64,000 nt of DNA from Brugia malayi (taxonomy: Eukaryota > Nematoda > Chromadorea > Rhabditida > Onchocercidae), in NCBI RefSeq assembly GCF_000002995.4, contig NW_025062476.1, positions 920,501-984,500 of the forward strand. The letters run 5' to 3'. The notes under the pieces are model-generated. The model had not been told where the DNA came from and did no database searches. It worked only from the letters and a program-made list of their open reading frames with translations. Each line of letters opens with the position of its first letter. Within the stretch, counting starts at the first letter, position 1. Below, piece after piece: positions 1 to 64,000 of the stretch. The translations under genes were made by a program, and so were the position numbers.

Positions 1-200
1 AAGGTTACATATACTGATTATAGTCAATGTTCCTGTTTTGTTTCGAAGAAAATAGATAAGTCTGAAAACTGAAAAAAAAGTAAGAGTAGAAAAAAAAGAG
101 AAGGGAGGTAGAGACTAAGGTTTTTTTTTCCTAGCTTACCTGAATTGAATTGACAAATCCAAAATTCTGTAATAGAAACGAAAATTTTAACTATTTACAG

Positions 201-3200
201 GTTCAGTCCGTCCTGAAGTTATCTGAAGATCAGGCCTTTCTATACAATTATGATAGCTACGAACTAGCATCATCAAAAAGTGCCTGTCGTGCAAGTATCA
301 TGCATACTACGAGTACTGGTACATCTGCTGTATATTCGCTAGGTGATGGACAAATTGTTCTTGTGCAAATGCGCCATGAACCGGGAAGTAGAGGCCAAGG
401 TTTCTTTTAGATGTTGCACTGATTTTTGATTTACTTTATTCCACAAGTCTAAGCAGTACTTAGTTTTTCTTTCTGTATGCAAAGTTTTTGTCGTAATATG
501 AAAAGTTGCCAGCCTGAATTACTTATGAGCAACAAATTACAATATTTGCGTTAAAAAAGTTATTCAAGGTTACGAAAAAGTAATAAGAGGCGAAGGATTA
601 CTACAACGGGTTATGAAGGCAGCCCATCAGCTAAGCTTGGTTGTTAGCTTGGCATCATGTGTTGTTTATCATGACATTCTCTTTTATGTACTTTTCGACG
701 ACAGAAGGCTGCATGTTTATATGGTTTGTTTACTTTTTGTATACTTTCAGAAAATGTAACCTAGATACGTAATCACGATATTAAGTGGTAGCAAAAGACG
801 TTAGAGTAAGTCGATCATTTGTAAATACAACAATGGTTGGATTGTCCTATGGATGGGTTAGTTAAATGTACCGAAATCCAAGCTTATATCATTTTTCTTA
901 CATTGGTTGGAAGTAATCTGCTTGTAGCATATGAATTCCAGAATGGCAAAAAAGAATACGATGGGAATTTATATGATATAATGGTACATAATAGCCACGG
1001 AGGCGATGGCGAGCAAGGTATTTTGCTTTATATTTACCTCTAAATAAAGATTTTTTTTTTTCCTTTGTCTTGTGGAAGTTTTCTTCTTCAAAACTTTTTT
1101 TTTAGTAACTGTGGAAATGGTAAAGACTTGCTCCAACGAGAACTGTTTTTATGTCGTCGTGCTTTTTCAAATTGATGACCATTGTGTGGTTCGTTGTTCT
1201 TTGCTGACATAAAGTTTAGTAGGTTAATATAACGCTGGAATTATTATGGAGAATCGCAAGCAGATTAGTTTGATCTGTATCTGATCGTTTACTTTTGTAA
1301 CCAATATTTTTTAAGGCTGGATTGATGCTCTTTAATCATACTTTAACAGATCTTAAGCATTCGATTTTTGTTTCCGAAGAAAAAGTTTGTCGTGATAGGG
1401 TATAAAGTGGCCACTGAAGATAACATGTCACTTTTGTGTTAATTATAGTAATTATTTTAGTTTATGTTGGGGAAAATTGATCCATATCTGTTGCCAGAAC
1501 GTAGTGGATATTTCTCGTTTATCAATATTTTCCAAACAGAAGTACGTAAGTTTGCTAATATTATGTTCTTTTTCGACACGAATCATTTAACTTGTCTCAT
1601 CCTCTGTTCAATTTATGAATTTCACCGGATTTATAGAGCGGAGTAGTGGACTTCACTTGTGCAGTGCAGGAGGATATTCTGGATATTATTTGTTTATGTA
1701 AAGTTTCGGATGGAATTCGCTATTGTTTGCGTACTGCTTCAATTGATTGGTGAGTAAAGTTTTGTTACTGTTTTTCACGAAATCATTTCTGGAATTCTTT
1801 ATTGTCCATTTGTTTCCCTCTCATTCGATAAGTTAATTACCAATCAAAAACATGCTTCTATATATGTACCTGCAAATGAGTATTGAAAAATAAATGATCA
1901 TTTTCATGCCATATGAAATGTTTTAGTTTAAATGGCGTATTAACAATTCCTTGGAAAGGAGTAAATGAAATCCATGGTGGCGAACCGGAGGTGAGTGTAC
2001 TACAAGCCAAACCAAAACAGTCGGTTGCTACACAGAAATCATATATCTTCGACCCGAACAGATATCCTTTTGGCGTTGTGCTACGTTCTCTTCAGGTGTT
2101 TTCTTCGAATCATTTCCGTTGTTTCTATCTACTATTCAATAACTTTTGTATGGTTCATCTATAGAATTTACTGATTTTGTAGCCAAAAAAATCTGTCAGT
2201 GTGCTTTGGCTACACGTAATAACATATGCTAATAATTTCAGTTAGTTTGCAAAAAAGGAACTTTCAACTGGGAACTTTTGGCAAGACGACATGATTGGCG
2301 TATGTTAAGAGAAGCAGCAGAAAAGTACTGCGAATCATTAGAGGTACTTACTTTAGTTTTTGTCAAATTTTTTATTCTGTAAATCCTGAATATAATTGAT
2401 AATCTATGTTTATTACTGAAAATCAGTTATGACTTTATAGGAAAAGGAAAATATGAGCAGGATGTATAAAGTAGTTTACATAGTGAAGACAAACATATTT
2501 AACTATTACAGTTTGATCAGCATTATGTTACTCGAGAAGACCGTTCACTCTTGGCTACAAAACCGCCTAATCAAGCTGCAGAAGAGCGATTCTGGACAAC
2601 GCTTACGAAGATGTGCAATGAATTAATACAAAATGAATGTCTTTCTTTAGGTCTGTGGCACTCTGTTCCTCTTGGTTTATACGGTACAGTACAGCAGGTA
2701 TGGTTATTACTTTTGCATGTTTGCTAATTATATCACTACTACTATCAAAGTTCTACTTTTGAGTGTGGATTTTGGATGTTAGTTCCTGCTTGATTTACTT
2801 ATTTTAGTATTTTGTTATTGCAGGGCCGTTTTACCGTATGTCGTCCGGGTGATGAGCAACTGCGCTGGTTCGAACGTTTGATTGGGAATGATGAAAAGAA
2901 TGTGCAAATATGTTGGGAAATAGTTACGAAATTTGCAATAGGAGGGCTAGTATGTTATAATCTCTTCTACATTATTGTTGTGTGTGTGTTTTGTTTTTTG
3001 GTCAGTTATGGTCCAAAAATTCTTATTAATATTTAGACAAAATCTCTTATATTAACTAAATGTATGAATTTTCTTTTTTCGTCATTATATTAAATGCATT
3101 ATAGGTTGCCAGTGCAGTAAGTGTAGAAGAAAGTGAACAGTTCGTGAATGCATTTCCAACCGTTTCACATATTTTTGAGGATGCAATCCGGAAATTTACC

Positions 3201-4458
3201 GAATTAAGACCTGTCGATGATTTTGAATTAGACAGTATGTTATTTATTAGCATCAGAATCAGTGAGGCTATTTTGTAAAGTTGAATAATGCAACTACATG
3301 TAAAATACAGCCATTTATAGGTCTCACTAATCTGCAATGGCAAATTATTACATGCATGACTGTCTTTGTTGAAAAAGATTAATAATTGTTTGTTTTTTTA
3401 GTTGTGTTCTTAGCAATTTGTTAGCTAAAATGGATGTTTTGTTTTAGCAGCAGCCGAAACGCCATTTCATGGATCGTTTACAGTTGGCTTGTTAGCCACC
3501 CACTTCGAGCGTTTAATTGATGACAGATTAGCCCTTAGCCAATGTTTTATTGCTCTAATGGAATTGGTGAAAACTATCTATTCTTCTCAGGATGTAATGA
3601 CTTTTCATTATATGCCTTAAACTTATTTAATTTATTTAACCAGATTTTGATCTTTTAGGATCAAGCTTATAGCTAAAGTAACAGTCATACTTACTATATT
3701 CAGGAGACAATACCATTAGATGCCAGATGGGGGCTTACAGTTACTACTCATGAGAAGTCACTTCATGATATGAATCGACAATTTAGCATCTTATCGCAAA
3801 CAATGAAACTGCGAATTTCTATGTAAGTGCTCATCTTTTTGTTATCTCTAAAATAAACTTACTTGATTTAAGTGATCCGATGAAAAAGATGGTTTAATTC
3901 AAAGTTCAACAAGAAATTTGAATAATAAAGCATAAAATAAAGCTGGTTAATTGCAGTGATAATTATAATGAAATAAGTCTAGCAGATGGTTTTTTCGCAA
4001 GTGCTGGTATTCCAACCATACTCAGTTATTCACAGGATAAGGTTATTCAGTTTTCTTTATTGCCATCGTTTCTCATACAATTTGAATAAATGTTGAAGTA
4101 GATTTGAACTGGAATATGTGAAACTATGCTATTTTAAGTGGAATGTTGTAGCATTTTAAATTTTTTGTTATTACTTGTTATTACCAAGTTTGATTATTAT
4201 TATTTTTTTTTTTAAAGGAATTAGTAGATGAAGAAGACGATACGGAGGAGGATGAAGAAGAAAGTCTGGAAGACAAAGCTGGTATTGGTGTTGAAAAGTT
4301 ACCTTATGTGTCGCCTCTGAAACAATCAACATCAGCGTACTCGCAGTTTATTAATAGAATTGTTAATGACGCTGTGGTTGTTCTTTGGCCAGAAAATACA
4401 GCTATGGTATTGGCCAGGTTTTTGGCTAATTATCATCAGTATTCTGCACTACAAGTTC

Positions 4459-4495
<37 letters not shown>

Positions 4496-7400
4496 TAATT
4501 TATTAAATAATTGGATATGTGAATGGGCTAACACTATCTTTTCTAGGCTTATTGTCAGTTGAATGAGCCTTATATAACAGAACTGTATGCTGCTTTTCGG
4601 TTTTTCGAAGGCTATGCACTTGCTGGTTTGGGAGATCCAGAAAAGGTATTTTTTTTTCGCTTTTTCGCCATTTTGGTTTGAACTTTACCTCTATCCAAGA
4701 AATATTTGTTATTTGCAGGCTTTGCAATCATTCTTGGATGCAGTGGAAGGTATTAATCGGGAAGATGAAGCGCTTAATAGGGTACTTTCTTCTGATGGTA
4801 ATTTTTCAGAAGAACCATATAATGAATTGCAATATCTATTGAAGGTAAGTTTAAATATCATTGTGAATGGCTCAACAAAGTAATTTAACATCTGTTACTT
4901 ATGTTACGTCCTGAATTCTGGACAAACAAATGGTAATCGAAATTAAGATATGTAACTGAGTGTTTCAGGTTATGTCTGTCATGGAGACACATGGTTTTCA
5001 CGAACAGCTAGTTTATTTATCAAAACGTGCCTTGAAAGAAGCACTGCAATCGAAGCGCACTAAAGTTTTGGTAATCTTCTTTTTTTAGATTCTTGGAAAA
5101 AATTACGAGTCTTTTATTATTAGCATAATAATTTTATGCTGTTCCAATTTTACACACAAATTCACACACGTTTTAGCCCGGATTATATACGTCTGTTTTT
5201 AAATTTGAACTTATTACGGGACGATATGAAGAAGCCTTAAACACCCTTCTCTCCAATCCAGTTCCGGAAAACCGTCGGATATGTCTGAGAGAACTTTTAG
5301 CGAAATTAATAGAGCAAAGGAAAAATGCGGTCATTGTCGATTTAAATTACGGGAATATGGAACAGCAGGTCAGTATTACATATTTAAAAAAGAAAAAAAA
5401 AGAAACATTACAAGACTTTTAGCTAGAATCTTTCCTAGGAGAAGTGAAAGAAATAGAAAATGGAAAGAAAAAAATTGTTTTATTAATATTCGATAGAGAG
5501 CAATTTGTGATTTTGATTTTTAATTGGAACAAACAATAAATTTAGGAAGCAGTAATGTGTGCCACCGAATTAAATTATTGCTTCCAAACTTAGAGCATTT
5601 GATAGTAATTTACATTATGCTTGGTCATTTCTAATTGTTTAAGGTGGTCAGTATATTGAAAGCGAACGCTCGCACTTCAGATATCAGTAAAGATGGCTAT
5701 TTCTACGAACTAATCTATGCATTTCATGTCAAACGCGATCTCTTTCAGCGAGGTGAAATTATTAGTCAAAACTATGTTTAGTGGTCAGATTAAAATGATA
5801 GTTGGCATTATAAATCTTTTTTAAAAGATTAGTGCAAAACTTTATTGAATATTCTTTATATAATATTAGAAATCTTGATAGTGAATATTGTTCTCAGATT
5901 ATAAAACTGACCTATAATTATAGTTGTTTATATTTTACGTTACATTTGTGATGACAAATTTTGCTGCGACTATTTTTTTTTACAACAGCTTACTTTTTGT
6001 AGCAGCACTAACAATGCTCGAATATTCGTGTCGTTTACAGTCAGAACTACAGAATCGAAATGTATTATCTCGTCGTAGTCGTGCTCTTAGTATTGTTGTC
6101 AGTTTACTTTCGTTATTGCCAGAAGCTGATCAGTTCCTTACGCTTCCAGCATCACTGGTATCTTTTGATAGTTTAGATTCGATCACATAAGGAAATCTGA
6201 CTTTAGTGAAAATATTTTTTGTAAAATATTATTCTTACGGAAGTTAAATATCTTTTTTTAAATGAAAATTTTGAAATTTATTAGTAATTTGATTTAAAAT
6301 ATTTGTTAAGGAAAAGAGTAAGAATCCAACGGAACAAATTGAAACAGCAGATGAGCAGAAGAAGATTGAGCCGAAAATGGGCAAAAATGCTCTTGTTATC
6401 TGGATGCTAAATGATATTTCAAAAGTGAATTTTCGTACGAAATTTCTTAACGTTATACATATGAGAACAGATACTTTTTATTTTTTGTAGATATTGGATA
6501 GAACATCATAAATTATTTTTATTGTTTCCAGAGGGCGCTGTTATCATCAGCCCGGTTGGCATTATTCGATGCAAATTACAATCCAAAAGAGAAGAAATCA
6601 ATCCCACCGCCTATCAAACTTGAAGAAATTTTCGAGCAACTCATTCAGAAGAAACTCTTTGATTATGCTTGGGAAGTGAGCAAGTAAGAATTTGTTATTC
6701 TATCATTTTCTTCTCTTGTCTAACTATAACAAATATATTTCGTTTAATTAAATAAGTCTTATTTTTCAGGGTTTTTGATTTAAAACCATATCCATTGTTA
6801 AAAGCGGTTACTGTGGAATGTATTCATTTGGATGCAAAACCACCGAAAGGTGAACCGTGGTGGGTAGCCAAAAATCGAAAATTCGTGAGGAAAATACCCA
6901 GGTTGCTTTAATTTTTTCAAATGATTTTATCTTTATGCGTTGAGCTATCTTATTATTTGTTGATCTAACTGTTTGGTATATTTTTTAAAATATCTTACGC
7001 AGTTAATTTCGAAATTCATATTTTTATAGTTTACGTGAACGACATTGGGCTATTTTACGAGGATATTTGGAAGTAGCCATGAGAAGATGTCCGGAAGATT
7101 TCACGATATTGTGGACAGTAACCTATGTGTTTCTTCAGCATCAGTGGCATATACCTCCATGGCTATCAAATTGTTATGAAGTATAATGTTTTAAATTTTA
7201 TGTATGGTGTAAGAAATTGCACTAGGTAAATAGTTATAAATGTTTGTTGTTCCCAATATCATGTTTAAATGGTTTGTATTATATTTCAGGATCGATGCGC
7301 AGCGCAGTATGCTTATTTGCTAATAATGTTCGATCATCTTCATCTAGCCTGTGAAACACTCAAAAAGAAGATAACTTTAGAATCAAAAAAAATAACATCT

Positions 7401-7902
7401 CGAAACTCACATTGCTTAATACCTGCTACAGAAATTGATTGGGTATTATGGTTAATTAGTAAAAGAGATGATGTGACTTTAAAAGAAGTAAGCTATGTCT
7501 TTTCTAAATCTCTTTACATTCTTTAATTAATTTTTTTTTAACGACAGTGCTAGTTTCATTATTACCCGACTGAGATTTAAATTTTCTATAGTTTTATTTA
7601 ATACTTTTCAATAAAGTTGATGAATTTAACATTGTGTCGCATTAATTCTCAATTTAATTATTTAGAAGCTATTAGTTTAGTTTGAAGGTAATAGCATAAT
7701 GTAGAAAGCGTTTTGTTTGAAAAGCTAGAGATGAAGTAGGTCAAAATATATAGGTTTTGTCAAAAAGTGAATGTCCTGCAATAGGCAAAAGCAGTGCGTA
7801 AATGTCCTCATAATAATTTATTTTAATTTCAGGATGCAAAACAACTAGAAGAGTGCGTAGAGCGGTATTTCGAACGTATTGCATCTTTTTCGAGGCAATA
7901 AA
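201..7902 (+). CDS. npp-6: Nuclear pore protein Nup160 (NPP-6-like), 5' end outside window
   Basis: Scaffold nucleoporin of the Nup107-160 (Y) complex on the nuclear pore rings. It is a mosaic of about 20 short exons joined by GT-AG introns. Clear exons include 201-399, 569-723, 1927-2095, 2242-2343, 2512-2697, 2824-2949, from 3105, from 4219 (acidic, EDDTEEDEEE), about 4720-4842, about 5644-5752, about 6532-6683, about 7290-7487 and about 7834-7902, which ends SFSRQ-stop. Family landmarks in order are GLLQRVMKAAHQLSLVVSLA (N-terminal propeller), WELLARRHDW, GYFYELIYAFHVKRDLFQR, ALTMLEYSCRLQSEL, HWAILRGYLEVAMR and IPPWLSNCYE. These match the order of metazoan Nup160. The start codon lies upstream of the window. 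Splicing between 724 and about 1640 is not resolved: coding-like blocks at 837-1017, about 1106-1190, about 1461-1541 and about 1638-1751 do not all have clean acceptors. An AATAAA lies at 8147-8152. Confidence 0.9.
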
Positions 7903-9002
7903 TATTCTTTAGTGCACCACTTATCCATGTGATCTCCATTCCAAACTACTTCGTGAAATCTTGTCTTTTTTTTCTTTATTGTTGTTATGTTGTTGTTTTA
8001 GCAATAGTATGATCTAATTCTTTGTAAGCTATATTTTGGTAACATGGAAGATTTAGAAAATGTGAGGTATAGCAGTAGCAAATCCCGGATTTTCACGAAC
8101 AAAAATTTCTGCATCATTGTTCCCATGTGCCTTTATATGTTTTGTAAATAAATTTTACTACCATCTTCTCTCAACCTTTTATGTACCAGTGAAAAATGAA
8201 ATGAAAAAATTCATTAATCGACCAATAACCTCCACCTAATTCTACATTGCAAGTATTCCAGTTAGCATGATCGACCTGCTTCTTATTTTTCCGCAAGCTT
8301 TCCTTAATTTATTCTGATGCCGCGATATGCTTAATTCATGATATCTTTCGAAGCTGTTTTACATCTGTTCAATCATCTAATTTTGTTAGGTAACCAATAC
8401 CAATCCTCATGGAAAGTGATTCATCAAGTCTACTATATTGTAGAAATGTTCCGCAATTCGCGCTTTACATTACCTCATTAAAATCAAATATTTTGAAAGA
8501 TATTAGGTTATATAAGCAAGTGCCATGTACTTACTACTATTACTGTCCTCCATTTTACTAGCCCTTGGTTCCTTGGTTCTCATTCGAATATACTGAGAAC
8601 AAATGTCAGGATTATAGAAGATCATGTCATTTTAGTACCCATAACAAGGAACAGCAAACAAAATAGTCTTGCAAATAACAGAACAGGCTCATAAAAGTAA
8701 GCAGACAGATAAGCTACATCACAACGCATCTAACTGAAAAGCATTGCTTTATAATACCTTAGACGTGGTGGTATGCACAAATCATAATAACCAAGGATTG
8801 TAACCAGACTGGGTACTACTGAAGTACCACAAATTGTAAACATAACAGCGCAGAAATAATTAGAAAGAAAAAAGGGACTTGATAACATTAAGAACAGATG
8901 CAAAAACGAGAACACTCGGTAAGCAGCGTAACAAAATAAAAAGAAAAGAAGAGTCGGAAAGTGGAAGTTGCTTTCCGACCAAAAACAAATGCCCTATTTT
9001 TT
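7903..9002. other. Convergent 3' intergenic region
   Basis: About 1.1 kb between the stop codons of the Nup160 gene (+) and the eIF3b gene (-). It contains an AATAAA at 8147-8152, suited to the + gene. No convincing coding sequence or structured RNA was seen on either strand. Confidence 0.6.
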
Positions 9003-12000
9003 CTATTCTTCAGGTATTGTTGCTTCTTGTAATTTCACTTTTTCTGTAGTTAAAGGTACCGTTATAGTTTCTTCCACTAAGTCTTCATTGTCTGTTTTCA
9101 ATAAGTCTAAGCCACCTGCAATTTTTTTAACAATAAAGAACAGATACCCCAAGTAGATGAAGGAAAACAGAAACTGACCATATTTATTATTGTCGTTCTA
9201 ATTTGTTTATATTTCCGGTAATTTGTATAGTTCAAATTCCTTTTGCACAAAATTTTGACAATAAAACACTCTATGAGTAGATAAACCGTTTTGAAGGAAA
9301 AACCTCTCAATTGTAAGCGTAGCTCTGCTTCTTCTGCCAATTTCTTCGTGCAGATATTACGGATCTGGACAAAATCAGCCATAATTTTTTTGCGTTTTTC
9401 GCTCACTTCCTGAATATACGCATATAATATTCGAACTAGTACAAAAAAATGAATAAAAGTTGCAAACAAAGGCCATGAAGTGAAAAAAAGGAAAAAAAAA
9501 AAAATAAATAAATAAAAACCTTCGTTGCCCTTCCACGCTCCATTTTATCTTCTTCCTCGAATTTGGCTGATGTAGTCTTCAAATTTTTCCTAATCATCTG
9601 CAAAGTAATCATTTTTACTCATAATTTTACAGCACCAATATAATAAATAGAGCTTCGTATTAATACCAATAAATAAGTTCGGTTAATAACTTATAGTCTC
9701 CAGTAACGACACAAACGAATCTTAAATCAGTAACATGCATCCCAAACATTTTGAATGCATTGAATGTTACACATTTTTACCAAACTAAAATAGTATAATG
9801 AATATGTCATTTCTCACTAAAAAGAAAATACAAAGCCACCTTAATAGTTTCATCAGGTAATTTAACCGATAGACGTGGTCTCCATTTGAACTGCATCAGC
9901 CGATCTAGCGGTTTCCTGTACAGTTCTCTTCCTTGGAAAGTGTAGATACGATAACCTGTATCACCTTTTCCACCACCAATTGTACAAGCTGCTGTAAAAT
10001 ACCGTCCCGTAGGATCCCAACTTCCCTAAAATAAAGGACTAACATTGTGAATGACTGCAGTCCTTTCTTTCTCACTCCTTTCACATCCTCGATATCCAGA
10101 CAGAAAAGCTCAGTTTTTCATATATCACTAGATTAACCTTATTGAAGCCTGGATATTCAACTAAATTGGTACGAGTTGGTCGCGTTCCGTTGCTATCAAT
10201 AAACATTATGTTGCCCGATGCGGTACCAGCGGAAAAAACAACAAGCCAACCACCAGCTGGTGCCCAAAGAACATCACTGAACCGTTCCATTGGTTCGAAT
10301 TTCGATATCAGCTGGGGCGCATGCTTGGTTGTGTCCAAATAATATATAAGAGGAGTTGATTTATGCTGTGATCCGACAAGCACACAAAATTTGTCACCTG
10401 AAATAAAGATTACTCAGGACTAATACTAAACAGTCCGCGTATATTCATCAAGGACGGTTAGCAGTAGATGCACTTTGATCTACATTTTAAAATGCAATCT
10501 CAACGCGGCAAACTATAGGATTTCCACTTAATATATATGCAGCCATATAAACTGCTTTGTTAAATAATCACATTACTTCGAATTCGCAATAGAATCCGAT
10601 TAAAAAACAAGAAAACAGAACAAGAAAAAAAAATGTTTAACCAGATGGTTCCCAGTCAAATGCTATAAACGATTCGGAAAGAGGCATCGAAAGCACGGAG
10701 ATATCTTTCCCTCTTGCATCGAAAATTTCTATATGTGAAGTCGGATTCTATAAATAACATCAGATTATAATAATTCATTTAAATTATTCTTAACCTATAT
10801 AAGCTGCTTCATTTAAATAAGCACTACTACATTTCTAAGAGGGATTTCAAGATCTTAAAGCCCCATCAAATCTTGTCATTCTTCTTTCGAAAGTTGTTTC
10901 TTCACAATTCATAATTCCGAATGGCTATATTTAAAAGCAACATATTCGACTTCAAATACTAAAAACTAAGTGTTGAGAAAAAAGATGTTATAATCATAGA
11001 AACTTACTGTATACTTAATTTCTTCTACAGCTCCACTTGCAGATGTCTTGATATTTTTCTTTTGGTAACGTTCCGTATGTGCGGCTAATCGATCACCGTT
11101 CTTATTCCAAAACAGTTCTGCCTCCGATACAGAAAATATCCGTTGAGCACGAAGTTTCGTTTTTGATGGAATTTCCATTAAACCAATTTCCGCTGGTGCA
11201 TTATCTGATGTCTTAACATCACTTTTATAGAAAAAATCCCACCATTGTGAAGCAAAAACGGCAAGTAAATTAACAGTAAATTATTTTATCCACCTAATGG
11301 ATGAAAACAAACACTTACACGTTCGTCACAATAATATGCAAGAATGGGGCGTGTTGGTGACCAACGGAAAGTTCGTAAACCCTCAATTACTACATGCTTT
11401 TTGTCTAATAAGGTAAAATTCCTCGTTTCATAGACATTGATTCCATTACCACCAGGTTTCGGACACGCCACAAATCCATTCGCTTCTGGACAAGCCAAAT
11501 ATGTTTCATCCGGTCCCAAAGCTCGAGTATCTGCTGACCATCTGAAAAATCAAATTTAATTTTCCTTATATTATAGGTTGACATTCATTGTTCTCTTTAA
11601 CAGTTACAAATAACCAGTTATAGTTTGATCAAAAGTAATGATACCGTACAAGACAAAAATATTTAAAAAATATTTCAATAACATTAAAATATACTGGAAA
11701 TATGGCCAGCAGGGTAATTCATTGGATCCTTCTTGGGTAAGCAACGAAAAACCACGTCGCATTTCGCCAGTCATAGTGTCAAATATACGTAAAGAGTTAG
11801 TATCATCAGCCCATCGATTCTCCGGTAATGAATATGTAACAAGAAATCTATAAAGAAATGTTCATTTCTTGCTTTTATAACTTAAATCAAAGATTCAATT
11901 ATGCCTCCTATACTATAGCTGCAAAAACTCAGATCAAGACCTCCATGATATTCTCACCGACAGAATTTGTAAGAATCAATATTAAAAAAGAGAAATTTCC

Positions 12001-13859
12001 TTGACAACCATTACTGGATAATGTGCCTAGATTTATGGTTGCTTAAATATTCGAAAAACACCTTCAATACATACCTTTCACATGGCGAAAAGTCGAGCAT
12101 TATAACATTTTCATGTGAATAACGAGCAAAACGCTCGAAGTTAGCTCCTGCCCATAATGCAATACCCATACGATGAACACTTACAAAGAAAGTACCATTG
12201 GGAGACCACCTAAATACTGTTTCAGTCCAATACTGAAACGAAATTTATTTTAATAGCATCAAATAATATCTGTTCACTAATTACTCAGCAATAAAGAATA
12301 CTTATAAGTGAAAACTAATCTAATGAACAAACAAAATCTAATCTTCATTCTTTAGCAAAGTATAATAAAGAAAGCCCAATTATGTAAAATATACATGTCG
12401 TTCCGTGACAGGCACAGGATCTTGTCCTTTTCGGTACTCGTAAACTCCGACAAACGGCGATGTCGAGCCATACTTAGAGCCTTGTGCGTCACGCTCATAA
12501 TGGACAGCAAATTGATCGTAGCATTTCTCATTTTGTAACCAAGACCATAAGTCACCCTAGAAACTCATTCCATTTATACAACTAAGAATTCAAATATGAA
12601 CCTATACATTCATGTACAAGTTAAAATGGAAAAAATACAAAAACGATACAATGTTGTTATATGGTCGAGGTTCTAATGGTTTCCAATCTTCATCTGGTTT
12701 TTCGAATTTATTCAAATCATTAAAAAGATTAGCCGAAAATGTGTGATTTTTATCGAGGAGATAACCATGCAATATTGCTGTAGCATTCTCGGCTATCTCG
12801 CTCCCAGGATATTCCACAAAGCAGTAGCCCTGAAATGCACTATAAAATTTTAAGGCTTTCTAAGTAATTTTGATCGGATTATGAATACCAAATGATTTTT
12901 TTTGCTCTTAAGACTTGATATATAATATATTCCATATCCATCATCCGTTTACACTAATTATAGTTTCAATACAGAATTAATTTTGGCACATACTTTTTGC
13001 AAAGAAAATGGTTTTGTAATGATACTAAAGTATTTTTTCATTCCAATCCAATGAAATAAAACAAGTGGTTACAACGGTTAACATATGATTCCTTTTATTA
13101 CAAGAAAAAACTTTGATATTACTTTCATTTACACTATCACTCGAAGGAAACCTTGACCATTCACAGTCAGAACTCTTACATCACAACTTTTGAAAATTTT
13201 GATTGGTTTTTGATTTTAGACTTAATATGACTAGGTAAATATTTATATTGCAACATGCCTTTGTAAAACCATTATCATCAACTGGATAGAAATCATTGAA
13301 TTCTGGATGGATCCGGCCGAAAATTTTACCCAGTACACTCTTTAATTTCGATAAACGATTTTCACCGACTATCGGTATGCCGGAAACTATTATGCAACAG
13401 TGGTCATATTCACTCAAAGACGGCCTCTTCCGTAATATATCTCCAACTAATTCTGAAAATTCCCAAAATACTTAATCATTTCAAACAAATATTAAGGCTA
13501 ATTGGCGCTCCTCCGCAATACATGTAGTGAGCACTACAATGCTGACCTCTTCGACAATCATATTTTCTTTACCTTTCAAGGCACAATTAAAATATCTAGA
13601 TAATGCAGTTGAAAAAGATTATTAGAATGTCTCATCTCTATAAAATAAACTAGAACAAAGAAAAAAATTAAAAGCGATAAAAGATAGGTTCTTCCACCCG
13701 ATCGAACCTAAGCAAGCATTTTCGTGAAATTTGTCCTCTATATAGAGAACATTATATTATACCTTCATCAGTTGCGCTTTCTACAAAGCCATATTCGCTG
13801 TCTGAAAAGGACGGTTCCTCCGGAACATTCTCATCTAATATTGGATCTGCCGCCACCAT
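9003..13859 (-). CDS. eif-3.B: Eukaryotic translation initiation factor 3 subunit B
   Basis: Scaffold subunit of eIF3, which binds the 40S ribosome during initiation in the cytoplasm. Fourteen exons join in frame to 739 codons plus stop, close to the family's 700-800. Exons (high to low) are 13763-13859, 13259-13452, 12650-12829, 12395-12556, 12075-12232, 11695-11847, 11319-11541, 11008-11211, 10642-10747, 10138-10397, 9840-10025, 9520-9597, 9304-9409 and 9003-9115. The protein starts [15 protein letters not shown]. An RRM covers about residues 49-133 ([20 protein letters not shown] ... [16 protein letters not shown]). A WD40-like propeller follows, with [43 protein letters not shown] and SWDPTGRYF. 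The C-terminal QFKWRPR and a charged helix ([13 protein letters not shown]) are typical of eIF3b. The acceptor at 11211 is the least certain. Intron 2 appears to use a GC donor. The gene converges on Nup160 and diverges from the DnaJ gene. Confidence 0.95.
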
Positions 13860-16181
13860 TCCCTTCTAATTCTATCAAAAATGTCGCTCTTTTTTCTGAA
13901 AAAATGCAGAAAATTCATTACTGCACACATATTGCTACGAATTAGACGCAATTTTCGGTAACTATGTAAATAACTTATTTCCATAAACACGCATCTGTTG
14001 TAAAAATCTGGAATATAGCTTGGAGAGGGTTAAGAAATTAATAAGGAAAACTTATGAATTCAAAAGAATTTGGGAAAACAACACACATGCTAGGTAGAAA
14101 AGGCGTTAGCAAAGCTTAAATTATTGGATTATCAACTATTCATACCATACTCATTACCAGTATTTGCACATTATTCATCAATACAATTCATTAATTGGTA
14201 ATTATTTACAAATTAGTAGCACATGTTGTGGAGAACCAATAAACAATGTGCGCCGAATAGTACCGCAAAATATTTAACATTGGTTACTTACCAATTAATC
14301 AAAAAATATTACTAGGTATCTCATCAATAAAAAATTCCTAGCATTAATAATTTTATAAAGTAATTTACACAAACACATTGTTAAGTACCATATTATTCCC
14401 TACTTATCGACTAAATCAATATTAAAGTATATCTAAAAGAATATTTGCTAACCTATAATCAAAATCAATTATCAACAACTTAACATTTGCATAACTTAAG
14501 CAATACTCATTGCATATTTCTCAAACCTTATCACTCCTCACTTTACCATTTAATCAAATATACCTTCAGTTACATTATAATAATCATTCTCTCTCCCTCT
14601 TTCTCTTTTCACCAAGTTAAAACTAACATTTGAGGCAGCAAGAATAAAATCATTCATTTATCTCGGGAATAAAAGTGACACATTGATAACTTATATAATG
14701 TTTTTTACACTTTGTCATATTTTATCACTTATCACTTGTCCTTATCACTTATCATTCAATTATTTGCGCTATTCCACTTAGTTTCTCATCGTCTACCAGT
14801 AAATCAGACAACACATCGCGTATAATCCCTTACGCCCAATCATACATCCATCAACCAACCTATGGCGACCGTTTTTCACGGACATTCCATTATGCTACTC
14901 TCACTAGATCACAACGTGAACAAACACATTTCATAAATTTTTTTTCTTTTTCATTAAATTATAATAAACAATTATTATTTTGAAATTCAAAATCAGAAAA
15001 GAAAAAAGAAGTGTAGTTTGAGCAATAATAGAATAATATCATACGTAAGTCAATATATGAATGAAAAATTTACAAACTTCTTTCTTACTCATTTATTTTA
15101 ATAAATGGAAAAAAAAAATGAAAATTAAATGCTATCTAATAACTTACAAAATAATGTCATATGTATGTTAAACAAAATTTAGTAATAAAAAATTTATAAC
15201 GCTCTCTCTTATTTATTCATTTTAATAGTTTAAAAAATTTTTTCATCATATTTTAAAATACAAAAAAAAAAAGGAAGAAAAAAATTTGAAAAAATGAGTG
15301 ACAAAAAAATGCTATATAGTTTATAATTTAAAGTAAATTATACTACTATTTTTTTTTTTTTTTAAATGAAAATATTTTTTAAAATGAAAAATAAATTAAT
15401 AAAAAAAAAGAAGAAAAAAAAAGAAATCATTCACCGCCTAACGAAATAGCCTATAGGGTGGAGTTTAATATTGTCAATGTTATACGGATAGTACCGATAC
15501 TGTAAAATATTGTTTATGCTGACGAGTAACAAGCTGTTTACTGATGGAGGGCTCAGTTTCTGATTTATAATCAATGATTGAAATTTTTTGATATTTGCAT
15601 TTCTTTTTTTTACTCTTTAAATTGTGTGCTTTTATTTACATTAGAGTGTTTAGACACGTCATCATAATTTATTATTGTTATTGCTATTATTATTATATTA
15701 TTGTGTGTGTCAGAATTTAAATTTTTTAACGTTATAATTGTCATTTAATTGTGTAAAATATTGTTTTTATCATGTAAATTCCAACATATTTGTTCGAAAT
15801 ATATGCTTTGAACATTATGAAATTTATGATATGTGTGTGTTATGCATTTATTGTGTTAGTGATTTTGAACGAATGTTACAAATAAAGCATCATTAAAAAA
15901 AGGCAGATATTAGTTCGATAATGACAAAAAGAAATAAGTAGTTTCAGGGAATCGTAGTTAGTATCGCTCGTATATGCTCTTCTCCATCATTAGAAATACT
16001 GTACCGGAATTTTGTATTATTACGGAATGGACAAGTAATCGTAATTGATTTATTGCTCAAATGCAACACATGCAGATTATATCTTATTTTAGGTGTTAAT
16101 GTTGTAGTAATTATTTATTAATCAATCACACAGACTTGCTCGATAATTATCTGGATATTTCGGATAACGGGTAATGAGCTA
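13860..16181. promoter_or_regulatory. Divergent intergenic region between eIF3b and DnaJ genes
   Basis: A 2.3 kb AT-rich spacer that must hold the promoters of both flanking genes, which are transcribed away from each other. It contains a cluster of TTATCACT/TTATCACTT repeats near 14725-14755, A/T runs, and no open frame resembling a protein. No TATA box or transcription start could be placed with confidence. Confidence 0.5.
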
Positions 16182-18598
16182 ATGGATTTCTCATTTTTTT
16201 TCCTACCACTGTGTCTTTTTCATCAGCTAATGCTGATATCAGCTGGACGAGATTTTTACAAAATTTTAAAAGTGCCACGTAGTGCAAGTCGCAATCAAAT
16301 CAAGAAAGCGTACCGAACACTTGCTAAAGAATTCCACCCCGATAAGCGAAATAATGATCCATTGGCACAGGAAAAATTCCAAGATATAGGTGCCGCTTAT
16401 GAGGTTAGTGTATTTTTTTTTTAACATGTGAATTTTGTTTCCTACATTTTGGCTAAAGTAATTATTGGATTATTGTCCAATATTTTTGTTGTTGATGATA
16501 TTATTATTCATATAGATAAATGTTGCATCAAAATTTAGGACTGTTCTCTAGTAGCTTATTTATAGGTCTTAAGCGATGATGAGAAGAGGAAAACATATGA
16601 TCTTCATGGTGAAGAAGGCTTGAAAAATGCAGGTGATGGTGACAGCGGAAATTTCTACGATCCATTTTCCTCATTCTTTGGAGATTTCTCTCGTAGCAGA
16701 CACCGTGAAGAGGGAACACTTCGTGGTGCTGATGTGGTTATGGACTTATGGGTTACTCTCGAAGAAGTGTATAATGGAAATTTTGCAGAAGTAAAAAGGT
16801 TCATAAAATATTGTTTTAATCTTCTTTCTTGTTTCTTTAATGACATTGGACGAATAATTAAATTTTTACATTTTCAAAGTAATTATGAAAATAATTTAAT
16901 AATGAATTTTATAAGCCTCGTGCACTTTATATGAGTTCGTTATTGACTAAATGCAGTAACTATTAGAATTTGGTAAAGTATAGTAGATTGATTGGTGTTT
17001 AAAAAGGATATGAAATATGTTGTCAGAAATGCATTTTGAGTTATTATCCTGAGGACTTTCATGGAAAATTCATGTCATTACAGGGTAAAATCATTATACA
17101 AACAGACATCAGGTACAAGAAAATGTAACTGTCGTCATGAAATGCGTACCGAGCAGTTGGGTGCTGGTAGATTCCAGATGTTTCAAGTGAAAATTTGTGA
17201 TGAATGTCCAAATGTTATGCTGGTGCAAGAAACGCATTTTCTTGAGGTATGTTATCTTGATCCTAGAAACACACCTTATATATTCATGTCACTAATAATA
17301 GAAAAAAGGGATGTAAATATTACTGTTGATATTATTAAGTCATTTATTTGGTAGAATCAGTTCTTTCAGGTAAAAGACTCTTATTCTTCAATCATTTTAA
17401 TTTATTGTTATAAATGTTATCGTGATATAATTAATCATCGGACTTTTTTTTTCAGTTCTCATTTATTATTGGATGAATCTTCCTTCACTTACACTTTTTT
17501 TTTTCAAATGAATGTAAATGATTTTTATGTTTTTCTAAAGTATTTTAGGTTGAGATTGAAGTGGGTGTGGATGAAGGACATGTGCAAACATTCGTAGGTG
17601 AAGGTGAGCCACATATTGAGGGTGAACCGGGTGATCTGAAGTTTGTAATCAAAATCGATAAGCATCCAATTTTTGAGCGACGTGGTTTGGATCTATACAC
17701 TAACATCACTATTTCATTGGAAAGTGCACTAAAGGGCTTTAAAACGGAAATAACCCATCTTGATGGACATAAAGTTGAAGTAAGCTAAAAATTTATTTTT
17801 TTACTCTGCTTTGAATATATCTTCAGATTCAATATTTTAAATAAGTTTTACATTTCATATTATATTGAAATATTAGGTATTTCATTCTTAGTCTTATTGA
17901 AACCTCCCTTTCATTATTTGTTACAACACATTCCTTGTTAGTGAAATGTTGTCAGTTGGATCGTAGAATTTTGCAAATTAGCTGTTATCATGCATAAACT
18001 CTTCGTTTTTTAAATAAAATTTTGCAAATGTAATATGTGTTTAAATCTTTGCCAAAAAAAGGTACTTGTAAAGGATTATGGAGGATATTTTTGATTAATC
18101 CATCCCCATAAAATATAAATAAATTGCCGTAGTTTCAAATGACTAGTCTATTTTATAGGTTGCGCGCGAAAAGATAACTTGGCCAGGTGCAAAAATAAGA
18201 AAAAAGGATGAAGGATTACCTTCGTATTCCAATAATAATAAGAAAGGGATTCTCTATATAACCGTTGATGTCGAGTTTCCTCGTGGAGAATTAACTCCTG
18301 AGCAGAAAGAAATTGTTGAAACACTACTGAAACAAGAATCTTTTCAGCCAAAAGTATGCTTTTATATTATACTAATCTTAGCGGCATTTTCAAATAGCTT
18401 AGAGGTAAAATTCTTGTCTTTACTGAGGTTAGGGGTACTTTGTCTGCTAAGTAAATTAGGCAAGAACTGATGGCAATCTTCTTTACTTCGTTTTTTTTTT
18501 TTTTTTTTTGAAATTTGTAGTTTCATCACTAGATGTGTTAAGAAAGATGCTATTCCGATCTGAAATTTCAGGTTTACAATGGTTTGCAGATGTCATGA
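16182..18598 (+). CDS. dnj-20: ER-resident Hsp40 co-chaperone, DNAJB11/ERdj3 type
   Basis: Soluble J-protein of the ER lumen that hands unfolded secretory proteins to BiP. Six exons (16182-16403, 16566-16798, 17084-17246, 17549-17779, 18159-18353, 18572-18598) join in frame to 356 residues, against about 358 for vertebrate DNAJB11. The first ATG gives a hydrophobic signal peptide ([20 protein letters not shown]). The J domain runs about residues 24-88 with HPD at 52-54. A short Gly/Phe-type linker ([12 protein letters not shown]) follows. The substrate-binding region has the paired cysteines KCNCRHEM and ICDECPNVM found in this subfamily. Further hallmarks are [30 protein letters not shown] and [10 protein letters not shown]. 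The protein ends VYNGLQMS. There is no KDEL motif, as in vertebrate DNAJB11. No unfolded-protein-response element was recognised upstream. Confidence 0.96.
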
Positions 18599-19398
18599 CA
18601 GTAGCCATTGTTTATTACATTTGGTGTGATAAGGTCATTTTGTTTAATTCTAGTAAGATATGTATAGTTAAGTTATTAAAGTGTTGTCGCATTCTTGCCA
18701 TTGTTTTTTACTTGTTGGCTATATTTACATTTGGAATAATTGTTGTTGCAGAAAAATAAATTGTGATATTTTAATTTGGCATCACATCTTAATACATCAA
18801 TGTTTTCTTACATCAGTGCTTATTTTTTACATTTTTGGATGAAAATGGTTGATAATAAAACAGACTGGAAACTTGCTGCTTAAGAGTGCTTATTTAGGTC
18901 GATTCGTTGTTCGACTCTTGCTGTCGAGAATGAAGCTTCTTACCTCATTCGTACGGTAGTATCAATTGTTTCTTCTCAGTCTAATATAACGATGAACAAT
19001 TTTGGAGCCATTTTTTCATCATATGGCAGCTTAAATCGCGCACTTACTTCCATTGTTCCCCTTTACTTTACAATTTAGAGCATTGTGCCTTATATTATAT
19101 AAACGTTACTAATATCAATTCTCTCAATATTCGCACGCATTAAACTGGGAAATTAAGATTTTGCCTTTTTTATGGCAGTTATATGAATTCCTTATTATTT
19201 GTTTACTGAAACTCTTTGAAAGCTAAATTAATTTGAATTCTAACTGTTCTTATGTATAAGAAAGTCGAGAGCAATAACGGCAACAGCACTGGAGCAATAA
19301 GAAGCAAACAAATAACTACAAATTTAAATTGTCCCAATAGTTCAAGTAATATCAATTCTGATTTCTTTATATCAAAATGATATACTTTCAGGAGATCG
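18599..19398. other. Intergenic spacer, DnaJ to deubiquitinase gene
   Basis: An 800-bp gap between two genes on the same strand. It is longer than a classic Caenorhabditis operon spacer, so co-transcription is possible but not supported. A TTTCAG acceptor ends at 19390, nine bases before the next ATG. It would serve either spliced-leader addition or an upstream 5'-UTR exon. Confidence 0.5.
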
Positions 19399-22300
19399 AT
19401 GAATAGTCCATGTAAACACATTGGTATAAATCAGCGAGCGTTATCGAAAACCCTTAATAGTGTTGTTTATGCAGTTATATTTCCCAATAATGCTAAAGCA
19501 CGAGAAGTTCATGTAAGTTTTAATTGATGTCTGATTGATTAATTGAATGTTCGATTGATCGATTGATTGATTGATTGATTGATCAGTGTACTGAAAAATA
19601 TAGTAATGAAGTATATTTGATATTTCAACATGTTTCTGTATTGGAAATGATATATAATTAGATTAGGCATTTCTCCATGTATGACAACTATGTAGTCGTG
19701 AGAAGTATAAACTGCTTCAAAAATTTCTGATCTAAAAAAAAAAGATGATTTTTAAGTTAAATAATATTGAGGATTAAGTCAACTACATATACTAAAATTC
19801 TATGGCAAATCTAATTCAAATATTGATATGATACTACTAAAGTAGAAAGAACAGTTCATTTGCTAATGTTTTATATTGCTGAGTAAAAGATATTGTAAGC
19901 ATATGCTATTTTGTTAATCTTTCAATTTATTTTTAGCTATTTATTAATATCATAAGCTTAATTTATTAATAAATGGTTAAAGTATAAATTCTTTGAATAC
20001 ATTTCTAATTTTGAGATTTATCATTGTAGCAATAATTTTTCTATTTTACTAAAAAGTTGTTCGGTTGCTCTATTCATTTTTCATATATTACTGTCAGTAA
20101 TTATTTATCTGTTCATTGTTTATATTACTCTCAGTAAGAACAGTAATTATTTGCAGGCTAGATATATTAGATGTATTCAGTGTAAAACACGATTGAATGC
20201 ATTAATGTGCGCATGTTGTCAATGTTCAACATTTGCATGTTTAACACATATACACGATCATATGGCAGCCAAAGAGCATCTCTTCGGTAAGGTAATTTTC
20301 CTGCTTTCTACAACTAATAATTCTCATTTGTGAAGTGAAATCCTTTAAAAATATTTTTTTCTCTATTTGCAGCGGTTTCTGTTGAAACAGGTTTTATTTA
20401 TTGTTACCAATGTGGTGATTTTGTATACGATCGTGGTATGGAGGATGCTCGACGTGATGCCGAAAATGGTTGCCGACGATCATTAAACTTAAGTACTCGG
20501 AGTATTTGGTATCCAGGTGCAGCTGTTGTTGATGTATGTCATGATGATCCAACTCGAATGGTTCGATTTTCGAGGAGTAGTATCAGAGGTAATTTCAGTA
20601 TTAAATATATTAGTTTATGGTATTATCTAGCAAGTAATATTATTATTAACCATTATGCAACTATATCATATAATATGATATAAACTATAAATTAATGTCT
20701 AAAATTGTCTAAATTTTGTGCTTACTAACCTAATTTATCATTTATTGCAAATATTGGAACTATGATTTACGACATAGTTTTCATTATAGGTTTACGTGGA
20801 TTGGTGAATTTAGGGAATACGTGTTTCATGAATTGTATTATACAAGCTATTGTACATACTCCACATTTAAAGGATTATTTCCTTACTGATCAGCATCATT
20901 GTGCGTCATCGTCATCACATAGCAAAGCTCAGTGTCTCATGTGTGAACTTGCTAATACTTTTCAGGTAATTCTATATTCAATGATAAGTTTTGTTCATAT
21001 CTATTACTCATTATGCCTGGATTGATATTGGTTTAGTGAGCGGGTATGAATTAAATTAGTTTTTAGCAGAAATGGATTGAATTTAGTTGTTTTTCTTCCC
21101 TAAAAATTTGTTGCAGTTTGCATTCCTTAGATCTTTCTCCATTTTTATATTAATTCTTTTGCTGATAGAATTATCTCTTAGAAGGTTTTTTTTTTTTTTT
21201 TTTATAAGCGAATTGCATCTGCAACAATTTTATCCAAGTATTTGCTATGTGAAAAGTTAGAATATGTTAAAATGATTCTGTTTTACTTCAATCAATTTTT
21301 GGTAAAATGTCATTGATAAAATTTCACATTTTTTGCATATTATTGTTGTCAGCTTATTATTATGGATGTTTCTAGGAGTTTTACAAAGGTGATGTAACAC
21401 CTTACAAGCCAAATCGATTTCTGAATCTTGTCTGGACACATGCAAGGCATTTGGCTGGCTACGAACAACAGGATGCACATGAATTCTTTATCGCTGCCCT
21501 TGATGTACTTCATCGACATTCCGGAAGTTAGTCCTTTTTTTTTATGAGTTTACCAGATTTTATTAGTTTACGACTGGTTTCTTAAGAGCTATTATTACAG
21601 GTAGCTCACTTCCTTCAACGCCAAATGAATGTAATTGTATTATTGATTGGATCTTTACCGGCAAATTACAATCTGATCTCACATGCTCAATTTGTGGGTA
21701 TGCTTATGTGATGTTATTGATTAGTTTTTTTTTTTTAAAAAAAAGTAAAAGTTATTTGAGAAGAAACAACTTAGTGAGCATGTAGAAGAGTGAAACGTAA
21801 GATTATTAGTTTAACAGGAATATTTAGATGTGTATCAACAACTGTTGACCCATTCTGGGATATATCACTTGATGTGGCTCAAGAAGTGTTACGTTCTCCC
21901 AGCAGTAGTTCTGGTTCACCACAACAAATTACTTTGGAAGATTGCTTACATAGGTAAGTCATTTTTCTTTTTCCAAAAATAGGGAAGAATAGATGCATGT
22001 AGCAGCAGCAGCAGCAGCAACTACTACCAACTCTATCTAATACATAAACAAAAGTAGAAATAGAAGTTAAAGTTTTTGTAAATTGAGATTAATGTAGATC
22101 ATGAAATTGACGATTTACTTTCAGGTATATAATGCCCGAACATTTGGGAAGTAATGCAAAAACCAAATGTGCTCGTTGTGAAACATACGAAGAGTCAACG
22201 AAGCAACTCACCTTAAAAACTCTTCCAATGGTTGCCTGCTTTCATTTGAAGCGTTTTGAGCATAGTCACAAAGATCGGAAGAAAATGGACACAAAAATCA

Positions 22301-22987
22301 AATATCCTCAATTTATTGATATGACTCCGTTCACGGCTTCATTTCGTGAACGTTCCAGCGGTGCTCCAGAGAGCAGAACTAGTATAGTCACCGATTTGCT
22401 TACAACAAATCGAAATAAGTATGATTTTATTACCGGAAATAATATATACTGGCATTAGCATTTTGGTTTATCAATTTATTAGATTAAATGAAGGAGGTAT
22501 ACAGGATAATTTTCTATTAGCTGGTAAAGTTTTTATTAAAGGACGATAGGAAGTGCATTTTTAGGACTTCCGTTGAATTAAAAATGTTAACATGATAGTT
22601 GGTTGACCTGTTGATAGTGTTATTTATTTGCAATGTTTCATCTACAAAAGTGTAATATTTTGATTGTTAGCATTTGTTCGGTAGATGGAATTTTTTAAAT
22701 TCAAATGATCCTGAATTTTCTTTTTTTTTTTGTGTGTGTGTATGTAATTATCTGATATCAATAGTCAAATTATGTATAGAGAGAATTATTTCAGATACGA
22801 ACTGTTTGCAGTTGTGAATCATTTGGGTACGATGGAAAGTGGTCATTATACATGTTACATCCGGCATCAACGTAATCAGTGGTTTCAATGTGATGATCAA
22901 AAAGTTACAAAAGTACCTACGGAACGAGTCCTTTCATCTCAAGGCTATTTGTTGTTTTATCATAAATGTCATGCTGATTATTATTAA
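19399..22987 (+). CDS. Ubiquitin-specific protease, USP22/Ubp8 type (SAGA deubiquitinase)
   Basis: Cysteine protease of the USP22/27X/51 class, the catalytic subunit of the SAGA histone H2B deubiquitinating module. Nine exons (19399-19512, 20157-20286, 20373-20588, 20790-20965, 21376-21526, 21601-21697, 21828-21953, 22125-22418, 22795-22987) join in frame to 498 residues; human USP22 has 525. The N-terminal zinc finger UBP domain begins at SPCKHI and includes [18 protein letters not shown] and [10 protein letters not shown]. The Cys box [13 protein letters not shown] gives catalytic Cys165. The motif [11 protein letters not shown] follows. Zinc-binding CSICG and [10 protein letters not shown] sit in the fingers. 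The His box [13 protein letters not shown] gives His452, and WFQCDD holds the Asp partner. All catalytic residues are intact. The first ATG after the acceptor at 19390 was chosen because it places the Cys-x-His of the zinc finger at residues 5-7. Assignment within the USP22 class is firm; the exact worm gene name is not known to me. Confidence 0.93.
19555..19585. repeat. (TGAT)n microsatellite
   Basis: About seven units of TGAT/CGAT in the first intron of the deubiquitinase gene. Confidence 0.9.
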
Positions 22988-23077
22988 ATAGCAAAATGGA
23001 CAATTTCCAATCTGTGTATAGACTTTTGTTTGTTTGTTTGTTTGTTTTAATTTCTGTTGTTTAAATTAATCACTTAT

Positions 23078-23111
<34 letters not shown>

Positions 23112-24157
23112 TGATAAGAAAGACCTCAGGAAGGAAATGAAAATGGTAATTGGCAAAAAAATGTAATTCTCAGGATTTTCTTTTTTTTGTTTTTTTCTGG
23201 GTCTATACGAAGTTCAACTTTCAACTTAGGTAATGAAAATGAATGTGAATATGCCACTCATACCTTTCAGTTGTTTGTTTCGTACTGTTTATGTTTCACT
23301 TGTGCACTATTTCAACTTTCATGCTTATTTTGTCTTTCGAGAATAAATAATGCAATGATAAACACATACATACATATATTGGTACAGCAAGACAACTTAT
23401 TCATATTTTTTGTCTAACTAACTTATAGCATTATGAGATATTCTTTTTCTGGAAATTCATCATCATAGGAAAAAAAAGATTTTTTTTTTTTTTTTGCTAT
23501 AATAATAAAATCCAAAATCTTATTGGCAAAATCATTATGATCAAATTTGTTGTAAAAATTTGATGTAAAATTTTCTCAGTGTTATAATTCTCAGTGTCAA
23601 TTATTTTTTTTTTTGCTTCAAACAAAAAAAAAGGAAAAGGAAATGAAATGTCTTTTGAATTGGTGCCAAATGCTATTATCACAATAAACATAGAATGCAT
23701 TTGAAATAATTCCTTTAAAAAAAAGAAAAAATTAGAAAATAAAAAAAAAAAAAAAAAAAGGAAACATTTCGATATTTTATGAAAGCACCAAAATAAAATA
23801 AAAAGCAAGAAAGCACTATTTCAATTTTGTATAAAATTACAACGAATCAAATCATTTCGAGGTGATTTTTTTGTTTATTTTTCTTGAATGAAGCATTGAA
23901 TACAATGAAATGAAATATTTCATCCAAATATGATTATTATACTTTCTTTCTTTATTATTATTATTAGTATTATCATTATTATTATTATTATTTTATTATT
24001 ATTATTATTATTATTATAAATATAAATGAATGCCTAAATTTGGAATAATTCCTGCTTGAATGAATTCATATTTGATATACTGTTTCATACAATTTAGTCT
24101 TTTCCTTTTTTAATAGCAATAATATCATGAAAGTGAAAGGAGGAAATAAGAAGGAGG

Positions 24158-24188
<31 letters not shown>

Positions 24189-25083
24189 AAAGAAAAAAAA
24201 AGAAGAAACAAAATTAACCAAAATGATACTATAGTATAATATTAGGAAATTCATTTTTCTACAATTAAAACTAAAATTAATGATTATAAACTTTTGGCTA
24301 TCATTTTTCAAATTCTAACTTTTTCTTTTCCTTTTGATATGCAAATATTTGCATTCTTTTCTCTTTTTTCTTTGCTTTCAACAATACAATGTATTATCAT
24401 TTAAAATTTTGAGATGATAACAATGATGACAAAACATCAAATAAATCTAACAATTATTTGTTCTTAGTTTTTTTTTTTTTTCGTTTTTCTTTTGAAATAT
24501 TGAAAAATTCTACAGCTAGCAAAAAGTTTCATATTCATAAATAATATTAACAACAATAGCTTTGGTATTGTATGCAAATTTTAAAGATTATAATAAGATG
24601 GAAGGAGAAAAAAAAAATAAAAGTTATCGTTTTTTAATTAGCTAAACAAATAGGCTAACAAAAAGCAAAAAAAAAAAGATAATAGCTAATAAAATCAGTT
24701 TTTTTTTTTTTTTTCCATTACAAAAAGAGAATTCTATTTTTCAGTTTGCTAAGTAATTATGTTAATTTATGATGATATCAGAAAAAATTTTAGATAGGAA
24801 TATAAAAAAGAAACAAATTTTGTATTAAACAAAAAAATTCAAAATAAGCTAAAATTATCATTCAAATAACTAATCTTTTCAAATTTTTTGATCCAAAAAA
24901 AAAAAAAAAAAAAAGAATCATATCACTAAACAATTAACAATACTTCATTTGTTTACCGTATAATTTATTCCATAGTTTTCTTTTTTTGAATAATATTTAT
25001 ATCCAATTAATATTCTAAATTAAGATGAAAAAAAGAAAAAAAAAAAAAACAAATGACTATCAAACATGAAAACATTATGGTTA
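22988..25083. other. Convergent AT-rich intergenic region with simple repeats
   Basis: A 2.1 kb gap between the stops of the deubiquitinase (+) and the phosphatase (-). It holds a poly-T run near 23079-23109, a (TTA)n block at about 23950-24018, a (GA)n run near 24157-24180 and many A/T tracts. Small open frames here are low complexity and not believable genes. It probably supplies both 3' UTRs. Confidence 0.6.
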
Positions 25084-25393
25084 CTATTGAACTAATATTT
25101 CTAAAGAACTTGCAGAACTAATAGAATCACGATCAGTTTCACGAAATGTTCGTGATGATTCGAGAATTGATTCTGTAGTATTAGCATTAGCATTACTATC
25201 ACCATTATCATTACTTTCTGTAACATTGATAAATTGAGAATGATCTTGCTGTTGTTGTTGTTGTTGTTGCTCTAACATTCGTCGTCTACGTAACGTTTGA
25301 AGTGTACGTGATGCTGTTGAAGCTGTTGCATGTTTATCAGTCTTATCCAAAGAATTAACACTATTCGATCGTAACATATCATCAATTGAAGCA

Positions 25394-25424
<31 letters not shown>

Positions 25425-28400
25425 CATCACATTTGTTATTAATTAATAATGACGAAGAATAAGTAGGAATTGATGATGGTAGAATTGATCTACATCCAAT
25501 AATATTATCTTTAGCAATATTACCACCAATTGTAATACTTCTAGTATGTTTCATTTGATAAGTTGTTCCTTTTCGAAGATAATGACTAATACGTGTTAAA
25601 AATTTATGACCCATTGTTATTCGATGATTCCTATTTCGATTATAGGTACTGAATGATGATGATGATGATGGTGATGGTGATGATAATGATGTCGATGGAA
25701 TTGATAAATGATCACATGAGTTAAATGTGAAATTTTCAGCTGAATAATGATCAATTTGTGATGTTGATAGTATTGTAGAATTTATACATATGGAATTAGA
25801 TTCATCCATATGATTAGTACTCAGAAAGAGTGGATTTGATGCAGAATTAGATATATCCGATGAATGTGTAAATGATAATTTTTGTAGTTCTGTTGATGGT
25901 GATGGTAAATCCTATAACAATTGATAATTAGTGATGTTTTTGTTAATTGCATTTAGAAAATTATCCATTAAAATAATCAAAGGGTGAAGAAAAGAGTTTT
26001 TTTTTTTTTTTTTTTTTAAAGCTTTTCAAGGATTATTTTTAATGGAATAAATAGATAAAGAATAAATGAAGAAAAATATTATGCTTTCTTAATTCATTTC
26101 AATTAATTTTAAAGAAGCTGTTTTTTTTTTTTTTTTTTTTTTTTTAATTTGCATTAACATATATATCATACCTCATTTACTTTTTCTGGTATGCTTAAAG
26201 CTTTCCTAGATTTTAATCCATCCAAAACTCTTGGTCGATCCAATAAATGTTGACATGTTGATTCCATTACACGCTTACCATTCTCGTTAGTCTTTGAAGA
26301 TGGCCGACTGCAATCGTTATCCCAAAAATTTTGTGGTTTATATGATGATATCCTTTGAGATAATGTATCACAACTGATCGATTTCCCCAATTTTGAAATA
26401 TTTTCGGTGTTATCACATTCCTAAACACATACCAATTTAACATATTCTAGTCTATTTTATTTCAGTAAAAAAGTATTACTCTTTCCTACTCTAAAGCTAA
26501 CTCTTGATTTACTGATACAATGTAAAATTTTTTGAAATATTCGATCTCATTTTAACACAAGCTTCATAGACATACTACCTTCTATAATTTCCATCATCTT
26601 CTTTCCATGTTTTTCCACATAAAAAAAAAAAAAAAACATATTTTGAGGGTCCAATGATGAATGAACGAATCATCTAAGACAGAAAAAGTAGTGATAGTCT
26701 AATCTGAATATAGATGGAATGAAATATGATTTGCTTGTGCGAAGCATCTCAAGATCACCTGAACTGGACGTATATCACCAGGTAAGTTGGATTTTGAAAC
26801 AGAGGACAATGTGAAGAAAGATGTCGAAACGGTAGTATTGTTGTCATTTCGACATTCTTCGTCATGTTCGCTGGATTTAGACGATAAGTTTAAATTATTT
26901 TTCTCTCGTAATCGTGCCTCATATTCCAATAATTGACCCATGAAATTGAAATTCGGTGAAATGGATGGTCTACGTTCCTTCACATACCTGCAAATTATTC
27001 GAGTTCATCAAACTAGAAAAACTTTTTTTTTCTTTTTTGGACCAGAAAAAGAATAATTTTTTAGGAAATATAAATATTTCTGATGCCGCATATGATGAAC
27101 ATGTGCATAACCATGTCAAATCCATAAACTGAACGGTGCTATCGTACACGTTTGTACAATTAACATGCATATCTTGCGTGCCGTATAAACGTGTACGTAA
27201 CCATTCGTAAATCCACAAGATGCTGTTACGCACGTGATACTTTTACACGATATACGTGTTTTATGTTTATGTTCCGTATAAAATGCAGACAGCCATAGTA
27301 TAATTGTAAATATCCAAGTTTGCTTTGAATATACGATCAATGTATATATACATATATAGCCAGCCTAAAGTAGTAATTTTAAGATCATAAATAGCCGATA
27401 TCATTTGTGATATCTGCTATCGAAGCTAACCTATATGCTTGTTCAGATGTCCAATTATTTCGTCTCATCATATATGCGATAGCCAATGTTGGACTTCGAG
27501 AAATACCAGCAAGACAATGTACTAATGCTACAGAACCACGTTCACATACCTTATCTGCAAACCAATTTCATTCTATAATTAATTTAAAAAAAAAAAAAAA
27601 AAATCAAATATTATCATTTAACTAATTAATAAAAAATAAAGAAATTTGAAAATTAATTAAGAAAAAGTAAAGAAAGATTTACCAAGAAATTTGAAAGCAT
27701 CTTCAAAATGTGGTAATAATTTCGCTTGATAAGTATCACTAATTGGTATCCGCATAAAATGACCTTCTTGTTTTAGTATATCTGGTTCAGGGCAATTTAC
27801 ACTAAGATTTATCACATATTTGATACCATATTTCTGCAATTATTACTATCACTTGTAATAAAAAAAAAGATGTAACTGATAAAAAAAAAATGAGCAAATA
27901 TCTAGATAACTGATAAAGTGATAAATATTACCGATAATAAGCTAGAATCCATTGCATCTTGTTGTGAACCAAGATAAAGGAATGGAAGAATTTGAGTTGG
28001 ACCATCATTAGTGGTTGAAAGACATGGATTTGATATGCTTGTTAGAATATGATTACCCATTACATTTTTCTCCACATTTTCTTGTCGTTTCGTAGAACTT
28101 TCACATAAATCCGGAAAACGATTACGGAAATCATTGAATCCATCTGAAAAAGAAAATATACATATACATATATATATATATATATATATTTGGTTGGTTA
28201 ATCACTAAAGAGTAGTAGTAGTAGTAGTAGTCTAGTGAAATTTCAACTAGCTTTGTTAGCATTCAAATGCTTACTAGCAATTAATCATTTAAAGCTAATT
28301 TTGAAGAATTCTCATGATAAGGATAATGATGACGATAGTATATTTTAAAATTCTTAATATATGCAAAATGTTTAAACTAATATAACAATAATATATGACT

Positions 28401-31400
28401 TCGTTTTCTTTTCAACTTATTTCTATCTATCAATGAATCATCAAGAGAAATGAAATAGAATTAGAGAAACTTTTAAAAGAGATTTTAATCACAATATTTC
28501 CTCTACACTAACTAACTAACTAACTACTACTATTGCTATTGCTATTATTGGTTATTTATAGAGGAAAAACGTATGCCATAGCAAACAGATTTCAATTTTA
28601 ATATTTTTATTTGTTTTATTGATTTATTATTAAATAGTTTAAATAATAATCCAGTTATAACAATTTTAACTATGTTAATACTGATTAAATAATAATTAAT
28701 AATGAAAATGAGAGAAATAAGAAAAATCAATATTAACTAAAACAATTAATACTGATAAAAGAAAAATATATTTAAGAATATTACTGAGAAGAAAAAAAAA
28801 AACAATTATTCCTAAAGCTATAAGGAAAAAAAAAAAGAAAATGAAATAGATGTAAATTAATTTTATAAATAAATTAATTTTATAAATGTATATAAATTTA
28901 TTAAAAATATGAATGGATAAATAAATTATGTTGAATTAAAATTTCTGAAAAATTATTATAAAATAAAAATTTAAATTCATTTTCCTTTCTTTCTTTTTTT
29001 TGTGTGATTTTTGTTTTTCTTGTTTTAGAATATACTTACAAGATGCAGATGTGGAAGGTTCATCCGGTGTCAATTGCCTGATGGTACATGGCCGATGCAT
29101 TCCGGTATTCCGGCTAGCAAAAAGTAGCAATAGGAATAGCAAGTAACAAACAGGAAATAAATAAATGAATGAATGTTACTTCGAAAGGGACTCAAATTAG
29201 GAGCAAAAATTTGTTGGTATAACTACCCCATTTGCCATTTGATGATTGAACATAAATATGAATTCTTCGTCTTTCTCACTTTTCCCCTCTTAATATAGGA
29301 AGAATTTTTCGTTAAGTTTCATATTAAAAAGATAGAAGAATAAAAATGACAACAAAGAAAGCGTAAAAGAAATTAAATTAGAAGCAAAAAAAAAAAAAAA
29401 GAATTTTAATAAAAAGGAAAATAAAAAAGTGAATTAGTTTCTTTTAAAGAAAAAAAAGAATGATGAGGTAAGATAAAAATGCCAAAGTTAAGCTATGTGG
29501 GTAGTCATCATTATCATCATCATCATCATTACTATCACTATCGTCTCGTCGTTGTTGTCATCGTTGTCATCGTCGTTGCTTCATTGTTGTTTTCACTGCC
29601 AACATTATATTACTGCTGTTATGGCCTTAGGCTTTCGACTAGCAAAGCGTATAGGCCTGTTTCGCTCAATACTTATTCATAGTAGTGAAAATGTCACACA
29701 CAAAATGTTAACCAATAATATCTAACTTTTTTTTTTCTTTTTTGTTATAGTAGCAGTGTCTATTATTATTTATTATTATTATTATTGCTATTTATTTGTT
29801 TATTTAACTTACCTATTTATGTCTATTATTATTTATTATTATTATTATTTATTTATTATTATATTATTATCTGTTTGTTTATTATTATTATTAACTATTT
29901 AATCACTATTATTATTAACTATTTTATTATTATTATTATTATTATCATTATTATTACCATTATTATTATTATTATTATTAATTAATTAATTATTATACTA
30001 GTATTACACTTTTTTCTTACTAATCGTATATATTTAGAAATAAAAACGCATGCTATTGTCATCCGGATAGAAAATATCGATAGTGAACAGGAAAGAAAAC
30101 ATTGATATTTTAAAATTTAAAATGATACTTTAAAATTAAAATTAAAATAAAAATGAAAGAAAAATTATCATCGATTTATTATTATTATTATCATTTTGTT
30201 AAGCTAAAAAATACGGAAACCGATATTAGCCTTTTTTGATGCCTTACATCAAACACCCATATAATATAAGCAGCAAGCGTAAACAAATTCACAGCTTTCT
30301 CAATTTACTAAAAGCAATATAATAACTTGTTCCCTCTCTCTCTCTTTCTCTCTCCCTCCCTCTCTCTCTCTCTCTCTCATTCTTTCCTCTCCTTTTTTAG
30401 TTATTCATCTATCTTCAGAAGTCTAGTCTCTCTCTCTCTCTCTCTCTTTCTCCTAATCACAATTTTCTTCTTTTTTATTCCAAAAAAAAAAAGAAAGAAA
30501 GAAGCCTAGTTTCATACTTTCTTACATCTTTTCTCTCTTACAAATTTTCAATTACAAAGAAGACTAAATCATTTTATTTATTTATTTATTTATTCATTTT
30601 CTTTCAATCTCATCTATTCAACAAAACCATAATATTTCTCTTTTTCTTTTCTGTCTGTTCTCATTCAAAAAAAAGAAAAAAAAAAGAGCCTAGTCTTGTC
30701 TATTTCTCTTCTGGCTAATACAAACAATATTAATATAGATTTGCTTCTTGAAATTGACAACAATTCTTATATCTCTTCAAATATTTCAAAGAAACCATTT
30801 CTTACAACAAAAACAACAACAGTAACAATAACAGTAACAACAACGACAATAATAACAACAATGACAATAATAACAATAACAACAACAACAACAACAATAA
30901 TAATAACAACAATGACGATAATAACAATAACAACAACGACAACAACAATAGCAGTAATAATAAATACCTACAACACTATTGGTTAATTTATTAACTGGAA
31001 TGATCTTTGACCTTAACTTTGAGCTTAATAAATCAGAAAGGAAAAAAAAAAGCACAAATAATCTATAAATGTGATGAGAGAAAGAAGTAAAGAGAGTGAC
31101 AAGATCGGAAAGAAAAAAATAAACAAATATTATTGAATAGACGAATAGATGGATGGATGAGATAGAAAAGGGTATGAATATGTATGTTATTGTTGTTGTT
31201 GTTGTTGTTGTTGTCACCGTCGATGACATGTTTTTGGAAAGATGACAGATGGTAGTTTCAATGATAATCATAATGATCATCATCATCATCATCATTATCA
31301 CTATTATTATCACTACATGACAATCACAATTACAACTTTTATTATTATCATTGCCATCACTGTTATCAATATTATCACTAAACATTACTGTTATCATTTA

Positions 31401-32874
31401 AAAGCTGACTGCATCTTTCTTTTTTTTGTGACATCTTTCTTTTTCTATTACATTCATAATAACAATTAACAAATAATAGCAGTAATAATTAATAATCATA
31501 ACAATAATAAATAAACAAATAAACAAGTAAATATTAGAAATAAGTAAATAAATAAGTAGTAGTCAACTTACTGATATGATTCAAATAAATTGTAAGTATG
31601 ATTTAAAGCTAACTGAAATATCCCAAAAAAAAAATTCAAATGCTTGAGTTAACACCTTGTTACATTATAAAATCAACAACTACAACTACATCTGTAGTAA
31701 ACTATACACACATACACATACATACATACATACATACATACACATACACATACACACATACGTATATAACCGCCTGAAGTAATAAGGTGCTGACTCATCA
31801 TCATCTATTGCCACTGTTGCAGTGCTATGGCAATAGATGATGATGAGTCAGCACCTCCCGATGATATATTTATTCATAGAGAGAGATGTATGTATCACAG
31901 TCATCACTAATCATCTCTCTCTCTCTCTCTCTCCGTCTCTTTCCCTCTGTCTCTGTTTCTTTTTCTCTCTCTCTCTCCTATATTTTTCATTTGTAATTAG
32001 TATATCTATAAAATGTTTTAATAATAAATCAAAAGATAAAAATCAGTTATTGAAAGAATTTTTTTTTTTTTTTTTGAAAAATTACTTAACATAAATGATC
32101 AAAGATCAAAAAAAGTACACAAAATGTTTTAAAATAATAAAATTATAATATCACTTCTAATCATTTAAAAATTACAAATAATTAAATAAGATAAATTCGA
32201 AATTTTCTACAATTAATTAATTAATTAATTTTGGATTATTTCTTATAATTCATTTTGTGAAGTATTACGAGTTTTTATAACACATTATTTCATGTTCTAT
32301 GACAAATATTTGTCATTTAATTGAATGACATTACACATCGAAATAATCAATCGATCAATCAATCGATCGATCGATCGATTGATCTATTTATCTATTCATT
32401 AAATAAATCTTATGGTCACTAATTTTAACAAAATTTTTCACTTATTTACAAACATTTTACGATAATATTACTTAAAAAAAAAACAAAATATTTTCTTTTT
32501 TCTTTTTATCGATTTGTAAACGATGAATTAATCTAATTTTACATTACTTAATAAAAAACTTCGTTTCACGTTTACCTCGTAAAAACTTTATTTCACGATT
32601 ACTTAATATAAACTTCATTTTAGCTTTACTTTATTTCACGTTACTTAAACTATTTCACGTTACTTAAACTTTATTTCACGTTTCACCATTCTCAACCATT
32701 TATTTTACTGTCCTATTAAGTAATTTTAATTTTGACAAAAAGGAAAAAAAAAAAGGAATAATTCATCAAATACACTTTTTATTAGGTGATATTTTAAAAA
32801 AGCAGAGTATATACATGCACACATACATGTACATGTATGTATACATACATATACAAAGACATGCATGTGCACAT

Positions 32875-32905
<31 letters not shown>

Positions 32906-35900
32906 TACATACATATAAACTAAAAGTTGTCATGGATATTATTTAAGAGAAAAAATACTACCGATATATCATTTGAGAGATGAAAAGAAGAAAGAAGGAA
33001 AGATCATAAATTCAAAGAGAACTAAAAATATTTTTCTTTTCCTTTCCTTTCCGTTCTGTTTTTTTTTTTTTTATTTAACAAAAAGAGAAAAAGTAAAATG
33101 AATGATCGAATCACTACTAATTCACATTTATTTATAAGAAAGTTACTAAAAAATCAAAAATTATTCTTACATTGTTAAATTTATTTATTAATCAATGATA
33201 ATACAATGAAAAGAAAAAAAAATATTATTTTAAAAAAAAAAAAAAAAATGCTTTCTAATGATGTAAACAATTTCATTTTGTTATTTAAAATAAGCAAAAT
33301 AATGAAATTTAAAGAAAGAAAAAAAAATTAGAGAAAGGAATTATTTGAAATAGGCAAAAAAGAAAAAAAGAAAAAGAAATAATGAATGAAATTAATTTAA
33401 AAAAAAGAAAAGAAATAATGGAATTAATTTAAAAAAAAAAAAAAATGTAAAAGAGATGAAATAGTAAAAGATAAAAAAAAAAAAAAAAAAGAGAAAATGA
33501 TAGAAAAGTAATTATAAATGGAATGAAAAAAAGGAAAAAAAAAAGAAAAGAAAGAGGATAAATTGGATAAGATTAGAAATGATAATTGTAAAATTATTTA
33601 TCACTGAAAAAAAAGATTAGAAATGATAATTGTAAAATTATTTATCACTGAAAAAAAAAGATTAGAAATGATAATTGTAAAATTATTTATCACTGAAAAA
33701 AAAAAAAGATTAGAAATGATAATTGTAAAATTATTTATCACTGAAAAAAAAAAAGATTAGAAATGATAATTGTAAAATTATTTATCACTGAAAAAAAAAG
33801 ATTAGAAATGATAATTGTAAAATTATTTATCACTGAAAAAAAAGATTAGAAATGATAATTGTAAAATTATTTATCACTGAAAAAAAAAGATTAGAAATGA
33901 TAATTGTAAAATTATTTATCACTGAAAAAAAAAAAAGATTAGAAATGATAATTGTAAAATTATTTATCACTGAAAAAAAAAGATTAGAAATGATAATTGT
34001 AAAATTATTTATCACTGAAAAAAAAAGATTAGAAATGATAATTGTAAAATTATTTATCACTGAAAAAAAAAGATTAGAAATGATAATTGTAAAATTATTT
34101 ATCACTGAAAAAAAAGATTAGAAATGATAATTGTAAAATTATTTATCACTGAAAAAAAAAGATTAGAAATGATAATTGTAAAATTATTTATCACTGAAAA
34201 AAAAAGATTAGAAATGATAATTGTAAAATTATTTATCACTGAAAAAAAAAGATGAAAATGAATGAAAAAAAAAAAAAAAAAAATTGAAAGATAAAAAAAA
34301 GAAAGAAAAGATTGTAATATATCATTGTTATCAGTTTTAATCGCTTATTTAAATGAAAATTTAAATAAGTGTGCATGCATATTAATTTACTGATAATTAA
34401 TTATCATAGATAATAATTGATTATAAATCTCATTTAATCAACATTAAATTATCAATGATAATGAATAATGATAATATTTGATTTTTTATCTCATTAACTT
34501 CTACAATAAGTAAATTATAATGAACAAATTGTTACTAATTAAACGGGTAAAATTAAGATCAAATTGTAATAATTAAACGATTAAAATTAATATTATATCA
34601 AAATGAAATTTGAAACAAAAATTTAACACTTTTAAAAAAAAAAGAAAGAAATTATATAAAATTAATATATACCTTCAAATTGCCTTCAGTTGTCATCATT
34701 TAATTAAACAAAATTATTCAAAAAAAAAACCAAATAAATAAAATTAGTGATAATTACATTTTTTTTGTTTACAACAATTCATATATTTTTAGCATATTTC
34801 ATTACTAATTTCAAATAAGCCATAAATTAAATTGCTAAAAATTAATAATAACAATTCTATTTTATAGTTATTTCTGCTTTCTTTCTATCAAATATTATCA
34901 TAGTATTTACAAAAAATAAATAAATAAATAATAATATGACATGATGTGATTGTATGATGAGAAAAAGAAAGAAAAAAAGTAAACAAATAAATAAATAAAC
35001 AAAAACATACCACGTAAAACGAGAACTTTATGAAAACGTTTTGATGACGTAAATTTTTCTTGTAATGTTCGAAGTAATTTTTGTGGTGAATCATCATCAT
35101 CAACGGAATCGGAATCGGAATCGGAACATTTTTCATCATCACCATTACAACATTTCCGTTTTATTCCGGATAATACATTGGAATAATTATTTGTTAATGT
35201 TTTCTCACTAATAGTTTGATCATTTTCCGAATATAACACCAAATCGACTAATGTTGAATTACACTTTTCTTCACCAATTTGTGATAACATTACACTATTG
35301 CAAACCTATAAATTTACCATTAAATTAAACAATGAAAGAGCAACAAAAAAAGAAAAATAAAATAAAATAAAATAAAAACTAAAAAATGTTATTTTCAATT
35401 TTTTTAATAAAATAATTAAATACTATGTGATTCTTTAATATTTTAATGTTTTAACATTTAATAAAATAATGCATATCAATGTTGTATTATAGACTATTAT
35501 ATTTTTCTAATAAAAGCAATTTCTAATTTTAAATTTAATTTTGAAATTAGAAAATGATGAAATTGAGAAATAAATAAAGAAAGAAAGAAATGAATAATAA
35601 CATTTAACAAGTAATACATGTTAATGTTACATTATGTATTATTATATTTTTTAATGAAAGTAATTCCTAATTTTAAATTTAATTTTGAAATTAGAAAATG
35701 ATGAAATTGAGAAATAAATAAAGAAAGGAATAAATAATGACATTTAACAAGTAATACATGTTAATGTTACATTATGTATTATTATATTTTTTAATGAAAG
35801 TAATTCCTAATTTTAAATTTAATTTTGAAATTAGAAAATAACGGAATTGAGAAATAAATAAAGAAAGAAATGAATAATAACATTTAACAAGTAATACATG

Positions 35901-37211
35901 TTGATGTTACATTATGTATTATTATATTTTTTAATGAAAGTAATTCCTAATTTTAAATTTAATTTTGAAATTAGAAAATGATGAAATTGAGAAATAAATA
36001 AAGAAAGGAATAAATAATGACATTTAACAAGTAATATATGTTAATGTTATATTATATATTATTATATTTTTCCAATAAAAATAATTCCTTCTTTTAAATT
36101 TAATTTCGAAATTAAAAAATGTTGAAATCGAGAAATAAATAATAATAATAATAAATATATTTTCAATAACAATGAATCATAGACATATTATTACTCATTC
36201 TGCTATCAATAATATCAATGATAATACATACATATATATAATTAAACATTTTTAAACAGTAATGCTTAATTCAAAATAATAATAATATTATTCCTAATGA
36301 ATAAATTACTAATTACTACTAGTATATACTAAAATAGTATAATTATTCATAAATGAATGGAAATTTTAATTAATTCTAAATAAAACTATCATCTAATATA
36401 TTTATATTATTTTAAAATTATTAACGTTTAGAATTAAATAAGTATGAAAGAGAAAATAAATAATTAGAATTATACAGTAAATAATGAAAAAATTTATTGA
36501 TTATATGATAGAAATAATATTATAATTTAAATAATTTACATTTTTATTCTCTAATATTATGCCTAAATTCAATTATTTTCATTCCTTTATTTTTTTTTTT
36601 TGCTTCCAAATTTGCTTTGTTTATTTATTTACTTTATTTATTTACTTCGATATCATTTATTTGCTGCTTAATTAATTGATTATCATTCTATGCTTATGAT
36701 ATTTTTTTTATCAAATTATCCTCTAATTTAAGTAATTAAATTTTTTTTTTTTTCATAAAAATAATTGTCATCAACCAATGTAAAATATATTTTGTTAAAT
36801 AATATTAACAATTATTAATTTCATATTCATTATCTTAGATAAATTATTCTCACTAATTTAATTAATTTGCATAAATACATAATCAATTACTTGTAATAAA
36901 CAACACTTACTTATGAAAATTACTTATAATAAACAATGAATATTAGTAAAGGTAAATTTACAATTTACAGGTATAATAAAAGAGAAAAAATATATATATA
37001 TTATATGTTAGTAATATATTAAGTAAATTACAGGTAAAATGACCATCTTCCCTCTCTCTCTCTCCTAAATTAGATAGAATTAATGCAAATCCCAGGCAAT
37101 GATCGATCGATATTTAATTATATATGTTCAATTTATTACTAATAGCACTTACATACGATTAACCAATTTTCATTACTACTAATACCATTATTAATTCAGT
37201 AAATGGGAATG

Positions 37212-37248
<37 letters not shown>

Positions 37249-40200
37249 CCTTCTTTTTTAAAATGTAAAAAATTTTACAAATCAAATGGATGATACTATC
37301 ATATCACTAATTGATATTATCATCTATTTATCCATTTCATATATCATAGATAGGAAATAAAAAAGAAAAACAATTATCAGTATAAATAATTCTACAAATG
37401 ATATCATAATGATAAGATACATTATGAAATGATAAGAAACAATAATCTGAAATGATTGTAGCACTACTATTTTACTACTATTTCACCATCTTAAATACAT
37501 TTTTTTGATGGGCGTTTATTTTAATCGAGATTGAGTCATATTTGAGGGACAGATAGATGGTTGGATGGATGATAATGATGATGATGATGGTGATGATGAT
37601 GACGATGATGGGGTGATGGTGATGGTGATGGTGGTGGTGAGGGTGAGGGTGATGGTGAGGGTGATGATGGTGATGACTAATACTTCTAGCAGCTACTTAA
37701 AGGAGATAGAAATGCCAGATGGTGATGACAGGATTAGGTTAGCCATATTGGATCTTATATTCGTGAAATGTGACACTTAAAGAATAAAAGATGAATGAAT
37801 GAATGAGTCATCAGCATTCGTTCATTATTTTATAATGGAAATGAATGAGAAATTATTCTTTAAGTTTTATCATTACTATTTCTATTCTTACTACTACTAT
37901 TACTATAACAAATATTTCGTCAAAGAGAAAGATTGATGATAGCAATGAGAATATTGATGATGATAATGATGATGGTGATACGATGATAATAATGATAATA
38001 ATAATGATAATGATGATGATGGTGACGATAATGATGGTCATGGTAATGGTGGTGTAATACGATATGATGACAACAATGATAATGATGGTGATGACAATGC
38101 CGATGGTTACAGTAATGGTGATAATAATGGTAATGATGATAATAATGATAATGAAGATGATGATGTTGATGGCAACGATAATGTTATTGATGATGATAAT
38201 GATGATGATGATTATGATGATAACCTTTAAACTATTTCCATTTTCAATTAATTTCCTTATAATTTTTCCCTTTTTTTTTCACTCATTTCATTTTTTCTTT
38301 TTTCTTACACATAAAAATCATGTAGCAATGATATTTAACAAATAAAAAAAAAAAAAATATTTTATTATATTGATGCTTTTTTAAAACAACTCAAATTTCG
38401 GATAGTATTACTCATTCAAGATAAAATGAAATGACACATCAACGAGAATTTCATATCAACAAAGTGGTATTTCTACTTTATGAAAATAAATATTCACAAA
38501 GAAACATATGAAAATAAATATTTAATATAATTTTCCAGATGTAAAATTCACTAATAAATTCGTAATCTAATGCTAACTGATAATTCTACAAACATAAAAT
38601 TAACATTACTAATTTAATTTATGTATTAAATAATTTTTAATGGGATATTTGAAATAAACAACTCTCTACAGACGTGTACGCTACGTGAAACGTGCAAAAT
38701 GAATTACTTACTTACCTTATTGTCATAGACACGACGACGCATCATTTTGGAATAAAATGCATTGATTGCATCACGAATATGCAATAAATTGTAGTCGATA
38801 AAAGGACGACAATCAACAATTATTGTCTATAAATAGTGTATTAATTGTAGTAATTAATATTTAATTAAAAAATATATATATTTAAAATAATATTTAAATT
38901 TAAATACATATTAATAATATTTAAAAATACATATTAATATTTAATAAAAAAATATATATTACATTTATATTTTAATAAAATTTTAATTTAAAGAAATTTT
39001 ATTTTTCAAATTTTAGCAGAATTTCAACAATTAATTATTTAATTCAAGAAAAAAAAAAAAAAAAAAAAGAAAACTAATATAATGCATTGCTGTATAGGAA
39101 ATTTTCGAGAATATAAATATGTTTATAATAATACCTGTTTTTATACCTGTTTTAAATATGCCGATATCATGTAAATATTATTATTATTACTATTATTATT
39201 ATTAATTATAATTGATTATGAATATTAATAGCTTTTTTATTTGATAATAATTGTTATTGTTATTCATTAAAAAATATTAATAAAGATATTACTATTATTA
39301 TTATTATTATTACTGTTATTACTATTATTATTATTAATTACAATTGATTATGAATATTAATAGCTTTTTTATTTGATAATAATAATTATTATTATTCATT
39401 AAAAAATATTAATAAAGAAAAGCAAAGAATAGATATTTGTAATTATATTTGCATTATTAATATTAATATTTAATAATAATAACAAAATATGTTTAAAAGC
39501 TACAATTAAAATTTTTTGATATTTTTTTTTTTTTTTTGTCAACAAAATATCAATGTAAAATAAACGAATGATTGAATGAATAATAATAAATATTAAAATT
39601 ATCATATACTAAAATAATAAAATTTATAATTGCACTTTTCTTTTTGTTGTTGTTAATATTATTTTAGTTTAGTTAAAAAAGAAAACTGACAAATTTAGTA
39701 AAATTATTATAAACATTTGATGATTATATGATAATTAATCAAATTTCTGCTAAAAAATTTTCATAAATATTGATAATTAATCATCAAAATTAGAAAATAC
39801 TAATATGAAACTTTTCAATTTTATATTAATTTCAAATAACTCTAACATTGTATTGATAATATATTGGTGATAACGATTTAATTGCAATTTATCATATAAT
39901 ATTTTACAAACTGATAAAAATTAAACATTTCTATAACATTATCACTGTTACCGAATTTATTGATAATCTGTTAATGATATTATTAATATTATTATCTTAT
40001 CACCAATTTTTGCATCATTTATATCATACTTTAATCATTGCCGTTGATAGTTTTTTTTTTTTTTCATTATCATTTTATTATCACGAATTTATTATCACTA
40101 CTTTTAAGCTGTATGTATATGATACCAGGTGTTTTTTTTTTGATAAATTATAAAATATTCAATATCTAAAAATGGAATAATGTAATGAAATATATATCAC

Positions 40201-42889
40201 AATAAATAAAACTAACAGAAATATATTTACTATTTATATTTTAAATCAACAATATGATTTAAAATAAATATGAAATCATTGTTATCAATCAATGACTAAC
40301 AATATCATTTAATGATAATTTTTATAATTTTAATAAATCTTCCTTTTTACTCGCTACGAACTCAAAAAAATTTCATAAGAAATTTCATAAGAAATATTGA
40401 TCTCTAAAAAAAAAAAAAAGATGAATCAGATTAGATTAAGAAATTAAAAGTTTTTAAATTCGGAATCATTCGATTAATGTTAACAAAAAAGTAAAAAAAA
40501 AAAGATTAAAAGTTTAATTTTAAGTGAATTTTTAAAAAATCTAATTTATAAGTAAAATTTAACTTTTCTATCAATTATTAACCAAATTTTTTGCCATTTG
40601 TAAATTGTCATTTTTAACAATGCGTCATTTCATTTCATTTCTGCGAATGAATTAGCTAAAGTGGAATGAAATTCATTCAGTTAAAATTAATAAATGGTTG
40701 CGCAAAGTGAAGGAGGCAGAGGAAGCGGAAATGAAAGCGGAAATGGAAGCGGAAGCGGAAGAGGAAGAGGAATGAAGTGTCGATTTGTTTGATGCATTCA
40801 AATTTGCTAAATAATTAATCAAATAGTTAACATAAAGGAAAAGAATTTGCATGACTCATCGTTATATGCAAATTACCCATTCTCTTCAATAAATTTTCAT
40901 CATTTCAAATAGTTAACTAAAATTGAAATAATTAAATTAAAAAAAAAGGAAGAGAAAAAGATATGAATGAAAAATCAATAAATAAATAAATAAATAAAAT
41001 AAGAAAAAAAAATTATGGAAAAAAAAAATTTTTTTTTATAAATTTTCAATTTTAAATTATAAAACAAATTTCTTTTTTTTTTCGTTTTGAAATTTAAAAT
41101 TAATTTTTTTTCAAAAGAAAAAGTAAAAAATAAACGAAAAAAATAATTAAAAAAATATATATATATATGCTTCGAAATTACTTTAAATATTTCATATTTA
41201 ATAAAAACAAGAAGCCTTTTTCTTTTTGATAAAATATATTTATTTGTTTGCTTGTTATTTTTTCGTTGCCTGTCATATTGTAACTTTAAAAATGATAAAA
41301 TTTGTTATGATATCATATCATAATTCATGTTATGATATCAATCAATAGATGATATAATCACTTATCAACAAAAATGTAATTTTCAGTGGTTAAAAAACAA
41401 AAAAAAAAAAAAGAAGGGCAAGAGAGAAAGAAAAAGAAAAAAAAAAAAAAATGAAATTAGTACTTTAAAAGTGGAACGAATTGAAAGAAAAACAACAATG
41501 AATCATCCAATGCTTTTTTTTTTTTTTAATTTTTTATTTTTCATTTTAATTTATAAAAATAATTGCATATATTTATTCATTCGTCTCATCTCATCAATTA
41601 CATCTATAATGGCTTCATATTTTCTATCAATAATATTTTTCAATTTCACAAAAGAATTTTCATACATTTAACATTTCATTAAATTATTCCAGAAAAAAAA
41701 TTCAAATTTTTATCAACTTATCAAAATTTCACTTTCTAATATATCAATATTTGGAAATTTTCCTCTTCCTAATTTATTATCATTGAATAAATTTCAATTT
41801 GCAATCTATTTATCACTGATAAATTATTTCTAACTATTAGCTTATCAACAGCAATAATTTCCACTTTATCATCATTGTTAAATATATATCAAAAACCTTA
41901 ATAAAAGAGTATTAATAGTATTATTTACATATCCTTAGTGATAAGTTGTCAGTGATTCCTTTCGTTGATTTTAGATAAAAATGTAATTATTAGTATCTCC
42001 GTTCTACTAATAAATAATTCAAATATGTATAATAATCTATAACAAACATAAATCTTTTTAATTGTATAAAATATTAATTAATAATCACATATAAAGGAAA
42101 AATTATCAATAAAATAATGAATCGATTAAAAGCAAATCGATTGGTAATTAATAACAATTTTTGAAAAATTAAAAATTTTATTAAATACATTTAAATATCT
42201 TTCATAAAATAACTAAAAGATTATTGATTTGATTTTAATAATAAAAAAAAATGAATGTATTTCTTTTTGTAAATTTATTTTATGCTAAATTATTTGAACT
42301 AAAATTTAAATTAACACAAAATATTTGGAAATAAATTTTAATTTAGTCAATAAATATTTTATTATCATTTCCATTCCATATAAAATATTGATTTCAAATA
42401 ATTTATTTATTGCATAAGGATTAATTATTACATTTACATCTTCCAAATAAAAAATTATTTTTTAAGAAATTTTTGCTGACCAATAATTATGCCATCTTTA
42501 TAACAAAATATAAAAAAAAAAAAAGAACTACGTTTACAGTAGTATTATTATTACATCTTCTGAAAAAATTATTATTATTATTATTACTACTACTATTGCT
42601 CTTATTAGTATTAATTATTATTAACTATTATCATTATCATTATTATTATTAATTATTGTCATTATTATTACCATTATTTTTATTAATTATTGTTAGTATT
42701 ATTATTATCAATAACTATTGCTAATTATTAATTATTATTATTTACTGTTGTTATTATTATCATTGTCAATAATTATTATATGAAATAATTTTAGGCAAAA
42801 AAAAAAAAGGAAAATAAAATAACCTTCCGGAATGGATCAACTTTTTGAAGAAGTTTAGCAAGTGTTGTCGCATCGATATCAGTTACCAT
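25084..42889 (-). CDS. vhp-1: Dual-specificity MAP kinase phosphatase, DUSP8/16 type
   Basis: Removes phosphates from the Thr-x-Tyr loop of JNK/p38-type MAP kinases; the worm orthologue VHP-1 restrains stress signalling. Nine exons (high to low) are 42824-42889, 38716-38826, 35011-35305, 27932-28143, 27683-27833, 27431-27554, 26759-26987, 26172-26420 and 25084-25911. They join in frame to 754 residues. The rhodanese/CH2 docking domain covers about residues 8-165 (IIVDCRPFIDYNLLHIRDA ... KVLVLRDGFNDFRNRFPDLC). The phosphatase domain covers about 205-355, with QILPFLYLGSQQDA, general acid Asp261 (RIPISDTYQ), active site HCLAGISR with Cys292 and Arg298, and RRPSISPNFNFMGQLLEYE. The tail is Ser-rich and low complexity, with a run of eight Gln. 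The three 5' introns are 3-7 kb, unlike all other introns in the window. The start ATG at 42889 gives MVTDIDATTLAKLLQK, aligning with DUSP8; a more upstream non-coding exon is possible. Confidence 0.94.
28155..28191. repeat. (AT)n microsatellite
   Basis: TATACATA grading into pure AT, followed by a short (AGT)n at about 28211-28231, inside the third intron of the phosphatase gene. Confidence 0.85.
29040..29113 (-). CDS. vhp-1: Candidate alternative first exon of the vhp-1-like gene
   Basis: A small exon in the 6.9 kb third intron. An acceptor TTTTTGCTAG precedes 29113. An ATG at 29100-29098 opens MHRPCTIRQLTPDEPSTSAS. A strong donor (T then GTAAGTATA) follows 29040. The coding part is 61 bases, leaving phase 1, the same phase left by exon 3. 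It can therefore splice to the exon at 28143 to give ...STSASYGFNDFRNRF. Joined to exon 3 instead, it would hit a stop after about 14 codons. So it fits as a 5' exon reached by spliced-leader trans-splicing or a separate promoter. The product would lack the rhodanese docking domain and keep the whole phosphatase domain. Expression is not shown by the sequence. Confidence 0.5.
29755..29993. repeat. (TTA)n-rich low-complexity block
   Basis: Interrupted TTA/TTTA repeats within the large phosphatase intron. Apparent Ile-rich open frames here are a consequence of the repeat. Confidence 0.9.
30327..30455. repeat. (CT)n pyrimidine tracts
   Basis: Two long CT-rich tracts in the large intron. A similar (CT)n lies at about 31913-31978. 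Confidence 0.9.
30799..30965. repeat. (ACA/ATA)n trinucleotide block
   Basis: Imperfect ACA, ATA and ACG trinucleotides over about 165 bp, with an imperfect internal duplication of a unit near ACAATGACAATAATAAC. Confidence 0.85.
31690..31766. repeat. (CATA)n microsatellite
   Basis: CATA/CACATA units lying 19 bp before the left arm of the perfect hairpin. Confidence 0.85.
31785..31856. repeat. Perfect 29-bp inverted repeat (hairpin) in intron
   Basis: Left arm 31785-31813 and right arm 31828-31856 are exact reverse complements, with a 14-nt loop (CTGTTGCAGTGCTA). Each arm contains TGACTCATCATCATC or its complement, so the stem also carries an AP-1-type TGACTCA site in each arm. The hairpin can form in RNA of either strand, including the phosphatase pre-mRNA. 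It is more GC-rich than its surroundings. It could be a small-RNA precursor or a mobile-element remnant; I do not recognise the sequence. Confidence 0.85.
32338..32396. repeat. (ATCA/ATCG)n microsatellite
   Basis: ATCAATCG and CGATCGAT units including a palindromic CGATCGATCGATCG core, in the large phosphatase intron. Confidence 0.8.
32810..32920. repeat. (TACA/CA)n microsatellite
   Basis: TACATACA, TGCACA and (CA)n units in the large phosphatase intron. Confidence 0.85.
33571..34250. repeat. 15-copy minisatellite, unit 43-48 bp
   Basis: Unit begins GATTAGAAATGATAATTG, continues TAAAATTATTTATCACTG and ends with a run of 8-12 A. Copies start at about 33571, 33615, 33660, 33708, 33755, 33800, 33844, 33889, 33937, 33982, 34027, 34072, 34116, 34161 and 34206. 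The non-A part is essentially identical in every copy; only the A-run length varies. It lies in the third intron of the phosphatase gene. Confidence 0.97.
35440..36140. repeat. About five tandem copies of a 140-bp AT-rich unit
   Basis: Each copy contains TATTATATTTTTTAATGAAA, AATTCCTAATTTTAAATTTAA and GAGAAATAAATAAAGAAAG. The middle three copies are nearly identical and the outer two diverged. It is in the second intron of the phosphatase gene, just upstream of exon 3. Confidence 0.9.
37565..37675. repeat. (GATGAT/GGTGAT)n block
   Basis: GAT and GGT trinucleotides. A second similar block of GAT/AAT units covers about 37935-38222. Asp/Met-rich open frames over these are repeat artefacts. Confidence 0.9.
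39170..39420. repeat. Two tandem copies of a roughly 120-bp AT-rich unit
   Basis: Each copy holds TTATTATTATTAATTA, GATTATGAATATTAATAGC and TCATTAAAAAATATTAATAAAG. The copies begin near 39177 and 39298. They lie in the first intron of the phosphatase gene. Confidence 0.8.
40715..40775. repeat. (GGAAGC/GGAAAT)n purine repeat
   Basis: GAGGCAGAGGAAGCGG-type hexamer repeats, a purine-rich island in an otherwise AT-rich intron. Confidence 0.8.
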
Positions 42890-44260
42890 TATTGATAAAA
42901 TTGTCATAATTTGATTCAAATAGCAATAATAGTAATAGTATAATTAATAATGCTTACAAAAGTATTATTAATATCTATCGCTGTAAATAATTTTCATATG
43001 TAATAATAATAATAATAATAATAATAACTTAATAAATAAAAAAAAAAAATTATTATTTTCTTCCATTTTTTTTGATTTTTTTTTTATCATTCAAATATTA
43101 CTGTAATCAACAATATTCAATTGATTCATTAAAATTTATTTAATTACGTAATGCATAAACAAACAATAATGATTCGTGAATAAAACGTAATATTCTTAAT
43201 TTTAAAATAAATTTCGTTCAAAAAATTTCGTCAAAACAAAAGCATTTTGTATAAGTTACATAGATTTAACACAATTATCAAATATATTTGAAATCAAAAA
43301 ACGAACAAAAAGAAAGTTAATGAATTAAGAAAGGATAAAATTAATATATAACATTTTTGTGTGACATATAATTATCATCGATTAATTTTTTAACAATTTT
43401 ATTTCAATGATTAGCGAAAATAAATTGAAAAAAAAAAGGAAAGGAAAAAATAAAATGCAAATTATTCTATTACTATTCTATTAGTTTAAATAAATAAATA
43501 AACAAACAAACAAACAAAAGGAAAATGAAAATAATTTTCCTACAATCCTAATAATACTAAATAAAATCAAAGTTTCATAAAATTTGATATAAATTCCACC
43601 TGAAAATCAATTTAAGACCATTTCAATGCAAAAAAAAAAAAATTTTAGGATTGAAATATTTCACAATAATTCGTCACATCCTTTTTTGAAATTTTGTTTA
43701 TTGTAGGCAATAAATTTATAAGCAATAGAATTAAACAAACATTACAAAATTAAAAGTTATAAAAATTAAAATTATTTTTTAAATTTCAATAAATAATCAA
43801 AACCAACAAATAAAATGAAATGATAAAAATAGCTAAATATCATTTCAACATTTAAAATCTTTCAAAAAAAAAATTATAAATCTATAAACTTTTTATTGTT
43901 AAATTATTTTTATTGATTTTATCATAAAATTTATTTAAATATTATTAAAATGAAATAATTTAACTGCTATTTGCATACAATATTGTGAAATTATTTTATT
44001 ATTACTATTTCTGATATTACTAAAATGGTTTCAATTCAAATTACTCCATCCATTTCATTAATGAAAATAACATTACAATCAGACATATATGTGAAATTAT
44101 TCGTTATCAATTATTTATCAGTGATAATAATTATCACTGATAATTATTATCGCTGCGTAAATGATAAAAAGAAGAAAAAACGAATGAATGGAAAGGATGC
44201 AATGGAATATTTCACAATAATTCGTCACATCCTTTTTATAAATTTTCTGGCAAAATTATA
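42890..44260. other. AT-rich region upstream of the vhp-1-like start
   Basis: No gene seen. It must include or adjoin the promoter for the long phosphatase isoform. A 29-bp palindrome, TTATCAGTGATAAT plus its complement around base 44129, lies at 44115-44143. No TATA box or spliced-leader acceptor close to the ATG was identified. Confidence 0.5.
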
Positions 44261-44264
44261 AATA

Positions 44265-44790
44265 TTCATGTGTATGTATGTATGTATGCATGTGATATAC
44301 ATGTGCATGTATGTGTGTATGTATGCATGTGGTATACATATGTATGTGTATGTGTGTATGTGCATTTATGCGTGTATGATGCATGTATGTGTGTATGTAC
44401 ACATGTGACATACATGTGTATGTGTGTATGTATGTGCGTGGTATACATGTGTATGTATGTGCGTGGTATACATGTGTATTTGTGTGTGTATGTGCATGCA
44501 TGTATGTATGCATGTGGTATACATATGTATGTGTATGTGCATGCATGTATGTATGCATGTGGTATACATATGTATGTGTATATGTGTATGTGAATTTATG
44601 CGTGTATGATGCATGTATGTGTGTATGTATGTGTGTGGTATACATGTGTATTTGTGTGTGTATGTGCATGCATGTATGTATGCATGTGGTATACATATGT
44701 ATGTGTATATGTGCATGTATGCACGCATGCGTATGGTATACATTGTATGTGTTTGTATGTGTGTATGTATGCATGCATGCATGCATACAT
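44265..44790. repeat. (GTAT/GTGT)n complex microsatellite
   Basis: About 525 bp of TATG/TGTG/CATG units with higher-order copies of CATGTGGTATACATATGTAT. It produces long open frames on both strands (Tyr/Val/Cys/Met and His/Thr/Tyr rich), which are artefacts. Confidence 0.97.
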
Positions 44791-45009
44791 GAAGCGCAGT
44801 TAAATTTTCAGTTATTCGTTATTGATTTTACTTTTTGAAGTGATAATTTGAATTATTGTGTAAAATTGATTTATTGATAGAATGAAAATGTCATAAACTA
44901 TTGCTATCATTTAAATAATTAATGGAAATAAATTAAAATGTTATAGTTGTTTTGATAATTTATTAAGTTCGTTCTTAGGAAAAGTAATATACATTGTAAA
45001 ATATATCGC

Positions 45010-45255
45010 TGATGATAATGGCAGTGATAATGATAATCATTAATGATAATAAATAAATCGAGTATAGGTAAATGATAGTATTAAGTATAGGTAAATGATA
45101 TGATAATAAATAAATCGAGTATAGGTAAATGATAGTATTAATTAAGCGTAGAATTATTTATTTCATACGTAGGAAAGAAGAGAAAACAGGAATGAATCAT
45201 AATTTTATGGTAAATACTGCATAAATCGAGTATAGGTAAATGATAGTAATCAAAG
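45010..45255. repeat. Degenerate short tandem repeats of GTATAGGTAAATGATAG
   Basis: At least four copies of ATCGAGTATAGGTAAATGAT-type units interspersed with GATAAT runs. Confidence 0.75.
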
Positions 45256-45299
45256 AAGATAATGATAATCATTAAAGATTCAGCTATATACATAAAGTA

Positions 45300-45303
45300 T
45301 GGC

Positions 45304-45340
<37 letters not shown>

Positions 45341-45623
45341 GTAGTAGTAGTGAGTAATAATAATAGTAAGTGGTAGTAATAATAGTAATAGTAATAGGTA
45401 ATAATGATAATAATAGTAATAATAATGGTAATAACAATGATAATAATGGCAGATAATAGTAATAGGTGATAGTAATAGGTAATGATAATAGTATTAATAG
45501 TGGTAATAATGATGATAATAATGATAAATATTGACAAATAAATATTATGAAATATTATGTCAACAAATAAATAAGTAATAGTAATGGGTTAACAATAACA
45601 ATAACAATAACAATAACAATAAC

Positions 45624-45681
<58 letters not shown>

Positions 45682-45682
45682 C
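45300..45682. repeat. (AAT)n, (AGT)n and (AACAAT)n microsatellites
   Basis: Three adjoining simple-repeat blocks: AAT/AGT mixed units, then AACAAT hexamers from about 45592, then pure AAT to 45679. Confidence 0.9.
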
Positions 45683-47740
45683 TTTATCAAAGAATAATTT
45701 ATTATGAAAAAAAAAAGTCAAATAATTTATTCATTTCTACTTTTTTCTTTATGTTTTTTATTTTTTATTCCTTTCCTAGAAATAAATAATATGCATGAAT
45801 TTTTTGTTTTTCATTTAAAAAAATTCATCGATTATAAAAAAAAAAAAAGTAAAGGAAAGAGAGAGAGAGAGAGAGAGAGAGAAAACAGACGGAAAAGAGA
45901 AAAAAGAAATGGACAATTGTCAACAAATAATTCAATCATATCTTGGATGAGATATATTTGACAAACATAAAATCAAAAAAAAAAAATTTCATAAATTCAT
46001 TTAAACAGATGACAGATTGATTCATTCATCTGTGAACTTTAATTACAATGAATGATAAATCAATAATTTGTATTAAATTCAAATAAAATAATAATAATAA
46101 TATATTTATTGATCATTTCAAAAAGAGTTATCTGTTTTCAATGTCTCTTCCTGTCATCTATTTTGTTTACCCAATCAAAAAATTTTTTTATTTTCCATTT
46201 TATTTTATCACATATAATAATAACATGAAAATTTTGATAAATAGAAATTTCATAACAATAATAATAATAATAATTTATTGAATAAAATTTATGAAAAATT
46301 AACCATTGTTTTCATATTATTCATCCCTTTTCATTGCTATCTGATTTCAAATAATATTTATGGAAATGATAAAATGTAAACAAAAGCTTTCAATATTTGA
46401 CTAACTTTCAAAATGATTTAACAAAAATTAAAAGAAATAAAAAAAACGGAAGAAAGAGACAATAAATTAATAAAACAATTTTAATTTTAATTTATTACTT
46501 TTAATTATTTCATGAATTAAAAGAATTAATAACTATGTCAAATATTGTATAAAAATAATTTCTTTTTTTTTTTTTTGCTTAATTATTTTCTTCCTAATTT
46601 ACAATAATTAAAATATATTTTAAAAATATGAATTAGCATAAAATTATTTGTACAATAAATAAAATATTTTATTAAGCGAAAATATAAATATTAGAAAGTT
46701 TAAAAATATTTTAAAAAATTTAAAAAACAACTTTTTAATTGTTCATTTACAATTTTTTTTTTTTGTAAACAAATAATTAATTTAGCTTTTGCTGGTGCTT
46801 TTAGAATAATAATTTTAAAATATCTTTTGGAAAAAATTCATAATTTTGAATTTAAAATATTAAATATTCCGTAACATTTGCATTCTTTCATTTCGATATT
46901 ATCATAATTAGATGAATTATTATTGCAATAGATTTTCCGGATTATAGCCGAAATATCACAAAACACAAAAATATTTACTTCGTAACGAGTAAACAGAATA
47001 ATGTAGAGAGAGAGGGGGAGAGAGAGAGAGGGAGGAAGAGGAAGAAAGAAAAAAAGAAGAAAATGCAGATAAGTCGTAAAAATCGGAAATGCATCAATTG
47101 TACAAAGAGGAAATCCGGCTAACAGTTAAATTTTGAAGAAATTAATTAAAGAACATTTACCCAATCAATCCATTATTTTCCGGAATTGGATATCATTGAT
47201 GAATGAATTATATTAATTAAATTTAGAAAACAATATATATATTATATATAATCTTAATTAAATGATCAAATTTTATCGATGAAGAAGCAATTTCAGGAAA
47301 TGATAAAATCAGGAAATGATTACATACATACAATCGGTTCTAATAATCATGAATTATTTCATGAATTAGTTATGAATCAGTAAGACTGATAAGTAATGAA
47401 TTAATTAAGGATCAGTAAGATTGATAAGTAACTGATAAAGTTTTTACTTATTATAAGTAAAGTAAAGTAAAGTAAAGTAAATTGCTTATTTATTTATTCA
47501 ATATTATTTTTATGAAAAAAATTATTCCTAATCAATCAATAAACTTCCACATCCTTTTCAAATAAAACAAATAAAAATAACATTTTACTAAGAAAAAAAT
47601 TTCCAATATTTCAAAATATTAATTTCAAAAAAAAAAAATCTTTTTTTTTTTGAAATAAAGAAATGAAAAAAATGCTTATTCATGACGTAAAACTAATAGA
47701 CGTAAATAATAGACGGAAATCACTTCACGTTAATATATAT
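45683..47740. other. AT-rich non-coding stretch
   Basis: Short (GA)n tracts near 45860 and 47005 and (AAGTA)n near 47453. No coding sequence, RNA gene or mobile element was recognised. Confidence 0.6.
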
Positions 47741-47744
47741 CATT

Positions 47745-48222
47745 CATAGTTATCAGTAATATCAGTTATCAGCGATATCAGTTATCAGTAATATCAGTTA
47801 TCAGTAATATCAGTTATCAGTAATATCGGTTATCAGTAATATCAATTATCAGTAATATCAGTTATCAGTAATATCGGTTATCAGTAATATCAGTTACCAG
47901 CAATATCAGTTATCAGCGATATCAGTTATCAGTAATATCGGTTATCAGTAATATGAGTTATCAGTAATATCAGTTATCAGTAATATCGGTTATCGGTAAT
48001 ATGAGTTATCAGTAATATCAGTTATCAGTAATATCGGTTATCAGCAATATCAGTTATCAGTAATATCAGTTATCAGCGATATCGGTTATCAGTAATATCA
48101 GTTATCAGTAATATCAGTTATCAGTAATATCGGTTATCAGCGATATCAGTTATCAGTAACATCAGTTATCAGCAATATCAGTTATCAGCAATATCAGTTA
48201 TCAGTAATATCAGTTATCAGAT
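47745..48222. repeat. 16-bp satellite, about 30 units, rich in TTATCAGT
   Basis: Unit TATCAGTAATATCAGT with point variants (AGCGATAT, AATATCGG, AATATGAG). By eye about 20 units carry exact TTATCAGT, whose complement ACTGATAA is the core bound by worm gut GATA factors. It lies about 5 kb upstream of the phosphatase ATG. No coding potential. Confidence 0.95.
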
Positions 48223-48364
48223 CAATGATATTAATTCATCCAATTTCACAATTATTAATTCTCAAAAATTTTTTTTCTTTTTCCTTCCTTTTTTCCACCA
48301 ATAAATAAAAAAAATTTTTTTGGTATTGTTTGCAGCGTACGTTGCAATTATTTTCAAAAATTTC

Positions 48365-48720
48365 AACATTGATATGAGGGAGAGAGAGAGAGAGGGAGGG
48401 AGAAAGAGAAAGAGAAAAAAAAGTCTCCTCCTTCTTGCATAACTAATAAATGTAATATAATGTAAATATTTCGAAATGATAACGATATATTCTTTTTTAA
48501 TATATTCAAAGAGAGAGAGAGAGAGGAAGGGTGAGAGAAAAAAACAGAGAGAAAGAGAGGAAGGGAAGAGAAAGGAAGAGTGTAAACATTTCGAAATTAT
48601 AACAATTATATTCTTATTTAATATATGAAAGAAAGAGAGAGAAAAAACGGAGGGAGAGAGGAGGAAAGGGGAGAAACAGAGAGATAGAGAGGGTAAGAGA
48701 AAAGAGAGAGAGAGACGAGG
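48365..48720. repeat. GA-rich tracts embedded in a roughly 110-bp tandem unit
   Basis: Three GA tracts, two of which alternate with near-identical TATTTCGAAATGATAAC / ATATTCTTTTTTAATATATT segments. The Ser/Leu-rich frame on the minus strand is a by-product. Confidence 0.8.
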
Positions 48721-50010
48721 TTCTCTCTGCGAACTAACATTGTCTGCTTGAAACTCATTTAGCATTAGCCCGCGCATCCGGCATTCATACCATTTTATTA
48801 TGGTCTTTGCTCTCTTTTCTAAACTGGTTACTCTTTCCCTGTAATGAAATTGAGAAATGATGCTAACCGGATAACCGGATTCATTCCGGTAAAATGAAGT
48901 TAATTAACGGAATGATTCATTGTAGGTAATATGGTAAATTGAACTGTTACTGAAATATTTGTAATTGAATTAACAAATATTTCCAATTTATTTAGTTATT
49001 TTACTCATTTAATAAATTCGGAAATACTCAATAATACAAAATTGCTTGGAAATTGAATAATAATAGCATTTAACTAAATAATTTTAGCATTAATTTTAGC
49101 TTTTAAAATATTTAAGTTTACCTGACTTTATGAATTTACCTGATATCCTATCACTTTATCAATATCATTTGAATTATTGATTATTAAAAAAAAAAAAAAA
49201 TATGAAATATGCTAATTAAAATGACAAAAAATATATTTGAATTTTTGAATTTGCATGGATGAATCATTCATATAAATTTAATTAGCAATAAATAAAACAA
49301 TAATTTCACGTTTACGATACGTTTAAAATACAATTTTAATTTTATTCCACGCGTTACGTCATTTAATGTATGCCAAAGTTTTAATGTATGCCAAAGATAA
49401 ACATAATTACATTTTATTTTGTTTAAATATTTATCACATTTACCAGAATAATAGTAAATTTTATTCAAAAAATAAATAACAAAAAAAAATTATTTATTTA
49501 TGTTTAATTATGGAAAAAAAACACGTATACTTTCACGTATACTACGTTTTTCTGGTAAATATATGAAAAGAATTTCAAAATTTCGACATAATCGATTAAA
49601 TACTTTCTGTGAATTTTTTTTCTTTTTTTAATAAATACAAAATGATTTCTAAAAAGTTATTGCATCTTATATTATTTTTAAATAGAAAAAAATTAGAAAA
49701 TAGAAAAAATTTTAAAAAAAAAAAGAATAAAAGAATCTCGAATTAGAAAAAATTTTGTTTAATAATAATAATATATGCTTGTCATTTTTCATAGTTTTTG
49801 GCTTCATTTTCATGACCCTTCTTGGCTTTTTTATTTCTTTCCTTTCTTTCTTTCTTTCTTAAACTAAGTGCAATTTTGAAATTTTCATTTAAAGTCTTTT
49901 TTTTTTTAAACCGATAATTTCGTAACAAAGATATATATTTCAGTTTATAAAGATCATTCTTGATTCTTTTTGATTTCTTTCTTCCTTTCGATTTGTTGGA
50001 TTTCTTTGAT
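48721..50010. other. AT-rich non-coding stretch
   Basis: No gene-like signal seen. It contains A/T runs and a (CTTT)n tract near 49838-49858. Confidence 0.6.
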
Positions 50011-50012
50011 TT

Positions 50013-50784
50013 GTCAAATGATCATCTATCGACTGATAGTTTTGCAGATACTTCTCGAATGATCATCTATCGATTGATAGTTTTGCAGATACTTCTCGAA
50101 TGATCATCTATCGATTGATAGTTTTGCAGATACCGCTCGAATGATCATCTATCGATTGATAATTTTGCAGATACCTCTCGAATGATCATCTATCGATTGA
50201 TAGTTTTGCAGATACCGCTCGAATGATCATCTATCGATTGATAGTTTTGCAGATACCTCTCGAATGATCATCTATCGATTGATAGTTTTGCAGATACTTC
50301 TCGAATGATCATCTATCGATTGATAGTTTTGCAGATACCGCTCGAATGATCATCTATCGATTGATAGTTTGCAGATACCTCTCGAATGATCATCTATCGA
50401 TTGATAGTTTTGCAGATACTTCTCGAATGATCATCTATCGATTGATAGTTTTGCAGATACTTCTCGAATGATCATCTATCGATTGATAGTTTTGCAGATA
50501 CCGCTCGAATGATCATCTATCGATTGATAGTTTTGCAGATACCTCTCGAATGATCATCTATCGATTGATAGTTTTGCAGATACCGCTCGAATGATCATCT
50601 ATCGATTGATAGTTTTGCAGATACCGCTCGAATGATCATCTATCGATTGATAGTTTTGCAGATACTTCTCGAATGATCATCTATCGATTGATAGTTTTGC
50701 AGATACTTCTCGAATGATCATCTATCGATTGATAGTTTTGCAGATACTTCTCGAATGATCATCTATCGATTGATAGTTTTGCAG
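50013..50784. repeat. 41-bp tandem array, about 18-19 units, with dyad
   Basis: Unit GAATGATCATCTATCGATTG followed by ATAGTTTTGCAGATACCTCTC. The CTATCGATTGATAG part is an inverted repeat (CTATC/GATAG). Units alternate at one variable site (CTTCTC, CCGCTC or CCTCTC after GATA); one unit has a single-base deletion near 50370. There are no unique spacers, so it is not a CRISPR array. Confidence 0.97.
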
Positions 50785-53090
50785 TTAAACTTAGAGTTTA
50801 TAATGGAATAAAATGGTCTAACATCAATTTTTCTCTTACTTATGATAAAAACTTAATGCATTTAGAAGTATATTTCCGTCACGAACACGTACTACACGGG
50901 AAAACATAATTATCAGTACTTCTACAAGTACTACTTGCAAATAATGATAATATCAAATTAAAACTATTGTACTATTATAAGATTAGTATCATTGTTATTT
51001 TATATTACTAATTTTGATGAAATTTCCACATTTATTTTCATCAATTATCTCAATTTATCATCATCATTATTACATTTAGTTCCTCATTTGTTATCATTTT
51101 TTCTTTCTCTTTTGTTTTTTTGTTTTCTATTTTTTATTCGCACTAGCAATTTCCAGCTTAATATCATAACCTTTAACCTTTAACCTACTTCATGCATGTT
51201 TGTTTTTTTTTTCCTTTTCATTATAAATTTGTACATCTTTTTCTTTTTTTTCCTCTTTTTTAATTGTAGGAATGAATGAGAAAGAATGCAATGAGAAAAA
51301 TAATTTCTTTTTTTTTTTTTTTCTAACAATTTTTCAAATAAAATACTGAAATTTTTTGATGAATAATTTAATTTGATGAATAAATTATGCAAAAAATTGT
51401 CAGTAAAATTCATTCGTCTCATAATCAGAGTAAAAAAAAAAAGAAAATAATAATTTGGGCACAAAAAAAATGAGAAAAAATAAAGAAAAAAAAAAAAAAA
51501 AAAAACATGGATAAACAAATTTTAACATATATTCTTTATCATGTTTAATATCTTTTCACATCAATTTTTTATCACAAATTTTTATTTTTCAAATTTTATT
51601 CAATCAAATTTTCTATTTTTGCTACAATTATTGAGAAATACATTTAACTATTTATGCATTATAAATTTATTTTTATATTTCAAAAGGTTTTCTTTTTTTT
51701 TCTCCCACTTTTAAAATTTCTAATTAATTTTAATTTTTCTATGTTTATATATATATCAGTAAAATTATGCTTTTAAGAAATTATTCTCAATATATGAAAG
51801 AAAAAAATTATTATTATATTGTAGTTTCCTTATTTTTATTTAGTAATAATTATCGGTAAATCTAGATAATGAATAATTATTGATAAGAATGTGATAAATT
51901 ATAGAATTAATTTATTATTCATTTTCTAAATTCTAAATACATACAAAAAAGTTTACCTAAGATATTTTCTGTGAAAATTGTAGTAACTGATAAGAGAAAT
52001 AAATGTCGATATAAATAATGATAGCGGTTGAAAGGTTATAGCAAAAGTGATAACGAATATTGATAATGATTAGTAAAAGATGAATTTATTTATTTATTGT
52101 TTATTTGTTTTTTTATTTATTATTTATTTGTAAATGCATTTTTACTTATTTATTATTTTAAAAATTACTCAAATATTTTGAGCAATGTATTAATTTAATC
52201 GTAATCAAAGCAGATTGCATAATAATAATGTTAGCTGTTTAAATTATTCCGTTTAATTTAAATTTAGAAATAATTTAATTCAGAAATAATTCTTTCTTTT
52301 CCTATGAGAAAAAAAAAATGATTTTATTTAAAGTTTGTAAAAAAATAAAAAAGTGCTATTTTTTTTTTTTTTTAATTTTTCGGAATAATAAAAAGACGAA
52401 GAAAAGAGAAAAAAAAAAAGCTTTTGAAGCATATATAAATGATAATAATTTCAAAAATAATATTTCGAAAAAAAAAGAATTTAAATTTAAAAAAAAAAAA
52501 ATTCAAAAGTAAATGTATTTCTATAAATTGAAAAGTCCAATGAATAATTCTAGAAATTCTTTTTTTCCTTTTTTGAAATTTAAATTTTTAGAAATTAGGA
52601 TCGTGAAAGACGAAATATTTAAATTATTATATCCAAAACTAACAAATTCCTCTTATCTAATTCCTAAATCTAATTTACATTTACAAAATTCATCTCACAC
52701 TTGATGATTCAATTTCCGAATATTTTTACATTTATAATTCAGCTATGTCTCATACTAATCTATTTCCTCCTTTCACACACTAAAACTAATCTTGTTAAAT
52801 ATAAGATGTGATAAAACTAGTTAACACCTGCAAAATTGTTTAGGGAAATCATTACTTTGTTAACAATCTTGTTTTTTCATCCATAGAAATTCTTCCATCT
52901 AATTTCTATTCGTTAAATCAGTCTTATATATATACCAACCAATCCTTCTATAACCATCATTTGCTTTATGTTTTGGGTGGTATTGGGATGCGTCTAATAC
53001 TTTATAATTTTGTATTATTTCACCATTTTTATATTATTGCATTTTATATAGTTTACGCGTTTGTTAATCGGTGTAGCATCCGTACGATAT
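50785..53090. other. AT-rich stretch upstream of the BEL/Pao element
   Basis: No host gene recognised. The last few hundred bases may belong to the element's 5' LTR, but no LTR start or matching 3' LTR could be found in the window. Confidence 0.5.
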
Positions 53091-53091
53091 G

Positions 53092-53098
53092 TATAAAG
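53092..53098 (+). promoter_or_regulatory. TATA box of the retroelement leader
   Basis: TATAAAG lies 35 bp before the first base of the embedded SL1 sequence and about 100 bp before the gag ATG. Spacing would put transcription initiation at or just before the SL1 copy. This is inference from position only. Confidence 0.5.
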
Positions 53099-53126
53099 CG
53101 CTATTATTTGCTTCATGTTAAATAAA

Positions 53127-53148
53127 GGTTTAATTACCCAAGTTTGAG
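53127..53148 (+). other. Exact 22-nt nematode SL1 spliced-leader sequence in retroelement leader
   Basis: Begins GGTTTAATTACCC and ends AAGTTTGAG, matching all 22 bases of nematode SL1. AATAAA is directly upstream (53121-53126) and GTTTCACG follows. A real SL RNA gene would have an intron-like part of about 80 nt with stem-loops and an Sm site. Here the primer-binding-like motif comes only 22 bases after the SL1 end. So this is not a normal SL RNA gene; it is SL1 sequence fused to, or captured by, the retroelement. Confidence 0.9.
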
Positions 53149-53164
53149 GTTTCACGACAAAAAT

Positions 53165-53188
53165 AATTTTTGGTGCCCGAGGTGAAGT
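53165..53188 (+). other. Primer-binding-site-like motif with overlapping Sm-site-like sequence
   Basis: TGGTGCCCGAGGTGAAGT from 53171 starts with TGG and lies just before gag, as expected for a tRNA primer-binding site. The overlapping AATTTTTGG at 53165-53173 resembles the Sm-protein site of nematode SL RNAs. The tRNA partner was not identified. Confidence 0.45.
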
Positions 53189-53193
53189 AAGGT

Positions 53194-54618
53194 ATGCCGA
53201 CCAGTATAATTGTTCAAGCTACACCAGTAAAAGCGAATCTCGAGGGAATCCTCGATGAAATACGACAATTGGATCTAACTCCGTTAGACCAAAAAGCGAC
53301 AGTAGAAGTATTGTGCCAGCAATACGAAGCAAGGGCAAGGATCATTAAAGAAAAGTTGATGCGCCTCGAAAAATACGTTGGCACTCTTGAGAAGATCAAC
53401 GACAAATGGTTGGAACACATTCAACTAGCCCCAATGTCGCAAAAGAAAAAAGAAGAAGAAAAATACGAACAAATGGCAAACAACGATAGAGGTATTTTAA
53501 AATTAATTAACATAAGTACGGATACCATTATAACCTTATCTATGTACAAGGATGATACAGAGTTAGCCCTTAAACGTCTAGCACAAATTAAAGAACCTAG
53601 CTTAACTGAATGTCGTCCAGTAGTAAATTTACCACAATTGTCGTTACCAACGTTTAGTGGAGACCCTAAAACATGGAGAGAATTCTGGAGTAGTTTCGAA
53701 GCCTCCTTACACTCTCAAAACATACCAGATATCCAAAAATTAAATTACTTGGTTTCTTGCTTAAGAGGAAACGCCCTACAGCTAGTAAGAGGTTACGATA
53801 GGGCACCTGAAAACTATAGAATTATAAGAGAATTATTAGTGGAAAAATTTGGTCGTGTTTCCACTATAAGAAAATTACTTTACAATGAACTCATATCTAC
53901 AAAACGAAACGACCGAGACTGGAAAACAATAATCGAAGAAATGGAGAGAGTTCTAAGGCAGTTAGAAGCAATTGGCGAAAACGTAGAGCAACCTACCATC
54001 GAAACGATAATAGAATCCGAATTGCCAAACTGGATATTAAACCAGGTTTATCAACAAAAAGAAGAAGATGGCCAGTGGTCCGTAACAAAACTTCGACAGC
54101 TTCTCAGGAAGACAATTAATAGAAACGACCAGGTAATGGAATGGCAATACTTGGATAACGTCAGTCGTAAAAATTTAATTAAACGTCATCCTAACGCAAG
54201 CATTCCAGAAAATTCAGCATTGATTGCAATAAAACAATCAAAGCAAATCAGAGGAACGGCTTCAGCCGAAAAGAACCAGCTAAATCAAGAGAATCCAAAT
54301 TGGTCGACAAATAAGAAAAAGAGACCCTGTATCTTCTGCAATAACAATCACTGGGATAGCAAGTGTCACATATATTCTACAGTGGAGCAGCGAATTGATC
54401 GATTGAAGGAAATCAGTGTTTGCTCTAATTGTTTTAAGTCTGGACACAACGAACTCAACTGCATAAAAAGAGCAAGTTGTTTTTATTGCAAAAAATCCCA
54501 CAATAGCGCCCTTTGTACCACTAAGACTCGTGATTCTGGGAAGATTGTTGCCAAAAATGCAAACATATCTGTTAATTCAACTAAGAAAGTTGAAAAGAAA
54601 CGAGTACTGCTTTTATGA
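53194..54618 (+). CDS. BEL/Pao retrotransposon gag-like protein
   Basis: Structural nucleocapsid-type polyprotein of 474 residues. The N-terminus is coiled and charged. A DUF1759-type Gag core follows (LPTFSGDPKTWREFWSSFEA, then LNYLVSCLRGNAL). Three zinc knuckles lie near the C-terminus: CIFCNNNHWDSKC, CSNCFKSGHNELNC and CFYCKKSHNSALC. The frame is intact from the first ATG after the primer-binding-like motif. It stops early where an internal deletion has removed the protease and the start of reverse transcriptase. The inverted partner at 58814-61790 lacks gag, so this is the only gag copy in the window. Confidence 0.9.
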   Translation: MPTSIIVQATPVKANLEGILDEIRQLDLTPLDQKATVEVLCQQYEARARIIKEKLMRLEKYVGTLEKINDKWLEHIQLAPMSQKKKEEEKYEQMANNDRGILKLINISTDTIITLSMYKDDTELALKRLAQIKEPSLTECRPVVNLPQLSLPTFSGDPKTWREFWSSFEASLHSQNIPDIQKLNYLVSCLRGNALQLVRGYDRAPENYRIIRELLVEKFGRVSTIRKLLYNELISTKRNDRDWKTIIEEMERVLRQLEAIGENVEQPTIETIIESELPNWILNQVYQQKEEDGQWSVTKLRQLLRKTINRNDQVMEWQYLDNVSRKNLIKRHPNASIPENSALIAIKQSKQIRGTASAEKNQLNQENPNWSTNKKKRPCIFCNNNHWDSKCHIYSTVEQRIDRLKEISVCSNCFKSGHNELNCIKRASCFYCKKSHNSALCTTKTRDSGKIVAKNANISVNSTKKVEKKRVLLL

Positions 54619-56862
54619 AGAGAAATTAATGTCTTTATTCATTATTCATTACCTGCCACATCATGATGTTCGTAATCCAGGTAAAACTACCACTAAGTTA
54701 AGGATTGTTTATGATGCTTCAGCGCACATAACCCTTTATGAATGAAAAGTTTAAATGAAGTATTATATCGTGGATCAATTAACCTCCCAGATCTTGTGGA
54801 TCTTGTGGGAGTATTATTACGCTTTAGAATGATGAAAGGGGTAATCACAGCTGACATTGAAAAGGCATTCTTACAAATACAGTTACACCCTTCAGAGAGA
54901 AATGGTACTCGCTTCCTTTGGCTAAAGGAAGTAGAAGGAAGTGTATCCAACGAGAATATAAAATGTTACCGTTTTAGAAGAATCCCGTTTGGAGTAATAT
55001 CATCCCCCTTTTTACTATCTGCTACCCTGAATTATCATTTGGAAAACCACGTTAGTGAATTAGCCGCAGAAATAAAGAAAAACCTTTATGTGGACAACAT
55101 TATTGTGTCATCAAACGGAACGCAGGAGGCATTAGAAAAATATGTGGAAATGAAATCCATCTTCAATGAAGCCTCAGTGAATCTAAGGGAGTTCTTATCT
55201 AACGACGAAGAATTTTATGCAGAACTGCCGCAGCAAGATCAAGCAATAAGAAAAAATACGAAAATCCTCGGCATCTCATGAAATCCCTGTCAAGACGTCA
55301 TTCAGATAAAATTAAATCCATGGAATGACCGAGAACTAACAAAAAGAACGATCTTACAGTTTGTTGCATCACAATATGATCCACTAGGATTTTTAGTTCC
55401 AATAATGGTAAGATTTAAAAATTTTTGCAAAATTTATGGAAAAAGAATAATTCGTGGGATCAGATATTAGATGAGCAAGACCATAAGCAATGGAAATTTC
55501 TTATTGCTGAATGGGCAACGGTCGTAAAAGACTTACCGCGATTTGTAACAACTTCTACAGATTTAATTGGAATACATGTATTTACTGATGCTTCAAGCGT
55601 AGCATATTCAGCAGCAGTGTATTTAGTGAGTCAGGATATGCAAGAAACAAAGTCATCGCTCATTTTTGCAAAATCTCGCATTGCTCCTATTAAAGGTATG
55701 ACAATACCGCGTCTAGAGCTAATGGCCATACTAATCGGAACGCGAGCAGCGCAATTTGTCATGACACAGCTGGATATCGTCAATACAAGGATAATTTTAT
55801 GGTCGGATTCTAAATGTGCTTTACATTGGATAAAAAACCATTCTAACCTATTACCAAGATTACTATTACCAAGAATATTATTTACATGCTTTACAACAAG
55901 AGCCATACATCTCGAATTAGCAGAAGACCAATCCGCAGAAACCTTTTTGCATGCTATCCGAAGATTTGTTGCGAGACGAGGGTGTCCTGAGCTAATTCTG
56001 AGTGACAATGCCACTCAATTCCAGGCTTTCAGATCTCTTATGACACAAGTCAAAGTCTCCAACTTCTTAGCAAAGGGAGGAATGACTTGGAAAAATATTA
56101 TACCAAAGGCTCCGTGGCAAGGAGGAATCTACGAGAGATTAATTGGGTTAACGAAAAATGCGCTAAGAAGAGCCATTGGCAGAAAATTCCTAGCGGAAAG
56201 GGAATTGGTAACATTAATTGCAGAAGTTGAAGGTATACTTAATACCCGACCACTAACGCCAATTTTGACGATTGCGTCATTATACGTCCAATTGATTTTA
56301 TCATGCCTAACGCTTCGCTCCATCTACCTATAAATGAAGTTTATAGGAGGCAGGAAGAAATCACCCCTTATAGACTAGATACCAGAGAAAAACTCGTGAG
56401 ACACTGGGAAAGTACCCTTAAAACTCTCAATGTTTTTTGGGAAATCTGGAGAACCGAATATTTAACTAGCCTCAGAGAACGCACGCAAAGGGAAATTACC
56501 TCATCCAAAGGAGCACAAAAAAGAACTCCAAAAAAGGGAGAGATTGTACTCTTAAATGAATCGGGAATTCCAAGAGGAATGTGGAAATTATTACGGATCA
56601 AGGACATCAAAATCGATAAAGACGGTAAAGTTAGGAACGTTCAGGTGGAAACTCCCACTGGGAAACTTCTCGATCGTCCAATAAATGTCTTGTATCCTCT
56701 CGAAGTTAATGATGAAGAAATTCATCTTGAACCTAATAAGAAAGAAAATATGAAAATTCCGGATACCAGTGAAGGCAAAAAAAGAATGCCAATGGAAAAC
56801 AGGAATACCGTTCAATATTCCAGAGAAATGGAACTGTGAAGAAATCACGGCACAGAACTCAA
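54619..56862 (+). pseudogene. BEL/Pao pol remnant, plus-strand arm
   Basis: Broken pol. The reverse transcriptase fragment starts mid-domain (IHYLPHHDVRNPGKTTTKLR), passes a stop (HITLYE-stop), then resumes at 54742-55281 with ITADIEKAFLQIQL and LYVDNIIVSS before another stop. An RNase H/integrase frame (55425-56333) has FTDASS, RLELMA and WSDSKCALHWIKN, then jumps at LLPRLLLPRILF straight to integrase TRAIHLELAEDQSAETF, LILSDNATQF, YERLIGLTKNALRRA and ILNTRPLTP. The zinc-binding part and the first acidic residue of integrase are therefore missing. The integrase tail frame (56303-56839) has GEIVLLNESGIPRGMWKL. About 0.75 kb is missing near 54635. A second deletion near 56763 fuses pol to env-like sequence. 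No active element is encoded. Confidence 0.9.
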
Positions 56863-56869
56863 GTGTTCC

Positions 56870-58095
56870 TTCAAGTTCTTCTGTTAATTCTTCTCCACGT
56901 TGGCCGAGTTCATTCCAAATTTCGGATGTTTCTTGCTGTTCGAAAACAGGATTTATCATTTGTTGATTTTGTGCTAATATCTCTAATGCTGCATTGATTC
57001 TATCGATTTCAAATTTACTTATCAATCCGCTTCTAAATTCAATAATTTTTATATTAAGGGAATCGGACTTGCACGGGGCGATCAATAATTTTCCTTTGAT
57101 TCTTTTAGCGATCACATCATCCCTTTGCAATATAGCGAAGGTAGGATTATCCAGCGATAACCATTCGATTAATAATAACAGATTATTTCGATTTTCACAA
57201 GTTCGCTGTTCTACTAGTTTTAATTGTTGCTGGAACTCTTGTTGCAAACTATCGAATAAGTATTGAAATTTTGTATTTTCGGGATCACTATCGTCTCCTC
57301 TTTGTGTTTCCATCATCATTAGCTTACCTCTAGGTGAAGCGAGAATTTGTATTCCTTCTGTTTCTATTGTTAGCGATCCTCGTTACAATGTCAATAACAG
57401 TGTCAGCATCTATTAAGTTGGGATTAGAAAATTTGCAGTTTTCGCTTCTAAATGTTTTATTATCTTTACTGAAGACGAATGGTAACATGATTTTCGTAAA
57501 ATTGAGCATTAAAATTTCCCACCTTACGATATCGACACTTCTTCGTTATTTGTTGAATATCCCATAGAACGATACTATTGTTTGTGATACATTTTCCGTC
57601 TTGTGTAATACAATTTTCCGCAGTTTCGAAATCCGATACAGACCCATTTCCATCGTAAAGGAATATTTCTCCTTCTGTTAATACTAAATTTGTAGTGGAT
57701 TGGCATCTAACACCCAGCCATCCGTAGTAATGTACTTGGTTGGTTGTTGTCCACTTATTATGGAAAATTTGGGTTAATTTACTTCCATTGATCTGTCTTT
57801 GATCGTGTAAATCTCTACAGGTTTCTGATGATGGTGCGGTGGTAGTTGTTTGGTCCGAAATTACTGATAATGAAAACCACAGAAATGCTTTAGTACACAC
57901 AGTTCGGGTGATATTATTACACTTGATCGCAGGGAGTGTGATAGGACTGCGAGTGTAAACATTAACCTGAAGTAGACTGGAGTTCTGTGCCGTGATTTCT
58001 TCACAGTTCCATTTCTCTGGAATATTGAACGGTATTCCTGTTTTCCATTGGCATTCTTTTTTTGCCTTCACTGGTATCATTAAGGTATAAAGCAT
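56870..58095 (-). pseudogene. Env-like ORF of the BEL/Pao element, frameshifted
   Basis: Two frames on the minus strand read as one broken envelope-like glycoprotein. The upstream frame (58095-57466) is Cys-rich and has N-glycosylation sites (NSS, NIT, NGS, NNS), with FHNKWTTTNQVHYYGWLGVR. The downstream frame (57319-56870) has FQYLFDSLQQEFQQQLKLVE and a helical tail. At least one frame change lies between them (about 57340-57466). The downstream frame ends at the junction with the plus arm near 56862. BEL/Pao elements of nematodes are known to carry env-like third ORFs; assignment here rests on position, Cys/glycan content and order after integrase. Confidence 0.6.
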
Positions 58096-58104
58096 AGATG
58101 ATAC

Positions 58105-58635
58105 TCATACTCAGATTACAATTCTGTTATACTCAGATTGTAATTCAGTTATACTCATACTCAGATTATAATTCGGTTATACTCAGATTATAATTCGGTT
58201 TCACTCATACTCAGATTATAACTCAGTTATACTCAGATTATAATTCAGTTACACTCAGATTATAATTCAGCTATACACAGATTATAATTCAGTTATACTT
58301 AGACTATAAATCAGTTATACTCAGATTATAATTCAGTTATACCCAGATTATATTCAGTTACACTCAGATTATAATTCAGTTATACACAGATTATAATTCA
58401 GTTATACACAGATTATGATTCAGTTATACTCAGAATATAAATCAGTTTTACTCAGATTATAATTCAGTTATACTCAGATTATAATTCAGTTACACTCAGA
58501 TTATAATTCAGTTATACTCAGATTATAATTCAGTTATACACAGATTATAATTCAGTTATACTCAGATTATAATTCAGTTATACTCATACTCAGATTATAA
58601 TTCAATTACACTCAGATTATAATTCAGATTATAAT
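58105..58635. repeat. 22-bp tandem array inside the env-like region
   Basis: About 25 units of ACTCAGATTATAATTCAGTT(AT) with small variants (ACACAG, ACTCATACTCAG). The array separates the env-like signal region (58640-58720) from the rest of env. Neighbouring env sequence contains TATAATCTG/AATTATAATCTG, so the array probably grew from it. Confidence 0.95.
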
Positions 58636-58639
58636 TTTT

Positions 58640-61600
58640 TTAATTACTGATAAAAGTGATTAAGTTACTGATTAAATTACAGATTATAATTACTGATAAA
58701 AGTGAGACCATTAAGTTACTCTTACTGACCTCCTTTAATCGAGATTGTCGTTTTGTATTGCTCCTAGTTCGCATCGCAATAGGTTCCTGGAGCTCCTCAG
58801 TGTTCTGTTCGGTTTCCGGAATTTTCATATTTTCTTTCTTATTAGGTTCAAGATGAATTTCTTCATCATTAACTTCGAGAGGATACAAGACATTTATTGG
58901 ACGATCGAGAAGTTTCCCAGTGGGAGTTTCCACCTGAACGTTCCTAACTTTACCGTCTTTATCGATTTTGATGTCCTTGATCCGTAATAATTTCCACATT
59001 CCTCTTGGAATTCCCGATTCATTTAAGAGTACAATCTCTCCCTTTTTTGGAGTTCTTTTTTGTGCTCCTTTGGATGAGGTAATTTCCCTTTGCGTGCGTT
59101 CTCTGAGGCTAGTTAAATATTCGGTTCTCCAGATTTCCCAAAAAACATTGAGAGTTTTAAGGGTACTTTCCCAGTGTCTCACGAGTTTTTCTCTGGTATC
59201 TAGTCTATAAGGGGTGATTTCTTCCTGCCTCCTATAAACTTCATTTATAGGTAGATGGAGCGAAGCGTTAGGCATGATAAAATCAATTGGACGTATAATG
59301 ACGCAATCGTCAAAATTGGCGTTAGTGGTCGGGTATTAAGTATACCTTCAACTTCTGCAATTAATGTTACCAATTCCCTTTCCGCTAGGAATTTTCTGCC
59401 AATGGCTCTTCTTAGCGCATTTTTCGTTAACCCAATTAATCTCTCGTAGATTCCTCCTTGCCACGGAGCCTTTGGTATAATATTTTTCCAAGTCATTCCT
59501 CCCTTTGCTAAGAAGTTGGAGACTTTGACTTGTGTCATAAGAGATCTGAAAGCCTGGAATTGAGTGGCATTGTCACTCAGAATTAGCTCAGGACACCCTC
59601 GTCTCGCAACAAATCTTCGGATAGCATGCAAAAAGGTTTCTGCGGATTGGTCTTCTGCTAATTCGAGATGTATGGCTCTTGTTGTAAAGCATGTAAATAA
59701 TATTCTTGGTAATAGTAATCTTGGTAATAGGTTAGAATGGTTTTTTATCCAATGTAAAGCACATTTAGAATCCGACCATAAAATTATCCTTGTATTGACG
59801 ATATCCAGCTGTGTCATGACAAATTGCGCTGCTCGCGTTCCGATTAGTATGGCCATTAGCTCTAGACGCGGTATTGTCATACCTTTAATAGGAGCAATGC
59901 GAGATTTTGCAAAAATGAGCGATGACTTTGTTTCTTGCATATCCTGACTCACTAAATACACTGCTGCTGAATATGCTACGCTTGAAGCATCAGTAAATAC
60001 ATGTATTCCAATTAAATCTGTAGAAGTTGTTACAAATCGCGGTAAGTCTTTTACGACCGTTGCCCATTCAGCAATAAGAAATTTCCATTGCTTATGGTCT
60101 TGCTCATCTAATATCTGATCCCACGAATTATTCTTTTTCCATAAATTTTGCAAAAATTTTTAAATCTTACCATTATTGGAACTAAAAATCCTAGTGGATC
60201 ATATTGTGATGCAACAAACTGTAAGATCGTTCTTTTTGTTAGTTCTCGGTCATTCCATGGATTTAATTTTATCTGAATGACGTCTTGACAGGGATTTCAT
60301 GAGATGCCGAGGATTTTCGTATTTTTTCTTATTGCTTGATCTTGCTGCGGCAGTTCTGCATAAAATTCTTCGTCGTTAGATAAGAACTCCCTTAGATTCA
60401 CTGAGGCTTCATTGAAGATGGATTTCATTTCCACATATTTTTCTAATGCCTCCTGCGTTCCGTTTGATGACACAATAATGTTGTCCACATAAAGGTTTTT
60501 CTTTATTTCTGCGGCTAATTCACTAGCGTGGTTTTCCAAATGATAATTCAGGGTAGCAGATAGTAAAAAGGGGGATGATATTACTCCAAACGGGATTCTT
60601 CTAAAACGGTAACATTTTATATTCTCGTTGGATACACTTCCTTCTACTTCCTTTAGCCAAAGGAAGCGAGTACCATTTCTCTCTGAAGGGTGTAACTGTA
60701 TTTGTAAGAATGCCTTTTCAATGTCAGCTGTGATTACCCCTTTCATCATTCTAAAGCGTAATAATACTCCCACAAGATCCACAAGATCTGGGAGGTTAAT
60801 TGATCCACGATATAATACTTCATTTAAACTTTTCATTCATAAAGGGTTATGTGCGCTGAAGCATCATAAACAATCCTTAACTTAGTGGTAGTTTTACCTG
60901 GATTACGAACATCATGATGTGGCAGGTAATGAATAATTCCATCTTGATTCATTTGTGATTGTACTTCTTCGATTATGCCAGATTGTAGTTGATCTTGCAT
61001 TACTTTATCATATTCTTGTAATTCCTCTTTATGGGACTGAAGTCGTGCTATTAGCATTCGCAAACGGCTGAAGCATAATCCATAATTATCGCTCAATTTG
61101 CCTTTGCATGGTTTCCATGGCCAACGTACTTCGTATCTTCCATTTTGTTCCATTTTGTTTAGTGATACTCTTCTTAAATTGTTACAGTGCCTGTTCATCA
61201 TCTTGTGTATCAGATCGATCTTGGATGCCAATACAGTCCAACTTCCAAAATTGATCTATATCTAGGGCACGGTTTTCTTGAGATGTCTTCGTTGCAAAGA
61301 TCTGGTGATGGCACAATTCATTTGTATAATCGCTTCCTGCTATGATAGGTCCAACTTTGCTGTTCAGTAAAATGAATCCTGACTTTAGTTGCTGAGCGTT
61401 TTCCATATGAATAAAGTTGAAGAAATAGTCAGCTCCTTTGTCTACCACTTCCATCACTTGAAGATCGTTTGTCAAATAATCCATTACAGTGGCTTGGATA
61501 GTCACTTGATCGGAGTTTCCCGTTTTCACTCCATACTCGAGGAGTCCTATTGCCAAAGGAAGAGATCTTATATTCTTCTTCATCAGTTTCTAGGAGATTT

Positions 61601-61790
61601 AGTCGATGAGCTAGCCTTTGTGAGATAAAGGTCGCATCTGCGCCGACGTCAAACAGTACTAAAGCTTGTACTTGATGTTCAGGTTTATCACGATTAAAAA
61701 CACTAATTTCTCTACATAAAAGCAGTACTCGTTTCTTTTCAACTTTCTTAGTTGAATTAACAGATATGTTTGCATTTTTGGCAACAATTA
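58640..61790 (-). pseudogene. BEL/Pao protease-RT-RNase H-integrase remnant, minus-strand arm
   Basis: Read from 61790 downwards. Aspartic protease has LVLFDVGADATFISQRLAHR, then shifts frame near 61540 and continues as [19 protein letters not shown]. The RT N-terminus (60833-61231) has YEVRWPWKPCKGKLSDNYGL, ELQEYDKVMQDQLQSG and LRIVYDASA, ending at the same stop as the plus arm. The RT core (60297-60836) has ITADIEKAFLQIQL and LYVDN. RNase H/integrase (59245-60153) carries the same fused deletion as the plus arm. The integrase tail frame (58640-59275) runs on through ETEQNTEELQEPIAMRTRSN into a hydrophobic LMVSLLSVIIICNLISNLIT, probably the env signal segment. It begins abruptly inside the gag end (VAKNANISVNSTKK), so gag is absent. 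Confidence 0.9.
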
Positions 61791-61794
61791 GCAT

Positions 61795-62659
61795 TTTCTT
61801 TAGATGTGATATATCTTTGGTAATTAATTTTACTAATATTTATATTTTATACATTATATTTGACAGATTTTTTAGTTCCTTTGTAAATATTTGCGTATTC
61901 CAAAAATTAAAGTTTCATTCTCATTTTAATGCAAAATACTTCAAAGTAAAGTAAATATTTGAAATGTAATAAACGTAAAAGCATTTTAAAGTAAAAATTT
62001 TAGAAAGTCAACAGAAGAAAGAAAATTGTATAAAAATTTGATGTCTAATAATTTTTTATTTTTTCAGAAAATTGGAATAAAATAAATTTGAAATGAAAAA
62101 TGAAATATTATTTAAAAATTATTTTTGAATTATCAACAAATTAAATTAATCTACCAATTGATGTTTTTATTTTCACAAATTGTAGGAATTTTATATATGC
62201 ATTGATTAAATTGCAAAATAATAAATTTTATATTATTCTTTGAAATATTTTTAATTTATTGAACATTTTAATTTTTTAATTAATATCACAACAAAAAAAA
62301 ATTTTTTTTTTGAACTTTGAAATATTATTATTATCAAAATTAATACAATTCATTTGTTTATATCCATAGGTTATACTAATTAAAACAAGTAAATAAAATA
62401 TATTTTTCTTAAAAAAAATTAACTACAAACTTTCAATTAATAATATTATAAGAAAAAATACTAAATAAATAAATAAAATATAAATATTAGAAAATTGGAA
62501 ATGAAAAAAAAAAATTAATAATAAATCAAAAAAAATGAATAATTAACATTGGATAAATTAATCAGTGAAACATTTAAAAGTATTTTTTTTTTACATATAG
62601 AAGAAAAATAAATAAATAAAATAAATAAAACATTAAATATTATGAAAAATAAATTTTAG

Positions 62660-62700
<41 letters not shown>

Positions 62701-64000
62701 ACTAAAAAATCCTTTTCTAATTTAAGAAGTAAGTATAAAACTTTAAACTTTAATTTCTGCTTTTGAAATAAAAATAATTTAATTGAAATTGGTGTGGAAT
62801 AAATGAAAGTAGGAAAATTAATTGCATTAAAACAAAATGGAATAAAAATAAAAATGAAATGAATTTCTAATATATAATGTGTTCATTAGGATAAAAAAAA
62901 TAAAACGACAGAAGTATTAATTAACAGAAATAAATCTTTGATTATTTGTTAAAATGAATCATTGATTAACAATTTTTAATTTCATTTAATTTTTTTTTTT
63001 ATTTCAATTATTTTGTGTCAACTTTGCGAATAATTTCAATGTTTATTTATCAAACAAATGAATAAATGGAACTAAAGTAAATTAATTGAATTAAAATGAA
63101 GTCGGAGAAGAAATAAAAATAAATGTAGCTAATATTATTTAGTCTAAATTAATCAACTACCAACTGATAAGTATAATAACTGTTCAAGATGCTTTTAATT
63201 TTATTCAAATTTAATCACACCTGTTCTAATTTTCTCATTGTTTTACACTTTATTATTATTCTCTTATAAATAAGATTACAATAAACTTATTATCACATTA
63301 TAGCATACATTAATAAACCTATAAATAAAAAGAGAAAAAAAATTACAATCAAAAAATTTCACTAGCTAACAAGTTTCATTTATTTCTAACATTTTAGAAT
63401 GAAATAATCCATAACTAATTGACTATTATTTAAGTAATCATTAGTGGAATAATGCAAAGTAAAAAATTCAAATCATTTTATTGCCAAATTTTCAATCCAT
63501 CCATGAGATTTCATCTAATTCATCGATTGAAACATTCTATAACAAGATAAGTGATGCTTAAATTGATTACAAATTAATTTCTTACATCAGAATTACTAAC
63601 ATATCATCATGCTTTTTTCCATCATTTTCAACAGGAAACTGTATAATGATAAAAGGCAGAAGGTAGGTATGGTATAGATTAGATAACAAAACAATTTACT
63701 ACATAAATAATATATACAAAAAGTATCACTTAAAAATCTATTTTGAGATCATTGGAATTAGCATATCCAAAAAAAAAAAAAAAGAATTGTGTTCAGTGAA
63801 AATTGATAATTTACAAATTTAATTCATTTTAACAATCCTAATGAAAAAAAAAATGTATATAAATAAACATTTCAGGGAATGATCAAAGACTGCATCAAAC
63901 TTTTTGAGCAGAATATGTGGTAGAATACATAAATAATAATAATAAAAAATGGCAAGAAGATTATCGGAATCGCATTCTGAATAATATAAACATCTGAAAG
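61795..64000. other. AT-rich region with no recognisable gene
   Basis: Very AT-rich with A/T runs and a pure (AT)n tract at about 62662-62694. No coding sequence, RNA gene or LTR was seen. The breakpoint of the inverted element lies at its left edge. Confidence 0.6.

Follow-up and report, generated by a model that had tools for sequence, protein, structure and literature searches.

In the genome of Brugia malayi, the spliced-leader sequence SL1 is an inherited internal part of the LTRs of BEL/Pao retroelements, as is shown for one family, here called family A. LTR elements transpose via an RNA, the start of which is termed R. The explanation preferred here, with a probability of roughly 60%, is that a trans-spliced element RNA was reverse transcribed, whereby SL1 became the start of R and has been inherited within the LTR.

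Results

The SL1-bearing element of the window

The window, the whole stretch of 64,000 nucleotides that was analysed, lies on contig C136 of the searched genome (86.8 Mb, 139 contigs). A first-pass annotation had reported a complete SL1 in it, too long to have arisen by chance, and both statements hold: all 22 bases of SL1 are present on the plus strand at 53127-53148, the sole match in the window even if up to 3 mismatches are tolerated, and 0 of 100 dinucleotide shuffles of the window produced a match at this tolerance. The arrangement described around it was equally borne out, with TATAAAG at 53092-53098, its first T 35 bases 5' of SL1, AATAAA at 53121-53126 directly adjoining the SL1 start, TGGTGCCC from 53171, separated from the end of SL1 by 22 bases, and the gag ATG at 53194.

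SL1 is situated within the 5' LTR of a plus-strand element (52598-53159, about 562 bp), the ends of which were set via solo LTRs with 5-bp target duplications and via paired LTRs; the first two bases of this LTR are unlike the TG start of most other copies seen. The AATAAA, a putative polyadenylation signal, occupies the same place in 11/11 family A copies checked. Downstream of SL1, the putative start of R according to the sequence match and the homology boundaries, comparison with other copies delimits a short U5, GTTTCACGACA (53149-53159), the last 10 bases of which are inverse to TGTCGTGAAA, the sequence at which the LTR of other copies begins. The primer-binding site (53171-53187, plus strand) is complementary at 16 of 17 positions to the 3' end of a tRNA-Met(CAT) gene, called on locus L153, if the CCA that is added to tRNA ends is assumed; in the short-U5 family A elements from the LTR-pair comparison, the complementarity is 17/17.

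The assignment to BEL/Pao, which had also been proposed before, is supported by DUF1759, RVT_1, Peptidase_A17, DUF5641 and DUF1758, all of which exceed their Pfam cut-offs, while the integrase core scores 23.4 bits, under its cut-off of 32.6, and 3 of the 8 frames scanned with Pfam gave no match. According to the open reading frame list and Pfam, a gag frame of 474 aa with DUF1759 extends over 53194-54618, followed by pol pieces in separate frames (reverse transcriptase, Pao peptidase A17, the weak integrase core and DUF5641; 54742-56839), all on the plus strand. Further BEL/Pao features are the TG...CA ends and short target duplications of family A LTRs (TGTCGTGAAA...TTTCACGACA) and the primer-binding site complementary to a host tRNA, tRNA-Met. 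An SL1 RNA gene was rejected as the identity of the window locus: SL1 is followed by GTTTCACGACA and not by GTAATTGAATG, and an Rfam search of the window at gathering thresholds returned no match. Rfam includes an SL1 family.

No second LTR of the element was found within the window. A second, inverted copy of the same element occupies 58640-61794 on the minus strand; the matching arms (54641-56767 and 58811-60937) are 2127 bp long, 99.9% identical and about 2 kb apart, and about 750 bp that lie between matched pieces of the minus-strand copy are missing in the plus-strand copy. Between the inverted copies is an array of 23 copies of a 22-bp unit (58107-58633), which has the length of SL1 and a different sequence, and 50017-50784 holds 18.8 copies of a 41-bp unit with 97% matches.

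SL1 is internal to the LTRs of family A

The family A LTR spans TGTCGTGAAA to TTTCACGACA, with 11 bases between SL1 and the 3' terminus of the LTR. The examined loci contain 42 distinct SL1-LTR ends, and a recognisable LTR start was found for 25 of them. Ten of these 25 are solo LTRs flanked by 5-bp target duplications, and 14 of the other 15 adjoin internal element sequence on one side; the one left unexplained (L082) probably has a misplaced LTR start. The earlier suggestion to look for SL1 in both LTRs of intact copies was fruitful: in addition to the solo LTRs, three of six LTR pairs compared carry SL1 in both LTRs and have the same five bases outside (C139:6233.6-6239.9 kb, C139:5158.6-5164.9 kb and a short element at C139:23187.9-23191.4 kb). 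The mismatches among aligned bases within these pairs amount to 0/508, 1/508 and 6/505, the third with 15 gap columns. The presence of SL1 in both LTRs, together with matching flanks and few differences, shows that the element passes SL1 on as part of itself and that some of its copies arose recently. The three pairs without matching flanks are L065/L064 and L064/L084, which are part of a tandem arrangement, and L086/L085, in which the LTR start was set too far in. On C136, six SL1-LTR ends of the same orientation (L054-L059, G000:C136:10316009-10326191) follow one another at an exact spacing of 2031 bp, apparently owing to local tandem amplification.

SL1 in further copies and groups

An alignment of genomic copies had been proposed as a search for family members that lack SL1. 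Wherever a copy of groups A, B and C was read, SL1 itself or a remnant altered by decay or deletion was present, the reading sample covering part of group B and most of family C. Loci L031-L090 comprise 46 distinct family A copies, 44 with an exact SL1 (including L033, which has an added TTTGAG), one with a mismatch and one rearranged, half of these loci having been chosen for an exact SL1. When family A was defined by LTR similarity alone, 40 of 41 matches spanned SL1 and 38 of these 40 were exact by place; this search scored 40 of 80 candidates, and the family may thus be larger. Thirty of the 40 spanning matches were read: 28 are exact, L063 being exact up to the contig end, L088 has 1 mismatch, and L089 is a rearranged remnant. 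In L089, the otherwise family A-like LTR contains an SL1 with an internal deletion, behind which a TTTGAG-U5 piece is doubled.

The searches for family C and group B scored 40 of 80 and 40 of 123 candidates, respectively. For family C, 42 of 43 matches span SL1; the 33 that were read comprise 13 exact and 20 decayed or partly deleted sequences, 2 more are exact by place, and one copy, L115, was found by pattern only. Among the 44 group B matches, 17 were read; SL1 is exact in 11 of them and shows 1 to 6 differences in the other 6. Both LTR ends were resolved in 3 of 14 family C copies, with an exact 5-bp duplication in one (L116, 5/5) and flank matches of 2/5 and 0/5 in L100 and L109, in both of which an end is perhaps misplaced; L117, L118 and L119 have common flanks and represent one insertion copied together with its surroundings. 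Groups B and C are described here as LTR-like, the placement of SL1 inside an LTR being demonstrated for family A.

Group D (L111, L113, L120 and L154) also has SL1 and was left out of the LTR group count. In L154 and L155, the first site is followed downstream by another SL1-like stretch, which is degenerate (0/500 shuffles as good) and may stem from duplication or an older capture; L111 shows a weak one (4/500), and none was found in L113 (371/500) or L120 (260/500). Among the copies examined, there was no SL1-less sister LTR that would show the state before capture.

The genome contains 303 exact SL1 sequences, 64 of which directly follow AATAAA, as in the window. A, G or T stands just before SL1 in 103 of them (100 of the 103 were listed), and C in the other 200, as in the tandem SL1 genes on C18, where GATCGAC precedes SL1 and GTAATTG follows it. 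The C-preceded class was read in part, and at least 2 of its members (C16:30623 and C23:6595) are group B LTR copies and not SL1 genes. One isolated exact SL1 (L122, G000:C139:19250240-19250810), possibly a retrocopy of a trans-spliced mRNA, has flanks unlike the arrays and groups A-D. A scan of IMG/VR for SL1 gave 0 matches, records near the genome itself perhaps being excluded from that scan.

Flanking signals and module exchange at SL1

The sequences next to SL1 were compared between six representatives chosen for an exact SL1 (A, long-U5 A, B, B3, C and D), using 60 bases before and 40 bases after it. Of the 30 comparisons, 23 fell below the 95% value of shuffles, 4 equalled it and 3 exceeded it, namely A with long-U5 A upstream, and A with C as well as B with B3 downstream. 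In family C, the commonest letter is that of SL1 at 22/22 columns. Further upstream, U3 segments of A copies and of L011 match at 86-98%, and the groups are thus related or mosaic.

The AATAAA starts at -6 in family A, abutting SL1, 4 nt after SL1 in 9/11 B copies and 8 nt after it in 10/11 C copies, and is absent near SL1 in the B copies L003 and L011. Such a placement would set the 3' end of R within SL1 or shortly behind it. The splice-site consensus is AG/G, and a G directly follows SL1 in 36 of the 37 A, B, B3 and C copies tallied, as at such junctions; another base is found in L033, L110 and L120.

The first-pass annotation had taken the TATA spacing as an argument that the transcript starts at SL1. 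A TATAWA with its first T at -35/-34 was indeed seen in all 11 family A copies checked, but none was found between -40 and -25 in 26 SL1-bearing copies of other groups (11 B, 4 B3 and 11 C), and the spacing was rejected as a general argument. TATA-like motifs also occur farther upstream, near -200 and -120, in some of the A and B copies. Of the capture reading that this spacing was meant to favour, the placement of SL1 in the LTR stands, by virtue of the two-LTR elements and solo LTRs, and the promoter argument is weak.

The same annotation had expected a homology boundary at SL1 if a trans-spliced RNA had been inserted. Such boundaries exist, but they lie between element types and thus indicate the swapping of modules and not a single RNA insertion. 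All 7 long-U5 copies match the U3 of the window (pieces of 93.8-100%), with homology ending 4 nt after SL1, and L037, L040 and L053 match the window LTR at 94-95% from 52610 to 53152. Upstream, L086 matches the window at 97%, although the identity of the gag proteins is 48% over 319 residues and 50% over a further 64, and the primer-binding sites are not the same. In the group B search, 8 of 44 matches end 1-3 nt after SL1, and in the two of these that were read (L003 and L011) a family A U5 continues after SL1. Homology breaks at or just after SL1 are expected if SL1 begins R, since first-strand transfer would then take place between RNAs with only R in common. It should be noted that DNA recombination or gene conversion would also explain a swap at SL1, which is a common stretch there, that the U3 is mosaic elsewhere too, and that the long-U5 swap also requires a second crossover near the LTR start.

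Inheritance of SL1

Two copies of family C, L132 and L134, have four SL1 changes in common and different left flanks, and L133 and L136 have one change in common and different flanks, the L133 copy being truncated at the left. As the changes recur at separate insertions, mutated SL1 has been copied through transposition. The LTR thus serves as the template for SL1, which is not in every case supplied anew by SL RNA, and the spread of L132/L134 despite four changes implies that an exact SL1 is not strictly needed for mobility.

In family C, 29 of 716 SL1 letters vary (4.1%), compared with 4.0-9.1% in the flanks, and gaps are commoner in SL1 (4.3% versus 0.3-1.7%); this sample consists of 14 copies picked for an exact SL1 and 20 of 27 non-exact ones. 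Settled family C copies thus appear to be under no constraint on SL1, and its exactness would be kept only in spreading lineages. A doubled TTTGAG behind SL1 was found in two copies, L033 of family A and L131 of family C. As proof of trans-splicing, this doubling was rejected, because it comprises one exact case in the genome and one with a mutated SL1.

Discussion

Probable capture of SL1 and its possible use as R

From the position of SL1, the AATAAA placement and the homology breaks, it is inferred that R begins at SL1. According to the preferred explanation, the RNA of an ancestral element would have been SL1 trans-spliced upstream of its own primer-binding site, and reverse transcription of that RNA would have turned SL1 into the first part of R, in the order U3-SL1-U5. 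An RNA with an SL1 5' end could subsequently serve irrespective of its origin, as a transcription start at SL1 and trans-splicing at the SL1/U5 border would both give an RNA beginning with SL1; the cap would differ. For such an SL1-headed RNA, any SL1-bearing 3' LTR could accept the first strand transfer, the element would thereby tolerate host trans-splicing, and diverged families could exchange U3 through the common SL1. A further-reaching version is put forward tentatively, the odds being against it: that SL1 is a working R, that the genomic RNA owes the supply or repair of its 5' end to trans-splicing by the host, and that SL1 is a universal strand-transfer adaptor for the trade of U3 between distant BEL/Pao families.

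Several other explanations have to be weighed. It is possible, at odds clearly short of even, that RNA polymerase II begins at the first base of SL1, so that the RNA only looks trans-spliced and trans-splicing no longer takes place. The TATAWA of family A would suit this, as would the SL1 mutations common to separate sites, which show templating by the LTR; however, B, B3 and C copies have SL1 and no TATAWA at this distance, and an RNA started from the TATA-like motifs farther upstream, near -200 and -120, would have a longer 5' outron. It is rather doubtful that, conversely, element RNA is trans-spliced at the SL1/U5 border in every cycle, the SL1 of each new LTR being copied from host SL RNA and thereby kept exact. 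This would account for the same SL1 amid flanks that in 23 of 30 comparisons fall below the shuffle value and for the doubled TTTGAG, which would arise if the RNA were spliced to the AAG within a resident SL1; in addition, 70% of host genes are estimated to be SL1 trans-spliced (PMC7181701), and spliced mRNA of the C. elegans element Cer1 has been found with and without SL1 (PMC3315495). Nevertheless, the changes common to L132/L134 and to L133/L136 were copied from the LTR, the exact doubling occurs once in the genome and could be due to slippage, and the full-length 8-kb RNA of Cer1 was reported not to be trans-spliced (PMC3315495).

Alternatively, SL1 might have been captured once and carried along without a role, its exactness reflecting youth and the copying of few masters. 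The neutral-looking variation in family C and the remnant-only copies L089, L130, L135 and L141 would agree with such a passive relic, which is nevertheless unlikely, since groups with differing immediate flanks all keep SL1, the commonest letters of family C equal SL1 at all columns, and the homology breaks at SL1 point to its use as R. That DNA recombination with an SL RNA gene brought SL1 into the LTRs is very improbable: tandem SL1 genes are abundant, but the common stretch is exactly the spliced exon, and the gene flanks on either side were seen in no A, B or C copy read, although one flank reading left out places with GTAATTGAATG after SL1, which were taken as gene copies. The second reading of the first-pass annotation, a one-off integration of trans-spliced element RNA at the window locus, can be regarded as refuted, because two-LTR elements carry SL1 in each LTR, many dispersed copies have it too, SL1 or a remnant occurs in every A, B and C copy read, and it is LTR-internal in family A.

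Implications and comparison with known systems

Trans-splicing replaces the 5' ends of RNAs and should therefore remove R from LTR elements that have a leader splice acceptor; a leader encoded as R would be an elegant answer to this loss. SL1 as R would create a testable link between spliced-leader systems and retroelement replication, and SL1 could be used as a tag for tracing the exchange of promoters between families. One practical consequence is that SL1-selected RNA libraries may contain element RNA that was never trans-spliced. As SL1 is encoded in the DNA, the sequence of published SL1-selected reads (PRJNA525735, named in PMC7181701) would not by itself tell a transcription start at SL1 from trans-splicing.

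The association itself is already published for the same species. Foster et al. (2020, PMC7181701) reported 316 SL1 signatures in B. malayi, 120 of which are integral and outside SL1 arrays; 60 of these lie within 1 kb of PAO elements, occasionally one per side on the same strand, and the authors inferred that expressed PAO elements had received spliced leaders, which were carried along on integration. The phenomenon and the capture idea are thus theirs. In the available part of that report, SL1 is described as flanking the elements, whereas here it lies inside the LTR at the putative start of R. Relative to that text, the additions are the LTR placement, the target duplications, the paired LTRs, further LTR-like groups, SL1 mutations in common and the U3 swaps. 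Among the open-licence PMC papers listed by the searches, no title or beginning of an abstract places SL1 inside the LTR or presents it as R.

Three other systems show partial similarities, as far as the available portions of the reports describe them. Cer1 of C. elegans (Gypsy/Ty3; PMC3315495) is likewise an LTR element, the spliced mRNA of which can gain SL1 by trans-splicing, but there SL1 is joined to the RNA at a splice acceptor, and no DNA-encoded SL1 is described. In the solo LTRs of Echinococcus ta-TRIM elements (PMC4558846), a transcript from the LTR and the spliced leader are presumed to be rivals for a splice acceptor, and no spliced leader inside the LTR is described. In dinoflagellates (PMC6050394, PMC12014239), the leader enters the DNA via reverse transcription of trans-spliced mRNA, as is proposed here; however, the resulting retrogenes are retroposed cellular genes, in contrast to an LTR element that keeps the leader among its replication signals.
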